From Candidatus Saccharibacteria bacterium oral taxon 488 (lineage in GTDB: Bacteria > Patescibacteriota > Saccharimonadia > Saccharimonadales > Saccharimonadaceae): a DNA stretch of 64,000 nucleotides. The stretch is from positions 620,001-684,000 of the forward strand of contig CP047919.1 of the NCBI GenBank assembly GCA_010202465.1, written 5' to 3'. A model generated the notes under the pieces. That model was given only the letters and a program-made list of their open reading frames with translations. It was not told where the DNA came from and made no database searches. The position numbers were made by a program, and so were the translations under genes. Numbering within the stretch: the first letter of the stretch is position 1; every line of letters starts with the position of its first letter. Below, in pieces: positions 1 through 64,000 of the stretch.

Positions 1-2123
1 TAGGTCGCCGGGTTGGAGCGCGGTGTGCGGCCAATTGGTGACTGATCAATGACGATGGCTTTGTCTAGCTGCTTGATACCCTCAATTTTATCGTGTGCCC
101 CTGGCACATCACTGGCTCGATTGAGCCGTGCTGCTAATTCCTTGGCAACAATATCATTAACCAACGTCGACTTACCGCTACCTGAGACACCTGACACCAC
201 TGTTATCAGGCCCAAGGGGAACGCCACGTCGATATGCTTCAAATTATTCTCACGAGCGCCGCGGACGATCAGCTGGCGGCCGGCATCAACCTGGCGGCGA
301 TGTTTTGGTACGGCAATTTTTTCTGCACCCGACAGATACCGGCCAGTCACGCTATCTGCACATTTGGCTACCTCTTCAGGAGAACCCAGTGCCACCACCG
401 AGCCGCCATGCACACCAGCGCCTGGGCCCATATCAATCAAAAAGTCACTCTGGCGAATGGTATCTTCGTCATGCTCGACTACCAGCACTGTATTACCGAG
501 GTCGCGCAGACGCTTCAGGGTAGCAATCAGCCGATCATTATCGCGCTGATGTAGGCCAATTGATGGCTCATCCAGCACATACAGCACACCCTGCAGGCCG
601 CTACCAATTTGTGTCGCCAGCCGAATTCGCTGCGCCTCGCCACCGCTTAGTGTATTAGCCGCGCGCCCTAACTCCAAATAGTTCAGCCCGACATTACTCA
701 TAAAGCCGAGGCGGGCGGTAATCTCTTTCAAAATAAGCCGCGCGATCATTGCCTGCTGATCGTTTAATGTTAACTTGTGAGTGAACAAATCAAGCGCGTC
801 ATCAACGCCAAGATCGCAAATATCCATAATATTCAGACCCTGCACCGCTACCGCCAGGACAACCGGCTTCAGCCGCGCACCGCCGCAAACATAACAATCC
901 CGCTGGCGCATAAACCGCTCAATGTCCTTACGCATAAATTCGCTATCGGTTTCTTTCCAGCGCCGCTCCAAATTGGGAATCACTCCTTCATAGGTTGTAT
1001 CGTAATGCCGCCCATTGCCAAGCTGTACTGGATATTTCTGATCGCCCGTACCGTAGAGTACCTTCTGGCGCGCCTCATCAGACAACTGCCCGACCGGTGT
1101 CCGGATACTGAAACCATGCGCCTCGGCTACCGCCGAAATCTTGCGCATGTAAAAGTTATCGACATTGATCCGGTTGTATGGCCGAATCGCACCCTCGGCA
1201 ATCGTCAGATTCTCATTCAGTACTAAATTAGGATCGACCTCCAGCCGGCTACCTAGTCCAGTACAGCTCGGACAGGCCCCTTGCGGTGCATTAAAACTAA
1301 ATAGACGCGGCTCAAGCTCTGGAATCTCCTCATCCGGATGATCAACACAGGCATAACGCTGCGAAAACGTCTTTAATTCATCCGTATCAGCATCCAACAC
1401 CTCAACCACGCCCTGGCCAAGCTCCAGTGCCTGCTCGACGCTCTGGCTCAACCGGCTAGTCAGGTCATTGTTCACCACTAGGCGATCAACCACTAACTCA
1501 ACGCTGTGCTTGTAGCTTTTCTGTAACTGCGGAAACTCATCCAGCGCATACACCACGCCATCCACGCGCACCCGGGCGTAACCTAACCGCCGATACTGCT
1601 CTGGAATATGCGCAAATTCACCCTTCTTATTTTTGACAATTGGTGCGAGCAGCAGCAATCGCTTACCCTCATATTGCTTGGCGATCTCCTGAATGATCGC
1701 CTCGGCTGTACGGCGCGACACTGGTTTATGGCAGCGCGTGCCGTCTGGCCTAAGAGCCGGACAATGTGGTGTACCAATCCGCGCAAATAGGAGGCGCAAA
1801 TAATCATAAATCTCAGTTACCGTTGCCACAGTCGAGCGCGGATTGCGGCTGGTTGATTTTTGGTCAATTGAGATTGCCGGACTCAACCCCTCGATGCTAT
1901 CAACATCCGGTTTATCCATAATGCCTAAAAATTGCCGCGCATAACTCGACAGACTTTCAACATAGCGGCGCTGCCCCTCGGCGTAAATCGTATCAAACGC
2001 TAGCGACGACTTACCACTGCCACTGAGACCAGTGATCACCACTAATTTATCGCGCGGGATCTCCACGTCAATGTTTTTCAGATTATGTTCACGAGCGCCC
2101 TTGACGCGAATTACCTCTGGCAT
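1..2123 (-). CDS. uvrA: UvrABC excinuclease subunit A, partial
   Basis: DNA damage sensor of nucleotide excision repair, a duplicated ABC ATPase. The minus-strand reading frame opens at ATG 2123 ([15 protein letters not shown]) and runs unbroken to the window edge, giving about 707 of the roughly 940 residues usual for UvrA. Visible marks are the first Walker A (GLSGSGKSS), the CxxC zinc-finger pairs (CPSCTGLG and CYVCGGARL), the ABC signature LSGGEAQR, Walker [10 protein letters not shown], and a second Walker A (GVSGSGKST) near base 170. A -10 box TATAAT (minus strand, 2138-2133) lies 9 nt before the ATG, so the mRNA has almost no leader. The C-terminal ATPase half is missing only because the window ends. 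Confidence 0.97.
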
Positions 2124-2270
2124 ATCTGGTCTATTATACCGAATAGACGTTCATTTTTCCAGTTGCAGTGGGCGAGATAATTTCCCCTGGCACCACACTA
2201 TAAATGTATTTATAAAAACATATTAAGCTTATGATTGCAAATATAATAATCGGCTGTTATAGTAAAACAC

Positions 2271-2690
2271 ATGAAGAGGTTTGTGATCATCTGTGGAATT
2301 GCCGTTGCCGTCGCAACCTTATTTTACCTGACCCGCGAGGAGTGGTTTTCATTCGTGGTTATCGGCAGACTTCCGTTCACCGGTATCATTCTGCCAGCGG
2401 CTGTGATGATGGGTTTTTGGATGATCATTGTGCCGGTATGTATTATCTGGGCAAAATCGATTAGTGCTGCATTTTGGAGCAGCATCGAGATGCTCGGAAA
2501 GTTTGATCAGCGTCGCATCAATCGACAATTCCGTCTAGCAGCAAATTCTCGTCACGCGACAGTACAGCATGTCAGTCTGGCTATGGTTGCAACATGGCTC
2601 GTCATAACGCAACGCCATCTAGCGCAAGCCGATGCCGCTCCCAAGGTTGACGACCAATCTACAGCACGATTGGCCGTCGCAACAAATTAA
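2271..2690 (+). CDS. Small membrane protein, unknown function
   Basis: The product is 139 residues and I do not recognise it. There are two hydrophobic segments near the N-terminus (about residues 3-20 and 36-62), then a basic amphipathic stretch and a polar tail. The start is supported by a -10 box TATAGT at 2258-2263, seven nt before the ATG, the leaderless arrangement common in this window. It is convergent with the decaying ABC permease at 2710-4838. No motif suggests an activity. Confidence 0.55.
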   Translation: MKRFVIICGIAVAVATLFYLTREEWFSFVVIGRLPFTGIILPAAVMMGFWMIIVPVCIIWAKSISAAFWSSIEMLGKFDQRRINRQFRLAANSRHATVQHVSLAMVATWLVITQRHLAQADAAPKVDDQSTARLAVATN

Positions 2691-2709
2691 AGATATCAGC
2701 CCACACCGC

Positions 2710-4838
2710 TTACTCAGTCTGATTTGCTTCTGGTGATGTCAGCTTCTTGATCATTGGCAATATGATATAGATACCGACAATGGCCATTGCTAATCCAGCG
2801 CCAACAATCAGGCAATATAATGGTGTGATAACTGGCTTTAGCGAGGTTGGAAGAATACTAATAAATACCAAGCCCATCCACACACCGATAGCACACGAGA
2901 GTAGGGAGACACTCACCAACGGCACTAATGACTCAAAGCCGATAAGGCGCTTTAGTTGACTGAGTTTCATCCCACCTAGTCGCAACGTAAACAGTGATCT
3001 CCGTCGCTCCAAGAGTCCACCAATCGTCGATACAATTAAACTTGCCACAGCGACAAACAGTGTCACGCCCATACCAACATAGGCAAGATCAGCGAAGTTT
3101 TTGATGACTGGATTAATGGCTGGCCGTTTAGCATCAGTACCACTAACGATCCACATTGGATTGGCTGACTGTAGCCGCTCGCCAACTAGGCCTCGTAACT
3201 GATCAACATCAACTGCATTTTGTAGAGTTACGAGATAATTAACGTTACCCTTTGTCTCAACAGTATCCATCAATGTCACCGACTTCGTAACTGGCGCATC
3301 AAAATTAATGAGTGCAAATTGATCTGGACGAGCACCACTTGGGCACGTATGCTCAGTGTATGATGCTAAATCGCTACACCGCATAGCGTGGCCTTTTTCG
3401 AGAGGATATACTGCTGCACTATTTACGATATATTGCTGCCTATTAAGCATTTGCTGCATTGACTGCGGCAGTGAATCACCGATAATTATCGCGGTATTAC
3501 CCTTCAGCTGTGAGTAGCCATTATTATTAACTGATGATGCGCTCAGCATTTCAATGCCACTAACTGCCGTTAGATAAAAACTCCCTGCAGATAGTGCCAA
3601 GACGACGCCACTGACGCTGCGAAATACAGCCCGTGAATGTACCGCAATGCGCTTACTTGCGATCAACACCAAACCGCTGCGTGCCCACCGAGCACACCAT
3701 CGTGCGATACAATTCGTCAGCCAACCACCGGCCAATACCAGGCCAAACATAACAAGCATCACTCCCGCTGCGAGCACCATCATTGCTCCTAATGAACTAT
3801 CTGCTTGCTCATGAAGCCACTGATGTCCCGCAGGGGTTGAGGCCCAGGCAAAGATACCAAGACCTATTGCTAGTGGCAGTACTCGCCAAATGCGCAACTT
3901 CTTTACTTTTTCTTGTGTCCGGGCTACGCCAAGCGGTGAAATCTGTGCTCGCCGCATCCGCCGCCAGCTCACACCAATAGTTAACGCCAGTGTCAATGCA
4001 ATGATTAACAGATACTGTAGCCAGGTTAGCTGCAAATCGGCCGGCCAGAATCGTACACCACCCATCTCAAAATTCTGTAGCGGTGCTTGAAACAGCCAAA
4101 ACGCTACGAGACCGATAACAACTCCGACAATTGAGGCTATGAGTGACTCGAGGAGAATCACGCGTGTCACTTGCTTTTTTGTGGCGCCAATCAACCGCAA
4201 GGCTGCATAGCGTTTCTCACGCTGTACGCCACCTAATTGTTTGGCGATGACCAGCCGTTGCATCAGTTTAGTATATATCGGTAAAGTATGATGATTGCCC
4301 ACGAGACTGAGCAACCTTATCCGTGGCGGCAACTTCCTCAGTACTCACCCCTCGAATAAGCATCAGTGCGTCTGGACTTTGTAGGTACGCATCAGGGATC
4401 GTACCAAGATACTTTGTATGCTTGCCAAATCTATCAATAATCTTATCCTCGGGATGCTGGGCGACCCTCTCGGCCAGAGCTTTTGACATATAATATTCAC
4501 CAGATGCTGGTGTTGGTAATTGAGCAAGCTGGACCGACCCTTCTACGCCATAGAGTGACAGTACATCAATTTTTTTATCGCGCCATTTCGTCAAATTACC
4601 TAGCTGTACGTTTGACGCCTTTAGCGGCTTGACGGTGGTGTCTCGTTGTCGCTGCTGCGGTGCAGCATTCTTTAGCCGTATTAATAATCGCACGGTCGGT
4701 CCGTTTCAGTAGACCGTTTACACCGGCTACAAAATAACAAACCAACACTATACCAAGTGCGATAGCTGCCGATGTCAGCACGAGGCGGGCCATTGATTGG
4801 CGACCAGATTTACGAAGAAGCATCCAACTAATGCTCAT
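2710..4838 (-). pseudogene. ABC transporter permease (MacB/FtsX type), two frameshifts
   Basis: Membrane subunit of a MacB/LolC-like ABC exporter, encoded just after its ATPase (its ATG at 4838 abuts the ATPase stop). The reading is split over three frames: an N-terminal TM piece from 4838, a middle extracytoplasmic piece (about 4690-4268), and a long C-terminal piece with the FtsX core (RYAALRLIGATKKQV, then several TM segments). Homology joins neatly if one base is dropped near 4671-4675 (an AAA run on the coding strand) and one near 4270-4290. Combined length is about 708 residues, normal for the family. The upstream regulator is also broken, so I infer loss of function rather than sequencing error alone. 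Confidence 0.8.
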
Positions 4839-5554
4839 TATATAACCCTCCTGCTATGAGCATCAGAGCTCACTGATTGTACATGTCCAGCGCTTGCAAT
4901 TTGACCATCACGAACAATGATCTCACGGTCTGCATACGCAGCAATCGTCGGTTCATGGGTCACCATGATAACCGTTGTTCCATGCTCTTTAGCGGTTGCA
5001 ATAAATAACTCCGTAATCTTCTCCGAGTTAAGGCTATCCAACGATCCGGTTGGCTCGTCGGCAAACAGTACGGTTGGATTGGTCACCATAGCACGAGCAA
5101 TCGCTACACGTTGCATCTGACCACCCGATAATTCACCAAGCATGCTGCCAGCCTTGTCGCTGAGTCCGACCGCTTTGAGCCAGTGCTCAGCTTGCTTGTA
5201 AGCCTCCTGTCGCTTAGCACCATTGAGCAGCAGAGGCAGGGCTACATTATCGAGACTGGTCAATTCTGGCACGAGCTGTCCAAACTGAAAAACGAAACCA
5301 AAGCGAGTCCGCCGCAAGATACTACGTTTATCATCATTCATTGCATCAATACGGTGACCATCAAAATGAATCTCGCCACTATCAACACCGATAACCGCTG
5401 CTAGACTGTGCAATAATGTTGATTTGCCCGAGCCACTTGGCCCCATAATTGCTAGCACCTCGCCGGCCATAACATCAAGCGATACACCACGCAGCGCTTG
5501 CGCCTGTCCAAATGATTTCTTGATATTCCTCGCACTAATAATTGGCTTGCCCAT
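4838..5554 (-). CDS. ABC transporter ATP-binding protein (MacB/LolD family)
   Basis: Cytoplasmic ATPase that would power the adjacent MacB/FtsX-type permease. The product is 238 residues with Walker A GPSGSGKST (about residue 39), Q-loop, signature LSGGQMQRVAIARA, Walker B VLFADEPTGSLD and the switch histidine in VMVTHEP; the EPTGSLDS pattern is typical of the MacB/LolD/FtsE branch. The start ATG 5554 has a strong AAAGGAGG ribosome-binding site and lies inside the 3' end of the padR remnant. This is the only intact gene of the three-gene locus, so its partner and regulator are probably lost. Confidence 0.93.
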   Translation of the reverse strand: MGKPIISARNIKKSFGQAQALRGVSLDVMAGEVLAIMGPSGSGKSTLLHSLAAVIGVDSGEIHFDGHRIDAMNDDKRSILRRTRFGFVFQFGQLVPELTSLDNVALPLLLNGAKRQEAYKQAEHWLKAVGLSDKAGSMLGELSGGQMQRVAIARAMVTNPTVLFADEPTGSLDSLNSEKITELFIATAKEHGTTVIMVTHEPTIAAYADREIIVRDGQIASAGHVQSVSSDAHSRRVI

Positions 5555-6076
5555 GTAATAATTCCTCCTTTAACTTTGTTAGGCGTGAGATAGTCAGTTC
5601 AATCCATCGTAAATCTGCCTCCAAATGAAATAACGCATGATCAATCAATAGCATATTTGACAAGTCACTATCGCGCCGCTGAACAGTCAGCTCACGCATG
5701 CGTTGGATATGTGCGGTACGCTGATTATCGAGGTATGGTGCAGCGTCTCCCTCCTTGAGAATGGCGAGTACCGACTTAATGTACATCGTTGCCTGTAGTT
5801 GGGGTGATGGTGCTTCAGGAGTCTCCAACCATGCTTGTAGCTCATAATGTCCTTTTTAGTGATAGCATAACGAACTCTGTCTGGACCACCTGAGGTGCCA
5901 GTATCGACAATTTCTTTAACCTTGCCATCATGTTTTGACCGCGCCAATATTGAATATACCTACCCGGCTAGAATTGGCTTATCTTTACCAAAGTAGTCAT
6001 CGTACTTCTTCTTTAACTCATATCCATAGTTTGATCCTTACGCTAAAAACCCAAGAAGTGTGTACTGTGCATTCAT
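5535..6076 (-). pseudogene. PadR-family transcriptional regulator, degenerate
   Basis: Reading from ATG 6076 gives a clear PadR winged-helix start (MNAQYTLLGFLA) interrupted by TAA at 6040-6038, then GSNYGYELKKKY, then TAG at 5963-5961 where the family has Gln (LAG[Q]VYSIL), then the wing region KVKEIVDTGTSGGPDRVRYAIT. A one-base loss in the A/G run at about 5851-5857 moves the rest (GHYELQAWLETPEAP plus the C-terminal dimerisation helices) into another frame, ending at 5535. PadR proteins commonly repress the exporter genes beside them. The promoter is intact: -10 TATAGT lies 6 nt before the ATG, with -35 TTGCGA 17 bp further upstream. Three independent lesions make this a real pseudogene. 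Confidence 0.88.
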
Positions 6077-6125
6077 ACTCTTACTATACACCACGTGACT
6101 AGCTATCGCAAGGGTTATTATAAAC

Positions 6126-7070
6126 TTAGTGTATAGTTGTCTTATAGCGCTGAACAGCCGGATTATATGCCTGCCATGCCGGCATCAAAACCCCTAACCG
6201 CCTGCCGTCAGCCAATACTTCATCATACCCAGCTAGCCATTCGTTAAATCCGTGCTTCATATGACCCGTTACCATATCGACTACATCGGGCTGTTGAAGT
6301 GCATGCCGCATTATTGCAGTAGCTACCCTTAGCGGCATCATTGATAGTACATTGAAAGGGAAAACTCGCCACACCGCAACACCTTGGTGACGACATAGAG
6401 ACATACCGTCACGAAGTGCCATAATTAGCTGACGAATCGCCCCTGGATCATGCGTTAATGCCGAAAAACTGCCACTACTAGCTATGGCGCCAGCAGTTGC
6501 TGATTGCTGGAGATAATGAACTTTCATCCAATCAAGCAGACGAGCATCATAGCTGCTCGCTACCCCAGCTTCTTTTAAGTGCTGCATGAATAACTTTGCT
6601 CCCGCCCTTGCACCACCAACCCGCGTCGGTGTTGGAAATATAATAACCTTCACGCCATTATTATCTCGCCCACCGCCAATACTGGAAGGGAAGGCAATAA
6701 AATAATCATCAGGCGATATATATTGATCAACCTCACTGGCCAGATTCCAATTATTTTGCATAAATCCAATCCACCTAGCCTTCGGCTGATACTTTGCTAG
6801 TATCGGCAGTACCGATTGAAGTTGACAGCGATTAACCGTTACTAATATAACGTCGTAATAACCTACTGGCGATGTGACACACTGTGGGTAAAATACCGTC
6901 GACTGATACGTATTGTCACGCTGACGCAAATCCTTTATAGCAAGTGGCACGCCTTGCGACACCTCTTCATACCGCTCAGGCAATACGAGCACATCCACAT
7001 CATGGTGTACCGCTAATAAATGTGCATACGTCAGACCGATTGTTCCCGCACCATAAATTAAGTACCGCAT
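6126..7070 (-). CDS. Ketopantoate reductase-like NAD(P)-binding protein (ApbA/PanE family)
   Basis: The product is 314 residues with an N-terminal Rossmann motif (YGAGTIG, residues 5-11) as in PanE/ApbA reductases, a middle stretch NNWNLASEV resembling the family's NG..N region, and a helical C-terminal half. PanE reduces 2-dehydropantoate with NADPH, but sequence identity looks weak and no pantothenate gene is nearby, so the substrate is unknown. It begins one base after the sbcB stop and is probably co-transcribed and translationally coupled with sbcB. Confidence 0.7.
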   Translation of the reverse strand: MRYLIYGAGTIGLTYAHLLAVHHDVDVLVLPERYEEVSQGVPLAIKDLRQRDNTYQSTVFYPQCVTSPVGYYDVILVTVNRCQLQSVLPILAKYQPKARWIGFMQNNWNLASEVDQYISPDDYFIAFPSSIGGGRDNNGVKVIIFPTPTRVGGARAGAKLFMQHLKEAGVASSYDARLLDWMKVHYLQQSATAGAIASSGSFSALTHDPGAIRQLIMALRDGMSLCRHQGVAVWRVFPFNVLSMMPLRVATAIMRHALQQPDVVDMVTGHMKHGFNEWLAGYDEVLADGRRLGVLMPAWQAYNPAVQRYKTTIH

Positions 7071-7071
7071 C

Positions 7072-8487
7072 TTAGTCCTCAGTGGGCAGTATCGCCTCCG
7101 CCCATAGCTGTAATTCCTGCAAGATAAACTGCTGCTCGTCAGTCGCTGTCGGCGCCAACCGCTGTAGAGACGCCATAAACTGCGGTAGCTGCGCCTGCAG
7201 ATGCTGAGCCCGCCATGCTTCCCATTGCACTAAATCATCTTCGCTGAGCGAGCGCGGAAAGTTGCGCGCTTTGTAGTGCAGCAGTAGTGACGCCAGCCGC
7301 TCGTCCTGGAATTCTGGATGAAAATCAGCCAGCTCGCGCTCATCAGCATTACGCACCGCTTCGACACGGATACGATCGCGGTCATGCAAAAAGCCATCGT
7401 ACAGTTGTGCTTCTGGATCGGGCATCTTTTTGAAGGCTGGTTTATTTTCAAAAATACTGCGCAATTTTTCGGCAAAATCTGGGTGATTCAGCAAAATATT
7501 TTGATGCTGTTGGATAATTTCTGTGCTAAGCGAAATTTTCTGCCAGCCATCGCCCTGCTCCAGCACACCCAGCGGTGCCACCGCCGGACAGCGATTGTAC
7601 TGCAGCTCTTTGACTGGCAATTTGACGAAATCCTCAGCCTGCCGCTCCTCCCACGACGCAAAGATTTTCTTTGTTAATTCCTCCGCACTCAGCCCAACAA
7701 ACGGTATCGGATCATACCGCAAGTCATAGACGACCACACCGCCGTTTCGACTGGTCGTCAGTGGAAAGGCCACCGTGGTTTTGGCGAACTCTTTGTCGTA
7801 ACGCCCGCTGGCGTAAACAAACGGTTTTTTGTCATCCACGTTGACCAGCTGTTGGACTGCTTTTTTGTCACGCATTTTTAGCAAGTAATCATACAGCTGT
7901 GGCTGCTTTTGCTTAATCAATTTCGTCACGGCAATCAGCGCTGTCACGTCCGCTAGAGCGTCGTGAGCATTCTCATGCGCAATACCGTTGGCGCTAGTGA
8001 TCAATTCCAGGCGGTTGCTTGGCTCACCCTTGTCATCAAGCGGCCACTCGATTCCCTCCGGCCTCAGTGCCCTAGTCAGCCGAACTACATCCAGCAAATC
8101 CCAACGCGAGCGACCGCCTTTCCAGCTCCACTCGTACGGATCATGAAAATTACGCCACAACAAATGACGAATAAATTCGTCGTCAAACCGAATATTATTG
8201 AAGCCAACCGCGATGGTGTCCGGCGTAAAAATCTCCTCGCTCAACATCCGGGCAAACTGCGCCTCGGTGTAACCTTCTTCAACCGTTTTTTGCGGTGTGA
8301 TGCCAGTCACCATTAGTGCATCAGGACTCGGCAACGTATCATCATTCAGCGTCACCAATAGATTATACGGCTCACCAATCGGCTCGAGATTCATGTCCGT
8401 CCGCTGCCCAGCAAACTGCATGATGCGGTCTTGCCGTGGATTTAATCCACTCGTCTCGAGGTCGTAGAAGAAAAATGTTTGCGCCAT
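7072..8487 (-). CDS. sbcB: Exodeoxyribonuclease I
   Basis: A 3'-5' single-strand DNA exonuclease used in mismatch repair and recombination. The product is 471 residues, the usual family length. The DnaQ-like fold shows ExoI FFYDLETSGLNPRQDRIMQF at residues 5-24, ExoII NNIRFDDEF, and ExoIII with HENAHDALADV; the conserved acidic residues and the histidine are present. The SH3-like and C-terminal helical domains follow. The start ATG 8487 has -10 box TATACT exactly 6 nt upstream (8499-8494), implying a leaderless transcript shared with the downstream reductase. Confidence 0.95.
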   Translation of the reverse strand: MAQTFFFYDLETSGLNPRQDRIMQFAGQRTDMNLEPIGEPYNLLVTLNDDTLPSPDALMVTGITPQKTVEEGYTEAQFARMLSEEIFTPDTIAVGFNNIRFDDEFIRHLLWRNFHDPYEWSWKGGRSRWDLLDVVRLTRALRPEGIEWPLDDKGEPSNRLELITSANGIAHENAHDALADVTALIAVTKLIKQKQPQLYDYLLKMRDKKAVQQLVNVDDKKPFVYASGRYDKEFAKTTVAFPLTTSRNGGVVVYDLRYDPIPFVGLSAEELTKKIFASWEERQAEDFVKLPVKELQYNRCPAVAPLGVLEQGDGWQKISLSTEIIQQHQNILLNHPDFAEKLRSIFENKPAFKKMPDPEAQLYDGFLHDRDRIRVEAVRNADERELADFHPEFQDERLASLLLHYKARNFPRSLSEDDLVQWEAWRAQHLQAQLPQFMASLQRLAPTATDEQQFILQELQLWAEAILPTED

Positions 8488-8528
8488 ACCTATAGTATAG
8501 CAAAGCTACGAGATGACACCCAAACCTA

Positions 8529-9857
<1,329 letters not shown>

Positions 9858-9860
9858 TCA

Positions 9861-9893
9861 AAAAGCACCCCCGAGAGATAGCGGAGGCGCTTT
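9861..9893 (-). terminator. Rho-independent terminator of the LysM-CHAP gene
   Basis: On the minus strand, an imperfect hairpin (AAAGCGCCTCCG pairing with CGGGGGTGCTTT) is followed by a T-rich tract. It lies between the CHAP gene stop at 9910 and the obg promoter. Confidence 0.7.
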
Positions 9894-9909
9894 ATTGCCT
9901 TAGAGCATC

Positions 9910-11120
9910 CTAGTGAATAAAGTTATATCGACCAACCTCAGACATCGGGATCGTTCGATGCGTCACGACGTTATACCCAGCGTAATTCATATCGCTAACG
10001 TAGATCGTGCCACCTTCAACCCGCTCGACCATACCGACGTGACCAAGACCACCACCGCCCCATGTTGTCTGGAAGATTGCCCCTGGTGCCGGCGTATGAT
10101 TAACGACAAAACCGGCTGCCCGAGCACTTGCTGCCCACGACGTCGCGTTGCCCCAGAAGCTACCAATTGGTCGACCAAGTGCTGCCCGCCGCTCGTACAC
10201 GTACCATGTACAGTTGCCAAGAGCGTATCGGTTGCCAACTGATGCTCGAGCGTAACCATAGCTGATACCACTGACTGCGCCGCCCGTTGTCCGCCCTGCA
10301 TAGCCCCGACGGCCAGAGCGGGACGCCACGTAACCTGGCTGCTCATTTTCTGGCAATACGCCACCCGGCAGAACAATTCGTGTATCTTTGGCTAGTGCCG
10401 CCCCATTTGCCAAGTCGTTATACAATGCCACTCGTTCAGGATTTGCTTTATACTTTTCTGCCAATTTTTCGACGGTGTCGCCGTCCTTAACAGTGTAGAC
10501 CACGCCGTCAACCATCGGGATAATCAATGTTTTGCCAGCTTCAACCGCATCAGATGTCGTATTGTTCGCCCAGCGCACCGTCTGGGCCGTCACATTAAAC
10601 TTCTTAGCAATCGAGTCAATTGTATCGCCCTGCTTAGTGACATAAGTCTTGATGCCGCGCTGAGCTGATTTCTCAGGCTGGATAATCTGTGGCTTAGAAA
10701 TAACCTCCGTATCACCCTGAGCCAACTCTTTTTTGATTGACAGCGTTGCCGTCGCTTCACGTAAATCACCGGCAGTTGGCAGATTGACCGTCTCAGCCAG
10801 ATCGGTTACCGCATTAGCAGCCGCCAGTTGATCTACTGAAACCTTATTTGTCTCATGTGTCACACCAGTAGACGGTGCGACTGGCTGAGAGGCCGAGACT
10901 GAGCCCTGCTGACTAGCGACGCCACCTGTCTGATAACTTAGTGCCAGAAATGAAATAACTAATAGAAAGATTCCGCCATACGCCGATATTGCGCTTAGCT
11001 TGAGTTTTTTGCCCCGATGGGCAGATGCTTGGTTACGAATAACGCTTCTCCCGTGTCAATGTCTCCATCAACGCTGACTACCGTACTGAGTCTTTCTTCT
11101 CGCACAAGAACAGGATGCAT
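9910..11120 (-). pseudogene. LysM-CHAP cell-wall protein with a frameshift near the N-terminus
   Basis: Cell-wall amidase/endopeptidase-like protein. The in-frame part holds two LysM repeats (TYVTKQGDTIDSIAKKF and YTVKDGDTVEKLAEKY) and a C-terminal CHAP domain with the catalytic Cys in LGNCTWYVYERR and His in GGLGHVGMVE. The same frame continues upstream of the GTG at 10863 through a membrane anchor (IFLLVISFLALSY) to a TGA at 11058 but has no ATG, GTG or TTG start there. The missing cytoplasmic N-terminus (MHPVLVREERLSTVV) lies in another frame from ATG 11120. One lost base, probably a T near 11037-11047 on the coding strand, joins them. It is either a recent mutation or a base-calling error; expression from GTG 10863 would give an unanchored protein without a signal. 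Confidence 0.72.
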
Positions 11121-11239
11121 TGTCGACCTAATAATTAGTTGATATTGCTAAACGATTAGTTTTCCGCATCCGTGCGACCGTTCTGGTAGGCCCGCGCGCT
11201 TACACGGCGTATACCCTGTATGAACGCAAGCTTATTTCC

Positions 11240-11269
11240 ATTATACGCGATCCTCTCATAATTTGTCAA
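11240..11269 (-). promoter_or_regulatory. Sigma-70-type promoter for the LysM-CHAP gene
   Basis: On the minus strand, a consensus -35 TTGACA (11269-11264) and consensus -10 TATAAT (11245-11240) are separated by 18 bp. It overlaps the stop codon of the upstream membrane-protein gene. The transcript would have a leader of about 115 nt before ATG 11120, which is long for this window. Confidence 0.8.
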
Positions 11270-12063
11270 TGCTTTACCCTGTAATACACCTCACCCTTTA
11301 GCATATACACCAGCCCAACAACAAAGCTCAAAATGACTGCATATGGCAGCACCGCAGACATCGCCATCATTACAGCAAAGAGAATGGTAGCACGAACAAT
11401 ATACAAAAGTGTTATGACAAACATGAACGCACATATGAGTGCGAACGGCACTCGCACCATCAAGGTCACGCCAATCTTGCGATAACGCAGGCCCCGCTCC
11501 TGCTTAATTTTCTCCGCCTCAGATAGCTGGTCGGCTGGACGTGGCTGCCAATATGATACCCCCTCAGGTGTTATGATAATCTTCCATAGCCACAGTGAAC
11601 CAATAGTCGTACACGCCACCATAAACAAGATAGCCGGGAGCGAGTTATTAAAGGCCAGTGTAGCACTAAATATCGCACGGGTAGCTTCTCGAAGCGCTGA
11701 GCTAAATGGGCCAACCTGAAAGACATAAAATTGTGCTAACACAATAAATTGCACCACCGGATACACCACAGTCATAGCGAGCGCAGCGATTCGTTGTCGG
11801 TACTGGTCAGTTCGACGGGACTGCTTCAAGACAATGAGACCTTGAACGAGGAGTGATGCGATAGCTACGCCAATGACAGTCAGTACTAACGGCATATCCT
11901 GAAGGTTTCGAAAGAATAGCGGCAGCTGACCTATGAACACCCCTGCTGAACAAACAAGTATTGCCGCCTCGATAATAATGACCGCCTCACATCGAATGTT
12001 ACGCTCTGGTGAAGATGCAGCTTGTTTCTTGGGTTCATTCTTTATGGCCGTCGTCTTTGTCAT
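11266..12063 (-). CDS. Multi-pass membrane protein, unknown function
   Basis: The product is 265 residues: a basic, polar N-terminus, then about six hydrophobic segments in two blocks separated by a charged loop (ADQLSEAEKIKQERGLRYRK). I recognise no family. The start ATG 12063 has an AAAGGGG ribosome-binding site; a -10 TATAAT lies at 12110-12105, giving a leader of about 35 nt. Confidence 0.7.
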   Translation of the reverse strand: MTKTTAIKNEPKKQAASSPERNIRCEAVIIIEAAILVCSAGVFIGQLPLFFRNLQDMPLVLTVIGVAIASLLVQGLIVLKQSRRTDQYRQRIAALAMTVVYPVVQFIVLAQFYVFQVGPFSSALREATRAIFSATLAFNNSLPAILFMVACTTIGSLWLWKIIITPEGVSYWQPRPADQLSEAEKIKQERGLRYRKIGVTLMVRVPFALICAFMFVITLLYIVRATILFAVMMAMSAVLPYAVILSFVVGLVYMLKGEVYYRVKH

Positions 12064-12139
12064 TCGAGGATTTTCCCCTTTCTTTTTGAAGTATCCTACT
12101 GTCTATTATACCAGAGTATTTTTACGTTTTGACGTCAAC

Positions 12140-12173
12140 AAAAATAGCTCGCTATCAAAACCGAGCGAGCTAC
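12140..12173 (-). terminator. Terminator downstream of tRNA-Glu
   Basis: Minus-strand hairpin with perfect 9-bp arms TAGCTCGCT and AGCGAGCTA followed by TTTTTG. It ends the tRNA-Glu transcript and lies just before the promoter of the 11266-12063 gene. Confidence 0.8.
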
Positions 12174-12209
12174 TGCAAATTCAAACGGGATAACTATCCT
12201 TATAAGTAT

Positions 12210-12284
12210 TGGTGACCTCACGGAGAATCGAACTCCGATTGCCAGGATGAAAACCTGGTGTCCTAACCGTTAGACGATGAGGCC
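12210..12284 (-). tRNA. tRNA-Glu (UUC)
   Basis: Cloverleaf on the minus strand: acceptor GGCCTCA pairs with TGAGGTC, the anticodon loop is TTTTCAT (anticodon TTC), the T-arm is GGAGTTCGATTCTCC, and an encoded 3' ACCA is present. Confidence 0.95.
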
Positions 12285-12347
12285 ATTAAACAGATCGTAT
12301 TGTAGCAGATTGATAATATTATGTCTAGCTATCCAGTCATGCGAAAA

Positions 12348-12376
12348 TTGACTTTTTCATCATTTTGGTGTATTCT
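12348..12376 (+). promoter_or_regulatory. Promoter of the LPXTG surface protein gene
   Basis: A -35 TTGACT (12348-12353), a 17-bp spacer and a -10 TATTCT (12371-12376) precede an AAAGGAGG ribosome-binding site and ATG 12408. Confidence 0.7.
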
Positions 12377-12407
12377 ACGTAGAGTTACGAGGATAAAGGA
12401 GGAAGTT

Positions 12408-13655
12408 ATGCGAAATTTGTCATCACTATTCCGCTCATTGTCACTGCGCCACTATGCAGTTCTAGCGATGGTTGCGGTAGCGACAGTAGTGCCAACCACA
12501 TTATGGGCACTAGATTCCAATCATTCGACTAATACCAATACGCAAACACCGACGAATACGAAACCTACGCCAGTTTATAGCTGTAATGCACTCAATATTG
12601 ATCAGTTTTCAGCTACTAATTTCAAGTTTTCGGTCAAGTACTCCGCTCGTGATGGTGCAACATATAAAACGACGATCTACAAGGTCTATGATGCTAAGGG
12701 TAAAGAGGTGTATCAAACTGGTAACGAATTCAAGGGCTTCACACCGGGCACATACACGGTCAAAGCCTTTATTGTCGTTGATGTGAATGGTAAAGAAGAA
12801 ATGGTGACCAGCGATGCCTGCACTAAGCAGGCCACAGTCCCTGGCGAAACACCGGATCCAAAACCAAAGCCAACGCCAATTCCGAAACCAGTTGATCCGA
12901 AACCTGAACCAATCCCAGATAAACCACCAAAAATTACACTGGGGTTTGCCGTCAGAACTACTGTTGATGGCGCGCAGCACAAAAAAGTCACCGTCAATAA
13001 GACCTTTACCTACCGAGTAACCGTTACCAACACAGGGACCGCCACTATACATGACACGTATGTTACCAATACCGCACCACAAGGGGTAGCCTACCTAAAG
13101 GCATCCGCTGGTACAATTCAAAATAATACCTGGCAGACGCTGATTGGTGAGCTCAAGCCAAATGAATCGAAAACATTTACTGTCGACGCTATTGTCAAGC
13201 AATATGTCGCAGGCACACTGACTAGTACAACCTGCATCAAGAGTGATCAAATTTCGCTCGAGGGCCATAACAACTGCAGTGGTGCTACTATAGAGGTGGC
13301 CAAGCCGCAGGCCCCAGCTCCGCAGCCAAAACCACAGCCAACGCCGCAACCAAAACCAGCGCCGACCGATCCGAAACAGCCGACACCGACCCAACCAGTA
13401 AATCCGACTCGGCCGGCTACACCGGTGCCTGAACCAAAAACGCCAGACCAGTCGAAGCAGCCATCGACCAACGATAATCAGCAGTCACCTTCAGCCTCGG
13501 GCGGCACACAAACCACCAACCCACCTGCCGCACCGACGACCGTTGGCGAACTGCCACGGACCGGTAACGCCACCGACACGCTCGTTGGTGGGCTGGGCCT
13601 TGGCGCCCTACTCACTGCTGGAGTCGCCTACCTCATCAGTCGACGTCATGTATAA
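12408..13655 (+). CDS. LPXTG-anchored surface protein with DUF11-like domain
   Basis: Secreted cell-wall protein of 415 residues from ATG 12408, chosen because AAAGGAGG lies 7 nt upstream and a signal peptide follows directly (basic MRNLSSLFRSLSLRH, then a hydrophobic core). After a Thr/Pro-rich stretch there is an Ig-like region, then a DUF11/CARDB-like beta domain (FTYRVTVTNTGTATIHD), a long Pro/Lys/Gln-rich spacer (about residues 300-375), and a sortase signal LPRTG at about residue 382 with a hydrophobic segment and a basic tail. The domain plan suggests a wall-spanning stalk, possibly for contact with a host cell. No sortase lies in the window. Confidence 0.88.
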   Translation: MRNLSSLFRSLSLRHYAVLAMVAVATVVPTTLWALDSNHSTNTNTQTPTNTKPTPVYSCNALNIDQFSATNFKFSVKYSARDGATYKTTIYKVYDAKGKEVYQTGNEFKGFTPGTYTVKAFIVVDVNGKEEMVTSDACTKQATVPGETPDPKPKPTPIPKPVDPKPEPIPDKPPKITLGFAVRTTVDGAQHKKVTVNKTFTYRVTVTNTGTATIHDTYVTNTAPQGVAYLKASAGTIQNNTWQTLIGELKPNESKTFTVDAIVKQYVAGTLTSTTCIKSDQISLEGHNNCSGATIEVAKPQAPAPQPKPQPTPQPKPAPTDPKQPTPTQPVNPTRPATPVPEPKTPDQSKQPSTNDNQQSPSASGGTQTTNPPAAPTTVGELPRTGNATDTLVGGLGLGALLTAGVAYLISRRHV

Positions 13656-13676
13656 TCATAAATCTGGTTGGCATGG

Positions 13677-13704
13677 ATACCCCTCGCACCCCGAGGGGTA
13701 TTTC
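13677..13704 (+). terminator. Terminator of the LPXTG gene
   Basis: Perfect 10-bp inverted repeat ATACCCCTCG / CGAGGGGTAT with a 5-nt loop and a short T tract, placed 22 bp after the stop codon. Confidence 0.8.
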
Positions 13705-13720
13705 ATGGTACAATAGTATT

Positions 13721-13936
13721 ATGGCAAAACAGAAGAAAAAGCGCTCCAAGAAATACTCTGGCGTTGACGCCGCAACAACTCGACCCAGTGTCACGCGCAT
13801 CCAGGCGGTCAGCCGCTCGTCGGCCAGTCAGTGGCTATATGAACGCAAAAAATTACTGCGTGGTGTCGGCATCGGCGTAGTAATAGTCATCATCGTCATT
13901 GTGATTATCACTGGCATCATTAGTTTATTCCGGTAA
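13721..13936 (+). CDS. Small single-span membrane protein
   Basis: The product is 71 residues: a lysine-rich N-terminus (MAKQKKKRSKKYSG), a polar middle, and one strongly hydrophobic Val/Ile helix near the C-terminus. Its function is not recognised. The start is fixed by -10 TACAAT at 13709-13714, exactly 6 nt before the ATG (leaderless). It converges on the histidine kinase gene with only 7 bp between the stops. Confidence 0.75.
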   Translation: MAKQKKKRSKKYSGVDAATTRPSVTRIQAVSRSSASQWLYERKKLLRGVGIGVVIVIIVIVIITGIISLFR

Positions 13937-13943
13937 AACTTTC

Positions 13944-16115
13944 TCAGTGACTTGTCGCCTTTTTCTTGTTCGCGGCCGCCCTATCAAGTGGCAGACGAAA
14001 ACCGAACTTGCTGCCCTTGTTTTCTTTTGACGTAAAGATCATTGATCCGCCGTGCTCTAACACAACTTTACGCGCCAAAAACAAGCCAACGCCCGTACCG
14101 TCAGGACGACGCTTGCGAGCATTTGAAGCACGAAAGAATTTACCAAACACGCCAGACTGCTCAGCTTTTGGCACGCCGATACCTTGGTCTTCGACCGTAA
14201 ACACCACTTCCCGCGTATCGCAACAGAGCGACACCTTAACCGTCGTTTGTTCTTTAGAATAAAAGATTGCGTTATCAATCATGTTCATGATGACTTGGCG
14301 GAGCTTTTCGGCGTCAATGGCCAAGGTTGGGACATCGTCGTCAATATGCACCGAAAGAGTGATGTTACGCTGCTTGGCCACAATCTTCAGCAGGGCCATT
14401 TCACTTTGTACAATATCGCCGAGGTTAGCCGGCTGACGATTCATAGTGAACGTTCCGGTCTGCAGGCGAGAGATGCTGAGAAAGTCATTGATCAGTTGTA
14501 CCATGCGCTCACTCGAGGAAAACGCCTCGCGTAGAACAGCTTTCTGGGTCGGACGAACCGGACCGAGATCACCCTGGAGCAGCATGTCGAGATAACCCTT
14601 GATACTGGTTAGTGGCGTTCGCAGTTGATGCGACGCCATAGAAATAAACTCATTCTTCGCTTCGTCTAGTCGCTGTAGCTGCTGGTTGCTCGTCCGCAGC
14701 TCCTGCGTCGCCGCCTCGACACGCTGCTGCAGCTCGGCATTCAGCTCATTCACCTCCTCCATCGACTGAGCATTTTTAATGGCAATCGCCAGCTCACCAC
14801 GCACCGCCCGAAGCATCGAGAGATCGCGTTCGACATAATTATTTTTCTGACTTTCGCCGATCAGCACAAAACCAACAATATCCTCCTGCAGCGATAATGT
14901 CATGACGATAGCCAGCTTTTGTAGTTTCATCGTCCGCCGTAACTGCTCCGGTAGTGATTCGACCACCGCCACGTCATCGAGCTGCTCAAGCTGGTGTTGC
15001 ATTACCAGCTCCGCTAGATCTACCTGCGGCGGACGAGTGTGTCCACGTGAGCCAAATATCCGAAAGCGACCATTATCATACACGGCAAAAATAACCTGAC
15101 GCGCCTTGATAAGCCGTGTTAGGCACACCGCTAACCGAGTCGTCAGTAGTCGCAGCCCCATCGTATGTAGCAAAATTTGCCCAATCTCGTTGATAAAGCT
15201 TTCAATGGTATAGTCCTGTCGATAAAATAGCTTGTCAGTCAGGCGATCAAAAAACTGCTTGGTCGGTTGAAACAAAAACCCTAACAATAATGCCGCTAGC
15301 ACACCCCAGAATCCTGGCATCCCGCCGATATCATGACCACTGAACGCACTGACAATCGCCGAGATACTATAGGTTGCCGTGTAGTATACGATTGTTAATA
15401 AGCTTAGCAGCATGGCGTACGCAATTGTTCGCACCGCCGCATCTTTCAAACCGAAGAGACGATGTTTGACAATCGTCAGGTATGCCAGCGGTATAAAAAT
15501 AAAAGTGCTCAGCGGCCCAATCCAGATGAGGTCATAGCGACCAACAGCCGGCAGCAGTAAATTAAATATCATACCTACGCTGCCAGCAATGCCATAGGCA
15601 TAGGAAATGAGTCGTAGCTGAGAGCGCACCAAGAGCGCACTGCGGCGACGAGCCTGATGCGCGAGGATGATGAGTGCCGCCAAAAATAGCAGTATGAAAT
15701 ACACCATATAGAAGAAATAGCCGATCGGATGAATCACGACCGTATGGTCATTCAGCGCCACCTGCGCTATCAGCCAGTCAACTCGCACCACAATCACCGT
15801 AGCAACAATGCCAAATAATACCCAAGCGGTGACTGGCACGTGTTTCGTTGTTCGTCGTGCACCAATGTGAGTTGCCACCGAGATCATGGCTGCCGCGATC
15901 AGTGCTGCTCCGATGTAATATATCCTCAGGTATATCAGTGCCGCCGCCAGCACATTAGTCGCTAAAAACGCCGCGATACCCAATGCCCACAGCGCAATGC
16001 CAACCGTCAGCACAAAAAAGAACCGGGTTGCCAGCTGGCGTGGTTGATGAGCCACGACCATGAGGCCAAACACCAGCGACATTACCCCGGCAATGATCAG
16101 CCCCGCTATCTCCAT
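13944..16115 (-). CDS. Membrane histidine kinase with 7TM sensor and GAF-like domain
   Basis: Sensor kinase of about 723 residues. An N-terminal block of seven to eight TM helices resembles the 7TM histidine-kinase sensor module; a GAF-like region, a coiled coil (MEEVNELNAELQQRVE), the HisKA H-box (MASHQLRTPLTSIKG) and HATPase_c boxes (N-box NMIDNAIFYS, DQGIGVP, GTGVGLFLARK) follow. ATG 16115 has a GAGGGAG ribosome-binding site. It lies 13 bp after the methyltransferase gene, probably one operon. The likely partner is the receiver protein at 17342-17713, transcribed divergently from the same control region. Confidence 0.92.
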   Translation of the reverse strand: MEIAGLIIAGVMSLVFGLMVVAHQPRQLATRFFFVLTVGIALWALGIAAFLATNVLAAALIYLRIYYIGAALIAAAMISVATHIGARRTTKHVPVTAWVLFGIVATVIVVRVDWLIAQVALNDHTVVIHPIGYFFYMVYFILLFLAALIILAHQARRRSALLVRSQLRLISYAYGIAGSVGMIFNLLLPAVGRYDLIWIGPLSTFIFIPLAYLTIVKHRLFGLKDAAVRTIAYAMLLSLLTIVYYTATYSISAIVSAFSGHDIGGMPGFWGVLAALLLGFLFQPTKQFFDRLTDKLFYRQDYTIESFINEIGQILLHTMGLRLLTTRLAVCLTRLIKARQVIFAVYDNGRFRIFGSRGHTRPPQVDLAELVMQHQLEQLDDVAVVESLPEQLRRTMKLQKLAIVMTLSLQEDIVGFVLIGESQKNNYVERDLSMLRAVRGELAIAIKNAQSMEEVNELNAELQQRVEAATQELRTSNQQLQRLDEAKNEFISMASHQLRTPLTSIKGYLDMLLQGDLGPVRPTQKAVLREAFSSSERMVQLINDFLSISRLQTGTFTMNRQPANLGDIVQSEMALLKIVAKQRNITLSVHIDDDVPTLAIDAEKLRQVIMNMIDNAIFYSKEQTTVKVSLCCDTREVVFTVEDQGIGVPKAEQSGVFGKFFRASNARKRRPDGTGVGLFLARKVVLEHGGSMIFTSKENKGSKFGFRLPLDRAAANKKKATSH

Positions 16116-16128
16116 GCCCACTCCCTCG

Positions 16129-17283
16129 TCATATTTCTAGTGTACCACCAACCTTTGGTCTACGCATAGCATACAGTGCATAGACGCCATCATCAGGACA
16201 ATATACATCGACCCGCCAATCACCCAGACCCGCTGCCCCCGCGATCCGCTGCATTGTTTCGATTGACCGAGGCTGGATATGCGGCCACTGCACGACATTG
16301 AGCGTAAATCCCAGCTGCGGATGCGTATCACGCATATTGCCGACTAGCAGCAGCCCGCCAGGTTTCACCAGTTGAGCAGCATGAGCCAAGAAGGTTGCGG
16401 CATTAACCCGCAGCGCCGTCGGACTTTCATCTGGAAGCTCCTCAGGCACGTACTCCAAAATCCCGACAGCATCGACTGCATCATATGCGGCACTCTCAAG
16501 GCCAACCCGTCGCCGCAGTGCTCGAGCTGCCACGTTGGTTTGTGCATCTACCGCAGGCGAGACTACACCCTGAGGGCGCAGAATATTCATACAGCGAACG
16601 TTGGTAAACTGCCTGACTTCCATTGTCTGGGCATACGTTTGCGCGGCCTTGAGCGCCGACCGGTCAAGATCAACCAGTGTGACGCGCGGCGTAGGGTTGC
16701 CGCTCTCTTTGATGTGCCGGAGCGCATGACAAACTGGCTGAGCAGCGCCGCAAGCTAAGCTAACCCATTGCTGCTCTGCGGCGCCCAGAGACGCTTGATC
16801 AATAACGTGCCTGGCAAGAATATCCTGAACAATTTCACCGCGACTGCGAATACCGTGCGCATCCAAAATATTACAGGCCCAGTCGCGCACCACTGGCGAG
16901 ACCGGCTTGCCATTCGCTAATTGCTTGGTGTTCGGATCATACAACAAGGCCAGTGCTGACGCCGTCGGTATCAGTTCCAGCCAATTCTCAACGCCAGGAA
17001 CCCGAGCGATCAACTCGCGTGTCGCTGGATTCGTATCATCAATCCTCGTTCGCTGGCGCCCAATCGCTGCGTTGAGATCACAATCACCATGAAAGCCCAT
17101 ACCAGCCAACTCTTCTAGCTCCGCTGTTATCCTCTCGTAGGATGACGTCTGGTATTGGTCACACGTTGGCACTGGATGAATCCGCCACTGATCCATCTCA
17201 AGTTTCGCCGCGCACTCTGACAACTCAGCCCAGCCATAACGATCTGGCTGAATAGTTATGCTTTCACGCTGCTTTATTGTCAC
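16129..17283 (-). CDS. Class I SAM-dependent methyltransferase-like protein
   Basis: About 384 residues from GTG 17283, chosen for its AAAGAGGTG ribosome-binding site. The C-terminal half shows a Rossmann-type SAM fold: a Gly motif WVSLACGAAQPV, an acidic strand end VTLVDLDRSAL, and VKPGGLLLVGNMRD near the post-motif region. The N-terminal 170 residues are helical and unassigned. The substrate is unknown. It sits upstream of the histidine kinase in the same transcription unit, so a role in the same response is possible but is inference. Confidence 0.7.
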   Translation of the reverse strand: MTIKQRESITIQPDRYGWAELSECAAKLEMDQWRIHPVPTCDQYQTSSYERITAELEELAGMGFHGDCDLNAAIGRQRTRIDDTNPATRELIARVPGVENWLELIPTASALALLYDPNTKQLANGKPVSPVVRDWACNILDAHGIRSRGEIVQDILARHVIDQASLGAAEQQWVSLACGAAQPVCHALRHIKESGNPTPRVTLVDLDRSALKAAQTYAQTMEVRQFTNVRCMNILRPQGVVSPAVDAQTNVAARALRRRVGLESAAYDAVDAVGILEYVPEELPDESPTALRVNAATFLAHAAQLVKPGGLLLVGNMRDTHPQLGFTLNVVQWPHIQPRSIETMQRIAGAAGLGDWRVDVYCPDDGVYALYAMRRPKVGGTLEI

Positions 17284-17341
17284 TTTGCCCACCTCTTTTG
17301 TGCTAGTTTTACAATACACCACTGCCTGCTATAATACAATT

Positions 17342-17713
17342 ATGGTTAAAATTGCTATCATCGAAGATGACGCGACAATCAGTCAGATGTACCGAATGAA
17401 GTTCGAGGCAGACGGATTTGACGTGCGACTAGCGAGTAATGGCACAATTGGCGTGGCGCTCGTCGAGTCGTTTCGTCCAGATGTCATCTTACTGGATATC
17501 CAGATGCCAGAGATGGATGGAGCCGAGGCCCTGCGACGTATTCGCTCACACGCGTGGGGCAAGACCATACCGGTTATTGTACTGACCAACCTCGGCGAAG
17601 AAGAAGCCCCGCGCGAGATACGCTCACTCGGCATCCAAGGCTACATTGTCAAGGCCAACCTCACCCCACGCCAAGTCGTCGCCCAGGTCAAATCAGTCAC
17701 TACAAAGCCGTGA
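17342..17713 (+). CDS. Single-domain response regulator (receiver only)
   Basis: CheY-like receiver of 123 residues with no output domain. It has the acidic pair EDD near residue 8, phospho-acceptor Asp in LLDIQMPEMDG, the conserved Thr in VLTNLGE, and Lys in IVKAN. -10 TATAAT (17330-17335) lies 6 nt before ATG 17342, so the mRNA is leaderless. It is divergent from the methyltransferase/kinase operon, whose kinase has no fused receiver; a phosphorelay between the two is the simplest reading. Confidence 0.92.
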   Translation: MVKIAIIEDDATISQMYRMKFEADGFDVRLASNGTIGVALVESFRPDVILLDIQMPEMDGAEALRRIRSHAWGKTIPVIVLTNLGEEEAPREIRSLGIQGYIVKANLTPRQVVAQVKSVTTKP

Positions 17714-17717
17714 GTTT

Positions 17718-18527
17718 CTACCGGATATTAACCCGGCGCAGGCACGCCGTAATCACATTATCAAACAATGCGCCCACCGTCAGCGGGCCGACGCCGCCTT
17801 TTTCTGGTGTCAAGTGAATGTCGGTGCGCGTCCGATTCGCCGGTGCCACGTCACCAACAATCTTACCATCCTCCGAGGCGGTTCCTGCGTCAACCACCAC
17901 CGCACCAGGTCGGATCATATTTGGCTGAATCAGTCCTACCACGCCGGTTGCCGTGACGATGACGTCATATTCGTGTAGTCGCGATAAATCATCACCCCTA
18001 CTAAATACCGTTACGTCCAGTCCCGACGCTCGCCACATCCGCTCGAGCGGCGCACCGACCAGCCGCCCACGCCCGACAATAGCCAACTTTTTACCAGCCA
18101 GCTCCACACTATAGCCCGCTAACAGCCAATTGATGGCCATCGGTGTCGCCGGGTCAAACAGCGTTCGCTCAGAATTGAGGCCATCGACGTCTTTTTCTGG
18201 TGCTACCAACCGCACAATTTGATCGGTCTGCTCTGGCTCGGCGAGCGGCAGTTGGACGATGATTCCCTGGACGTCATCGCGTTGGTTTAGCGTCGCGATT
18301 GTCTCCGGTAGCTGCTGAGTCGCCACCCGACAAATTTCTACCTCAATCAAAATATCCGCACCATAGCGCTGCTTGAGGCGCATGTAGGTGGCGATGACTG
18401 GATTGTCCGAATCGGTGACGATGGCGAGGCGTGGCTGAATATGGTGCGCTTGACGGAGCATGCGCACTTGCTTGGCCTGACGCTGCTTGATAAACGACAC
18501 GAGTTCTGCACCATTGAGAGATTTCAT
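17718..18527 (-). CDS. folD: Bifunctional methylene-THF dehydrogenase/cyclohydrolase
   Basis: Interconverts 5,10-methylene-THF and 10-formyl-THF, and works with the glyA product encoded downstream in the window. The product is 269 residues from ATG 18527. It shows YMRLKQRYG with the family lysine, GIIVQLPLAEP, EKDVDGLN, the NADP site VGRGRLVGAP and GGVGPLTVG. The sequence is compact and divergent in places (family usual length about 285). -10 TACAAT is 6 nt upstream (18539-18534), so it is leaderless. It converges on the receiver gene with 4 bp between the stops. Confidence 0.93.
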   Translation of the reverse strand: MKSLNGAELVSFIKQRQAKQVRMLRQAHHIQPRLAIVTDSDNPVIATYMRLKQRYGADILIEVEICRVATQQLPETIATLNQRDDVQGIIVQLPLAEPEQTDQIVRLVAPEKDVDGLNSERTLFDPATPMAINWLLAGYSVELAGKKLAIVGRGRLVGAPLERMWRASGLDVTVFSRGDDLSRLHEYDVIVTATGVVGLIQPNMIRPGAVVVDAGTASEDGKIVGDVAPANRTRTDIHLTPEKGGVGPLTVGALFDNVITACLRRVNIR

Positions 18528-18606
18528 TGTTTGATTGTAGCAAATCAGCATGAGCACGTCGAGCGCCTTGAGGTTGGTAGCCGCCTGTGGTATAATCGGG
18601 AAGCTT

Positions 18607-18684
18607 GGCGGATGTAGCTCAGTTGGTTAGAGCGCTGGATTGTGGCTCCGGAGGCCGTGGGTTCGAGCCCCATCATTCGCCCCA
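18607..18684 (+). tRNA. tRNA-His (GUG)
   Basis: Anticodon loop TTGTGGC gives GTG. The genomic sequence carries the extra G-1 paired with C73 (acceptor G+GCGGATG with CATTCGC+C), the His identity element, followed by an encoded CCA. -10 TATAAT lies about 10 nt upstream. Confidence 0.95.
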
Positions 18685-18756
18685 AGCATTATCCATAGCA
18701 AAAGTGCGACGTTATGTTTACCTTCACCGCTCATTATGCTATAATCTGGACTGATT

Positions 18757-18833
18757 GGGCCAGTAGCTCAGCTGGTTAGAGCACCTGCCTCTTAAGCAGG
18801 GTGTCGAGGGTTCGAGCCCCTCCTGGCCCTCCA
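18757..18833 (+). tRNA. tRNA-Lys (CUU)
   Basis: Acceptor GGGCCAG pairs with CTGGCCC; the anticodon loop CTCTTAA gives CTT; the T-arm is GAGGGTTCGAGCCCCTC; 3' CCA is encoded. A -10 TATAAT lies about 12 nt upstream. Confidence 0.95.
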
Positions 18834-18842
18834 AGGAATTAT

Positions 18843-18868
18843 TAAACCCCAGTTTTCTGGGGTTTTAG
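18843..18868 (+). terminator. Terminator after tRNA-Lys
   Basis: Hairpin AACCCC / GGGGTT with an AGTTTTCT loop followed by TTTT. The reverse strand also ends in T-rich sequence, so it may serve the convergent gene at 18891-19307 too. Confidence 0.8.
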
Positions 18869-18890
18869 TATGCATAATAAATCGTACTGC

Positions 18891-19307
18891 TTACGAAAAT
18901 GGATCGTGGCCACGTGAAGGCGGCTCTTGAAATCGAGGCGATGGTAGCGACGGACGAGTAATATTATCAGCAGGACCGCCCGGTGGCACACTGCCTGGGA
19001 TATTTTGTGACGGGGACGATGGCTCTGCCTGGCGCAGCGAATTACCCGCAAAGGTACGATTAGAGAGCGGAACATCACTAGTCGTGTCATGGTCTTCCAG
19101 TGTATCGTCAGCGCTCGTTGGCGGCATATAACCACGCGCACCCAGCGCTGATGACTGATAATTCCCGATCCGCTGACGATCACAGTTGCGGTCGCTCACT
19201 CGACGACTTCGACCGGTATTACCAAACGCCGGCTGCGTCCGTGGCCGATGCGCCATTAACCGCTGAACTAACCGACGCGACATTCGAGGTTTACCACTAG
19301 CATCCAT
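18891..19307 (-). CDS. Disordered Ser/Pro/Arg-rich protein, unknown
   Basis: The product is 138 residues with no hydrophobic segment: an Arg-rich N-terminal half and a Pro/Ser-rich C-terminal half, likely unstructured. The start is supported by an AAGGAGGG ribosome-binding site 4-5 nt before ATG 19307 and by the bracketing terminator. No family is recognised. Confidence 0.55.
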   Translation of the reverse strand: MDASGKPRMSRRLVQRLMAHRPRTQPAFGNTGRSRRVSDRNCDRQRIGNYQSSALGARGYMPPTSADDTLEDHDTTSDVPLSNRTFAGNSLRQAEPSSPSQNIPGSVPPGGPADNITRPSLPSPRFQEPPSRGHDPFS

Positions 19308-19329
19308 GTGACCCTCCTTCGATCATTCC

Positions 19330-19406
19330 TGGCGCCCCGAGTAGGATTCGAACCTACGACCTTAGGCTTAGAAGTCCTCTGCTCTATCCAGCTGAGCTAT
19401 CAGGGC
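19330..19406 (-). tRNA. tRNA-Arg (UCU)
   Basis: Acceptor GCCCTGA pairs with TCGGGGC; the anticodon loop CTTCTAA gives TCT; discriminator G and CCA are encoded. Confidence 0.95.
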
Positions 19407-19449
19407 ATGTTCACATTATAGCATCTTTCTGGTACAATAGTGCAAGCTC

Positions 19450-19524
19450 GCGGGTGTAGTACAGCGGCTAGTATGCAAGTTTTCCAAACTTGAGATGGGA
19501 GTTCGATTCTCCCCACCCGCACCA
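19450..19524 (+). tRNA. tRNA-Gly (UCC)
   Basis: Acceptor GCGGGTG pairs with CACCCGC; the anticodon loop TTTCCAA gives TCC; discriminator A and CCA are encoded. It lies 34 bp upstream of the glucan phosphorylase gene and may share its transcript. Confidence 0.95.
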
Positions 19525-19558
19525 ATGTCAGATAATTTTAATCCGCGAAAAGGGCATC

Positions 19559-21328
19559 ATGGATTCATATTCATACACAAACACGTCACCATATCAGCCA
19601 CAGGACATCGAAGACGCCTCCGAATTTTATGACGTAATTGAGCGTAGCAGCCTGACGCATCAACTGTCTAAGTCACGGCCGTACATCTACTGGACAATGG
19701 AAATTTATGACAAGGCCAACGGCATCAAAGGTGGTGGCGGCCTGGGCGTATTGGCGGCAGACACGCGGCGGGTAGCCGAAAAGCTGGAAGTGCCATTTGT
19801 GGTGGTGACGCCATTTTACCGCAGCGAATCACATCAAAAAATTACCGACCTCGCACAAACTGAATACGTCGAAAAAGTCTCGCCCCAGGAGTATGGCTTT
19901 CATTATATTGATGAAGTTTCAGTCAGCTCCGCCGGCTTTCCCGATGCTAGCCTCAGCGTCTTTCGCAAGACGCTCGGCTCAACGCAATTTGTCACCATTT
20001 CAGAGCCAAACTTTGGGCAATTGTACGAAGGCGAAGGCTCGGGTGATCACCGGCTGTACCAGGAGGTAGCCCTTGGGTTTGGCGGCTATAAGGCCCTGAA
20101 ACTACTCGGCATCAAACCAGCCGTCATTCAGCTCAATGAAACCGCAACAATTTTTGCGGCACTGGCTCGGCTGGACGAGCTATGCGCCAACGGTATGAAC
20201 TTGTACGAAGCAATCGTTTACGTCCGCAAACACACACTCTACACCAACCACACCCTACTCCAGGCCGCTGAACCAGAGTTTCACCGCTCGCAATTTGAAA
20301 AATTAGTACTGCCAAACCTCAAAAGCAACGCCGTGCGCTGCTGGCTGATGGAGCAATTTCGTAACGACCGTTTGCGACCTAATTTGCTGGCAATTGAGTT
20401 GACCGAAGCCAAAAATGGCGTCAGTAAACTGCACGCCCGCGTGGCAAATTTCCGCGACCGCAACAACGACAAAGTCAAATTCCACGCCATTACCAACGGC
20501 ATTGACCTCGAGACATGGGTGCTGCCGGAAATCCTGCAAGCTTATCATGAGCATACTATCCTTGATAAATTTGGCTTGCCAACAGAGCAGTATCAAGAGG
20601 CGATCGCCACGTTACCCGCTAGCACCATTCGCTCGCTCAAACGCGTAGGCCGACTGGAGCTAAACCGAGTCCTTGTAAAGCGCAAGGATCAATACAATAA
20701 TCCAGTTCACCTGCCCGAAGACGCGCTGGTGTTCGACTTCAAGCGGCGATTTGCCAATTACAAGCGACCACATCTACCATTTGAGCGCCCAGAGGTGCTC
20801 AAACAGATTCTGCTCGATAGCAACGCTCACTACATTCTTGCCGGTAAGGTTCATCAGGGCGATCATGACATGTATCAGCAGCTCCTGACCATCCTCAAGC
20901 TCGTCGATAGCGACCCTGCACTGCGTGAGCGTGTCCACTACATCCAAGATTACGACGAGACCCTGGGACGAGTGCTGGCGATTGGCTCAGACATTGCTAT
21001 CAACGTGCCGATCATTGGCCTCGAGGCCTGCGGTACATCATGGGAAAAAGACATTGCCAATCTCAAGCTGCTTATCTCCACCAGCGACGGTGGCGTTGCC
21101 GATATCAAGCCAATCGCTTGTCTCGAGGTGAGCGGTGTAAGTCCAGAGGACGAGACCACCTCGCTCTACGCTAATATGCGGCGAGCCGCACAAATTATCG
21201 CTAACGACGAGCTACTGACACAGCACATTCATCGCCAGCTCACGGCCTATCTACCAATCATATCGGGTGCACGGATGCTCAAGGATTACCTCAAGTTTCT
21301 GTTTCCCGCCCGCCATACAACCAAATAG
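19559..21328 (+). CDS. glgP: Alpha-glucan (glycogen/starch) phosphorylase
   Basis: GT35 enzyme releasing glucose-1-phosphate from alpha-1,4-glucans. The product is 589 residues from ATG 19559 (AAAAGGGC just upstream), shorter than classical phosphorylases (700-850). It shows GGGGLGVLAADTRR near the N-terminus, the middle-domain stretch VFDFKRRFANYKRP, and the PLP region EACGTSWEKD, where the Lys aligns with the cofactor lysine of the usual GTSxMK motif; SDGGVADI follows. No glycogen synthase or branching enzyme is in the window, so the substrate may be scavenged glucan. Confidence 0.9.
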   Translation: MDSYSYTNTSPYQPQDIEDASEFYDVIERSSLTHQLSKSRPYIYWTMEIYDKANGIKGGGGLGVLAADTRRVAEKLEVPFVVVTPFYRSESHQKITDLAQTEYVEKVSPQEYGFHYIDEVSVSSAGFPDASLSVFRKTLGSTQFVTISEPNFGQLYEGEGSGDHRLYQEVALGFGGYKALKLLGIKPAVIQLNETATIFAALARLDELCANGMNLYEAIVYVRKHTLYTNHTLLQAAEPEFHRSQFEKLVLPNLKSNAVRCWLMEQFRNDRLRPNLLAIELTEAKNGVSKLHARVANFRDRNNDKVKFHAITNGIDLETWVLPEILQAYHEHTILDKFGLPTEQYQEAIATLPASTIRSLKRVGRLELNRVLVKRKDQYNNPVHLPEDALVFDFKRRFANYKRPHLPFERPEVLKQILLDSNAHYILAGKVHQGDHDMYQQLLTILKLVDSDPALRERVHYIQDYDETLGRVLAIGSDIAINVPIIGLEACGTSWEKDIANLKLLISTSDGGVADIKPIACLEVSGVSPEDETTSLYANMRRAAQIIANDELLTQHIHRQLTAYLPIISGARMLKDYLKFLFPARHTTK

Positions 21329-21352
21329 AGCCGATAGCAGAACACTCCGTAG

Positions 21353-22876
21353 CTACTCGGTGATAACTTCAATCTCTGCACCCAGCGAATTCAGCCGCTG
21401 CGCTAGTTCCTCGTAGCCACGATTAATTGAATACACGTCACGCAACACTGACACACCCGGCGCCGCTAGCATTGCGAGCAGTATGACAACTGAGGGCCTC
21501 AGTGCTGGTGGTGCAACAATATCCGCTGGCTTCCACCTGGTCGGACCGCTGATGTATACCCGGTGTGGATCAACCAGCTCAATGTGCGCGTTTAACTTAC
21601 TTAGCTCAGTGAAATAAATTGCTCGATTTTCATAGCTCCAGTCATGTACCAAGGTCCGGCCCTCAGCCATGGTAGCAATCAGCCCCAAGAACGGCAAGTT
21701 GTCCATATTAATCCCCGGAAACGGCAGCGCGTGAATCTTGTCTTTTAGCGCAACCAACTTGGAGTGTTTCAGCGTGATATCCACCAAGCGAGTACGACCG
21801 TTGTTGGCTGCATATTCCTCACTCAACTCATATTGCAAACCCATCTCAGCCAATGTTGCCAGCTCAATTTCCAGAAACTCAATTGGCGCCCGGCGCACCG
21901 TGATTTCTGAATCAGTCACCACGGCCGCCGCGATAAAGCTCATCGCCTCGATCGGGTCTTCAGACGGGCAATAATCGACTGCCGTATTGATGTGCGACCG
22001 GCCCGTGATTTTTAGCGTCGTTGTACCAATTCCTTCGATGGTCACGCCCAATTTCTGCAAGAAGAAACACACATCCTGCACCATGTAGTTCGGGCTGGCA
22101 TTGCGGATGATGGTGGTGTCCGTGGACAGAGCCGCCGCCATGATAACGTTTTCCGTCACCGTGTCGCCGCGTTCAGTCAATAAAATTATCCGATCGCCCG
22201 TTGTCGGCTCGACGCGCGCATGATAGTACCCACCCTCGGCCTCTACCTGCATCCCAAAATGCTTCAGGCCCGACAGGTGTGGCTCCACCGTACGCTTACC
22301 GAGGTTACAGCCACCGGCAAATGGCAGCCGAAAATCATGATATTGATGAAGCAGCGGGCCAAGGAGCATAATCACGGTACGCGTGCGCTTGGCAGCAGCG
22401 ATATCCATGTCCTCCAGCCTCAGCCGCGCCGGTGGTATAATCTCTAGGTCGTTCTTTCGCAGCCAACGAGTTTTAACGCCAATTGAGTTGAGCACCTCAA
22501 TGATCCGGTTAACCTCCTCGATACGCGCCACATGACGCAGCGTCGTTTTTCCCTTGTTGAGCAAGCTGGCACAGAGCAGCCCCACGGCCGCATTCTTGCT
22601 CGTTTTGACCGATATATCACCAGAAAGTTTTTTACCGCCATGCACCCGAAAGTTCATCTTGCCTGAGTGATTGAGCGTAACGATGTTACAGTTGAGCACA
22701 TCACTAATCCTCATTAGCATCTCGACACTAATATTCTGACCGCCGTTCTCGATACGATTGATGGCACTTTGTGATGTACCAATGGCCTCAGCTAGTTGCG
22801 TCTGGGTGAGGCCTTTGCGATTACGATTCTCATTGATAATAACGCCGATTTTTTGGAGATAGTCATTCATACTCAT
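21353..22876 (-). CDS. murA: XRE-type HTH fused to UDP-GlcNAc 1-carboxyvinyltransferase (MurA)
   Basis: First committed enzyme of peptidoglycan synthesis, with an unusual N-terminal DNA-binding domain. Residues of about 1-65 form a Cro/C1-type HTH (NRKGLTQTQLAEAIGTSQSA then INRIENG). The MurA EPSP-synthase fold then fills about 430 residues: GGKKLSGDISVKTSKNAA with the KN substrate pair, the reactive Cys in GGCNLGKRTVEPHLSG, and the C-terminal RPSVVILLAMLAAPG and RGYEELAQRLNSLGA. I chose ATG 22876 because -10 TATATT is 7 nt upstream; an in-frame ATG at 22897 lies upstream of it. It is divergent from glyA. Confidence 0.93.
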   Translation of the reverse strand: MSMNDYLQKIGVIINENRNRKGLTQTQLAEAIGTSQSAINRIENGGQNISVEMLMRISDVLNCNIVTLNHSGKMNFRVHGGKKLSGDISVKTSKNAAVGLLCASLLNKGKTTLRHVARIEEVNRIIEVLNSIGVKTRWLRKNDLEIIPPARLRLEDMDIAAAKRTRTVIMLLGPLLHQYHDFRLPFAGGCNLGKRTVEPHLSGLKHFGMQVEAEGGYYHARVEPTTGDRIILLTERGDTVTENVIMAAALSTDTTIIRNASPNYMVQDVCFFLQKLGVTIEGIGTTTLKITGRSHINTAVDYCPSEDPIEAMSFIAAAVVTDSEITVRRAPIEFLEIELATLAEMGLQYELSEEYAANNGRTRLVDITLKHSKLVALKDKIHALPFPGINMDNLPFLGLIATMAEGRTLVHDWSYENRAIYFTELSKLNAHIELVDPHRVYISGPTRWKPADIVAPPALRPSVVILLAMLAAPGVSVLRDVYSINRGYEELAQRLNSLGAEIEVITE

Positions 22877-22943
22877 AGCGTACAATATATCACACATGAT
22901 ATATAATGTAAAGTGCTATAATAGAGGAAAAGGAGGGAGTGTT

Positions 22944-24215
22944 ATGCAAGATACACAGGTCGCCGATTTAATTGCGGCAGAAATAAAACGGCAGCAGTCG
23001 GGGATCGAAATGATCCCAAGCGAAAATTACGTTTCAACTAGTGTACTCAAGGCGCTGGGCAGCGTCTTTACCAACAAATATTCTGAGGGTTACCCCGGAC
23101 GACGCTATTACGGCGGACAAGAAAACACCGACCAAATTGAACAGCTGGCGATTGACCGCGCTAAACAGCTATTCGGTGCTGATCACGCCAATGTCCAGCC
23201 GCACTCTGGCGCCCAGGCCAACGAGGCGGTGTATTATGCGTGGTGTGAGCCTGGCGATACTATCCTAGCGATGGATTTGGCGCATGGCGGCCACCTGACG
23301 CATGGCGCGCCAGTCACCCGCTCAGCCCGCGAATATACCTTCGTCCGCTACGGTATCAAGGATGTCGAGACTGGCGAAATTGACTATGAGGAAATCCGCC
23401 GTTTGGCGCTGGAACATCGGCCAAAAATCATCTTGGCGGGCTTCTCGGCCTATCCGCGCGAGCTAGATTATGCTAAGTTTGCCGAGATTGGCAACGAAGT
23501 CGGCGCTATGTTGATGGCCGACATGAGCCACATCGCTGGACTAATTGTCGGCGGCGTAGCCAAAAATCCGTTTGATTATGGTTTTCACGTTATCACCACT
23601 ACCACGCACAAAACCTTGCGCGGGCCGCGCGGCGGCTTGATTTTGTCAAAAGGCGTGGTGGGCAATCCTTTGAAGCGACCAGAAAAAACCTTAGAAAACT
23701 TGCCAACACTGATTGACCGGGCGGTCTTCCCTGGCACTCAAGGTGGCCCACACATGCACACCATCGCCGCCAAGGCAGTGGCCTTTGGCGAGGCGTTACG
23801 CCCAGAATTCACGGAGTACGCCCAGCAAATCGTAAAGAATGCGGCCGTGCTGGCAGATGAACTGAAACGCGGCGGCTTGAAGCTGGTGACAGGTGGCACC
23901 AGCAACCACTTGGTGCTAGCGGATGTTTATGGCAGCTTCGGCATTGACGGTAAAACCGCTCAGGAACGGCTGGAGGCCAGCGGCATCACCGCCAATGCCA
24001 ACGCCATCCCCAATGACACCCTGCCGCCATTCCGCCCAAGTGGCCTGCGTCTCGGCACGCCAGCGGTGACGACACGCGGCATGACGGAGGCAGAAGTCAA
24101 ACAGATTGCTGAGTGGATTATCACAGCGATAACCGCAGAGGACTCGGCAGAATACGCAAAAATTAAGCAGCAAACTACTAGCCTTGCAGCGCGTTTTCCG
24201 CTACCATATAACTAA
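22944..24215 (+). CDS. glyA: Serine hydroxymethyltransferase
   Basis: PLP enzyme making glycine and 5,10-methylene-THF from serine, feeding FolD. The product is 423 residues with IPSENYVS, KYSEGYPGRRYYGG, QPHSGAQAN, the PLP lysine in TTTTHKTLRGPRGG, and RLGTPAVTTRGM. ATG 22944 has an AAGGAGGGAG ribosome-binding site; -10 TATAAT is at 22917-22922, leaving a leader of about 15 nt, so unlike many neighbours it is not leaderless. Confidence 0.97.
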   Translation: MQDTQVADLIAAEIKRQQSGIEMIPSENYVSTSVLKALGSVFTNKYSEGYPGRRYYGGQENTDQIEQLAIDRAKQLFGADHANVQPHSGAQANEAVYYAWCEPGDTILAMDLAHGGHLTHGAPVTRSAREYTFVRYGIKDVETGEIDYEEIRRLALEHRPKIILAGFSAYPRELDYAKFAEIGNEVGAMLMADMSHIAGLIVGGVAKNPFDYGFHVITTTTHKTLRGPRGGLILSKGVVGNPLKRPEKTLENLPTLIDRAVFPGTQGGPHMHTIAAKAVAFGEALRPEFTEYAQQIVKNAAVLADELKRGGLKLVTGGTSNHLVLADVYGSFGIDGKTAQERLEASGITANANAIPNDTLPPFRPSGLRLGTPAVTTRGMTEAEVKQIAEWIITAITAEDSAEYAKIKQQTTSLAARFPLPYN

Positions 24216-24229
24216 TACTAAATAACTTG

Positions 24230-24369
24230 GGGGGCAAATCAGAAATGATTTCTTCAAACAAAACTAAAGGTTTCACATTGGTTGAGCTCTTGATCGTCAT
24301 CGTGGTCATCGCTATCTTGGCTGCTATTTCGATTGTGGCGTACAATGGTGTGACACAAAAAGCACGTGA
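24230..24369 (+). repeat. 140-bp inverted repeat, left copy (pilin 5' end)
   Basis: It covers the G-run/ribosome-binding region, start codon and conserved N-terminal helix of the plus-strand pilin. It matches 25045-25184 in inverted orientation with one mismatch by eye (C versus T in the codons for LLIVIV). Confidence 0.93.
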
Positions 24370-24679
24370 TAGGGAACGAGAATCAAATGCACGTAATATT
24401 GTCAATGCCGCCGCAATCCATAAGTCAGACCGCGATTTTTGGCCCGACATCAATGACCTTGCTAGCTACACTGTCGTTAAACTACCGCCAAATCTAACCG
24501 ACTCGACAAAAGTGGGCTCGTCTATTAGTGCCGGCCGCGATACGTATAAATTTCAACTTTGTAAAAATAACGGATTTACCTCCAATAAAAAAGAAGCTAC
24601 TGGCGTCCGAGTCGAGTACCTTCGAGAAGAAAGTCCAAATAGTGGAATTCAGAATATGACAGCAGGTACATGCCGATAA
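24245..24679 (+). CDS. Type IV pilin, major-type (copy 1)
   Basis: Secreted pilus subunit of 144 residues. A short leader MISSNKTKG is cleaved before Phe (GFTLVELLIVIVV), giving the hydrophobic N-terminal helix used for polymerisation; a variable globular domain with two late Cys follows (LCKNN and the C-terminal TCR, a likely disulfide). ATG 24245 follows a GGGGGG run. The first 41 codons are almost identical to the convergent pilin at 24756-25169; the rest differs completely, so the pair looks like one conserved start with two exchangeable heads. Confidence 0.93.
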   Translation: MISSNKTKGFTLVELLIVIVVIAILAAISIVAYNGVTQKARDRERESNARNIVNAAAIHKSDRDFWPDINDLASYTVVKLPPNLTDSTKVGSSISAGRDTYKFQLCKNNGFTSNKKEATGVRVEYLREESPNSGIQNMTAGTCR

Positions 24680-24698
24680 ACTATCTACCCGCGCGAAT

Positions 24699-24731
24699 AA
24701 AAGAGCTCCACATACCCCTTGGAGCTCTTTT
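24699..24731. terminator. Bidirectional terminator between convergent pilins
   Basis: Perfect 12-bp inverted repeat AAAAGAGCTCCA / TGGAGCTCTTTT with a 9-nt loop and T tracts on both strands. Confidence 0.88.
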
Positions 24732-24755
24732 GTTTGGTCTTTTAGTTCTCTCAGC

Positions 24756-25169
24756 CTAGCAACCCGATCCAGCCGTATAGGTTTCGGTGTGAATAGCATT
24801 CTTGGCCTCGTTCCAAATAGTAATCTTTGCACCAGTTTGAGGACTACCACATGCCTCTAGCTTATAGTGGTCTTTATCAACGGTATTATCACTAAGCTTG
24901 TCAACAGCCTTAGCCGGTACTTTGACCGTGTTGTAATCCTTCAAAGCTTGCTTGTCGTTTGCCGTCAACCACTTACCTTCATTCTCGGCATTATATGATG
25001 AAATGGCGTTAATGATGTTGCGTGCATCTGATATGCGCTCATCGTCACGTGCTTTTTGTGTCACACCATTGTACGCCACAATCGAAATAGCAGCCAAGAT
25101 AGCGATGACCACGATAACGATCAAGAGCTCAACCAATGTGAAACCTTTAGTTTTGTTTGAAGAAATCAT
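24756..25169 (-). CDS. Type IV pilin, major-type (copy 2)
   Basis: The product is 137 residues with the same leader and helix as copy 1 (KTKGFTLVELLIVIVV, cleavage after the Gly) but a different globular head, again with two Cys (EACGSP and the C-terminal GSGC). It faces copy 1 across a shared terminator. The 5' context matches copy 1 only as far as the G run at 25180-25184; further upstream the sequences diverge, so the two copies probably have different promoters. Confidence 0.93.
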   Translation of the reverse strand: MISSNKTKGFTLVELLIVIVVIAILAAISIVAYNGVTQKARDDERISDARNIINAISSYNAENEGKWLTANDKQALKDYNTVKVPAKAVDKLSDNTVDKDHYKLEACGSPQTGAKITIWNEAKNAIHTETYTAGSGC

Positions 25170-25184
25170 TTCTGATTTGCCCCC
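25045..25184 (-). repeat. 140-bp inverted repeat, right copy (pilin 5' end)
   Basis: Inverted partner of 24230-24369 (139 of 140 identical by eye). The inner ends are about 675 bp apart and enclose both variable pilin heads and the terminator. Confidence 0.93.
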
Positions 25185-25297
25185 TATTTTTAGTTAGTTA
25201 TTATTGTAACTTGATTGTAGCAAAGCGATTATAAAAGCGCAAGCATTTTATACATAATTACCTATTGCTACCCCCAATTAACCATAAATACAGAGGT

Positions 25298-25318
25298 GAA
25301 AGCCCCGAGTTGGGGCGC
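25298..25318 (-). terminator. Terminator of the minor pilin operon
   Basis: Minus-strand hairpin GCCCC-AACTC-GGGGC followed by TTTC, 30 bp after the stop at 25350. Confidence 0.65.
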
Positions 25319-25349
25319 TATTCAACTATAAGAAACCCACCCGAACCCG

Positions 25350-26015
25350 CTATGGACACGAGGCGCCGGCAGTGCCGTTTACAGGAACATTGATTGACTT
25401 GACGAAGCGCTGACTGGAATATTCGATATTCTGACCCGCAACCGTCTTGGTTACCCCGAGGCTGACTTTGAGCGTACCGTCATTGATCTTGCAAACATTG
25501 AAATTAAGCACCGTACTGGTATCGATGATCGTTTCGACTGCCCCGTCCAACTGCCAGATACGGTCGGTGGCGCTCGGGCATGAGCCGTCATACATCGTCT
25601 TGCGCTTGAGCTCTGAACCACTTTGGAAATATTCGGTCGTATATGTCTTGGCGTCGGCGATAGCAACTGCTCCCCACGCTACGCCACAATCACTTTTCTG
25701 GATCAGCCGTCGCGTCGGGCTATAGGGGTTGTCGCTGGTGGCGAGACTATGTATGCGCACATACGAGGATGTTGTTCCCTCAAGCGTAGTACTGAGCCGT
25801 ACATCTGCCTCAATTCGATCAAGTGCCGTTAGCACATCACTCTGTAATTGTGACTTGGCGCTGGTGACCATTGACGAACCAGTGAGATTAATGATTAGGC
25901 CAATAATACCCGCCAGTACCAAAATAATGACTGGCGCAATCGCCAAGATCTCAATGAGTGTAAATCCTTGGCTATTCTGCTGCCGATTAGCGTTAGCCCG
26001 AAATATACGTCGCAT
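25350..26015 (-). CDS. Minor pilin-like protein (PulJ-type prepilin)
   Basis: About 221 residues from ATG 26015. The leader ends in NSQGFTLIEILAI with a prepilin cleavage site, then a hydrophobic helix, then LQSDVLTALDRIEADVRLST as in PulJ/GspJ-like minor pseudopilins, and a Cys-containing globular part. It is the last of three minor pilin genes; its start overlaps the end of the preceding one. Confidence 0.85.
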   Translation of the reverse strand: MRRIFRANANRQQNSQGFTLIEILAIAPVIILVLAGIIGLIINLTGSSMVTSAKSQLQSDVLTALDRIEADVRLSTTLEGTTSSYVRIHSLATSDNPYSPTRRLIQKSDCGVAWGAVAIADAKTYTTEYFQSGSELKRKTMYDGSCPSATDRIWQLDGAVETIIDTSTVLNFNVCKINDGTLKVSLGVTKTVAGQNIEYSSQRFVKSINVPVNGTAGASCP

Positions 26016-26415
26016 GCACCACCTCCTGCGCTGGCGTTCCATAAGTAATAATTACCGCAACACGAATGACCGCGATGCTATTTGGTACTTTACAATATTC
26101 GACTCGAGCACGTACTGGATCCGGCAATGTTGGCGTGGTCGGTGGTGTCACGTGTTCAGTCTTGACCGCACCGCTGCCACAAACCTCAGATACTGTTTTA
26201 TACAAGCCACGTTCACGTAGGATGCCGTAGCCGAGATTGGCAGCTTCTGAGGTGCGGCGAGCCTCGGTATTACGTGCCAATACCGCCCCGTACAACTGGT
26301 AGCCACTCATTAAAAAGATCCCGGCAATAATCAAGGTGATCATCAATTCAATGACGGTAAAGCCGTTTTTATGACCTTTATGCCTTAGAGGCGTTTGCTG
26401 TTGAGTACTTGCCAT
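25993..26415 (-). CDS. Minor pilin-like protein
   Basis: 140 residues: a basic leader (RHKGHKNG) before FTVIELMITLIIAG, typical of class III signal peptides cut by prepilin peptidase, then a head with two Cys (VCGSG, YCKVP). It overlaps both neighbours by a few codons, so the three are translationally coupled. Confidence 0.85.
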   Translation of the reverse strand: MASTQQQTPLRHKGHKNGFTVIELMITLIIAGIFLMSGYQLYGAVLARNTEARRTSEAANLGYGILRERGLYKTVSEVCGSGAVKTEHVTPPTTPTLPDPVRARVEYCKVPNSIAVIRVAVIITYGTPAQEVVHATYISG

Positions 26416-26972
26416 TTACCCGGCTCCTTCGTTTCTAAATGATAAAAAATCGTATAGCGCCGACAGGCTGCGCCCGCCTCATCACATACACCATCCTTAG
26501 CGCCGGCAACGTAAATGTACGCACCATTTGGATAGTTCGTGATCTTGGTGTTTTCGTAATCGTCTTTTTTGGCAAGCAGTTGACTAATATTAGTTATTGG
26601 ATTGACCCCGAATGTACCGTTAATCGCCGAAATGAGGCGTTCTCGATCCAGTGGGCCGGTCTTGGCGGCACCACCCAGTTCGTCAAATGCTGCCGCAAAC
26701 TGCGCCGCAGTCATCTTGCCAGCGCCACTAGCACCAGAAACGTACGCCGGATAGCCGCCGGCAGGCTTGATGACGTTACCGGCACTGTCACGAATTTCCC
26801 GTGGATAGACGCTCTCGAGATAGTTCTGCAAGGCTAGCACATCGGCCTCACGCTCCTTATCGCGTGCCGCCGCCTGATAATTACGAAAACTTAATGTCGC
26901 GAGCACCAATAGAATCGCCATGACGGCAATAGCAATGATCAGCTCGACTAGCGTAAACCCCCGTCCCTTCAT
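26385..26972 (-). CDS. Minor pilin-like protein, first of the three-gene set
   Basis: 195 residues from ATG 26972 with a very short leader MKGRG before FTLVELIIAIAV, a long globular domain and two Cys pairs (VCDEAG, ACRRY). A -10 TATGAT lies exactly 6 nt upstream (26984-26979), so the operon is leaderless. Its head resembles pilin-like proteins with an ordered Ala/Gly-rich insertion; the role (tip or core) cannot be told. Confidence 0.85.
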   Translation of the reverse strand: MKGRGFTLVELIIAIAVMAILLVLATLSFRNYQAAARDKEREADVLALQNYLESVYPREIRDSAGNVIKPAGGYPAYVSGASGAGKMTAAQFAAAFDELGGAAKTGPLDRERLISAINGTFGVNPITNISQLLAKKDDYENTKITNYPNGAYIYVAGAKDGVCDEAGAACRRYTIFYHLETKEPGKWQVLNSKRL

Positions 26973-27019
26973 ACCCCCATCATACTCGGAAATATGCATA
27001 AGCGCAAGCGTTTTGGCGC

Positions 27020-28039
27020 TCAAATTTCCAACGGTTCTTGCTGGATCTGAATGTGGAACTTATCGTACACCGCCCGGATGATGGCGTCACGTGCCGCCGC
27101 CAGATCATGGTAGCTGGTCGCCGACTCATTGATCAATACCAGCGCGTTCTTGTCGTGCACCCGCATGCCGTGAAGCAATGTCCCCTTGAGCCCAGCCTGT
27201 TCGATCAACCAACCCGTCGGTACCTTGTGTCGGCCGTCCGGCATGTCATAGCACGGGACATCTGGATACTGTTCACGAAGTTCATTTAGCTGCCATGATT
27301 CAATCAGCGCGTTCTTGAAGAATGAGCCAGCATTAGGTCGCTCGGTCGGATCAGGCAGCTTATCAAACCGAATTGCCATGACTGCGTCACGGATCACCTG
27401 CGGCGTAAAGGTCGTGATGTTCATGCTGGTCAAATACCGCTGCAAGCCGGCATAGAACGGCGGTTTTGGCGCTGCGTGATGGAGCTTGATGGTAATTGAG
27501 AGAATGCAGTAGCGGCCGCTCGCCTCACCACGAAAAATACTATGCCGATACGAAAACCCGCACTCCGCTGCACTTAGGGTCACCACCCGGTCAGTCAGCG
27601 AATCGTACACCTCTAGCTCGGTGAGTACATCAGCAACTTCCTGGCCATACGCACCAACGTTCTGCACCGGCGCGGCGCCGGCTGTACCAGGGACGGCCGA
27701 CATTGCCTCAATGCCGCTCAGACCCATGGCGACCGTGCGTTTGACCACCTCGTCCCATGTTTCACCCGCACCAACCTTGATCGTTGCCGCCTGACCATCA
27801 TCAATCAGCACTGCAAATCCCTTGATCCGATTGAGCAACACCACCCCCTCAAACCCTTCGTCGCGAGCGATGACATTACTACCGCCACCCAAGACAAAAA
27901 TTGGGATACCCTGCACCTTGGCACTTTTATATAACTCTCTGACTTCATTCACCGACGTCGCCGATGCCATAAAGCGCGCTGTGCCACCGAGGCGCATTGT
28001 CGTATATTGTTGCAACGGAATCTCTGTTCGTATCTCCAT
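27020..28039 (-). CDS. murB: UDP-N-acetylenolpyruvoylglucosamine reductase
   Basis: FAD enzyme reducing the MurA product to UDP-MurNAc. The 339-residue form from ATG 28039 shows FAD-binding VLGGGSNVI, SGIEAMSAVPGTAGAAPVQN and VGAYGQE, the active-site Ser in PNAGSFFKN, and the late Glu in LVLINES. -10 TATAAT (28052-28047) is 7 nt upstream. An ATG three codons earlier overlaps the -10 and would not be on the transcript. The length fits type I MurB. Confidence 0.95.
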   Translation of the reverse strand: MEIRTEIPLQQYTTMRLGGTARFMASATSVNEVRELYKSAKVQGIPIFVLGGGSNVIARDEGFEGVVLLNRIKGFAVLIDDGQAATIKVGAGETWDEVVKRTVAMGLSGIEAMSAVPGTAGAAPVQNVGAYGQEVADVLTELEVYDSLTDRVVTLSAAECGFSYRHSIFRGEASGRYCILSITIKLHHAAPKPPFYAGLQRYLTSMNITTFTPQVIRDAVMAIRFDKLPDPTERPNAGSFFKNALIESWQLNELREQYPDVPCYDMPDGRHKVPTGWLIEQAGLKGTLLHGMRVHDKNALVLINESATSYHDLAAARDAIIRAVYDKFHIQIQQEPLEI

Positions 28040-28095
28040 GTGATCCATTATATCATTTCTATTTAGGCGCGGTGCGTGGTATAATATCCTCGTGT

Positions 28096-28172
28096 GCACC
28101 CGTAGCTCAGTGGATTAGAGTACTTGGCTTCGAACCAAGGGGTCGCAAGTTCGAATCTTGCCGGGTGTACCA
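28096..28172 (+). tRNA. tRNA-Arg (UCG)
   Basis: Acceptor GCACCCG pairs with CGGGTGT (first pair G-U); the anticodon loop CTTCGAA gives TCG; A73 and CCA are encoded. Confidence 0.93.
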
Positions 28173-28221
28173 TGAATTTCGCGCTTTCCTACCGGACCTT
28201 TTCCTATCAGCGCGTTAGTAT

Positions 28222-28298
28222 GCCCCGTTAGCTCAACTGGATAGAGCGTTGGTTTCCGGTACCAAAGGTTGCAGGTTCGATTCCTGTGCGGGGTACCA
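28222..28298 (+). tRNA. tRNA-Arg (CCG)
   Basis: Acceptor GCCCCGT pairs with GCGGGGT (first pair G-U); the anticodon loop TTCCGGT gives CCG; A73 and CCA are encoded. It lies 49 bp after tRNA-Arg(UCG), likely co-transcribed. Confidence 0.93.
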
Positions 28299-28303
28299 CT
28301 ATA

Positions 28304-29689
28304 CTAGACAATACCCTGGTCGATGCTAGGGTATTTTTGCTTGAATTGCTCAGTTGTTGGCAATGCCAACTTGCCATTCGTCATATCGTTAATTGTACCT
28401 TGAAAATGATCATACGCCTCGTGTATCGATAGACTGGGGGTGATCATCTGCGGTAATTTATGAATAAAGTCCATTGCCCATTTTATTACTGGTGTATAGA
28501 CGCCTTGTTCGCCTCCACTAAAACCTATCAGCGTTTCTCCGCTCAGAGACCACATCAACTCATCATGAAATACTTTCGCTGGTTGATACTTAATTTCTTC
28601 TTCGGTAACGGTCGTGAGGCGCTCTATCGTGGCATCGAACTCGCGCCGCGATTGCTCTTTTTGTTCTAATTCCCGCACGTCATCAAAGAGCTGCAATAGA
28701 GCCGTTGACAAAAATCTATCAGCATGAGCCTGCTGCGTTTCTAGCTCGCTGAAGTCAGTTGTCATGCCCATATCACGGCGCACTCCTCGCGCCACCCGTT
28801 CGTACTGTATCGCATCACATGTCTTTTGATATTCTTGGTACTTGTCAGCAAACGTAAGCGCAGCAGGACTATATTGCGGCGTACTAAACATAAACCAAAT
28901 ATCTCTGACATTTATCTTTCGTAGGTCAAGATCCCAATAATCTAGATCAGTGTGGTTCGGATTGATTTTTCTTATAAGAGAAGACCAATCCGAACCGGCA
29001 GCCCACCATAATGTTCTCCTTTCCAGCTCCTCATTAATACGATCAAGGTCAATAATAATATTGTCAGGACAGTTGTATATTGCCTGGCTGAAGCGCGTCA
29101 CCTGCTCTTCAAACCATTTTTTCTCTGTAAGTTGAGCGCCGACCGCACCCATTGCACCACCCACAACAGCCCCAGCCGTCGTTAGCAGTGGCTCACCGGA
29201 ACTGAGCAGCGATGCGCCACCGCCAGCAACAAAACTACCGAGACCGAGAGCGCCTATATCTCGCAGTGTCAATTTGGTATGTTGATCCTCCTGGGTTACA
29301 TCATCAAGTTGCCCCGCAATATCCACGAGAGTCGGATCTTGACATATAATAATGTAGTTTCGAAATATACGATCCTTGCAACCATCAGTCTGCATATACC
29401 AGATGGAGTTCAAGCACCCTCCCAGAAGTACTCCGTCTGCGACGACACGATAGGGTTTTTGTATCTTATTTAAGAGGTCTAGGTTTAGATTAGTCGGCTC
29501 CCCACCCTTTTGTGTCTGAACAGGTGCCAATACCTTGACGCCCCCTCGCGGTATGGCACGACGTGTCCGCTCGGTTAGTTGCCCACTTTCATCAATAAAA
29601 CCACTCTCCACAAGCCCCCCAATCGCATGGGGCGATTGCGCTTTAATCTCACTTCCGTGCCCGGAAAACTCCATACCGCTCTTAGCCAT
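28304..29689 (-). CDS. Unknown protein with Gly-zipper hydrophobic segment
   Basis: 461 residues from ATG 29689; -10 TATAAT lies exactly 6 nt upstream (29701-29696). I do not recognise a family. A Gly/Ala-rich hydrophobic stretch (about residues 155-200, with AVVGGAMGAVGAQL) could insert into membrane as a helical hairpin; the rest is charged and helical (ELEKQEQSRREF). It follows the membrane Clp-like gene on the same strand but has its own promoter; a functional link is only suggested by position. Confidence 0.65.
   Translation of the reverse strand: MAKSGMEFSGHGSEIKAQSPHAIGGLVESGFIDESGQLTERTRRAIPRGGVKVLAPVQTQKGGEPTNLNLDLLNKIQKPYRVVADGVLLGGCLNSIWYMQTDGCKDRIFRNYIIICQDPTLVDIAGQLDDVTQEDQHTKLTLRDIGALGLGSFVAGGGASLLSSGEPLLTTAGAVVGGAMGAVGAQLTEKKWFEEQVTRFSQAIYNCPDNIIIDLDRINEELERRTLWWAAGSDWSSLIRKINPNHTDLDYWDLDLRKINVRDIWFMFSTPQYSPAALTFADKYQEYQKTCDAIQYERVARGVRRDMGMTTDFSELETQQAHADRFLSTALLQLFDDVRELEQKEQSRREFDATIERLTTVTEEEIKYQPAKVFHDELMWSLSGETLIGFSGGEQGVYTPVIKWAMDFIHKLPQMITPSLSIHEAYDHFQGTINDMTNGKLALPTTEQFKQKYPSIDQGIV
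28310..28338 (+). terminator. Terminator of the tRNA-Arg pair
   Basis: Hairpin AATACCCT / AGGGTATT followed by TTTTTG on the plus strand. It lies inside the 3' end of the minus-strand gene 28304-29689. Confidence 0.75.
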
Positions 29690-29725
29690 ATACCTATTAT
29701 ACAATAATAAATTATATTAGCAACC

Positions 29726-32194
29726 CTACTGTCCGAGCGATATCGGCGGCACGCCCGAGTCTGGGGGCACCATGCCGCTACCGTTAGCCGCCTCACTGAC
29801 CACCGCCCGTATCTGCTCCGCCATGATAATCGTCGTTGAGCCCGGCGCGACGGTGCCAGCGAGTAGCTGCTTGGCAACGGTATTCTCGACGGCTCGCTGC
29901 ACCACGCGGCGCATCGGACGAGCGCCGAGGCGCGGGTCGTAGCCAGCATCGACCAGTAATTTTTTACCCGCCTCTTCGACGGCGACTTGGATTTTTTGCG
30001 GCGCCAACGTCCGATTGATACCAGCCAAAATGAGATCAACGACCTGTAGCAGCTCTTCTTTGCCCAAGGGACGAAATAGCACGATTTCATCAAACCGGTT
30101 GAGAAACTCCGAGCGAAACAGATTGGCATTAATCAGCTCGTTGATAAATGTCTGCTCAAACTGCTCCAGCTGGTAGCCGCGCTCGATGTATTCGCGAATT
30201 CTCTCAGCACCAGCATTTGACGTCGCAATAATGATGGCGTCACGAAAACTAATGTCGCGGTTTTTCTCGTCGCGTAAAATTCCCTCGTCCAGTAACTGCA
30301 AAAGCGTCGTGAGTACCTGCGGGTGGGCCTTTTCAATTTCGTCGAGCAACACCACCGAAAACGGCCGCTTCTGTACCCGGGCAGTCAGACTCATCAGATC
30401 ATTCGCCCCATCAGCGATCAGCCGCGCCACGTCCTCGGCCCGCACAAATTCGTTGAGATCCAGCCGGATGAGATTGCCCTCGCCGCCAAAATAGATATCC
30501 GCCAGTGCCTTGGATAGCTCAGTTTTACCAACTCCAGTCGGACCGAGGAACAAAAACGTACCAATCGGCCGATCGGGGTTACGTACACCGGCACGCGCTC
30601 GCCGGATCGCATCAGAGATGACGCTGACGGCACGCGTTTGATTGATCATGCGCTGATGGATCAAGTCTTCGAGGTTCAAGAGTTTCTCCCGTTCGTCGTC
30701 AGTCGAGGCGGTCGCGATCTTGATGCCCATGGTTTTTTCGACCGTGTCATCAACCGACTGGGCCGTCACGAGACCGGACGACGCATAATGAGCTGCCGCC
30801 TCCAGCACCTTGAGCGCCCGACCCGGCATCGCTACGTCTTGGACGTACCGCTCGCCGACGCGGTAAGCTTCAGCGATGGCTTGATACATGTAGGTCACTT
30901 TATGGCGATGTTCGAGGCTGATCAGCTGATCACGCATAATCCGCACCGTCTCCTCGGGCGACGACGGCTCGATGACAATGGTATTGAGTGCTGTCGCCAG
31001 CTGGGCGTTGCGCTGAGAAATCTGCAAGTAGCGCTGACTATCCATGGTGAGGATAATTCGCAGCCTGCCCGCCTCCAAGATTGGCAGTAGCAAATTACTC
31101 AGATCAACCGAACCAACGCTCTCCTCGAAAAACAGCTGAGCATTATCGAGACACAAAATGACATTCTTTGATAAAAATGCTTCGTTGAGAATCTGCGTCA
31201 CCAGCGCTTCCAGCTCGCCCCGACCGGCTGCTGCCGAGATCAGCGACGAGGCGTCCAGCAGGAAAATCTGCCGATAGAGCAGCGATGACGGCACGGTTTT
31301 ATGTCCATCAATGAGCATCTCAGCGAACGCCGCCACGACCGTACTCTTGCCGGCCCCATTGAGCCCGACCAGCGCTGCATTCTGCCGGCCATTCGAGCCA
31401 AAAATTGTCATCAGCTGCTCCAGCGCCGCCTGATGAGCGTCCAGCTGCGAGATCATCGTCCCGCCCGATACCTGCAGGCTGAGGTTCTGGGCGAACCGGC
31501 TCAAAAGCGGCGTATAACCAAATGACCAATCACGGGCGATACCGCCGGTGTGGAGCGGCTTTTGCTTGAACTGCTCGATCAATGACTTGAGGCGCTCATA
31601 CCACATAATACCACCCAATACATCACGAAAATCAATTTTTAGATTTGCTAGCAGAGCGTCATGATTCGGAAATTGCTCAACAATCGCCGCCGCCAACACC
31701 GCACCTGTTACCTTCGGGCTATTGGTGTCACGCCAAATTCGCAGCGCTGATTGCCACAGGGCCGGCGTATTATTGGGATCATCCGAGGCGATATTCGCCA
31801 AAAAGTTCGGTGTGAGGCCCAACCGCACCCCGAGGAATTGCCCGGCCCGCGACTGACCAACCGCCAGCGCGATCTCTTTTGGCGTCGGTCGCTGACTCAG
31901 GCGGCCCAGCACATCCGCTGCCATCACATCATCAATCGTCTCTGCTCGTGCGCTCACCGCCATCGTCTTGAGATCGCCCTGCCACCACACACTGAGCATC
32001 GCCAATGGCCCCACCAGACCAATCATCAACCAGCCAATCGGCCCGTGCTTGATCAATAGCCAAACGCCACCCAGGCCCAATGCAACGGCGACGAGCACTA
32101 CCAAGACATGCCAAACCGTACCAAACCGCGCCGTGAACCGCGCCTTTTGCGCCCGCAAGCTGTGATAGCGAAACTCCGGTCGCACCTCGTTCAT
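29726..32194 (-). CDS. Membrane-anchored Clp/HSP100-like double AAA+ protein
   Basis: 822 residues from ATG 32194, which overlaps the upstream stop (ATGA). There are two N-terminal TM helices (VWHVLVVLVAVALGLGG and the following WLMIGLVGPLAM), then a helical region resembling a Clp N-domain. AAA domain 1 has Walker A GLNGAGKST but LCLDNAQ where Walker B should end in DE. AAA domain 2 has GPTGVGKTE, VVLLDEIEKAH, sensor TSNAGA and a ClpB-type C-terminal small domain (YDPRLGARPMRR). The GYVG pore loop normally between the D2 Walker motifs is missing (RLIADGANDLMSLTARV). It is probably a membrane-tethered remodelling factor, with no ClpP nearby. Confidence 0.88.
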   Translation of the reverse strand: MNEVRPEFRYHSLRAQKARFTARFGTVWHVLVVLVAVALGLGGVWLLIKHGPIGWLMIGLVGPLAMLSVWWQGDLKTMAVSARAETIDDVMAADVLGRLSQRPTPKEIALAVGQSRAGQFLGVRLGLTPNFLANIASDDPNNTPALWQSALRIWRDTNSPKVTGAVLAAAIVEQFPNHDALLANLKIDFRDVLGGIMWYERLKSLIEQFKQKPLHTGGIARDWSFGYTPLLSRFAQNLSLQVSGGTMISQLDAHQAALEQLMTIFGSNGRQNAALVGLNGAGKSTVVAAFAEMLIDGHKTVPSSLLYRQIFLLDASSLISAAAGRGELEALVTQILNEAFLSKNVILCLDNAQLFFEESVGSVDLSNLLLPILEAGRLRIILTMDSQRYLQISQRNAQLATALNTIVIEPSSPEETVRIMRDQLISLEHRHKVTYMYQAIAEAYRVGERYVQDVAMPGRALKVLEAAAHYASSGLVTAQSVDDTVEKTMGIKIATASTDDEREKLLNLEDLIHQRMINQTRAVSVISDAIRRARAGVRNPDRPIGTFLFLGPTGVGKTELSKALADIYFGGEGNLIRLDLNEFVRAEDVARLIADGANDLMSLTARVQKRPFSVVLLDEIEKAHPQVLTTLLQLLDEGILRDEKNRDISFRDAIIIATSNAGAERIREYIERGYQLEQFEQTFINELINANLFRSEFLNRFDEIVLFRPLGKEELLQVVDLILAGINRTLAPQKIQVAVEEAGKKLLVDAGYDPRLGARPMRRVVQRAVENTVAKQLLAGTVAPGSTTIIMAEQIRAVVSEAANGSGMVPPDSGVPPISLGQ

Positions 32195-32571
32195 GCCAAA
32201 ACCCTCATCTGCCACAAGATAATTCCTATCACCGGCGTTACGGGTAACAGCGCCCACACCACGATACTACCGACCGCCCACACTACCCGCAGGCTAATAA
32301 CTACCAGCCCCGCAAACAGCACCAAAAGCCGCACCACCGCACCAACTGCCCGTGAGAACAGCCGGTCGAAAAAGGCCTGCATCTTGACAGCGAGCGGCGC
32401 CTGAGCACGAACTTGCCCTGCGGAAATTTGGCGAAATGGATCGAACAGCGTCCGCACCAACAAACCGATTGAGAAAAAATCGGCCGTCCGCAGCACACCG
32501 AGACCAACGCGCTGCATATGCCGCCGCCAGCCTGCGCCATACCACCACTGGAAAATACCCACCAAAAACAT
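32191..32571 (-). CDS. Membrane protein coupled to the Clp-like AAA+ protein
   Basis: 126 residues from ATG 32571, with -10 TACAAT 6 nt upstream (32583-32578, leaderless). An aromatic N-terminus (FQWWYGAGWRRHM) and two C-terminal hydrophobic helices flank a positively charged centre. Its stop overlaps the AAA+ start by four bases, so the two proteins are probably made in equal amounts and may form one membrane complex. No family is recognised. Confidence 0.7.
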   Translation of the reverse strand: MFLVGIFQWWYGAGWRRHMQRVGLGVLRTADFFSIGLLVRTLFDPFRQISAGQVRAQAPLAVKMQAFFDRLFSRAVGAVVRLLVLFAGLVVISLRVVWAVGSIVVWALLPVTPVIGIILWQMRVLA

Positions 32572-32615
32572 AGTTCTATTGTAGCACACTGCTTGGGCGC
32601 GGTATAATACGAAAT

Positions 32616-33881
32616 ATGTCACGACAGATTCTCAGTACACTTATCGGCAAAACCGTCAAACAAGCTGCTCGCCTGCGCGGCGGTGGCTCGGCGCTCCCGG
32701 GGTTAGTTATCGAAAAGATTGATCCAGGCTTTATCGCTCGTACCCTGGCGCAAATACCGCGCGGCGTGGTGGTTATCAGTGGCACGAACGGCAAGACCAC
32801 TACCACTAAAATCGTCGTTGAACTGCTCGAGGCGGCCGGCCTCAAGGTTTTTACCAATCGCACGGGCAGTAATTTCTCGCGCGGCGTGGCGGCAGCGCTG
32901 CTCGGCGAAGTGGACATGCGCGGGCGGCTGGATGCCGACATCGGGGTGCTGGAGCTTGACGAAGCCTGGGCAGTCAAGTTTGTCCAGCTAGTACCACCGC
33001 GCTACAGCCTGCTACTCAACGTCATGCGTGATCAACTAGATCGGTTTGGCGAGATCGACACGGCAGCTGGTTTCTTGGCAAAAATCGCCCAGGCAACCAC
33101 TGATACCGTGGTACTCAATCGCGACGACCCGCGCATCTATCGCCTGCACCAGCAGACGGCGGCCAACGTAGCGTTTTTTGGCACGACCGACCAGCTGCTC
33201 GAGCTGATGCCGACTGACGATGCGCTCAAGACTGGCCATGCTCAGGCAAATGACACGGCCCCAGCTGACGTGCTGCTCACCGACATCGACAAGCAGACGG
33301 CGACCTTTCAGATCAACAATGCCAAGCATGCGGTACGGATGCGGCTGAATGGCGTGTATAACTTACTGAACGCGGCGGCGGCGCTGAGTTTGGTGCGGCA
33401 AATTATGGGGGAGAAAGCCGAGCTGACGACGCTACTGGGCGCCCTGTCAGACGTAGCGCCAGCATTTGGCCGAGGCGAGACCATCGTGATTGACGGCACG
33501 CCGATTGAACTGATTCTCGTGAAAAATCCGAGCGGCTTTCGGCTCAGCCTGCTGTCATTTGCCGACGGGACAGCCGATACGATGATTGCTATCAACGACA
33601 ACTATGCCGACGGGCGCGACGTTAGTTGGCTGTGGGACGTGAACGTTTCGCGCCTCGAGCAGGTGGCGGTGGTCAGTGGTGTGCGCGCTCATGATATGGC
33701 ACTGCGGCTGGAGTACGACGATATTACGCCAGAAATAATTGAGCCAGATTTGGCGGCGGCGCTGGAAAAATTACTGGCCCATCATCCACGCAGACCAAAA
33801 CACATTTACTGCACCTACACGGCGATGCTGCGACTGCGCAAATTATTAGCAATCAAAACCGATGTGGAGGCCATCCGATGA
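32616..33881 (+). CDS. murT: Lipid II isoglutaminyl synthase, MurT subunit
   Basis: Mur-ligase-like ATPase that, with GatD, amidates the D-Glu of lipid II. 421 residues: P-loop ISGTNGKTTTTK, ELDEAW acidic segment, NRDDPR, and a C-terminal DUF1727 region (IAINDNYADGRDVSWLWDV). The middle domain contains no cysteine at all, so the four-Cys zinc ribbon known from Staphylococcus MurT is absent. -10 TATAAT (32603-32608) is 7 nt before the ATG. The stop overlaps gatD (ATGA). Confidence 0.94.
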   Translation: MSRQILSTLIGKTVKQAARLRGGGSALPGLVIEKIDPGFIARTLAQIPRGVVVISGTNGKTTTTKIVVELLEAAGLKVFTNRTGSNFSRGVAAALLGEVDMRGRLDADIGVLELDEAWAVKFVQLVPPRYSLLLNVMRDQLDRFGEIDTAAGFLAKIAQATTDTVVLNRDDPRIYRLHQQTAANVAFFGTTDQLLELMPTDDALKTGHAQANDTAPADVLLTDIDKQTATFQINNAKHAVRMRLNGVYNLLNAAAALSLVRQIMGEKAELTTLLGALSDVAPAFGRGETIVIDGTPIELILVKNPSGFRLSLLSFADGTADTMIAINDNYADGRDVSWLWDVNVSRLEQVAVVSGVRAHDMALRLEYDDITPEIIEPDLAAALEKLLAHHPRRPKHIYCTYTAMLRLRKLLAIKTDVEAIR

Positions 33882-34597
33882 CGATCACGATTATTCAATT
33901 GTATCCGCGCGATATGAATCTCTATGGCGACTGGGGCAATACGCTGGCGCTGAAAAAGCGGCTGGAGTGGCGCGGTTTTACGGTCCGTATTATTGATCAT
34001 AATCCGGGCGATACGACTGATTTTATGGCGGGAGATATATTTATCGGCGGTGGTGGCCAGGATGCCGGGCAAGAAATTATCCAGGACGATTTGCTGGCGC
34101 GAGCGGATGAGCTACGGCGCTTAGCGGAGAGCGGCGTGCCGATGTTGATGATCTGTGGTATGTATCAATTATTTGGCCGGGCGTTCACCACACATGATGG
34201 GCACGTGATTCGTGGTGCGGGGATTTTACCGCTAGAGACATACGCCAAGGCAGAGCGACTGATCGGCAACATCACGCTCGAGAGCGAGGAATTCGGACAG
34301 ATCGTCGGTTATGAAAATCATAGCGGCCAGACACTGCTCGACGACGGAGTGTTGCCGCTCGGGCGCGTGGTGCGGGGCGCTGGTAATGATGAGACTGGCC
34401 AAGTTGAGGGCGCGAGGCTGCACAACATCGTGGCGACGTACCTGCACGGACCGATCTTGCCAAAGAATCCACGGCTTGCTGATTTTTTGATCACCGCGGC
34501 GCTCGCGCGAAAAGGCTATACTGATAAGCTCAGCGCGCTGCCCGTCGACCGCACCGCAGAACATGCACAGCGGGTGGCGATGGAGCGAGGGCGGTAA
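33878..34597 (+). CDS. gatD: Lipid II isoglutaminyl synthase, glutamine amidotransferase subunit
   Basis: Class I (CobB/CobQ-like) amidotransferase that supplies ammonia to MurT. 239 residues with nucleophile Cys in MLMICGMYQLFG, GGGGQDAGQE upstream, GYENHSGQT, and the catalytic His in YLHGPILPKNP. It overlaps murT by four bases, so the stoichiometry is coupled. Lipid II amidation is known mostly from Gram-positives, which suits a monoderm envelope. Confidence 0.95.
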   Translation: MTITIIQLYPRDMNLYGDWGNTLALKKRLEWRGFTVRIIDHNPGDTTDFMAGDIFIGGGGQDAGQEIIQDDLLARADELRRLAESGVPMLMICGMYQLFGRAFTTHDGHVIRGAGILPLETYAKAERLIGNITLESEEFGQIVGYENHSGQTLLDDGVLPLGRVVRGAGNDETGQVEGARLHNIVATYLHGPILPKNPRLADFLITAALARKGYTDKLSALPVDRTAEHAQRVAMERGR

Positions 34598-34630
34598 GCC
34601 AACCAGATTAGGTTCACATGCAACCTCCTG

Positions 34631-34667
34631 CAACAAAAGCGCCCCCGGAGCGGAACTCCGAGGGCGC
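34631..34667 (-). terminator. Terminator downstream of tRNA-Pro
   Basis: A strong hairpin (GCGCCCTCGGAG pairing with CTCCGGGGGCGC, TTCCG loop) followed on the minus strand by TTTTGTTG. It may also stop readthrough from gatD on the plus strand, though that side has no clear T tract. Confidence 0.8.
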
Positions 34668-34687
34668 GTGTTCGAACAAGATGAGTG

Positions 34688-34764
34688 TGGTCGGGGTGAA
34701 AGGACTCGAACCTTCGACCTCACGGTCCCAAACCGCGCGCGCTAGCCAACTGCGCCACACCCCG
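34688..34764 (-). tRNA. tRNA-Pro (UGG)
   Basis: Acceptor CGGGGTG pairs with CACCCCG; the anticodon loop TTTGGGA gives TGG; A73 and CCA are encoded. Confidence 0.95.
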
Positions 34765-34873
34765 AGAAGCTAATCTCGTTACTCACTCCGCTCCATTCTA
34801 CCACACTTTACACATTAAATACAGCAATAATTAGTGATTTCAGTTAATATATAGAAGACACTCTCTCATACTT

Positions 34874-35500
34874 ATGCCTGGTACTAAGCACATCACCCAT
34901 ACAATTCACCACCGACAAATGATATATCTCTATACCATTGTCTGTGTGTATCTCACGCTGCCCATTCTCATTTGCATCGGTGTTATTCCTTGGAATATGA
35001 AGTTCGTGGCACTCGTCTTCGGTGTAGTAGCAATGTACATAGTGATGCGAATTCTCGGCCATACGCATGGTGACATCGGTATTACGCGGCAGCGTACCAT
35101 CTATTCACTCAAAACCGTGCTGCCGATAACTATAGTTCTCGTTATCGCAGCTGGGCTGTTTCTACTCCTCGAAAAACCTCGATTCTCACCAACCGAAGGG
35201 GTAGGATTTTATATGTTTTATATTCTCATCTCGTGCCCGGCGCAAGAACTGTTATTTCGCGGCATCCTCAGCCGTATACTACAAGAACTACGGCTACGCC
35301 GGTCGTTGGAGCTTGGCGTAGCAGCCGCTCTTTTTGGTTATGTACATATCATCTACGGCGATATGCTCACCGTTGTTGTTATGAGCATCGTCGGCCTTTT
35401 CTGGTACCGAGCGTACCAGCGCTCATCAAACCTCATCGGCGTAACGATAAGCCACGTGGTACTTGGTGTGATGACGATTGCTTTGGGGATTATCAACTAA
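34874..35500 (+). CDS. CPBP-family intramembrane metalloprotease
   Basis: 208 residues with about six TM helices. The CPBP (Abi) motifs are present: AQELLFRGIL (second Glu, Arg; the first Glu is Gln here), FGYVHI with the metal-ligand His, and ISHVVLG with the last His. Such proteases process prenylated or lipid-linked peptides, or give bacteriocin self-immunity; no bacteriocin gene is adjacent. The first Glu replaced by Gln could lower activity. Confidence 0.83.
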   Translation: MPGTKHITHTIHHRQMIYLYTIVCVYLTLPILICIGVIPWNMKFVALVFGVVAMYIVMRILGHTHGDIGITRQRTIYSLKTVLPITIVLVIAAGLFLLLEKPRFSPTEGVGFYMFYILISCPAQELLFRGILSRILQELRLRRSLELGVAAALFGYVHIIYGDMLTVVVMSIVGLFWYRAYQRSSNLIGVTISHVVLGVMTIALGIIN

Positions 35501-35528
35501 CATTGACAAGTACCCCCCATTTTGTTTA

Positions 35529-36200
35529 ATGGTAAACAAGATGAGAGGGATGGAGCAAGGATCAAGACCAGAAACAAAAGAACCACAGCTAGATTACGAA
35601 GCGCAGCAAGATCCACCAGGACTAGCGCGATGGGCGGCACGAGTAATGGGTAGCCTGCTTGGGCGCAGGAGGGAAAAGCGCAAGCAAATGCCCGAGCCAT
35701 CTCCTGAGGCCGTGGCAGCAGAGACAGGGACACCGGAACGCGCTCGGGAAGATAAGCGGCCGACGGTTGAGTGCCCCATACAGGAATTGTTGACGCTCAA
35801 GGGTGGTAAACCCGCCGTGGGAATGTCGATGTCTGTTGATGGCGAATCATATATGGAGTGGTTCGAAATTGATGAGAAGCTATATTGGCGATTGCAACGA
35901 GATAACCAAGAAGGCGAAGTAAACGAGATGCGCGATCGTCTCGAGGCACACTTCGATCTGCTCAGCGTATTATCTGAACAAATGCGTACGCTAGAGAAAG
36001 CGCGAAAAAAGCTTTCTTGCCCCCAGGGTAGCCAGTGCGAGTCAGGAGACTGCCGTGCGCGACTTAAACGGAGAATAAAAGCAATAAATGATCTCCAAAT
36101 ATTCGTGCGTAGCGAACACCATCGGTTGTATCGTCTGTGTCAGACATACTCTTGGGAGCGTACACCTCGGTGGCGATACGAGTCGCCGGTTGCGAGTTAG
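35529..36200 (+). CDS. Charged cytoplasmic protein, unknown
   Basis: About 223 residues with no TM helix. The N-terminal third is Pro/Glu/Arg-rich and probably disordered; the C-terminal half is helical (EMRDRLEAHFDLLSVLSEQM) with four clustered Cys (LSCPQGSQCESGDC), a possible metal site. The start is uncertain: ATGs at 35529, 35541 and 35550 are in frame and TTGACA lies at 35503-35508. No family is recognised. Confidence 0.55.
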   Translation: MVNKMRGMEQGSRPETKEPQLDYEAQQDPPGLARWAARVMGSLLGRRREKRKQMPEPSPEAVAAETGTPERAREDKRPTVECPIQELLTLKGGKPAVGMSMSVDGESYMEWFEIDEKLYWRLQRDNQEGEVNEMRDRLEAHFDLLSVLSEQMRTLEKARKKLSCPQGSQCESGDCRARLKRRIKAINDLQIFVRSEHHRLYRLCQTYSWERTPRWRYESPVAS

Positions 36201-36292
36201 TTTTACTTTTCGCCCAACTTAACCTTGCGGTCCCTATATCGTCTATTCAATTCTAGCGTGTAGTTTATATGATTAGCAAACATCCCCATTAA

Positions 36293-36781
36293 TTAGTTCA
36301 CTTCATTAAATAAACCAAGCGCCAAGGCCCGACGAATGGCAACCTTATACCCCTCAGGCATGTTGAGCTTATTGACCTCATCCGGAGAAACAAGCATCAA
36401 TTCTTTATGTTCACGACTGAAGTGCGGTGTTGCACCCTCGACCGCTTTCACAAAATATGTAACCACAAAAACGTGACGATACGGAAAAATTGTATACACC
36501 CAATTGTGAACATTCATCCCAACTGATATATCAATGTTCAATTCTTCATGAACTTCACGTTGCACGCACGCTGTTGGGCTTTCCCCGAGATCTAATTTTC
36601 CTCCCGGCAGCTCCCATTCGCTACGCTCATTTCGCAAGAGCGGAATCTGACCGTTAAGAGAGATGACAGCCTTAACAGAAATTGGCAATTGATATTCAAA
36701 ATAATCAATATCCCGCTTGACCAAATAAGGCTGGGCGAGCGACTTAACTTCAATCGTTTCCTTTTGCCAAGCCTTGAACAT
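36293..36781 (-). CDS. NUDIX hydrolase
   Basis: 162 residues with a complete Nudix box (GGKLDLGESPTACVQREV then HEEL), so active hydrolysis of a nucleoside diphosphate derivative is expected; the substrate is not predictable. It follows gpmA with a 3-bp gap, likely one transcript. Confidence 0.88.
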   Translation of the reverse strand: MFKAWQKETIEVKSLAQPYLVKRDIDYFEYQLPISVKAVISLNGQIPLLRNERSEWELPGGKLDLGESPTACVQREVHEELNIDISVGMNVHNWVYTIFPYRHVFVVTYFVKAVEGATPHFSREHKELMLVSPDEVNKLNMPEGYKVAIRRALALGLFNEVN

Positions 36782-36784
36782 AAA

Positions 36785-37420
36785 TTACGCGTTCACCGCC
36801 TCAATCTCTACCGACAATACGTCTTTATTCGTCGGTAGATCAGACGTCGGCTCAAAGGTGTAAACCAGTAGCTGACCAAACGGCATTTCCACATGGGCCA
36901 TGTCTGCTTCTGGCACGTGGTCGAGATGTTTCATCAGCGCGCGGATAGAATTACCATGCGCCACTAATAGAATGTTCTCACCCGCCTGTAATTTCGGTAG
37001 TATCTCCTGCTCAAAATATGGCACGACCCGCGCATAAACATCCTTGAGCGTTTCACCGCCCGGCACCGGATAATCCCAACCGCGTCGGATGCCATTGAAC
37101 GCTTCCTCGCCAATCTCAGCCTTGACTTCCCACTTATTTTTACCGGTCAGATCGCCATAGTCACGCTCGTTCAGCTCGGCCGCCTGTGTCGTCGGTAAAC
37201 TGCCCTTACCGCGCCCCTCAAGCAATGCGTCCAGCGTTTGGTGCGTCCGCTTGAGCGCCGACGTATACGCCTCATCAAACCTGATGTCTTTGAGTAGCGC
37301 ACCCAGCCGCACTGTGTCGGCCCGCCCTTTTTCCGTAAGCCCCACGTCCGTCCAGCCCGTCCACTTGCCGAGCAGATTCCATTCGCTCTCGCCGTGTCGA
37401 CTGATAACTAATATTCCCAT
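36785..37420 (-). CDS. gpmA: 2,3-bisphosphoglycerate-dependent phosphoglycerate mutase
   Basis: Glycolytic interconversion of 3- and 2-phosphoglycerate. 211 residues; RHGESEWN with the phospho-His, TGWTDVGLTEKG, ERDYGDLTGKNK, and VAHGNSIRALMKHL with the second His. ATG 37420 is preceded by GGAGGA. The NUDIX gene downstream suggests shared transcription rather than shared function. Confidence 0.93.
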   Translation of the reverse strand: MGILVISRHGESEWNLLGKWTGWTDVGLTEKGRADTVRLGALLKDIRFDEAYTSALKRTHQTLDALLEGRGKGSLPTTQAAELNERDYGDLTGKNKWEVKAEIGEEAFNGIRRGWDYPVPGGETLKDVYARVVPYFEQEILPKLQAGENILLVAHGNSIRALMKHLDHVPEADMAHVEMPFGQLLVYTFEPTSDLPTNKDVLSVEIEAVNA

Positions 37421-37443
37421 CATTCCTCCTCCGTTTATTTTTC

Positions 37444-37968
37444 CTACGAACCAAATCCCACGAATTGCGTAACCGCCTCTTGACGTTCGTCATTGCCGTC
37501 AACGATTAGCGTTTCGACATAGCCGCCTGGCCGATGATGAGCCCAATGTGGTATTGACCACGCGAATCCTTCATTGCTTGCCAGCACTGCGTCGCGGCTC
37601 AGGAACTGATAGGCGTCAATTTCCGACTGTTGCAAGACGATCTGCCTAAGTCGCGCATCATCCAGCACCGCCCGAAAGATATATTGATGCGCCAGTCCTT
37701 TGTCGCTGGAGCGTGAGGCTACCGCAAAAAACGAGACTTCATCCTCGGTGACGACTAACCCGACCTCTTCCTGGGTTTCGCGAAGTGCTGCCTGTAGCGG
37801 CGTTTCGCCAGCGTCAACCATACCACCGGGCAGACTCCAGTGCGTCTTGTAATACGCCTTGACTGTGAGCAGCTCGCTCGCCGGATTTTCAATCAGCAGC
37901 GCAGCACTGGCGATCCGAGTGTCCTGCGTCTTTAGCCACTCCTCATGCGGCAACCAACCACTTCTCAT
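37444..37968 (-). CDS. NUDIX hydrolase
   Basis: 174 residues with Nudix box GGMVDAGETPLQAALRET then QEEVGL, all catalytic Glu present. Its start overlaps the RNase Y stop (TAATG). A role in mRNA-end or nucleotide pool cleaning would fit beside RNase Y, but this is inference. Confidence 0.88.
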   Translation of the reverse strand: MRSGWLPHEEWLKTQDTRIASAALLIENPASELLTVKAYYKTHWSLPGGMVDAGETPLQAALRETQEEVGLVVTEDEVSFFAVASRSSDKGLAHQYIFRAVLDDARLRQIVLQQSEIDAYQFLSRDAVLASNEGFAWSIPHWAHHRPGGYVETLIVDGNDERQEAVTQFVGFGS

Positions 37969-39458
37969 TATTTTGCGTACTCGATCGCCCGTGTTTCACG
38001 GATGACGTTAACCTTGATAGTGCCTGGGTACTGCATGGTTGATTCAATTTTAGTAGCGATATCGCGCGACAGTTTGAATGCGCTCAGATCATCAATATCC
38101 TCTGACCGGACAATCACCCGCACTTCGCGCCCCGCAGAAATTGCATAGGCTTTATCAACACCATTAAAGCTGGTCGCCACATTTTCTAGATCGCGCATCC
38201 GCTCAGCAAAGTTCTCAGCCGAAATATTGCGCGCTCCTGGCCGAGCAGCGCTGGCAGCGTCGCACACTCGCACGATCAGTGCCTCTGGTGTCGTCGCCTC
38301 GATATCATCGTGATGCGCTTCGATGGCGTGAACGATCCGCTCATCCATGCCGTATTTGCGCGCTAGCTCGGCACCGATGTGGTGATGCTTGCCCTCGATC
38401 TTGTGCGTCACCGCCTTGCCAACGTCATGCAGCAGTGTCGCGATTTTCGTGATGCGTACATCGGCACCAATTTCCTCAGCGATCATTCCAGCCATCTGAG
38501 CCATCTCGGTGGAATGCTTCAATACGTTCTGCCCGTAACTCGTTCGGAATTTCAGCTCACCTAGCAGTCGCTGCATTTCCTTCGGGATGCCGACAACGCC
38601 AGTTTCGCGCATGGCGTCCTCGCCGGCCTGCTTGACTTCTTTATCGATCTGTTTTTTCGCCTTGGCGACGACTTCTTCGATGCGCGCTGGATGGATACGG
38701 CCATCTTTCATCAACATCTCAAGGCTCAAGCGAGCCACCTGCCGGCGAATCGGATCAAAACTCGACAGCACGATCATACCCGGCGTGTCATCCACCAAAA
38801 TATCGACACCAGTCTCGCGCTGCAGTGCCTGAATGTTGCGGCCTTCTTTACCGATAATCCGACCTTTCATCTCATCATCAGTCAGCTTAACAGCCGTGAC
38901 TGTTCGCTCAGCCGTTACCTCGCTGCTCATCCGCTCCATCGCTGTGAGCAAGATCATCTGCGCCCGTTCCTCGGCGTCATCCATAGCCTCGTGTTGTAAT
39001 TTCGACACCAAGCTAACCAAATCGTTCTTAATATCGCGCTCGGTCATTTGCATGAGCTTGTCGGCAGCATCCTTTTTCTTCAAGCCCGCAATCTTCTCGA
39101 GCTTCTCCTGCTGACGCGTGCGAATAGTGCGAATCTCTTCCTTGAGATTGTCAACCTCATCTTCGTGCGTGCGTAGCTTCTCCGCCCGCTTATCTAGTTC
39201 GTCCAATTTCCGATCCAGCGTCTGCTCGCGATCCGCCAACCGATTCTCGGTCTTTTGCCACTCGCGGCGGCGCTCATTTTCGATTTTTAAGGCTTCGTCC
39301 TTAGCCTTCAGGACAATGTCGCTGGCCTTACTCTTTGCCTCGGCAATGTCACGCTCAATTTGCGACTTGCCATTAGCTTGCCTTGTTCGCTGATAGGCGT
39401 AAAAACCGCCCACGCCAAGTGCCGCGCCAACCAAGCCGCCAATAACTATTCCTACCAT
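37968..39458 (-). CDS. rny: Ribonuclease Y
   Basis: Membrane-anchored endoribonuclease starting bulk mRNA decay. 496 residues from ATG 39458 (AAAGGAAAT ribosome-binding site; an upstream in-frame start at 39500 is less likely). N-terminal TM (IVIGGLVGAALGVGGFYAY), long coiled coil (residues 25-190), KH domain (GRIIGKEGRNIQALQRETG) and HD domain (LLHDVGKAVTH). It heads a transcript with the NUDIX gene. Confidence 0.96.
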   Translation of the reverse strand: MVGIVIGGLVGAALGVGGFYAYQRTRQANGKSQIERDIAEAKSKASDIVLKAKDEALKIENERRREWQKTENRLADREQTLDRKLDELDKRAEKLRTHEDEVDNLKEEIRTIRTRQQEKLEKIAGLKKKDAADKLMQMTERDIKNDLVSLVSKLQHEAMDDAEERAQMILLTAMERMSSEVTAERTVTAVKLTDDEMKGRIIGKEGRNIQALQRETGVDILVDDTPGMIVLSSFDPIRRQVARLSLEMLMKDGRIHPARIEEVVAKAKKQIDKEVKQAGEDAMRETGVVGIPKEMQRLLGELKFRTSYGQNVLKHSTEMAQMAGMIAEEIGADVRITKIATLLHDVGKAVTHKIEGKHHHIGAELARKYGMDERIVHAIEAHHDDIEATTPEALIVRVCDAASAARPGARNISAENFAERMRDLENVATSFNGVDKAYAISAGREVRVIVRSEDIDDLSAFKLSRDIATKIESTMQYPGTIKVNVIRETRAIEYAK

Positions 39459-39613
39459 ATGATTTCCTTTCTTTTCTGACCAATCGCCCCGGGTATACAC
39501 CCCGAGAAATGTATCAACGACTGACCATATTCAACTGATGCAATAAAACGGCCCAAGCCACTAATCTAAAGCCGCCTTACTTTTATTGTACGATATTGCG
39601 GAGGAAAATACCA

Positions 39614-39988
39614 CTATTTGCGCGGAGCCGTGATGTGAGCTTCGCCGCCATATTCGGGGAGAATAATCGTGTCGTTTTCGCCGTGCTTCAGCCGCTCCAG
39701 ACAGTCATCTCGCCAGTGATCGCCACTACTGCTAACGATCGGAACGCCGAGTCCCTCCGCCAACGTGTTTGCCACCGCACAGCCAATTCTCAGTCCCGTA
39801 AAGCTACCCGGCCCACGCATGATACCGATACCACTAATACAATGAATGCCACCCGTCTGTTCATCCAAAAATCGTAGCAGCCCTCGGGCTAAACCACGAC
39901 CCGCTTCCCAAGCCACCTCTCGCCAGGTATCACCCTGAATAATCGTTAAACGGCACGTCATCGTCGATGTATCGAGCAGAATAATCAC
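39614..39988 (-). CDS. tsaB: TsaB-like protein, short form
   Basis: Partner of TsaD in N6-threonylcarbamoyl-adenosine (t6A) modification of tRNA. Only 124 residues against about 220 usual: the N-terminal ASKHA lobe is present (LLDTSTMTCRLTI, GPGSFTGLRIGCAVANTLAEG), the C-terminal lobe absent. The sequence ends cleanly without a downstream remnant, so it is a stable short form or an old truncation. It overlaps tsaE by four bases. Confidence 0.85.
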   Translation of the reverse strand: MIILLDTSTMTCRLTIIQGDTWREVAWEAGRGLARGLLRFLDEQTGGIHCISGIGIMRGPGSFTGLRIGCAVANTLAEGLGVPIVSSSGDHWRDDCLERLKHGENDTIILPEYGGEAHITAPRK

Positions 39989-40461
39989 GCTAACTCCTCG
40001 TCCGCCGCACTAATTGCCGCGAGGAGTGCCTGGCTCGTCGGCCCGCCAGCACTCAGCGTGACACACCGCGACTGTTCGTCAATTGCTAGAATCCTCGCTG
40101 TCAGTCGATCGGCCGGCAGCACCTGCTTGACGGCACCAGCCCACTCAACCACTGTCACGGTCTGTGGCTGCATGGTTACCTCGCGAATTTCCTCCGCCAT
40201 GATGCCCGCCTCACCCAATCGATAAAAATCATAATGAGCCAGCGTCAAGTCGCCCGGTGACTGGTACACACGAGAAATAGTAAATGTCGGGCTCTGCACC
40301 GGTTCGGTAATGTCGAGACCCTTGGCGATACCCTTCGTTAGCGTTGTCTTGCCGGCACCAATGTCCCCGACCAGCTCAATAACTTCCCCGCCTTTGAGGT
40401 TGCGCCCAATTGTTTGACCCAACTGCTGCATCGCCAGTGAGCTAGCAACTACTGAGGTCAT
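39985..40461 (-). CDS. tsaE: t6A biosynthesis ATPase TsaE
   Basis: 158 residues with P-loop GDIGAGKTTLTKGI, QSPTFTISRVY, and YDFYRLGE as in TsaE; it drives ATP-dependent recycling of the TsaB-TsaD complex. It overlaps neighbours on both sides (ATGA), so it is part of the long pil-tsa operon. TsaD and TsaC are not in the window. Confidence 0.94.
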   Translation of the reverse strand: MTSVVASSLAMQQLGQTIGRNLKGGEVIELVGDIGAGKTTLTKGIAKGLDITEPVQSPTFTISRVYQSPGDLTLAHYDFYRLGEAGIMAEEIREVTMQPQTVTVVEWAGAVKQVLPADRLTARILAIDEQSRCVTLSAGGPTSQALLAAISAADEELA

Positions 40462-41042
40462 TTGCTATCGCTGCCGTCAGCTTCGGCCGCAGGATGCGCC
40501 TTTCGGAATGGATTTTCGAACGTTGCCTGTGGCTGCACAACCGGCTCCTTGTGGCGGATCTCTGGCGTCTTGACAACGATATGTTCGTCAGTCACACGAA
40601 CGATCTGCGAACGATGAATCAGCAGTTCAGTATCGCCAAAACTCTTGAGTAGCGGTCGCCGCACCCGGAGCTGCTGAATGACAAAATTACCGGCCTCCAA
40701 CGTGTAGCCGATGACCTTGCCAACCTTATGATTTTTTTCATCAATGACCCGCTTACCAACTAGTGCGAACTGAAACTCATATACTTCCTTGATCTTCAGG
40801 ACGTCGCTCGGCATAATCAGCTCGTCCGCCGAATCAATGATCAGACCCAGCGGCCCAATTTCCCGCACATCGGCGATCCGCAGTAAACTCGGCGATTGAT
40901 CAAGCGTCGGCCCTTCTAGCTCATACGCCACGATCGATAAATTGCGCGGGTCGATCACCGCCCGCGATGTCCGTGCCAGCTCCGAGCCAGTCTGCAGGCT
41001 CATCACCGGTGCGTTATCAAATCGTTCAGCAGAAATTAGCAT
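40458..41042 (-). CDS. PRC-barrel domain protein
   Basis: 194 residues from ATG 41042. Two PRC-barrel-like halves (about residues 5-75, ARTSRAVIDPRNLSIVAYEL; and 85-160, GKRVIDEKNHKVGKVIGYTL) and a charged tail. PRC barrels bind proteins or RNA in, for example, RimM; no catalytic motif. A -10 TATAAT is 9 nt before the ATG, so this gene and tsaE/tsaB have their own promoter beside the pil operon. Confidence 0.8.
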   Translation of the reverse strand: MLISAERFDNAPVMSLQTGSELARTSRAVIDPRNLSIVAYELEGPTLDQSPSLLRIADVREIGPLGLIIDSADELIMPSDVLKIKEVYEFQFALVGKRVIDEKNHKVGKVIGYTLEAGNFVIQQLRVRRPLLKSFGDTELLIHRSQIVRVTDEHIVVKTPEIRHKEPVVQPQATFENPFRKAHPAAEADGSDSK

Positions 41043-41069
41043 ACTTCTCACATTATAGCGATATCCACG

Positions 41070-41357
41070 CTATTCGGCAAACAGGTTCGTCCGCCCCGCC
41101 GGCAGACTAAAATTGGCGTTGGCGGTATCGCGCGTACGGAAACTGTTGATCTGGTCAATCGTCTTCTGGTCAAATCGCGTCGTCTGTTGTTGGATGGTAT
41201 CTTCTTTTGGATTCGACGAGGCGAGTAGACTGTAGAGCAGGAAAATTGCCACAGACACACCAACCACCACCGTCAATGTATAGAGGATAACGTGGTAGCG
41301 ATGGAAAAACCGCGACACCAGTGTACCAATTTGTGAAATATCAGGTGAATTTTTCAT
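41070..41357 (-). CDS. Small single-span membrane protein of the pil operon
   Basis: 95 residues: a cytoplasmic N-terminus, one TM helix (VILYTLTVVVGVSVAIFLLYSLL), and a short extracytoplasmic tail. It overlaps the pilO-like gene by four bases. In position it corresponds to pilP-like genes but shares no visible domain; it may be a small inner-membrane platform component. Confidence 0.75.
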   Translation of the reverse strand: MKNSPDISQIGTLVSRFFHRYHVILYTLTVVVGVSVAIFLLYSLLASSNPKEDTIQQQTTRFDQKTIDQINSFRTRDTANANFSLPAGRTNLFAE

Positions 41358-41983
41358 CGAACATATACCTCCACATCCAGAGTTTGCGTACTCACTTGGC
41401 CTGCCCCCTCAGCCTTGGACATGCTGACACTAGCGATCTGCATCCGCGTCAAGTTCTGCTCAATCAAATGCATAAATCGAAGCAGCGCCATGTAATCTGT
41501 TTTTTCGTTGAGGCGGACCGACACTTTCATGCTTTTTGGCCCGGCAGCGCTGTTTGAACCGGAGCTATTATTCGTACCCGAGGTTCCTGATGAACCCGAG
41601 TTTGACTTGGCTCCAGCCGAGCCTGATGTGAAGGTGAACCCAGCAATGCCAACGCCTGATTGATTGGCGTAAGTAGTGAGGTCATTGATGATCTGATTCT
41701 GATATTGATATTGCTGAGTTTCTGCTACTAGCTGCCGAGCCTTGGCAACACTATCCTTATATTTTTCCATCTCCTTTTCCAGCCGCGCTAGATTTTGCAC
41801 CTTAGCATCAACCGCTTTTGCCTCAGTCTGAATCTTAGAGACTTCCTCAGCGGTACCCTGCAGCATGGTGTAGCCGAAATAAACGATCCCTCCCATGCCG
41901 ACCAAGATCAGTACTAGCGACAGCGCAAAGACGATCCGCATGGTCACCGCCGGTGTCATTTTTTCTCGTTTTCTCTCACTCAT
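41354..41983 (-). CDS. pilO: Type IV pilus assembly protein PilO-like
   Basis: 209 residues: one TM helix, a coiled coil (EEVSKIQTEAKAVDAKVQNL), then a ferredoxin-like domain (SMKVSVRLNEKTDYMALLRF) with a Gly/Ser/Asn-rich insert. It forms with PilN the periplasmic-side dimer of the pilus platform. It overlaps both neighbours by four bases. Confidence 0.87.
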   Translation of the reverse strand: MSERKREKMTPAVTMRIVFALSLVLILVGMGGIVYFGYTMLQGTAEEVSKIQTEAKAVDAKVQNLARLEKEMEKYKDSVAKARQLVAETQQYQYQNQIINDLTTYANQSGVGIAGFTFTSGSAGAKSNSGSSGTSGTNNSSGSNSAAGPKSMKVSVRLNEKTDYMALLRFMHLIEQNLTRMQIASVSMSKAEGAGQVSTQTLDVEVYVR

Positions 41984-42540
41984 TGCTTCGCGACCTCCGG
42001 CACCATCGTCACATTAATTGTAATATTGATTGGGTAACCGTCCTTGTTTTCTTTTTCGGCCACCGCCGAGGCGAGATTAACATCCTTAAAGAGGTTTGAC
42101 TGCTGAAAACTGTCCTTCAGCCGCAGTGCATCGCCATACGTTTTGCCGCGTGCGTTGATAGTCATCGGCGTGCCGAGCTTCTTGCTATCCAGCGTCAACG
42201 TTTGCAAAATTGTTCCCGATGGCATCGCCTGGGCAATCTTGAGTGCCACCTTTGAATATCGCACGTCTTTATCAAGGATTGCTTTAGCGATCTTGAGATT
42301 TGCGCTAAATGATTCATAGTCCTGCTGAACTTTTTGATACTGCAGCGCCCGACGGTTACCCGTCTCAATCGTCTGCTGAGCAGTCGTTTTTGCATGCTCC
42401 ATGATCAAATAAATACCTACTGTCGCCACGATGAGTAAGAAGCCGAGGATTAACGACACCACGCAGTAGCGCCACAATATCACATTTGACCGGCCGGCGA
42501 CAATCTCACGTTTAACTTTCGGCGGTAATAGATTAATCAT
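41980..42540 (-). CDS. pilN: Type IV pilus assembly protein PilN-like
   Basis: 186 residues beginning MINLLPPKVKREI, the classic PilN N-terminal motif that docks into PilM; one TM helix, a coiled coil and a ferredoxin-like domain follow. The start overlaps the pilM end. Confidence 0.92.
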   Translation of the reverse strand: MINLLPPKVKREIVAGRSNVILWRYCVVSLILGFLLIVATVGIYLIMEHAKTTAQQTIETGNRRALQYQKVQQDYESFSANLKIAKAILDKDVRYSKVALKIAQAMPSGTILQTLTLDSKKLGTPMTINARGKTYGDALRLKDSFQQSNLFKDVNLASAVAEKENKDGYPINITINVTMVPEVAKQ

Positions 42541-43582
42541 GCCAAATCTCCTCCGCTCGCACCAGTGATAAGCCAGCTGCTGTCATAAACCGCGGTCGTA
42601 GCTGTTTGGCCGGCGGTGCTAAATTATTAAAGTTCAGCGACTGCCACGGACTAGCCACTCGTGCTGGCAGGGTCAGCTCGCCCGTAAAGTACTCACCAAG
42701 CCCTGGCACACTACTACCGCTACCAACGATCAACACCTGTTCAAGGCGGGATTCATCCGGGAAGCGATCGGTGTAGTAGCGAATAACTTTCTGGATTTCA
42801 CCGATGATCCGCTGCAGGCTCGGCTTTAGTGCCTCGGTAATCTTTTCCTGACGAGGGCCAGTGTTGAGGCCGTTAAGCACCTTGAATTGGTGCGCTGTCT
42901 CGAGTGGTACGTTCAATTTTTTCGCGATGTCAAGCGTCAATGTATTGCCACCAATGTTTAGACCACCGGTCACGCGAATTGCCGCATCAAGAATAGCGAT
43001 ATCGGTCGTCGCCGGGCCGATGTCAACGATGACTGTCGGCAGCGACCCCTCTTTGGTTCGCTCAAGCAGTCGTGCCACCGCATTGATACTCGGCTCAATC
43101 ATCGCCACCTCAATACCGCACGATTCAACAATTGCCAGCTGCTCGTCAACAATCTTTTGTGGCACTGCGCACATCAATACCGATAAATTCTCTTTGCCGC
43201 GCTTGATAATCTGATGATCGACGTAGAGCGAATCAAGCGGCATCGGCACATACTGCTCGACCTCGAGATTCACCGCCTCCTCAATCTTATTTTCCTGCTT
43301 GATCGGCAGCGCAAAGGTGCGCGCGTATGTCTTGGTCGTCGGCAACCCCAGCACCACGCGGTTACTGCCAAGCCGTCCGACAATATTTTTTTCAAACATC
43401 TGATTGATCTTGCCGCAGAGATACTCTGCCCGGTCATCGCTCTCGTCCTTCGCCGGATCCAGCTCAATTGCGCCGTATCCATGCACCGTCATCCGTGCCA
43501 TATCGACTGACATTACCCGAACGCCGGCCTTGTTAATATCAAGCCCGATGATCGGCTTTGACTTGTAGAAAATATTTGCCAC
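42533..43582 (-). CDS. pilM: Type IV pilus assembly protein PilM
   Basis: Cytoplasmic actin-like ATPase linking the motor to PilN. About 349 residues from GTG 43582; IIGLDINKAGVRV phosphate-1 loop, VVLGLPTTKTY, IVDIGPATTDIAI, and VLIVGSGSSVPGL. The in-frame upstream TTG at 43642 lacks support. A 60-bp gap with a TATACT precedes it, so a secondary promoter is possible. Confidence 0.93.
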   Translation of the reverse strand: MANIFYKSKPIIGLDINKAGVRVMSVDMARMTVHGYGAIELDPAKDESDDRAEYLCGKINQMFEKNIVGRLGSNRVVLGLPTTKTYARTFALPIKQENKIEEAVNLEVEQYVPMPLDSLYVDHQIIKRGKENLSVLMCAVPQKIVDEQLAIVESCGIEVAMIEPSINAVARLLERTKEGSLPTVIVDIGPATTDIAILDAAIRVTGGLNIGGNTLTLDIAKKLNVPLETAHQFKVLNGLNTGPRQEKITEALKPSLQRIIGEIQKVIRYYTDRFPDESRLEQVLIVGSGSSVPGLGEYFTGELTLPARVASPWQSLNFNNLAPPAKQLRPRFMTAAGLSLVRAEEIWHD

Positions 43583-43642
43583 TATCGTTTGCCCACATCT
43601 CTTCTTTTTGTTAAGTATAGCATAAGCATTTTGAAAAACCAA

Positions 43643-44869
43643 CTACCCCTTAATTTGATTTGCTAATCCAGTAATCGGCATCATCACCGCCGCCGCGATC
43701 AAGCCGACCATACCACCCATAAAGACGATCATCACCGGCTCAATCGTCGAGCTCAAACCGCTAATCGCTGCATCGACCTCTTCCTCATAAAAATCCGCCA
43801 CCTTGACCAGCACCTTATCCGTCTGGCCCGTCTCTTCACCGACCGCCAGCATCTGGCCAACGATTGGTGGATAGAGATCTTCGCGCTCATTGATAATCCG
43901 CGACAAGACCTCGCCATTCTTAATGCGCTTGGCAGCATCAAGCAATGAATCTTGATACACCGTGTTACCGACTGCCCGGGCCGTTACTTCCAGCGCCTCG
44001 AGTACCGACACACCCGCACCGATCAGCGCCGAGAAGGTACGGGTAAATCGCGCCACTGCCACCTTACGAATAATCTTACTGATGATCGGCGCTTTCAAGA
44101 CAAAATGATGGAACTTAACCTTACCTTTGGGCGACTTGATATAGCGAAGAAGGACGTACACACCGCCAAATAACAGCGGGAAAATAATATACCAAAAACT
44201 TACCATAAACTGGCTGATACTCATCAGTATCTGCGTCAGGGCTGGTAGCTCCGCGTCCTCGCCCGCCAGATCCTTAATCGTCTTGCCAATCATTGGCAAG
44301 ACAAAAATCATCAAACCAAAGAATGCCCCGATAGTGATGACGATCAGCACCATTGGATAGGTCATAGCGCTCTTGATCTTCTTTTTCATTGATGAGTTCT
44401 TTTCCTGCTGCAGGGCCAGGCGCTTCAAAATATCGTCCAAAATACCACCTGTTTCACCAGCACGCACCATGTTCACATACACATCACTGAAGGCCTCAGG
44501 GTGCTTACTCAGCGCATCAGCGAACGAGGTACCGCCTTCAATCTCCTTAGATACTGCATTCAAAATCTCACGAAAATGCGGACTTTCGGCGTGCTGGGCC
44601 ATCGAGTTAAGCGACCTGAGGATCGGTACACCGGCAGACACCATGGTGCTAAGCTGCCTGGTAAAGCTAACCAGCTCCTCGGTCGGCACTGACTTCTTAC
44701 CACCCCCAAAGCGAAGGCCCTTCTTTTCATCGCCAGCTTCCTTGAGGTCGACCAACTTCATACCCTGAGCTTGAATGAGCTGGATAGCACTGGCGCGGCT
44801 ACTGGCTTCTAGCTCGCCGTTGATCGGCTGATTGTTATTTTTAGTTGCGATATATTTAAATTTTGTCAT
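43643..44869 (-). CDS. pilC: Type IV pilus platform protein PilC
   Basis: 408 residues, polytopic GspF-family. Two repeats of the GspF domain with FTRQLSTMVSAGVPILRSL and FTRTFSALIGAGVSVLEAL, and three or four TM helices. It anchors the PilB motor at the inner membrane. It starts directly after the pilB stop. Confidence 0.95.
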   Translation of the reverse strand: MTKFKYIATKNNNQPINGELEASSRASAIQLIQAQGMKLVDLKEAGDEKKGLRFGGGKKSVPTEELVSFTRQLSTMVSAGVPILRSLNSMAQHAESPHFREILNAVSKEIEGGTSFADALSKHPEAFSDVYVNMVRAGETGGILDDILKRLALQQEKNSSMKKKIKSAMTYPMVLIVITIGAFFGLMIFVLPMIGKTIKDLAGEDAELPALTQILMSISQFMVSFWYIIFPLLFGGVYVLLRYIKSPKGKVKFHHFVLKAPIISKIIRKVAVARFTRTFSALIGAGVSVLEALEVTARAVGNTVYQDSLLDAAKRIKNGEVLSRIINEREDLYPPIVGQMLAVGEETGQTDKVLVKVADFYEEEVDAAISGLSSTIEPVMIVFMGGMVGLIAAAVMMPITGLANQIKG

Positions 44870-46651
44870 TTATTGCTCCCTTGTTGCTCTCAAAACTTCC
44901 TCTAGCGTTGTCACGCCACGCAGCGACTTAACGAAACCATCTGTCTGCATCGTTACCATTCCTTCAGTAATCGCCTGCTGCTGAATCTCATTACTGGTGG
45001 CGTTGGCAGTGATCATTTTTTGGATTGGAATCGAAATACCGAGGACTTCGTAAATACCAACGCGCCCCTTGAAACCATTATGACCGCACTCATCACAGCC
45101 CTCAGGATTTGGCCGCCACAAATATTGAATCGTCACGTCAGTCGAGCCGAGCGGTGTATTGCCACCAATCTTGTCAGCTGCCGCCTGCTGCTCCAGCGCG
45201 TGCAGCCGCTGCATCGAGCCCTGCTTGAGATTAAACATCTGGACGATGTAGGCGAGCTCTCCGGCGTCCGGCACATACTGCTGACGGCAGTGCATACACA
45301 ACCGCCGCACCAAGCGCTGGCCGATCACCGCTTTGACCGTCGAAGCGATCAAGAACGGCTCAATTCCCATATCAAGGAGACGCGGCAGACAAGTGGCTGC
45401 GTTGTTGGTGTGGAGCGTCGAAAACACCAAGTGCCCGGTCAGCGCTGCCTGCACGCCCAGGTTGGCAGTTTCACCGTCGCGAATCTCACCAACCATGATG
45501 ATGTTCGGGTCTTGACGGAGCAGTGCGCGCAGTCCTGAAGCGAAGGTCATGCCGGCTTTGGCGTTAGTCTGGGTTTGGTTGACCCCGGGGATCTTGTATT
45601 CAACCGGATCTTCAATGGTCGAGATATTCACATCTGGCGTATTAAGTTCTGATAGCACACTAAACAAGCTAGTCGACTTTCCCGAACCAGTTGGCCCGGT
45701 CACCAAGATCATGCCATTTGGTTGCGCCATAGCATCCTTGAGCGTACTCAGCGACAACCCCCAATAGCCGAGGCTATCAAGGGCAACTGCCTGGTTGGAC
45801 TCGTCCAAAATACGCATGACGATTTTCTCGCCATCAGCGATTGGCAGCGTCGACACACGCAGCGCGTATTGCTTACCAGAAACCTTAATCTTGAAGCGGC
45901 CATCTTGCGGCACGCGGCGTTCGTCAATTTTTAGGTTTGACAGGATTTTGATACGACTAACCAGTGCACCTTGGACATTGCGCGGCAATTTATTCACTTC
46001 CTTGAGCACACCATCAATTCGGTAACGAACTTGGACGAAATCCTCGCGCGGCTCAATGTGGATGTCTGAGGCACCCGACTTGATAGCATATTCCAGCAGC
46101 AAATTAACCGTCTGGGCGATCGGCGAATTCTCAGAAATTTCCTCCTCAGAAACATTTTGTGACTCTGATTCAGCACCACTCTGAATTGACACCACCTCGT
46201 CCAGCTCATCGGTAATATTACCGCGATAATTTTCCAGGCAGTCAAGAATGTTGTTTTTTGTCGCCAGGAATACCTTGATGTTGTAGCCAATCTCTTTCTG
46301 GATGAAGTTCAGTGCCTGTACATCATCCGGGTCTTCCATCGCCAGACTCAAGACGCCGTTATCATCAACCGCAAACAATACGACATTGTACTGACGAGCG
46401 ATGTGCTCGGGGATACGCTTGAGAACGTCGTCAGGAATATCCTTTGGCTCAATGGTCACAAACGGCACATTGATATATTCACCAATTTTTTGCCCGAGCT
46501 GCGCCTCACTCAGAACCCTGTGCTCCAAGATAATCGTCTGCAATGAATGGTGCGTACGTTCCGCCTCCATTTTTAACTCAGCCAGCTGTGACTCAGAAAT
46601 TACCTCACCCTGGCGCAAAATCTTCTCAATACTACTGTCAGAAATGCGCAT
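44870..46651 (-). CDS. pilB: Type IV pilus extension ATPase PilB
   Basis: 593 residues: MshEN/GspE-N domain (residues 1-150), Walker A GPTGSGKST, Asp box STIEDPVEYKIPG, Walker B IIMVGEIRDGETA, His box LTGHLVFSTLHTN, and a four-Cys metal site (CMHCRQQY, CDECGHNG). It is first gene of the operon; AAGGG precedes the ATG, -10 TATACT lies 17 nt upstream. No retraction ATPase PilT and no prepilin peptidase are in the window. Confidence 0.96.
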   Translation of the reverse strand: MRISDSSIEKILRQGEVISESQLAELKMEAERTHHSLQTIILEHRVLSEAQLGQKIGEYINVPFVTIEPKDIPDDVLKRIPEHIARQYNVVLFAVDDNGVLSLAMEDPDDVQALNFIQKEIGYNIKVFLATKNNILDCLENYRGNITDELDEVVSIQSGAESESQNVSEEEISENSPIAQTVNLLLEYAIKSGASDIHIEPREDFVQVRYRIDGVLKEVNKLPRNVQGALVSRIKILSNLKIDERRVPQDGRFKIKVSGKQYALRVSTLPIADGEKIVMRILDESNQAVALDSLGYWGLSLSTLKDAMAQPNGMILVTGPTGSGKSTSLFSVLSELNTPDVNISTIEDPVEYKIPGVNQTQTNAKAGMTFASGLRALLRQDPNIIMVGEIRDGETANLGVQAALTGHLVFSTLHTNNAATCLPRLLDMGIEPFLIASTVKAVIGQRLVRRLCMHCRQQYVPDAGELAYIVQMFNLKQGSMQRLHALEQQAAADKIGGNTPLGSTDVTIQYLWRPNPEGCDECGHNGFKGRVGIYEVLGISIPIQKMITANATSNEIQQQAITEGMVTMQTDGFVKSLRGVTTLEEVLRATREQ

Positions 46652-46706
46652 AATTACCCTTATGCTTGAGTATAGCGCATATCGTATGGGAGTTCAATGA
46701 GAAATA

Positions 46707-47048
46707 TTAGCGATTATCGCCCTGCCCATGCAGCTGCTGGCGGGCTTGGCGACTGGCCAGTTTTTGGTTGTTCATCTGGGCAACTTCCTCGAGGCTAGAG
46801 CCGAGCAGGTGCGCCACCGTATTGACATACCATAGCACGTCGCCTAATTCTTTGAGAATTTCTGTGCGGTCATCGTCTGTCAGTATTCCCTGCTTGTCGC
46901 GAACCAGCTTTTTGAACTTTTCAGCCACTTCGCCCGATTCGCCAACCAGTCCAAGCACTTGCGCCATCAGTCGCGCATCAACCTCCCCATATTCATGCGT
47001 ACCAATCAGTGTCGCGATGGCTTTCTTGGCGTACTCATCAATTGTCAT
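46707..47048 (-). CDS. MazG-like nucleotide pyrophosphohydrolase
   Basis: All-alpha NTP-PPase of 113 residues from ATG 47048 (AAAGGAG). EVAEKFKKLVRDK and EILKELGDVLWYVN give the conserved EExxE/ExxD metal-binding pattern (first pair with slight variation). It probably removes non-canonical NTPs. It overlaps the end of the winged-helix/NUDIX gene. Confidence 0.88.
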   Translation of the reverse strand: MTIDEYAKKAIATLIGTHEYGEVDARLMAQVLGLVGESGEVAEKFKKLVRDKQGILTDDDRTEILKELGDVLWYVNTVAHLLGSSLEEVAQMNNQKLASRQARQQLHGQGDNR

Positions 47049-47742
47049 AGTTTCTCCTTTCAATTACCTCATTTAATTCTGCCACAAATTCCTCAAAAAA
47101 GAACGGGTCGTGAAAGAACGTCCGTGCTACGATTTGCTCAACCGCTGGTGCTAAGTCATAATCCGCCAATCGATGCGGACGGGCCCACACCAATTCTCTG
47201 CCCGCCACGACCTCATCAGTCTCACCATAAAACACGTGCGCCAACGTTGATGATAATATTTCCTTCCCCACAAGGACACGAATATAGCAATCACCCGCGT
47301 GTGTCAGCGGCAGCTTGTCCACCGCTAATTTCTCGCGTACCTCCCGCTGAGCGGCGCTGAGTACCGACTCGTCATCAATGTGTAGCTTGCCATAGGGCAG
47401 TGTCCAGGTGTCGACATGCGGCTGCTTAGTGCGCCGTTGGAGCAACACATCGCCATTGGCATTTTGGACGACAATCATAGTAATAATTTTTGGTTGGGTA
47501 CGAATTTTGAGCGATTTAATACTAACTCTATCGACATACGACAACCCCTCCCGCCCGAGACAGTATCCATCATCCGTCTTGATGACGAATCCTCGCTTCT
47601 TCAATATATTTAAGTGGTAGGTATAGAGATTAGTATCGACTTTTGGCGGCCGCATATCCCGAAACCGTGCATATTTTATATGCATCAACACACCAAGAAT
47701 ATGCTTCTGAATATGATGCTCGGGGATAAATTGGTCAATCAT
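47038..47742 (-). CDS. Winged-helix / NUDIX-like fusion, probable regulator
   Basis: 234 residues. The N-terminal 75 residues form a winged helix (TNLYTYHLNILKKRGFVIKT). A NUDIX fold follows (LQRRTKQPHVDTWTLPYGKL), but its box reads REVREK where REVxEE is needed and has one inserted residue, so catalysis is doubtful. Such fusions (NrtR-like in concept, but with the order reversed) sense nucleotide sugars or NAD-related ligands. Its own promoter carries repeated AATTATACTTG elements, so autoregulation is likely. Confidence 0.8.
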   Translation of the reverse strand: MIDQFIPEHHIQKHILGVLMHIKYARFRDMRPPKVDTNLYTYHLNILKKRGFVIKTDDGYCLGREGLSYVDRVSIKSLKIRTQPKIITMIVVQNANGDVLLQRRTKQPHVDTWTLPYGKLHIDDESVLSAAQREVREKLAVDKLPLTHAGDCYIRVLVGKEILSSTLAHVFYGETDEVVAGRELVWARPHRLADYDLAPAVEQIVARTFFHDPFFFEEFVAELNEVIERRNYDN

Positions 47743-47752
47743 AGTTGAGTCA

Positions 47753-47785
47753 AATTATACTTGCTAGAATTATACTTGGCAAGTA
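47753..47785. promoter_or_regulatory. Repeat operator before the winged-helix/NUDIX gene
   Basis: AATTATACTTG occurs twice as direct repeats (47753-47763 and 47768-47778, 15-bp period); the second overlaps a perfect palindrome TACTTG-G-CAAGTA at 47773-47785. Both repeats contain a minus-strand -10 TATAAT, so a bound regulator would block the promoter of the 47742 gene. Confidence 0.55.
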
Positions 47786-47832
47786 AATACAATTGATGAG
47801 TGATATAATTATCTTATTATCAAGGAGGAAAT

Positions 47833-49158
47833 ATGGCTCACGATGCAGAACAAGCTCAAGCTGGGGTGGATAATATCAAACCTGTGGAATTGCTAGAGAC
47901 GCTACGCCAAAAGAAATATCCATCAGTAGAGTTGTTGAATGGTCAGGCCCTCGACACACTTCTGTGTGATATGGAGCGATGGTCACTGCTTCTGAAAATG
48001 TCAAATCTGGCAATTGAATCCTCTTGCTTAGTGGATAACTTTTCAGGCGTTGAACGCATACCTCGACGAAAAAACGGAGATCGTGAAACGGATGTAGAGC
48101 ATAGTCTTCTACTAGCAACGCTAGCTCCAAATCTAGCACAAATGCTCTACCCTGATCTTGATATAGATCGTATCCGCCACTACAGCCTTGTTCACGACAT
48201 GATAGAGATTGAGGTCGGTGATGTCGCAACGTTTAACCTATCACCAGACGAACAGGCCGAGAAAGAACGTCGCGAACAGATAGCCTTAGAAAAATTACTA
48301 AAGGAACTACCGCCACTTGAAGCCGAAGCGTTAGAGTCATATGAGAAGCAGGGTACACCAGAGGCTCGTTTTGTCCGCCTCGTTGACAAACTTCTTCCGG
48401 CTGTGGTTGACATCACTGGTCAGGGTACTCGAGTTGTCGAAGAAGACTTCGGCGTCGCAAGTATCGACGACCTTCGTAGTTCCCACGATAAACTAGCCAT
48501 TAAGTGGCGAGACATGTTCCATAACGAATTCCCTGAACTTGAACAACTCTACGCTGTCCTTGCCTATCTTTTTGAAAATAAGTATGAACAAGAACGTCAG
48601 GAGCAAAAAGAAACTCACATACCGGAACGACCAAACCAACTGAAAGAAGTCGAAAGAAAGTGGCTCATCGACCCAGATAATCTTCCTGATGATCTAGAGA
48701 ACTATCCTCATGCTGATCTTAAGCAAGGATATTTAGCAGTTAGTGGTGATGGATCCGAAACACGTATTCGTAGCTTCGGTGATGGCAAGCGGTTTGAACT
48801 GACTGTCAAGACTGCTGGTACAGTTGTGCGCGGCGAGCAAAACATTAAGATAACTGACGAGATGTTCAAGGCACTCTGGCCGCAGACCAAAGGCAATCGC
48901 GTTGAAAAAACTAGATACTACATACCCTTTACTGACAGTAACAATAACCAGCACACGATTGAGCTTGATGTGTATGCGGGACATTTATCAGGACTAGTCA
49001 CAGCAGAGATTGAATTCAGCGGTCGCGAAACGGATGCATCGGTTCGTGCGGATGCCTTCACGCCGCCAGGGTGGTTTGGTGATGATGTCAGCGAAGACAA
49101 GCGATATAAAAACCGTTCCCTCGCCTCAATGCAACATGGTTTCATGAAGCTCGGCTAA
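47833..49158 (+). CDS. HD-domain phosphohydrolase fused to CYTH domain
   Basis: 441 residues. The first 230 carry a YfbR/HDDC2-like HD domain (TDVEHSLLLATLAPN then YSLVHDMIEIEVGD, the H...HD...D metal site). After a charged linker, a CYTH domain starts at about residue 272 with the diagnostic ExExK in KEVERKWLID, followed by RIRSFGDGKRFELTVK and the beta-barrel acidic residues (ELDVYAGHL, AEIEFSG). HD proteins of this type dephosphorylate dNMPs; CYTH proteins cleave triphosphates (PPPi, ThTP) or act as cyclases. GGAGG precedes ATG 47833. Confidence 0.88.
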   Translation: MAHDAEQAQAGVDNIKPVELLETLRQKKYPSVELLNGQALDTLLCDMERWSLLLKMSNLAIESSCLVDNFSGVERIPRRKNGDRETDVEHSLLLATLAPNLAQMLYPDLDIDRIRHYSLVHDMIEIEVGDVATFNLSPDEQAEKERREQIALEKLLKELPPLEAEALESYEKQGTPEARFVRLVDKLLPAVVDITGQGTRVVEEDFGVASIDDLRSSHDKLAIKWRDMFHNEFPELEQLYAVLAYLFENKYEQERQEQKETHIPERPNQLKEVERKWLIDPDNLPDDLENYPHADLKQGYLAVSGDGSETRIRSFGDGKRFELTVKTAGTVVRGEQNIKITDEMFKALWPQTKGNRVEKTRYYIPFTDSNNNQHTIELDVYAGHLSGLVTAEIEFSGRETDASVRADAFTPPGWFGDDVSEDKRYKNRSLASMQHGFMKLG

Positions 49159-49810
49159 CGGATTTCCCTGCTCGCACAAACCCAATCACCTTCCCCTCGC
49201 CAACCCACCGCTGTTCGTAGGTTGTCATGATCCGGGCATCGCTCTCCTTACTAAATCGCTCCGATTCGTGCAGATCAAACATTAGCTCCCGAAGCTGCCA
49301 GCCAGCCACCACCAGCTGCTCCAAGCTCCAGCAGAAAAAGTCGTGATCATCATGCTTGAGTAGTAGCTCGCCGCCCTCATCAAGCAACTTTGCGTACTGC
49401 GTTAAAAAATGCGGGTGCGTCAAACGCCGACCACTGGAGCGCTGGCGTGGAAACGGATCGGGGAAAGTAACCCACAACTGACTGAGTGATCCAGCCTCAC
49501 ATAACTCACCCAGCTGATCCGCTCGTGCCCGCACAAGCCAGATGTTCGTGAGGCCGCGTCGCTCGGCCTCACGTGCCCCTTTTTGCAATCGATCGGCCTT
49601 GACATCAACCGCCAGAAGCCGCTGCTCGGGATGGCGCGCCGCCAGCTCGACACTAAACAGTCCCGTTCCCGCACCGACCTCCAGCACATCAATCGACCGC
49701 GGTGTCCACTCATCATACTCAAAACAAAGTGGCGAATTGTTAAATAATGCAAATTTATACTTCTTGCGTCGCCGGGTGATAACGAATTGATTTGGATCGA
49801 CAAAACTCAT
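49142..49810 (-). CDS. trmB: tRNA (guanine-N7-)-methyltransferase
   Basis: Makes m7G46 in tRNA. 222 residues from ATG 49810; SAM motif VLEVGAGTGLFSVELA, NIWLVRARADQL, and the TrmB signature WVTFPDPFPRQR-S-GRRL. -10 TATAAT (49823-49818) is 7 nt upstream (leaderless); an in-frame ATG at 49819 lies inside the -10. The 3' end overlaps the end of the convergent HD-CYTH gene by 17 bp. Confidence 0.94.
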   Translation of the reverse strand: MSFVDPNQFVITRRRKKYKFALFNNSPLCFEYDEWTPRSIDVLEVGAGTGLFSVELAARHPEQRLLAVDVKADRLQKGAREAERRGLTNIWLVRARADQLGELCEAGSLSQLWVTFPDPFPRQRSSGRRLTHPHFLTQYAKLLDEGGELLLKHDDHDFFCWSLEQLVVAGWQLRELMFDLHESERFSKESDARIMTTYEQRWVGEGKVIGFVRAGKSVSRAS

Positions 49811-49817
49811 ACTTTTC

Positions 49818-49825
49818 ATTATACT
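49818..49825. promoter_or_regulatory. Shared bidirectional -10 of trmB and the MscS gene
   Basis: ATTATACT reads TATAAT on the minus strand (49823-49818) and TATACT on the plus strand (49820-49825). The two start codons are at 49810 (minus, 7 nt gap) and 49832 (plus, 6 nt gap). Confidence 0.75.
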
Positions 49826-49831
49826 AAACTC

Positions 49832-50734
49832 ATGATGGATACGCTTATCAAGCAACTGTTAAATTCGTCGCGCTTTGATGAATGGATGACTGAGCATGGA
49901 CTAGGCTGGCTGGTAAGCGAGCGGATGGTTGAAACAGTCAGTATCGTCATTGGCGCGGTTATCGTTTATTATCTTGGCCGCATCTTCATTACTTGGGCAA
50001 TTCGCTACGCGATCCACTCCACCGCCAAGCACCGCTCGTGGCACCGCAAAGATATCGAAAAGCGCGAAAATACCCTGACGCAGCTGATTCGTAGTTTTTG
50101 GCGCATTACCATCATTGCCTATATCGCCGCCATGGTCGCCAGCAAGTTATTCTACTTTGACTTGTCACCACTGTTTGCCAGCGCCGGCATCATTGGCGTA
50201 GCGCTCGGATTTGGTGCACAATCACTTGTCAAAGATTTTCTGGCTGGCATTTTTATCATCGCTGAAAATCAATATCGCGTCGGCGACGTGGTTGACGTCA
50301 TGGGAGCGAGCGGTACTGTTGAGCGTGTCGGCACCCGGTCAACGGTACTCCGCGATGCTGACGGTAATGTACACTACTTACCAAATGGCACCATCCAGCA
50401 TGTCATCAACAAAACGATGGGGTATAGCATGTCGCGCTTTACCTTACAGCTTGATCCGAGCAGCGACATTAGCCGCGCCGCTGATATCATCAACGAGACC
50501 GGCCAGCAACTGAGCAAGGAAAAATCTTGGGACAAGAAAATCATTGAACCGCCAAAATTTGTCTCCGTCGGCGATATCACCGGCCGCTCGGTCGAATTGA
50601 TCGTTGCTGGTAAGGTCCAGCCATCAGATCAATGGGCGGTTACCTCAGAGATGCGCCGCCGGCTCCTCAAAGAATTTGAAAAACAAGAAATCGAGCTAGC
50701 TGTTATCCCAACGGCGATAACGCATAAAAAGTAA
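49832..50734 (+). CDS. MscS-family mechanosensitive ion channel
   Basis: 300 residues. Three TM segments; the pore helix TM3 is LFASAGIIGVALGFGAQSLVKDFLAG with the Gly/Ala packing pattern of MscS; then the beta domain (FIIAENQYRVGDVVDVMG, LRDADGNVHYLPNG) and a C-terminal alpha/beta domain. It releases osmolytes on hypo-osmotic shock. Leaderless start at ATG 49832 (a second ATG follows directly). Confidence 0.95.
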   Translation: MMDTLIKQLLNSSRFDEWMTEHGLGWLVSERMVETVSIVIGAVIVYYLGRIFITWAIRYAIHSTAKHRSWHRKDIEKRENTLTQLIRSFWRITIIAYIAAMVASKLFYFDLSPLFASAGIIGVALGFGAQSLVKDFLAGIFIIAENQYRVGDVVDVMGASGTVERVGTRSTVLRDADGNVHYLPNGTIQHVINKTMGYSMSRFTLQLDPSSDISRAADIINETGQQLSKEKSWDKKIIEPPKFVSVGDITGRSVELIVAGKVQPSDQWAVTSEMRRRLLKEFEKQEIELAVIPTAITHKK

Positions 50735-50741
50735 TCATAAC

Positions 50742-51158
50742 TCACTCTGACGAACTGTCTTGACCTTGTGTCGTCGCACCACCCGTGCCATTACCGCTAC
50801 CATTGACGCCCAGCTGATCATCACTCAACACATTGCTAGCAAACGCCCGCGCACCGTCGGCCTTTTTTTCTTCTTGCTTGTATTTTTGCAGGAAATCATT
50901 CAATACCTTGCCCGTAACTTCGCCCTGTGCTTCAAACATATCCCGATTATGATCGTTGGAGTTATCAATCTGCGCCCGATACGGCACATAATCCGGTCGG
51001 CTTAAATCCACTCGGAAGGCATCTGACGAATAGTATAAGTGCATCGAGATACCAACGAGCACAATCGACACCACAATGACGCTAATTACCATCGTCAGTA
51101 ATTTGTGTTGCATAGCCAGCTTGGTCAACCGGCAACTAAGTTGCTTGAGCTTATCCAC
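50742..51158 (-). CDS. Single-span membrane protein, unknown
   Basis: 138 residues from GTG 51158 (CGGAGG 6 nt upstream). One TM helix (LTMVISVIVVSIVLVGISMHLYY), then an extracytoplasmic region of low complexity ending in Gly/Asn/Ser/Gln. It overlaps the end of the preceding secreted protein gene, so the two are coupled. No known domain. Confidence 0.65.
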   Translation of the reverse strand: MDKLKQLSCRLTKLAMQHKLLTMVISVIVVSIVLVGISMHLYYSSDAFRVDLSRPDYVPYRAQIDNSNDHNRDMFEAQGEVTGKVLNDFLQKYKQEEKKADGARAFASNVLSDDQLGVNGSGNGTGGATTQGQDSSSE

Positions 51159-51693
51159 GACCACCTCCGCCCGAAAGCTTCACCTTGAGCTGCTCCACCG
51201 CCACGCGGTAATCCGCCGCCAGTTTGCTCATCGTCGTCACCGATTCACTAACCTGTCGACGTGCGTCGCGCGTCTTGATCAGCTGTGCATAAAACTCGCC
51301 CGGTTTGTCGGTACAATCTGTCCTGACCAGCGCCGTCAAATTGGACTCATACTCATTGTATTGCTGAGCAAACGCCTTGCGCGCCTCTTCGTAGTCGCGA
51401 GCGATTATCACCATTCGCGAGCTGTCAACCTGCGCCAATGCCAAACGGCTATTTAGTTTGGCGATGAGATTAGTCGAGATTGTGTTGTATGCTTGGCCGG
51501 CGTTAACCCGCAGCAAGGCGTCGTTATGCTGAATCCGCTGTAATGTCGAACGAATAGACTGACACTGGCTGCGGATCAGATGGAGCGGCGGCGAACTTGG
51601 TGCAGTCTGTGCCACGGCAAGGCTTGACCACACCGTTGCGCCAGCCAAGCCAATACTGCACACAAAAAACGCGAGACTACGAAGATGTTTCAT
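51151..51693 (-). CDS. Secreted coiled-coil protein, unknown
   Basis: 180 residues with a signal peptide (MKHLRSLAFFVCSIGLAGATVWSS split by a likely Ala-x-Ala site near AVAQ) and then almost wholly helical, Gln/Arg/Ala-rich sequence with two Cys (RSQCQSI, RTDCTDK). The start codon lies in the loop of a strong hairpin (51665-51716) and 7 nt after a -10-like GATAAT. Function not recognised; it is coupled to the next membrane protein. Confidence 0.7.
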   Translation of the reverse strand: MKHLRSLAFFVCSIGLAGATVWSSLAVAQTAPSSPPLHLIRSQCQSIRSTLQRIQHNDALLRVNAGQAYNTISTNLIAKLNSRLALAQVDSSRMVIIARDYEEARKAFAQQYNEYESNLTALVRTDCTDKPGEFYAQLIKTRDARRQVSESVTTMSKLAADYRVAVEQLKVKLSGGGGRG

Positions 51694-51716
51694 CTTTTTT
51701 ATTATCTCGCGTTTTT
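51665..51716. terminator. Terminator-like hairpin enclosing a start codon
   Basis: Perfect 12-bp arms AAAAACGCGAGA (51665-51676) and TCTCGCGTTTTT (51705-51716) with a 28-nt loop that contains the ATG of the 51151-51693 gene. Both strands end in T runs. It probably terminates the YtxH transcript. Confidence 0.6.
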
Positions 51717-51736
51717 GCGTTTAGGTCAAACTGCTA

Positions 51737-52012
51737 CTACGACTTCTTGAAATGTTTCTCGGTGTCGGCCTTGACCGTACGAGCGGTTCCAGTAACGACA
51801 TCGCCAACTTTTTGAGCGCCGACCTTGACTGCTTCAGCGCTATCTTTGGCGGCAGCCTGGGCTTTTTTGGCAGTTTTGACAGTGGCAGTTTTTAGCTCAC
51901 CAGCTTTTTTCTTGATGTCAGCGCGAGTTTCTTTGCCGCTTTTTGGTGCGGTCAAAATACCAGCCGCGAAACCAGCCGCTGCCGCGCCGAGAACTGTTAA
52001 TACTTTTTTCAT
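51737..52012 (-). CDS. YtxH-like membrane-anchored protein
   Basis: 91 residues: N-terminal Gly/Ala hydrophobic helix (VLTVLGAAAAGFAAGILTAPKSGKETR, typical of YtxH/gas-vesicle GvpP-like proteins; the APKSGKETR motif is diagnostic) followed by an amphipathic Lys/Ala helix. AAGGAG precedes the ATG. YtxH proteins are stress-associated in other bacteria; the role here is unknown. Confidence 0.82.
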   Translation of the reverse strand: MKKVLTVLGAAAAGFAAGILTAPKSGKETRADIKKKAGELKTATVKTAKKAQAAAKDSAEAVKVGAQKVGDVVTGTARTVKADTEKHFKKS

Positions 52013-52060
52013 ATATATCTCCTTGTTTGTTTTTATTAAATTGATATATGGAACAGATAA

Positions 52061-52282
52061 TTATTTTTTGCGAAAGAGTTGCACGACTTCAGTAAATAAC
52101 TTTACTGGAGACAGCCACTCAGTTGCTTGCGCGATGTTAGACACCGCCGCTTCAGCCTGGTTGACGAGGCGCTTGAGCTTCGTCAGCAGTGAAATTATTA
52201 CACCGAACAAGACAATAATCGTCACCGAGTGAATAATGATCACTACGGTCATCAGTATAATAACTGTTTGCATGTCTTCCAT
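52061..52282 (-). CDS. Small membrane protein (DUF948-like)
   Basis: 73 residues: an N-terminal TM helix rich in Ile/Val and an amphipathic helix (LLTKLKRLVNQAEAAVSNI). It lies just upstream of the YtxH gene on the same strand, a pairing also seen in Gram-positives for DUF948/YtxH genes. GGAAGGG lies close before the first ATG; a second ATG at 52273 is also possible. Confidence 0.65.
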   Translation of the reverse strand: MEDMQTVIILMTVVIIIHSVTIIVLFGVIISLLTKLKRLVNQAEAAVSNIAQATEWLSPVKLFTEVVQLFRKK

Positions 52283-52376
52283 ACCCTTCCTTTGTTACTG
52301 TTTATGTTTGTCGTATTGACTGTGGCTATGATAGCATAGGTAGTTTGAAATGTCAATAGCTTAGCGCTCTATTCTG

Positions 52377-53147
52377 TCACTTTACAGCAATGAGACCGTC
52401 CCGTTGCAGACCATCCAGTGCCGCCGCAAATCGTGGATCGTCCTGCAACTCAGCGGTAATTCCAGCGAGCGGCTGCCCGGCAACATATCGACGCAAAATC
52501 TCGCCCCGCATCTGGCGGAGACTACCGGTGAATTGTGATTGCTTGGTGTAATGACGACTGGCGGATAATTTGCCCTTTCCCTGAGATTTGAGCTCACTAC
52601 CATAGTCCATCAGCGCCCAAAACCACTGACGCGGATTTGCCTGGTCCATCGTCTGCTCAACAACAGTCAATATGTCGCGATCCGCAACTGCCGTCTGGCC
52701 CGCAAAGAAATGATTGAGATAGACGGTACGAATATTGGTCTCAATGAACGGTGTTGGCACTTGATAAGCATAGTTCATGATAGCGCCAGCGGTATTGATG
52801 CCGATGCCTGGTAACTCAACGAGGTCATCTAGCGTGGCCACCGGGGCACCAGCGACAATGGCTTGTGACGCCCGGTGAAGATACTGAGCGCGGCGGTTAT
52901 AGCCCAGCCCCTGCCACGCGCGGAGCACCTCGGTCAGCTCGGCCGCTGCCAGCGACTCAATATCCGGAAACTCTGCGGTAAACTCTCCGAACTTCGTCAA
53001 GACGCGAGCGACCTGGGTTTGCTGCAGCATTAGCTCACTCACCAGCACATAGTACAGGGTTGGCTGGTCACGCCACGGCATTGGCCGGTACAGTTCGCGG
53101 CCTTTTTGATGGATCAACGCCTGAAAGCGAGAGTCTTTATCATTCAT
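52377..53147 (-). CDS. MutY-like HhH-GPD protein without Fe-S cluster
   Basis: 256 residues from ATG 53147 (leaderless; -10 TATACT 7 nt upstream). It has MPWRDQPTLYYVLVSELMLQQ with the catalytic Glu, and the helix-hairpin-helix LVELPGIGINTAGAI. However, the segment that should be DGNVxRV reads ETNIRTV, and the four Cys of the Fe-S loop are absent (GSELKSQGKGK). It is closest to MutY (removes A opposite 8-oxoG); the missing C-terminal NUDIX-like domain and the changed Asp make the activity uncertain. Confidence 0.82.
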   Translation of the reverse strand: MNDKDSRFQALIHQKGRELYRPMPWRDQPTLYYVLVSELMLQQTQVARVLTKFGEFTAEFPDIESLAAAELTEVLRAWQGLGYNRRAQYLHRASQAIVAGAPVATLDDLVELPGIGINTAGAIMNYAYQVPTPFIETNIRTVYLNHFFAGQTAVADRDILTVVEQTMDQANPRQWFWALMDYGSELKSQGKGKLSASRHYTKQSQFTGSLRQMRGEILRRYVAGQPLAGITAELQDDPRFAAALDGLQRDGLIAVK

Positions 53148-53236
53148 TCTCCCTAGTATACCTAATTTCGAACTAGTTATCATTGCATAATCGGTCCGAA
53201 CGACAGCCTGATTGAATTGCTATCCTTACATGCACC

Positions 53237-53280
53237 AAGTGTATAGCTAGTTTGCTGTGACTATACACTTGATGTATAAT
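53237..53280 (+). promoter_or_regulatory. Operator and promoter of the alpha/beta hydrolase gene
   Basis: Perfect 10-bp inverted repeat AAGTGTATAG (53237-53246) / CTATACACTT (53261-53270) around a -35-like TTGCTG (53252-53257); -10 TATAAT is at 53275-53280 with a 17-bp spacer. A repressor dimer pair at the arms would cover the promoter. Confidence 0.6.
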
Positions 53281-53320
53281 AAGTCTTATTTATAATAATT
53301 CACCCAGCGAAAGGGCAATT

Positions 53321-54262
53321 GTGAAAAAATTATTCAAGGTTTTCGAAATTATCACTATCATTCTTATTATCTGCCTTGGGATTCTACTGTTAGTCATGCA
53401 ATATCTCAATCAAAGTATTACCGGAGATGATGGTGTAGCGACCGGCTACGCTGGTAAGCTTAGCCCTAGTGGCAACCTCGAACAACATTACACCAAGACC
53501 GGACCCTACAAAGTAGCGCATTATATTCAAAATAATACCGATGGCTCTAAGGCCTATCGTCTCTATTACCCTGAGCGCCAGAAGGCTAACCAAACTTTTC
53601 CACTGGTTGTAATGGTAAATGGCACAGCAACACCAGCTAGCACCTACACACCAATTCTCGAGCACCTCGCCAGTTGGGGCTTCGTCGTAATCGGTAATGA
53701 GGATGGCTGGGCTGGTACTGGTGCATCAACCTCCGCTATGCTTGATACTGCTCTGCAATACAACACTGCCCAAGAGAGTCCAGTGCGCGGGCTAATCAGC
53801 ACTAATAAAATTGGGATCGCTGGACATTCGCAAGGTGGCGCAGGAGCGATTAACGCTGCTACTAAGTATAGTAATAGCAATAAGTATTCTTCGCTTTACA
53901 CCGCTAGTGGTGTGAGTCGCAGCACTGCTAATAACAATCGATGGACATACGACGTCTCACGCCTTAACACAGCGGTGTTCATGATGGCAGGAACCGGTGC
54001 CAGCGACAGTATCGCCATCAGTCCACTTGATGATCTGAAACAAAATTTTGACGCATTGCAAGGAAATAAGCCGGGGGTTATCGCACGGCGTAAATCAGTT
54101 GGCCATAAAGATGTACTAGAATACGGTGATGCATATATGACTGCCTGGTTCCTATGGACACTGGCAGATGATACCAAGGCGAAGATGGTCTTTGCCGGTG
54201 CCGACGCCGAACTGCGCCATAATAGCGACTGGCAGGATGTCCAGGTACGCAATATTGAATAA
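53321..54262 (+). CDS. Membrane-anchored alpha/beta hydrolase
   Basis: 313 residues from GTG 53321 (AAAGGG upstream). An N-terminal TM anchor (IITIILIICLGILLLVMQYL), then an alpha/beta hydrolase core: FPLVVMVNGTA, WGFVVIGNEDGWAG, nucleophile elbow GIAGHSQGGAGA, late Asp in SPLDD or similar, and His in KSVGHKDVLEYG. Resembles dienelactone-hydrolase/chlorophyllase-like secreted esterases; substrate unknown. Controlled by the inverted repeat upstream. Confidence 0.85.
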   Translation: MKKLFKVFEIITIILIICLGILLLVMQYLNQSITGDDGVATGYAGKLSPSGNLEQHYTKTGPYKVAHYIQNNTDGSKAYRLYYPERQKANQTFPLVVMVNGTATPASTYTPILEHLASWGFVVIGNEDGWAGTGASTSAMLDTALQYNTAQESPVRGLISTNKIGIAGHSQGGAGAINAATKYSNSNKYSSLYTASGVSRSTANNNRWTYDVSRLNTAVFMMAGTGASDSIAISPLDDLKQNFDALQGNKPGVIARRKSVGHKDVLEYGDAYMTAWFLWTLADDTKAKMVFAGADAELRHNSDWQDVQVRNIE

Positions 54263-54304
54263 TTATTCTGTTTATCGCACCGTGTATGGTACACTGGTAT
54301 GGCT

Positions 54305-54838
54305 ATGAAAATATTTTTTAGACGATACATTTCAGAATTTGTGTATGGTGCAGTTGACGGCACAGTCACGACCTTTGCCGTAGTGGCGGCTTCAGCCGGA
54401 GCTGGTATTTCCAGCGCGGTTATCCTCATTTTGGGCGTTGCAAATTTAATTGCTGATGGATTTTCAATGGGTTCCAGTGCTTACCTGGCGGCCAGTGCTG
54501 AGCATGAAGAGTCAGCCCGCGACACCCAAAAGCGAGCCTCTCCCAAAATCATTGGTACAGTCACCTTTTTAGCCTTCGTCGTAGTCGGTAGCGTACCGGT
54601 ATTGCCGTATTTAGTCGACGTCGTTGCAGTCTCAAAAGTACCAGGCACCACCCTGTTTTATGTCAGCTCCGCGCTAACAGCGGTTGCCTTCCTGGCGATT
54701 GGCTTCATCAAAGGCAGGGTCGGCAAGCAGTCACCATGGCGAGAAGCCGCCATCACCCTCCTCCTTGGAGCGGTCGCCGCTGGACTGGCGTACTTTGCCG
54801 GCGATGTATTGGCGGCGTGGCTGGGTGTTCAGTTATAG
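54305..54838 (+). CDS. VIT1/CCC1-family transporter
   Basis: 177 residues with five TM helices. The family start [23 protein letters not shown] and [19 protein letters not shown] are typical of VIT/CCC1 iron or manganese transporters, but the cytosolic metal-binding insertion is short. The -10 TACACT ends 9 nt before the ATG at 54305; an ATG at 54299 is also in frame but lies only 3 nt after the -10. Confidence 0.88.
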
Positions 54839-54967
54839 CCTTCCTGTAGGCCCCTATCTTGCCAGCATTACTATCCTGCCCAATAAGCTAAAACCATCGT
54901 CGTGTAGATGCTACGTACATCAATATCGCTACATCAAACCTAGACCCCAGCGAGCAAGTAACTTCAC

Positions 54968-55797
54968 TTACCTCGTCTGTTTTTTAGCTATTTGTTCAAA
55001 GACGCCGTCGCCCAAGAGGTACCGTGTGTAGAAGAGAACTCTCGCTAATTTACCAACAAGATACCGACGTCGTGGGTGCTTACTCTCGATAATTGTCGCC
55101 ACTTTGTGCGCGACCACGCTAGGCGGTGACATAGTCCTGTATGACTGAGATAGGTTGTGCGATATTGCCTTTGCTACGCCGCTATAGGCACCGTTTGACG
55201 AATAACGGGTAAGCGGCTCTTCAGCTAATTTGTAGAAATTTGTAGCGATCAAGCCAGGCTCAATTACCACAAGCTTGATGTTGTATTCCTGCAGCTCTAG
55301 CCGCAAGCTATCGGAAAACCCCTCAATAGCGTGCTTTGAAGCATGATACCGGCACCGAGCGGAAAATACACTCTGCCTCCAACCGATGACATATTAATAA
55401 TCAAGCCCGAGCCCGCCTCTCTCATGCTAGGCAACACAAGCTGCGTCAGTCTAGCCAGCCCGAATACATTCACCTCAAACTGCCTGCGGGCCTGTTCAAT
55501 TGGAATATCCTCTACCGCCCCCAGTAATCCATAGCCGGCATTATTAATAAGTATATCTATTCTTCCCTGCTCATCACAAATCTTTTTTACCGCAGACTCA
55601 AGTGATTTTTCATCTTTCATATCACCCGGTATTAGCCGAAGGCCTTTAATTTTTTGAAGCGCCTCACTGTTTCGAGCAAGTCCGTACACTATGTAACCTT
55701 TCTGCAAAAGCAGCTCAGCGGTCGCTCTTCCGATACCGCTGGACGCTCCAGTAATTAACACTACTTTATGATTTGAATTATACTTTTTTCTACTCAT
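54968..55797 (-). pseudogene. Short-chain dehydrogenase/reductase, frameshifted at the active site
   Basis: The N-terminal frame from ATG 55797 has TGASSGIG, NNAGYG and the catalytic Ser in INMSSVGG, then breaks after FPLGA. The other frame carries YHASKHAIEGFSDSLRLELQ, with the catalytic Tyr and Lys, to the stop at 54968. Inserting one base at 55350/55351 (GCCGG to GCCTGG on the coding strand) restores GAWYHASKHA. The intact enzyme would be about 276 residues. The promoter is of MerR type and still perfect. Either a recent mutation or an indel error. Confidence 0.88.
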
Positions 55798-55804
55798 AAA
55801 TAGT

Positions 55805-55836
55805 AGTATAATCTATGGAGTATACTCCATAGTCAA
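55805..55836 (-). promoter_or_regulatory. MerR-type promoter with 20-bp palindromic operator
   Basis: On the minus strand -35 TTGACT (55836-55831) and -10 TATACT (55810-55805) are 20 bp apart, the overlong spacing of MerR-activated promoters. The spacer holds the perfect palindrome CTATGGAGTATACTCCATAG (55813-55832). The SDR ATG is 7 nt after the -10. On the plus strand TATAAT at 55807-55812 may serve merR. Confidence 0.88.
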
Positions 55837-55861
55837 TAGGCCATAACGAGGGAGGTTTACC

Positions 55862-56230
55862 ATGCTAATTCATCAACTTTCCGAGAAATCTGGTGTTTCT
55901 ATCGACACCATTCGTTACTATACAAAAATCGGTATTTTACCGGTAACACAACGTCCCGCTGGAAGCCGCAGTTATTCAGACTACGACGAGAGTGCGCTCG
56001 AATACCTCACGGAAATACGCCTCGCTAAGTCGGCGGGATTTACACTGATGGAGATTAAGCAATACATCAAGGAATGGAACGACGGACAGATTACACCGGA
56101 TACAGCTATCGATATATTGCGCAAAAAGATTGCGATGGTACGAAAGAAAAAGTCTGAACTTGATGCAATAGAAGCGATATTAAAAAGTAAGATAACACAG
56201 CTACGCCCCCAGCTACATTGCCGTAATTAA
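55862..56230 (+). CDS. MerR-family transcriptional regulator
   Basis: 122 residues: winged-helix DNA-binding head (LIHQLSEKSGVSIDTIRYY, GSRSYSDYDESAL) and a coiled-coil dimer helix (RKKIAMVRKKKSELDAI). One Cys near the C-terminus is not enough for a metal site, so a small organic or redox signal is more likely. Strong GAGGGAGG ribosome-binding site. It is divergent from the SDR gene, and the palindrome between them is its probable operator. Confidence 0.92.
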   Translation: MLIHQLSEKSGVSIDTIRYYTKIGILPVTQRPAGSRSYSDYDESALEYLTEIRLAKSAGFTLMEIKQYIKEWNDGQITPDTAIDILRKKIAMVRKKKSELDAIEAILKSKITQLRPQLHCRN

Positions 56231-56259
56231 GCACTCTGCTAGCTACTTTTGAGTAGATT

Positions 56260-58038
56260 CTACAGCCCTAATTCTCGCAATTGTGCTGAATCAACCATTG
56301 ATGGCGAATCCATCATCACATCAACGCCGGAGCCGTTCTTTGGAAAGGCCAAGGTTTCGCGAACATTAGTTTCATCGATTAATTCCATAAGGATGCGATC
56401 CACACCAAAGGCACAGCCAGCGTGTGGCGGCGCACCGTACTTGAAGGCGCTGAGCATGGCGCCAAATTTCTCCTCAACGTAGCTTTCGCTAAAGCCGAGC
56501 AGGTCAAATACTTTGTACAGCACCGCTGGGTTGTGGTTACGCACACCACCAGAGCAAATTTCATAGCCGTTCATCACCATGTCGAATTGGTCAGCAACGA
56601 TGGCGAGCTTGTCAGCGTCAGTCGTCGCTGACTCCAGCGCTTGTAGGCCACCCTTTGGCATGCCAAATGGGTTATGTCCAAAATCAAGCTTCTTGCCGTG
56701 GTCGTCCCATTCATAGAATGGAAAATCGATAATCCAAGCCAAGGCTACCTCATCCGATTTTTTCAGGTTGAAATGAGTAGCAAATTCGTTTCGCAAGCGA
56801 CCAAGTACGGCGTTAACGACTAGGCGAGTATCGGCGCCAAAGAACACGGCGTCACCATCAACCGCACCAGTTTTTTGCTGAATCGCCGTGAGCTCTGTGT
56901 CGCTCAAGAACTTAGCAATTGGTGATTTTGCCTCGCCATCTTGGTAAGTGATGTAGGCCAAGCCACCCGCCCCTTCACTTTTAGCAATGTCGGTGAATTG
57001 GTCGATTTGCTTACGACTGAGACTAGCGCCATTTTTGACGCAAATCGCCTTGATGCACTCAGCGTTCTTGAACACGCCAAATTCGGTGTTGGTAAAGACA
57101 TCGGTTAGTTCAATCAGCTCCATACCAAAACGTAGGTCTGGCTTATCCGAGCCATACGTCTCCATGGCGTCGCGGTAGGAAATGCGAGGAATTGGGCTGC
57201 CATCACCCACCGCGAGATCACTCAAATCCAGCAATTTTTTGCCAGCGAAATCGGTCGCTAGCTGCCGCATCAGCGGCTCAACTTCCTGGCGAACTTCCTC
57301 GCCGTCCTCAACAAAGCTCATCTCCAGATCCAGCTGATAAAACTCACCGTACAGTCGATCGGCCCGTGGGTCTTCATCGCGGAAACACGCCGCCAGCTGG
57401 TAATACCGCGGCACGCCGCCAACCATCAGTAGCTGCTTGAACTGCTGGGGTGCTTGCGGCAGAGCATAAAACTTATTTTCCTGCAAACGACTCGGGATCA
57501 GAAAATCACGCGCGCCCTCGGGACTAGAATTTGCCAAAATTGGCGTCTGAATTTCGATGAATTGGCGCTCGTCCATGTACTGATGAATCCGGCGGTACAT
57601 TTCAGCGCGTTTTTTCAGCATCTGTTGCATCTTTGGACGACGCAGATCGAGGTAACGATATTTAAAACGCAAGTCCTCACCTGCCTGATTTTCTTCGGCA
57701 AACGGCTGGATTGGCAAGGTTTCAGCGTGATTGAGAATTTCCAAATTTTCCACCACAATTTCCACATTACCGCTGGCAATATTTGGATTTTTCAGGCCTT
57801 CGCCGCGCTCCGTCACCACGCCGCTGGCACGAATCACAAACTCGTCGCGCAGGCTTTCCGCCAAACGAAAGGCCTCCGCCTGCTCAGGATTAATCACTAG
57901 CTGCACCAAGCCAGTATGATCGCGCAAATCAATAAAAATCAGCCCGCCATGATCGCGCCGCGAGTGCACCCAGCCAGCCACCGTAATATTTTTTCCAATG
58001 TCATCAGGGGTATGTATCGCCAAAACTCTCTTTTTCAT
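56260..58038 (-). CDS. aspS: Aspartyl-tRNA synthetase
   Basis: 592 residues, bacterial type with GAD insert. OB-fold anticodon domain (GWVHSRRDHGGLIFIDLRD), class II motif 2 FRDEDPRADRLYGE, motif 3 GCAFGVDRILMEL, and HNPFGMP. Leaderless: -10 TATAAT (58051-58046) ends 7 nt before ATG 58038 and overlaps the ruvB stop. Whether it is discriminating or also charges Asn cannot be settled from this window. Confidence 0.97.
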   Translation of the reverse strand: MKKRVLAIHTPDDIGKNITVAGWVHSRRDHGGLIFIDLRDHTGLVQLVINPEQAEAFRLAESLRDEFVIRASGVVTERGEGLKNPNIASGNVEIVVENLEILNHAETLPIQPFAEENQAGEDLRFKYRYLDLRRPKMQQMLKKRAEMYRRIHQYMDERQFIEIQTPILANSSPEGARDFLIPSRLQENKFYALPQAPQQFKQLLMVGGVPRYYQLAACFRDEDPRADRLYGEFYQLDLEMSFVEDGEEVRQEVEPLMRQLATDFAGKKLLDLSDLAVGDGSPIPRISYRDAMETYGSDKPDLRFGMELIELTDVFTNTEFGVFKNAECIKAICVKNGASLSRKQIDQFTDIAKSEGAGGLAYITYQDGEAKSPIAKFLSDTELTAIQQKTGAVDGDAVFFGADTRLVVNAVLGRLRNEFATHFNLKKSDEVALAWIIDFPFYEWDDHGKKLDFGHNPFGMPKGGLQALESATTDADKLAIVADQFDMVMNGYEICSGGVRNHNPAVLYKVFDLLGFSESYVEEKFGAMLSAFKYGAPPHAGCAFGVDRILMELIDETNVRETLAFPKNGSGVDVMMDSPSMVDSAQLRELGL

Positions 58039-58046
58039 ATCTGTTA

Positions 58047-59048
58047 TTATAGCATATTGATGTGTTTTTTCGCCTTTGGCGTCACCCGACGGCCGCGCGG
58101 CGTGCGCTCGATGAAGCCAATTTGCAGTAAATACGGCTCATAAAAATCCTCAATCGTCGTCGCTTCGTCACCCGTCAGGGCGGCAATGGTGGTTAGTCCC
58201 ACTGGATTATCGCCGTAATTTTCCAGAATTGATTGTAGTAAATTACGGTCAGCCGGATCCAGCCCCAGCTCGTCCACTTCCAACATTTCCAGGGCACTCG
58301 TTGTGGTTTTCACATCAATTATGCCATCACCGTTGACGTCGGCATAGTCGCGTACGCGTTTGAGCAGGCGGTTAGCGATGCGCGGCGTCAAGCGAGCCCG
58401 CGTCGATAGTAAATTCGCTGCTTCATGCCGAATCGACGACTCCAAGATGGCCGCACTCCGCGTTACGATTTTAGCGATGTCCTCTGGCTCATAAAACTCC
58501 AGCCGATAAATATGCCCAAAGCGGTCGCGCAGCGGCGCTGCCAAGCTACCCGTCCGCGTCGTCGCGCCGATGACCGTAAACCGCGGCAAGTCCAGCCGAA
58601 TCGACCGGGCAGCCGGGCCTTTGCCGATGACGATGTCCAGTTTGAAATCTTCCATGGCCGAGTATAAAATCTCCTCCACCGCCCGGCCGAGGCGATGAAT
58701 CTCATCGATGAACAAAATATCGCCGTCCGCCAAATTCGTCAAAATTGACGCCAGATCACCCGCCTTTTCAATCGCCGGGCCACTGGTGATACGCAAGTTC
58801 GTACCCATCTCATTAGCGATCACTGTCGCCATGGTGGTCTTGCCCAGCCCTGGTGGGCCGTACAGCAGCACATGATCCAGTGGCTCACCGCGCTTCTTGG
58901 CCGCCTCAATTGCCAAGCGTAAATTGCGCTTCAATCGTTCCTGGCCGACATACTCACTAAAACTCTGCGGGCGCAGGCTGACTTCAATCCGCTGCTCCTC
59001 GGCGTCATCACTATGCGAACTGGTATCGACTATTCTCTCAATTGCCAT
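58047..59048 (-). CDS. ruvB: Holliday junction helicase RuvB
   Basis: 333 residues, AAA+ motor that drives branch migration with RuvA (61130-61708). [15 protein letters not shown], Walker [10 protein letters not shown], Walker [11 protein letters not shown], sensor GATTRTG, and the C-terminal winged helix ([12 protein letters not shown]). -10 TATAAT lies exactly 6 nt upstream (59060-59055). The HIT-gene remnant and the metallopeptidase separate it from ruvA. Confidence 0.97.
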
Positions 59049-59079
59049 ACATTCATTATATCATCCACAGCGGAGCGAA

Positions 59080-59565
59080 CTAATCTCCTGCAAGCCGGCT
59101 ACGCAATGCCTGCATAATTTCGCGAAAGGTCTCATCACTCACCATATGTACCGCATCCTCTAGGTGTCGTGGCCATTTCGGATCAGGAAATTCCTCACCG
59201 GCAAAGGTGGCACCGCCGAGATAGCGCGGGTACAAATGCCAGTGCACATGTGTCGACTGACCAGCTTTCACTGCATTATTCATCAGGCACTCCCAGTTAC
59301 ACACATCAGTACCAAACGCTTCTTTGACCGCCTGCTCGAGTTGACGAATCACCTGATGCAGCTCCGCCCAATCCACCTCGTCCAGATCCGACAATGTTTC
59401 CTTGTGCTGACGCAGGGTGATAAATGACTTACCTCAATAGCATTGATTTCTGTCAAGCACTGCCACCCAACGTTCGGTTTATAGTATGACATTGTTGTCG
59501 GCTGTTGTCTGGCCAACGAGCAGTGGACAGATTTCACAGTTCGTCTTCGTTGCGCATGTATTCAT
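59080..59565 (-). pseudogene. HIT-family protein with two in-frame nonsense codons
   Basis: From ATG 59565 (strong AGGAGG) the frame reads MNTCATKTNCEICPLLVG ... NNVIL, TAA (59481-59479), TERWVAVLDRNQCY, TGA (59436-59434), GKSFITLRQHKETLS and on to the HIT triad HVHWHLYPR, stopping at 59080. No frameshift is needed and the protein would be 161 residues. HIT proteins hydrolyse dinucleotide or adenosine phosphoramidate substrates. The C-terminal part could be made alone from TTG 59394 but would lack half the fold. Confidence 0.88.
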
Positions 59566-59669
59566 GATACCTCCTGGTATGAATTATATTACTTGGCGAG
59601 GAGTGTCTGTCCACAATCCGTACCATATTATTGCATAATTATAAATTATATTGTAGAATTGGTACCATT

Positions 59670-61047
59670 ATGAACAGGCGGTGCGCAGAAGCTACACCCC
59701 AGTTTGAGACTGAGGAGACAATAGATCGCCCAAATACATCCAAGCCACCAATGTGGATGAGAGTGGGAGTATGCGTTGTCGGCTGGGCAATGGGTACAGC
59801 CCTGAGTATTGGTACAGGCTGGAAGATTATGCCCACCGGCAGTCCAGATAGTCATCCATCAGCAACCGCCGCAGCGACACCGACTGAAACAGCAACAGCA
59901 CAACAGGCTGAACCTCATCGGCCCTTCACTCTGCCCGATTTCCGGCCAGTTATTATCACCGATCCCTCAACAACGACCGAGCACGTTACTGACGTGGGTC
60001 AACGTTCACAGGAACAGCTCAAGAAGGCTATTGGAACCCTAGCCACGACCATGAGCGTTCCCGAGAGTAACGTCCTTGAGCCAGTAACAATGGTGATGCC
60101 CAAGTGCGCCGATCGACCCGAAGACGGGTAATCCGTGCTTTTCTGGCAAAGAAATACGGGAAGTTGTCAAAAATGCTCCCTATCTTGACAACGCGGTTAG
60201 TTACGTTATTTTGCCGCCTCACGCGTGCGAAGGTCAACCGTGGTCCGCCTATGCCTACCATTACAGCAAGCTTATTATCACCACGACAAGTCCACACACT
60301 ATTGAGGCTGGTGTCATTATGCATGAAGCTGCGCATACTTTTGGACTTGATCACACGAGAAGACTGAGTGTCAGATATCCAGACTCAGATTCAACCCCAA
60401 GCTCGGAGTGGCGTAATGTCAAGCCAGAGGATTACGATATTATAGAAGATATAACTAATGGGTATGGTCAATTTCCTAAACTACAAAATGGCGACATTGA
60501 TCCAGCGAGTGGACAAGAGACCGTTACAGGCTACCATTATGGTATTGATTCTTGGTGTACTGAGAAAAATACCTGCTCTCACGTGCTCAATTTCGTAGAA
60601 AGAAATAGGCTTGATCCAGAAAAATTCCCGATTCGCGATATTGACCCTGCGACGCTACCAGATGATCCCATTAGCCTCACAGTATCCCCAGAGCCACACA
60701 GCATTTCTGGTGTCCGCATACCGCTACCAGCCGACCATCCAATTCACCAAATTAAGGGCTGCGAATCAGTTACCCACATTGTTATCGGAATTGACCACAT
60801 ATACTATTCACTCATTGATAGCGCGCCAGGCTTTGGCACAACTATTATCGCCGTCAGCAAAGACGGCAGCCTGATAGAGATAGATGCGCCAAAATATGAC
60901 AAATTATATTATTCTCCATCAACAAAAAACATCCTAGAAAAAGAGCGGTGGAACTATCTATATAACGACAGTGCTACTGGCGTGAGTGTCGCAGCGCGAT
61001 TAGTAGACGGGAAGACGGAACTTCGCGTACAGCCCTTCGATAGATAG
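59670..61047 (+). pseudogene. Membrane-anchored zinc metallopeptidase, frameshifted
   Basis: From ATG 59670: a cytoplasmic stretch, one TM helix (VGVCVVGWAMGTALSIG), a Thr/Ala-rich linker, then the frame ends at TAA 60131. The next frame is open from 60112 (KTGNPCFSGKEIREVV) to 61047 and contains the metzincin-like zinc motif HEAAHTFGLDH (HExxHxxGxxH). One extra base near 60118-60121 explains the break; total about 459 residues. Four or more Cys (NPCFSG, HACEG, WCTEKNTC) suggest an extracellular fold with disulfides. A secreted protease would suit an epibiont, but this copy is probably off. Confidence 0.82.
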
Positions 61048-61129
61048 CAAACAGACCACTCGCTGCTGCTCTGCTGCAGCATAACTAGCTGCATTTATTG
61101 TCAATGACTGTATCAAAAGCTACCGCTAC

Positions 61130-61708
61130 TCATTTCTTCAGCGCCTCGGTCACTCGTTGCGCCGTCGGCAGATTAACATCAACATTCTCAAGCGCCTTGG
61201 TAGCATCAGCCAAGGTGTAGCCCAACGCCATCAACGCCTCCAGTGCTTCGTCAGAGGTGTTCAGTTCGGTCTGGACTATAGTTTCTACTCGACCATACTG
61301 CGTCGGCAAACCAACCTTATCACTCAAATCAACCACCACTCGTTCGGCAGTTTTTTTACCGACGCCAGCAGCTTGTTGCACAAACGCACTATCAGCATTG
61401 GCGATGGCGTTGCGCACCTGCTCTGCGTCGCCGAGGCTGAGAATGGCCAGTGCCGCTTTTGGGCCGACACCCTGAACAGTGATCAGCATTTCAAACAGCT
61501 TCTTTGCCGCCAGGCTCGAGAAGCCAAACAATTCTTCCGCCTGCTCGCGCACATGGTGGTAGGTATAAAACTTAGCGTCTTGGCTGAGCACCACCGCCTC
61601 GAAGTCACCAGCCGACACGCTCACTTCATAGCCGACGCCGTGAACATCAAGCACGATACTGCCCGCGCCAAACTTTTCAGCGATCGTGCCAGAGAGGTGG
61701 GCGATCAC
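61130..61708 (-). CDS. ruvA: Holliday junction DNA-binding protein RuvA
   Basis: 192 residues from GTG 61708, which overlaps the PBP stop (GTGA). OB-fold N-domain (IAHLSGTIAEKFGAGSIVLD, VREQAEELFGF), two HhH motifs (LITVQGVGPKAALAIL and QQAAGVGKKTAERVV), and the flexible-linked domain III that binds RuvB. Coupled to the upstream PBP gene. Confidence 0.96.
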   Translation of the reverse strand: MIAHLSGTIAEKFGAGSIVLDVHGVGYEVSVSAGDFEAVVLSQDAKFYTYHHVREQAEELFGFSSLAAKKLFEMLITVQGVGPKAALAILSLGDAEQVRNAIANADSAFVQQAAGVGKKTAERVVVDLSDKVGLPTQYGRVETIVQTELNTSDEALEALMALGYTLADATKALENVDVNLPTAQRVTEALKK

Positions 61709-64000
61709 GGTCGTCTGTCTCCGCCGCCCGGAGGATTGGTTGGGCCGGGCGAGGTGCTGCCACTGCCACCACCCGAACCGCCACCGCTGCCACCGCCACT
61801 GCCATTGCCGCCGCCTGGATTTTGGTCGTCATTACCTGTGCTGCCACACGACGCAGTCTTTCGCGAATGTTTCGTCGCATCAAATTTGTCTTCGCTGATG
61901 GTGATGAGCCGCTTGGTAGCTAGGTCACAGACGGTGATCTGCTTAGTGGTGGGCGTTTGCCGACAATCCGCAGCATTCTTGGAATATTTAGCGGCATCAA
62001 ATTGATCTTCAAAAATTGACTCCACTTGCTTGGTCGCGAGGTTACAGACCTCGATCTTTGGCTTGGTCTGATCACATTTCTCGGTCGGAATGGCGCTCGA
62101 GAGGAAATATTCTTTGTAAGCACCGGGGCTGGAATCATCAGCCAGGCCACCATTACTACTACACACACTTCGCTGAACAACACCGCTTGGCACGTCGAAG
62201 CCAGTTTTTGCGCCTGCCAGCAGCTTGGTCATCGTCGCCCGCCAAATTGGTGCTGCCACATCCGATCCACCGCTGTTCATGACCTTATTATTGTTATTAC
62301 CAACCCACACGCCGACAGCGTATTGCGGCGTATAGCCAATCGTCCAGGCATCGCGGTTATCATTGGTGGTACCCGTCTTGACCGCGACCGTTTTACCGCC
62401 CACCGTCAGGCTGCTACCAAACATCCCCGCCCGCGCGGCGTTATCCGACAGAATGCTGGAGATGAGATAGGCGCCACCTTGGCTAATCGCTTGGCGCGTA
62501 CTGGCTGTTTTCCACGACGCGTTTTTGTTGAACTTGTCCTTGACTTCAGTGATGAGATTGAGCGATTCGTACTGCGTACCGCCATTGGCAAAGGCCGCGT
62601 AGGCGTTTGTCATCTCGCTTAGGCGCACCTCGGCCGAGCCAAGCGCCAGTGACAATCCATAATTTTTGTTTTCGTCCAGCGTGCTGATACCGAGTTTCTT
62701 GACAGCTTGGATGGAGCGATTGATGCCATACTTTTGCATGATCAGAACGCTCGGGATGTTCAGCGACCAGCTGAGCGACTTGCGCGTCGTCACCTTGCCG
62801 TTCCAGCGGCGAGTAGCGTTGTAGGGCACGTAACCATTGAAGTCAGTTAATTTATCATCAAAAACTGTCGCCGGCGTGATGACGCCATCAGACATCGCCT
62901 GCGCATAATACAGCGGCTTGAAGCTCGAGCCGGGCTGACGCGGCGTGGTCACCATATTGACCTTGCCCCACTCGGCGTTATTATAATCAGCGCTGCCGAC
63001 CAGTGCCCGCACCTCGCCAGTTTTTGGATCAATGACGATACCGCTGGCGTTGGTGCCACCGAGGCGATTGATCTGCTTCATTTGTTTGGCGATATTCTCT
63101 TGGAGGAGCTGTTGGGTGTCGAGATTCAGCGAGGTCTTGACGCGGTAGCCCGAGCGCATGACTTTTTCGTAGCCATATTTGTCGCTGAGCTGTTTGATGA
63201 CCATCTCGGCAAAATGCGGCGCTGCGGAATTCGTGTGAGCCGCGCCGCCACCAGTATATGCTAGCTGTGTGGCTTCCGCCTGCTGCTTCTGCTCCTCGGT
63301 GATAAAGCCTTCTGTCTGCATCCGACCGAGCACCGTCTTTTGGCGCTGCTTGGCGTATTCGGCGTTGCCGCTGATCGGCGAATAGCGGCTTGGCGCCGGC
63401 AGCACACCAACCAGCATACTGCTCTCGGCCAGTGTCAAATCCTTCGGCGACTTATTAAAATACACCTTGGCCGCCTCCTCAATACCAAAGGCATTTTCAC
63501 CAAAGTACACTGAGTTGAGATACATCATCAAGATCTGCTCTTTGCTATAATTTTGCTCGATGGCGATGGCCATAAATAGCTCTTGATACTTGCGCATAAA
63601 GCTATGTTCATTGCTGAGCAAATTATTCTTGACCAACTGCTGTGTCAAGGTCGACCCGCCACCATGCCGCGTGATTGCCGCCCGGAAAATACTGAAAATA
63701 TTAAAGCCGCTGTGCTTATAAAAATCCTTATCCTCGCTGGCGATCAATGCCTTTTTCATACTCTCGGAGATATCCTTAAGCTGCACCAAGTTCCGTCGCT
63801 CGGCATTGCCAACGCTATAAATCACCTTATCCTTGGCGTCAGTCAGCACGATGCCGGTATTATTGCGGTTCATCAGCCGCTCCTGATCAGCAATATCGCG
63901 GGCGTAGTAAAAATAACTGGCAATCGGCACGATGATCAAAAACAGTAGAATCGGCAACAGACACACCATGATTTTTTTCGGCCGGCTCAGTCGCCAAAAC
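61705..64000 (-). CDS. Class A penicillin-binding protein, 5' end outside the window
   Basis: Bifunctional peptidoglycan glycosyltransferase/transpeptidase. At least 765 residues; the frame stays open to the window edge upstream of ATG 63969 (FWRLSRPKKIM), so the true start lies outside. TM anchor, then GT51 motifs EDKDFYKHSGFN, GGGSTLTQQLVKN and MMYLNSVYFG, then transpeptidase SSFKP (SxxK), SLN (SxN) and VKTGTTNDNRDAW (KTG). The C-terminus has two short Cys-containing repeats (KIEVCNLATKQVESI, QITVCDLATKRLITI) and a Gly/Ser tail. Confidence 0.95.
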   Translation of the reverse strand, partial: FWRLSRPKKIMVCLLPILLFLIIVPIASYFYYARDIADQERLMNRNNTGIVLTDAKDKVIYSVGNAERRNLVQLKDISESMKKALIASEDKDFYKHSGFNIFSIFRAAITRHGGGSTLTQQLVKNNLLSNEHSFMRKYQELFMAIAIEQNYSKEQILMMYLNSVYFGENAFGIEEAAKVYFNKSPKDLTLAESSMLVGVLPAPSRYSPISGNAEYAKQRQKTVLGRMQTEGFITEEQKQQAEATQLAYTGGGAAHTNSAAPHFAEMVIKQLSDKYGYEKVMRSGYRVKTSLNLDTQQLLQENIAKQMKQINRLGGTNASGIVIDPKTGEVRALVGSADYNNAEWGKVNMVTTPRQPGSSFKPLYYAQAMSDGVITPATVFDDKLTDFNGYVPYNATRRWNGKVTTRKSLSWSLNIPSVLIMQKYGINRSIQAVKKLGISTLDENKNYGLSLALGSAEVRLSEMTNAYAAFANGGTQYESLNLITEVKDKFNKNASWKTASTRQAISQGGAYLISSILSDNAARAGMFGSSLTVGGKTVAVKTGTTNDNRDAWTIGYTPQYAVGVWVGNNNNKVMNSGGSDVAAPIWRATMTKLLAGAKTGFDVPSGVVQRSVCSSNGGLADDSSPGAYKEYFLSSAIPTEKCDQTKPKIEVCNLATKQVESIFEDQFDAAKYSKNAADCRQTPTTKQITVCDLATKRLITISEDKFDATKHSRKTASCGSTGNDDQNPGGGNGSGGGSGGGSGGGSGSTSPGPTNPPGGGDRRP

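Follow-up and report, generated by a model that had tools for sequence, protein, structure and literature searches.

The convergent type IV pilin genes A and B of this Saccharibacterium, an organism that probably lives on other bacteria, begin with almost the same sequence and end in unlike heads, and they raise the question of whether they are simply two neighbouring pilins or partners that exchange their heads. Pilin A (144 aa, 24245..24679, forward strand) follows glyA, the gene of a serine hydroxymethyltransferase (22896..24215, forward strand; PF00464, E 7e-156), with its ATG 29 nt and its repeat arm 14 nt beyond the glyA stop codon, and pilin B (137 aa, 24756..25169) lies on the reverse strand. 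Both look like type IVa major pilins. The prepilin motif, a class III leader with the GFTxxE N-methylation site, scores 34.4 bits in A and 35.0 bits in B against PF07963 (cut-off 21.2), and the AF2 models (mean pLDDT 82.5 and 79.4) have a long N-terminal helix, residues 12-63 in A and 12-62 in B, followed by a small globular beta head. Pilins rank top in a structure search of the PDB with either model, at weak E-values of 0.043 and 0.017 and with no match at E 0.001 or better.

Compared directly, the left arm (24230..24369, forward) and the right arm (25045..25184, reverse), which is the equivalent segment of pilin B, agree at exactly 139 of 140 bases, where the first-pass annotation had given this figure as approximate; the sole mismatch is position 24298. 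A second, independent repeat search recovers the same inverted pair, extended to 180 nt at 91%. Each arm runs from the GGGGG of the ribosome-binding site into codon 42 and comprises GGGGGCAAATCAGAA, the ATG start codon, the prepilin leader and the helix sequence up to codon 42, much as that annotation had described. Its remark that the DNA upstream of each copy differs also holds, because only 25 of the 90 bases adjoining the arms on the outside agree; on the inside, 25 of the first 40 agree and the likeness then falls to near background, so the ends of the arms are sharp. Codon 42 falls within the long first helix of both AF2 models, according to which the arms encode the leader together with most of the assembly helix, while the remaining helix and the head are unlike. 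The heads had been said to "differ totally", which is too strong: they are alignable pilin heads with two cysteines in common, and over their full length the proteins are 53% identical, to a large extent through the common N-terminus. Head A, a probable shared terminator and head B make up the 675-bp spacer (24370..25044). The GC content of the window, that is, of the whole 64,000-nucleotide stretch analysed, is 51%.

How recent the arm identity is can be judged against a null in which the 5' ends diverge as they do between relatives. Over codons 1-41, A and B differ by one synonymous codon. Against the pilins of the three closest relatives (G001, G039 and G116), either gene shows 13-16 synonymous codon differences and 0-3 amino-acid changes, and these three pilins differ from one another by 14-16 synonymous codons. 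Constraint on synonymous sites as the cause of the arm identity is not supported by these 13-16 differences between relatives. In a tree of 128 heads, A groups with P0121, P0097 (the G039 pilin), P0088, P0067, P0122 and P0123 (100/96), a group nested in a 38-row clade (99/98) that also contains P0099 (the G001 pilin); B groups with P0001-P0003 (100/97), and P0040 (the G116 pilin) belongs to a third group (93/81, not starred). AU tests, for which 48 of the 128 heads of this first tree were used, reject the A and B heads as one clade (p-AU 0.0001), and with it a recent inverted duplication of one gene as the origin of the heads. Also rejected are an exclusive clade of A, P0121, P0097 and P0099 (p 0.0035) and one of B, P0001-P0003, P0040 and P0065 (p 0.015); simple orthology with A or B therefore does not describe the heads in G039, G001 and G116. 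Since A and B heads do not form one clade while their 5' ends differ by one synonymous codon instead of 13-16, the age of the heads and the age of the 5' ends disagree. The comparison supports a recent recombination of the arms, by which the 5' ends of two old genes would have been exchanged, and it bears out the earlier reading of the near-identity at synonymous sites as recent gene conversion or inversion; the near-identity of the arms, taken by itself, fits gene conversion. An assembly or amplification artefact is thought unlikely, given that the heads differ, that both reading frames are intact, and that a 99% identical A protein (P0121) is present in two other contigs and a 98% identical protein (P0001) in another contig.

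Among the related heads, P0055, a metagenomic protein on a 707-bp contig, starts like P0035 and by eye ends like the P0030-type heads; it is either a head recombinant that arose naturally or a chimera of the assembly.

Synteny identifies pilin B as the gene that fills the slot of the relatives' pilin. G001, G039, G116, G046 and G055 all keep the gene order glyA, pilin, three minor pilins, murB, and each has one pilin, on the strand opposite to glyA. In the window, the minor pilins (25350-26042, 25993-26415 and 26385-27023, span 25350..27023, reverse strand) include two with PF07963 matches, 25993-26415 and 26385-27023, and one, 25350-26042, with a below-cut-off HpsC match. A scan of genome contigs gave one relative and a search of viral contigs none; a Candidatus Saccharibacteria record, L001, has relatives of the window pilin, glyA, murB and their neighbours in the same order. 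A survey downstream of glyA covered 90 of 174 matching genomes, taken by score and leaving out G055 (whose locus has one antisense pilin), G224, G179, G032 and G136; pilin-like ORFs were found by motif, so that divergent pilins may be missed. At least one such ORF is present in 68 of the 90 genomes, the first one being antisense to glyA in 68 of 68, single or in direct tandem. The remaining 22 regions have no pilin-like ORF, and six of these have less than 600 bases of flank. A sense pilin directly after glyA is found in none of the 68 pilin-bearing loci, and this layout occurs in the window only; a sense pilin-like ORF in L099 lies 2.1 kb downstream of glyA, past an antisense one, and was not counted.

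The slot behind the promoter is occupied by an A-clade head in G001 and G039, by a third head type in G116 and by B in the window, so the head behind the promoter has changed more than once. Such changes between species could also be explained by ordinary gene replacement. At several loci downstream of glyA, pilins stand in direct tandem, two or more at a time. The pair comparison covered the first 30 loci and gave 11 rows (four of them a pilin with a minor pilin, not counted here); seven direct tandem major-pilin pairs in it have 86-126 of 126 matching bases identical, compared with 124 in the window. Alike 5' ends with unlike heads are thus not special to the window; the inverse orientation is. 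In L049, L067 and L068, direct tandem pilin pairs have alike 5' ends and unlike heads, L049 and L067 also having near-identical upstream DNA; recombination within these direct pairs would give deletion or fusion, not inversion.

The flanks of the two genes are unequal. Upstream of B, 48-59 of 74-75 aligned bases are identical to those in G001, G116 and G039, and TTGYGY-17-TACAAT and the leader AATAGGGGGCAAATCAGA are among the conserved elements; the putative promoter region of B (25185..25259, reverse) has the footprint TTGCGC, 17 nt, TACAAT. Upstream of A, just 28-33 of 67-68 bases agree with the same genomes, and the candidate pilin promoter footprint is present before B only and absent before A. 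As the first hexamer of the B site matches the consensus at 3 of 6 positions, the site is not listed by a simple promoter scan, whose total of 3 sites is close to the mean of 2.6 in shuffled sequence; it is conservation that argues for the B promoter. The same scan lists no promoter-like site from 23900 to the ATG of A. A terminator scan with a loop limit of 8 finds no terminator-like site between glyA and A, so A may be transcribed by read-through from glyA. Between the stop codons of A and B, the interval folds at -25.9 and -21.3 kcal/mol on the two strands, and a symmetric hairpin at 24699..24731, with a 12-bp stem, an A tract on one side and a T tract on the other, is likely to be a two-way terminator common to both genes; its 9-nt loop exceeds the limit of the terminator scan, which misses it. 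Strong hairpins between the pilin and glyA also occur in G001, G039, G116 and G046. The 675-bp middle thus forms a complete module of two heads and a terminator that may work both ways. When it is flipped in silico, intact ORFs of 137 and 144 aa result, the promoter now preceding head A and glyA preceding head B, in agreement with the earlier proposal that recombination would turn the middle around; the frame would be kept since the crossover falls within coding sequence that is nearly the same in both genes.

Taken together, these observations suggest a two-head pilin cassette, in which an expression site and a promoterless partner would exchange heads by the homologous recombination of the host cell, with inversion as one possible outcome; we put the chance that this is correct at about even. 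Pilin B would hold the ancestral expression site behind the conserved promoter, and pilin A, with its older, different head, would lie inversely at the glyA end without that promoter; it would be silent or depend on read-through for its expression. The homologous recombination of the host cell (RecA, RuvAB) would keep the 140-bp 5' segment of the two genes homogenised: events without crossover between the arms would give gene conversion, and a crossover would invert the 675-bp middle and place the other head behind the promoter. Recombination between inverted copies may resolve as conversion or as inversion, and 140 bp is a modest substrate for RecA. As exchange between the arms is supported, this established behaviour makes some inversion likely, and arm recombination would give gene conversion and probably inversion. 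The dependence on RecA, a useful rate of crossover and the poor expression of A are steps that we infer. A stronger form of the proposal is a reversible inversion switch that works without a dedicated recombinase in an epibiont, in which RecA-type crossover alternates two ancient heads behind one promoter and a clonal population presents two versions of a host-contact filament; we think it less likely than not, and view it with appreciably more doubt than the cassette itself.

The genes at hand are compatible with homologous recombination as the favoured mechanism. Sixty-nine ORFs of the window were screened (at least 80 aa, overlaps thinned, open ends excluded; E cut-off 1e-3 or 1e-5 by batch), a number of which have no Pfam match. 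RuvA and RuvB are encoded among the window's genes, and RecA has no match in the 69 ORFs; it is above the cut-off in 8 of 9 genus genomes. No recombinase family is matched by any of the 69, and a linked invertase is rejected on this basis; a linked Piv of the Moraxella type (IS110-type) is likewise absent from them, and the absence of an adjacent dedicated recombinase had been noticed at first reading. Each of the 9 genus genomes encodes a tyrosine recombinase; six of them, among which are the three closest, have a single match, and the protein would most simply be a chromosome-dimer resolvase. Serine recombinase domains in two of the genus genomes (G134, C90:19567-20022, and G116, C16:111126-111584) lie within open reading frames 592 and 595 codons long, at distances from glyA of about 5 kb and 27 kb.

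The most serious competing explanation, which we regard as quite possible though short of an even chance, is a static pair under concerted evolution: A would be a fixed second pilin transcribed from the glyA operon and B the main one, and selection on the helix with occasional conversion would keep the 5' ends alike, inversion having no role. Direct tandem pairs, in which inversion is impossible, can reach the same 5' identity (126/126 in G086 and 122/126 in G101), although in G086 the identity extends upstream of the GFT codon by 60 nt or more, compared with 39 nt in the window, so that upstream DNA is shared there. Conversion in a static pair accounts for all the sequence facts save the missing promoter of A. 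This lack, which sets A apart from the pilin of three relatives, is tolerable if read-through feeds A, and the stretch after glyA, free of terminator-like sites, makes A transcribable. Against a purely static pair, conversion between inverted copies should sometimes resolve as a crossover, which is an inversion.

The unique layout would also follow if A had been pasted inversely in a single recent event, its source being a relative or, through template switching, the local pilin, and the arm identity being its trace with no later exchange. None of the 68 pilin-bearing loci has the arrangement, and A looks patchy in that, among the 120 matches listed, no A-clade row has the 742,651 that is the longest contig of P0002, a relative of B; P0035 and P0050, whose longest contigs exceed that length, may still belong with it. 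This contig argument is indirect, however, as the clusters show the longest contig only. The presence of P0121 on other contigs means that A is not unique to this assembly, and we consider a one-time event rather improbable. Less probable still is a site-specific inversion inside the arms by an unlinked dedicated recombinase, Piv-like or a serine invertase. Serine recombinases are encoded in 4 of 9 genus genomes, G116 among them, but not in G001 or G039; an IS110/Piv-type recombinase occurs in 1 of 9 and is absent from all three closest genomes; the window ORFs offer none, and a site-specific system would not require 140 bp of identity.

The proposed cassette has parallels in several known systems. 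In Moraxella bovis and M. lacunata, the tfpQ/tfpI pilin genes lie inversely with a common 5' constant part, and inversion changes the expressed head by means of Piv, a dedicated IS110-type recombinase. The window has the same two inverted pilin genes with a common 5' constant segment, but it belongs to a Saccharibacterium, its second gene stands behind glyA and Piv has no match in the 69 ORFs, so the Moraxella precedent fits the layout and not the recombinase. In the sap S-layer system of Campylobacter fetus, RecA-type recombination takes place between conserved 5' coding segments of surface-protein genes; there a promoter segment inverts and several copies exist, whereas here the heads would invert and the promoter would stay. 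Inversion is not mentioned in PMC4943207. As in sap and hsdS-like systems with RecA-type inversion, long near-identical inverted repeats lie in coding parts, here 140 bp with 139 identical. The pilS copies of Neisseria are silent, incomplete and subject to one-way conversion, unlike A and B, which are both complete genes; the window may pair one expressed with one promoterless copy, in view of the promoter footprint before B only, but glyA read-through into A is possible. Recombination of the expressed pilin with partner copies changes the pilin in Neisseria pilE/pilS, as described in PMC7394358. The same source describes inverting type I restriction loci with duplicated hsdS genes and inverted repeats, where, as proposed here, one expressed copy and a partner swap variable domains through conserved inverted repeats (PMC7394358). 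The hsdS loci differ from the pilin pair in protein and function and have several variable domains and repeats, not one; in Streptococcus pneumoniae a recombinase is encoded at the locus (PMC7394358). The inversion of M. bovis pilin genes is named in PMC11868660 and cited in PMC5903667.

What the head might do is suggested by TM7x (Nanosynbacter lyticus), for which PMC12206443 places the T4P-2 pilins in locus three and their machinery, which has no retraction ATPase, in locus two. PilA2, the major pilin, forms a thin pilus that accelerates host binding; deletion of pilA2 removed the thin pili, lowered the host cells bound from 10.6% to 4.8% and abolished an advantage over another epibiont, which deletion of pilB2 did not (PMC12206443). 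The window may share this arrangement, its putative major pilins lying beside minor pilins and at a distance from an assembly cluster in which no retraction ATPase is matched. The stretch 37968-46651 holds type IV pilus assembly genes and, after them, genes of TsaE, TsaD-family and RNase Y type, with homologues of PilN, PilM, PilC and PilB at 41980-46651, about 15 kb from the pilin block; no PilT or second T2SSE-type ATPase and no prepilin peptidase of the PilD type is matched in the 69 window ORFs. According to PMC12206443, five pilins, pilX2 among them, are encoded in locus three of TM7x, and recAX belongs to locus two; in the window, by contrast, A and B are accompanied by three minor pilins, and RecA is not matched. 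Gene order suggests that A and B are the major pilins (PilA2) of a TM7x-type T4P-2 system, and the choice of head may bear on the binding of the host bacterium. The main text of PMC12206443 on the TM7x T4P-2 makes no mention of inversion, duplication or tandem pilins, the literature searched yielded no description of pilin inversion in Saccharibacteria, and none of the best 10 of 233 records of one broad query names the group. If the pilin head does swap by inversion, contact with the host would be a phase-variable trait in Patescibacteria, and sequencing reads would offer a cheap test of surface variation in uncultured epibionts. The several pilin pairs at the glyA site with alike 5' ends and unlike heads further suggest that exchange of heads by way of the assembly helix may be a general feature of the group.

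Next to glyA, the ORF at 21353-22897 encodes a MurA-type protein (EPSP_synthase) with a fused N-terminal XRE-type HTH_3 domain. A 507-aa relative in L001 has, by eye, the same start, and the product looks like a DNA-binding enzyme fusion that has been kept in the group.
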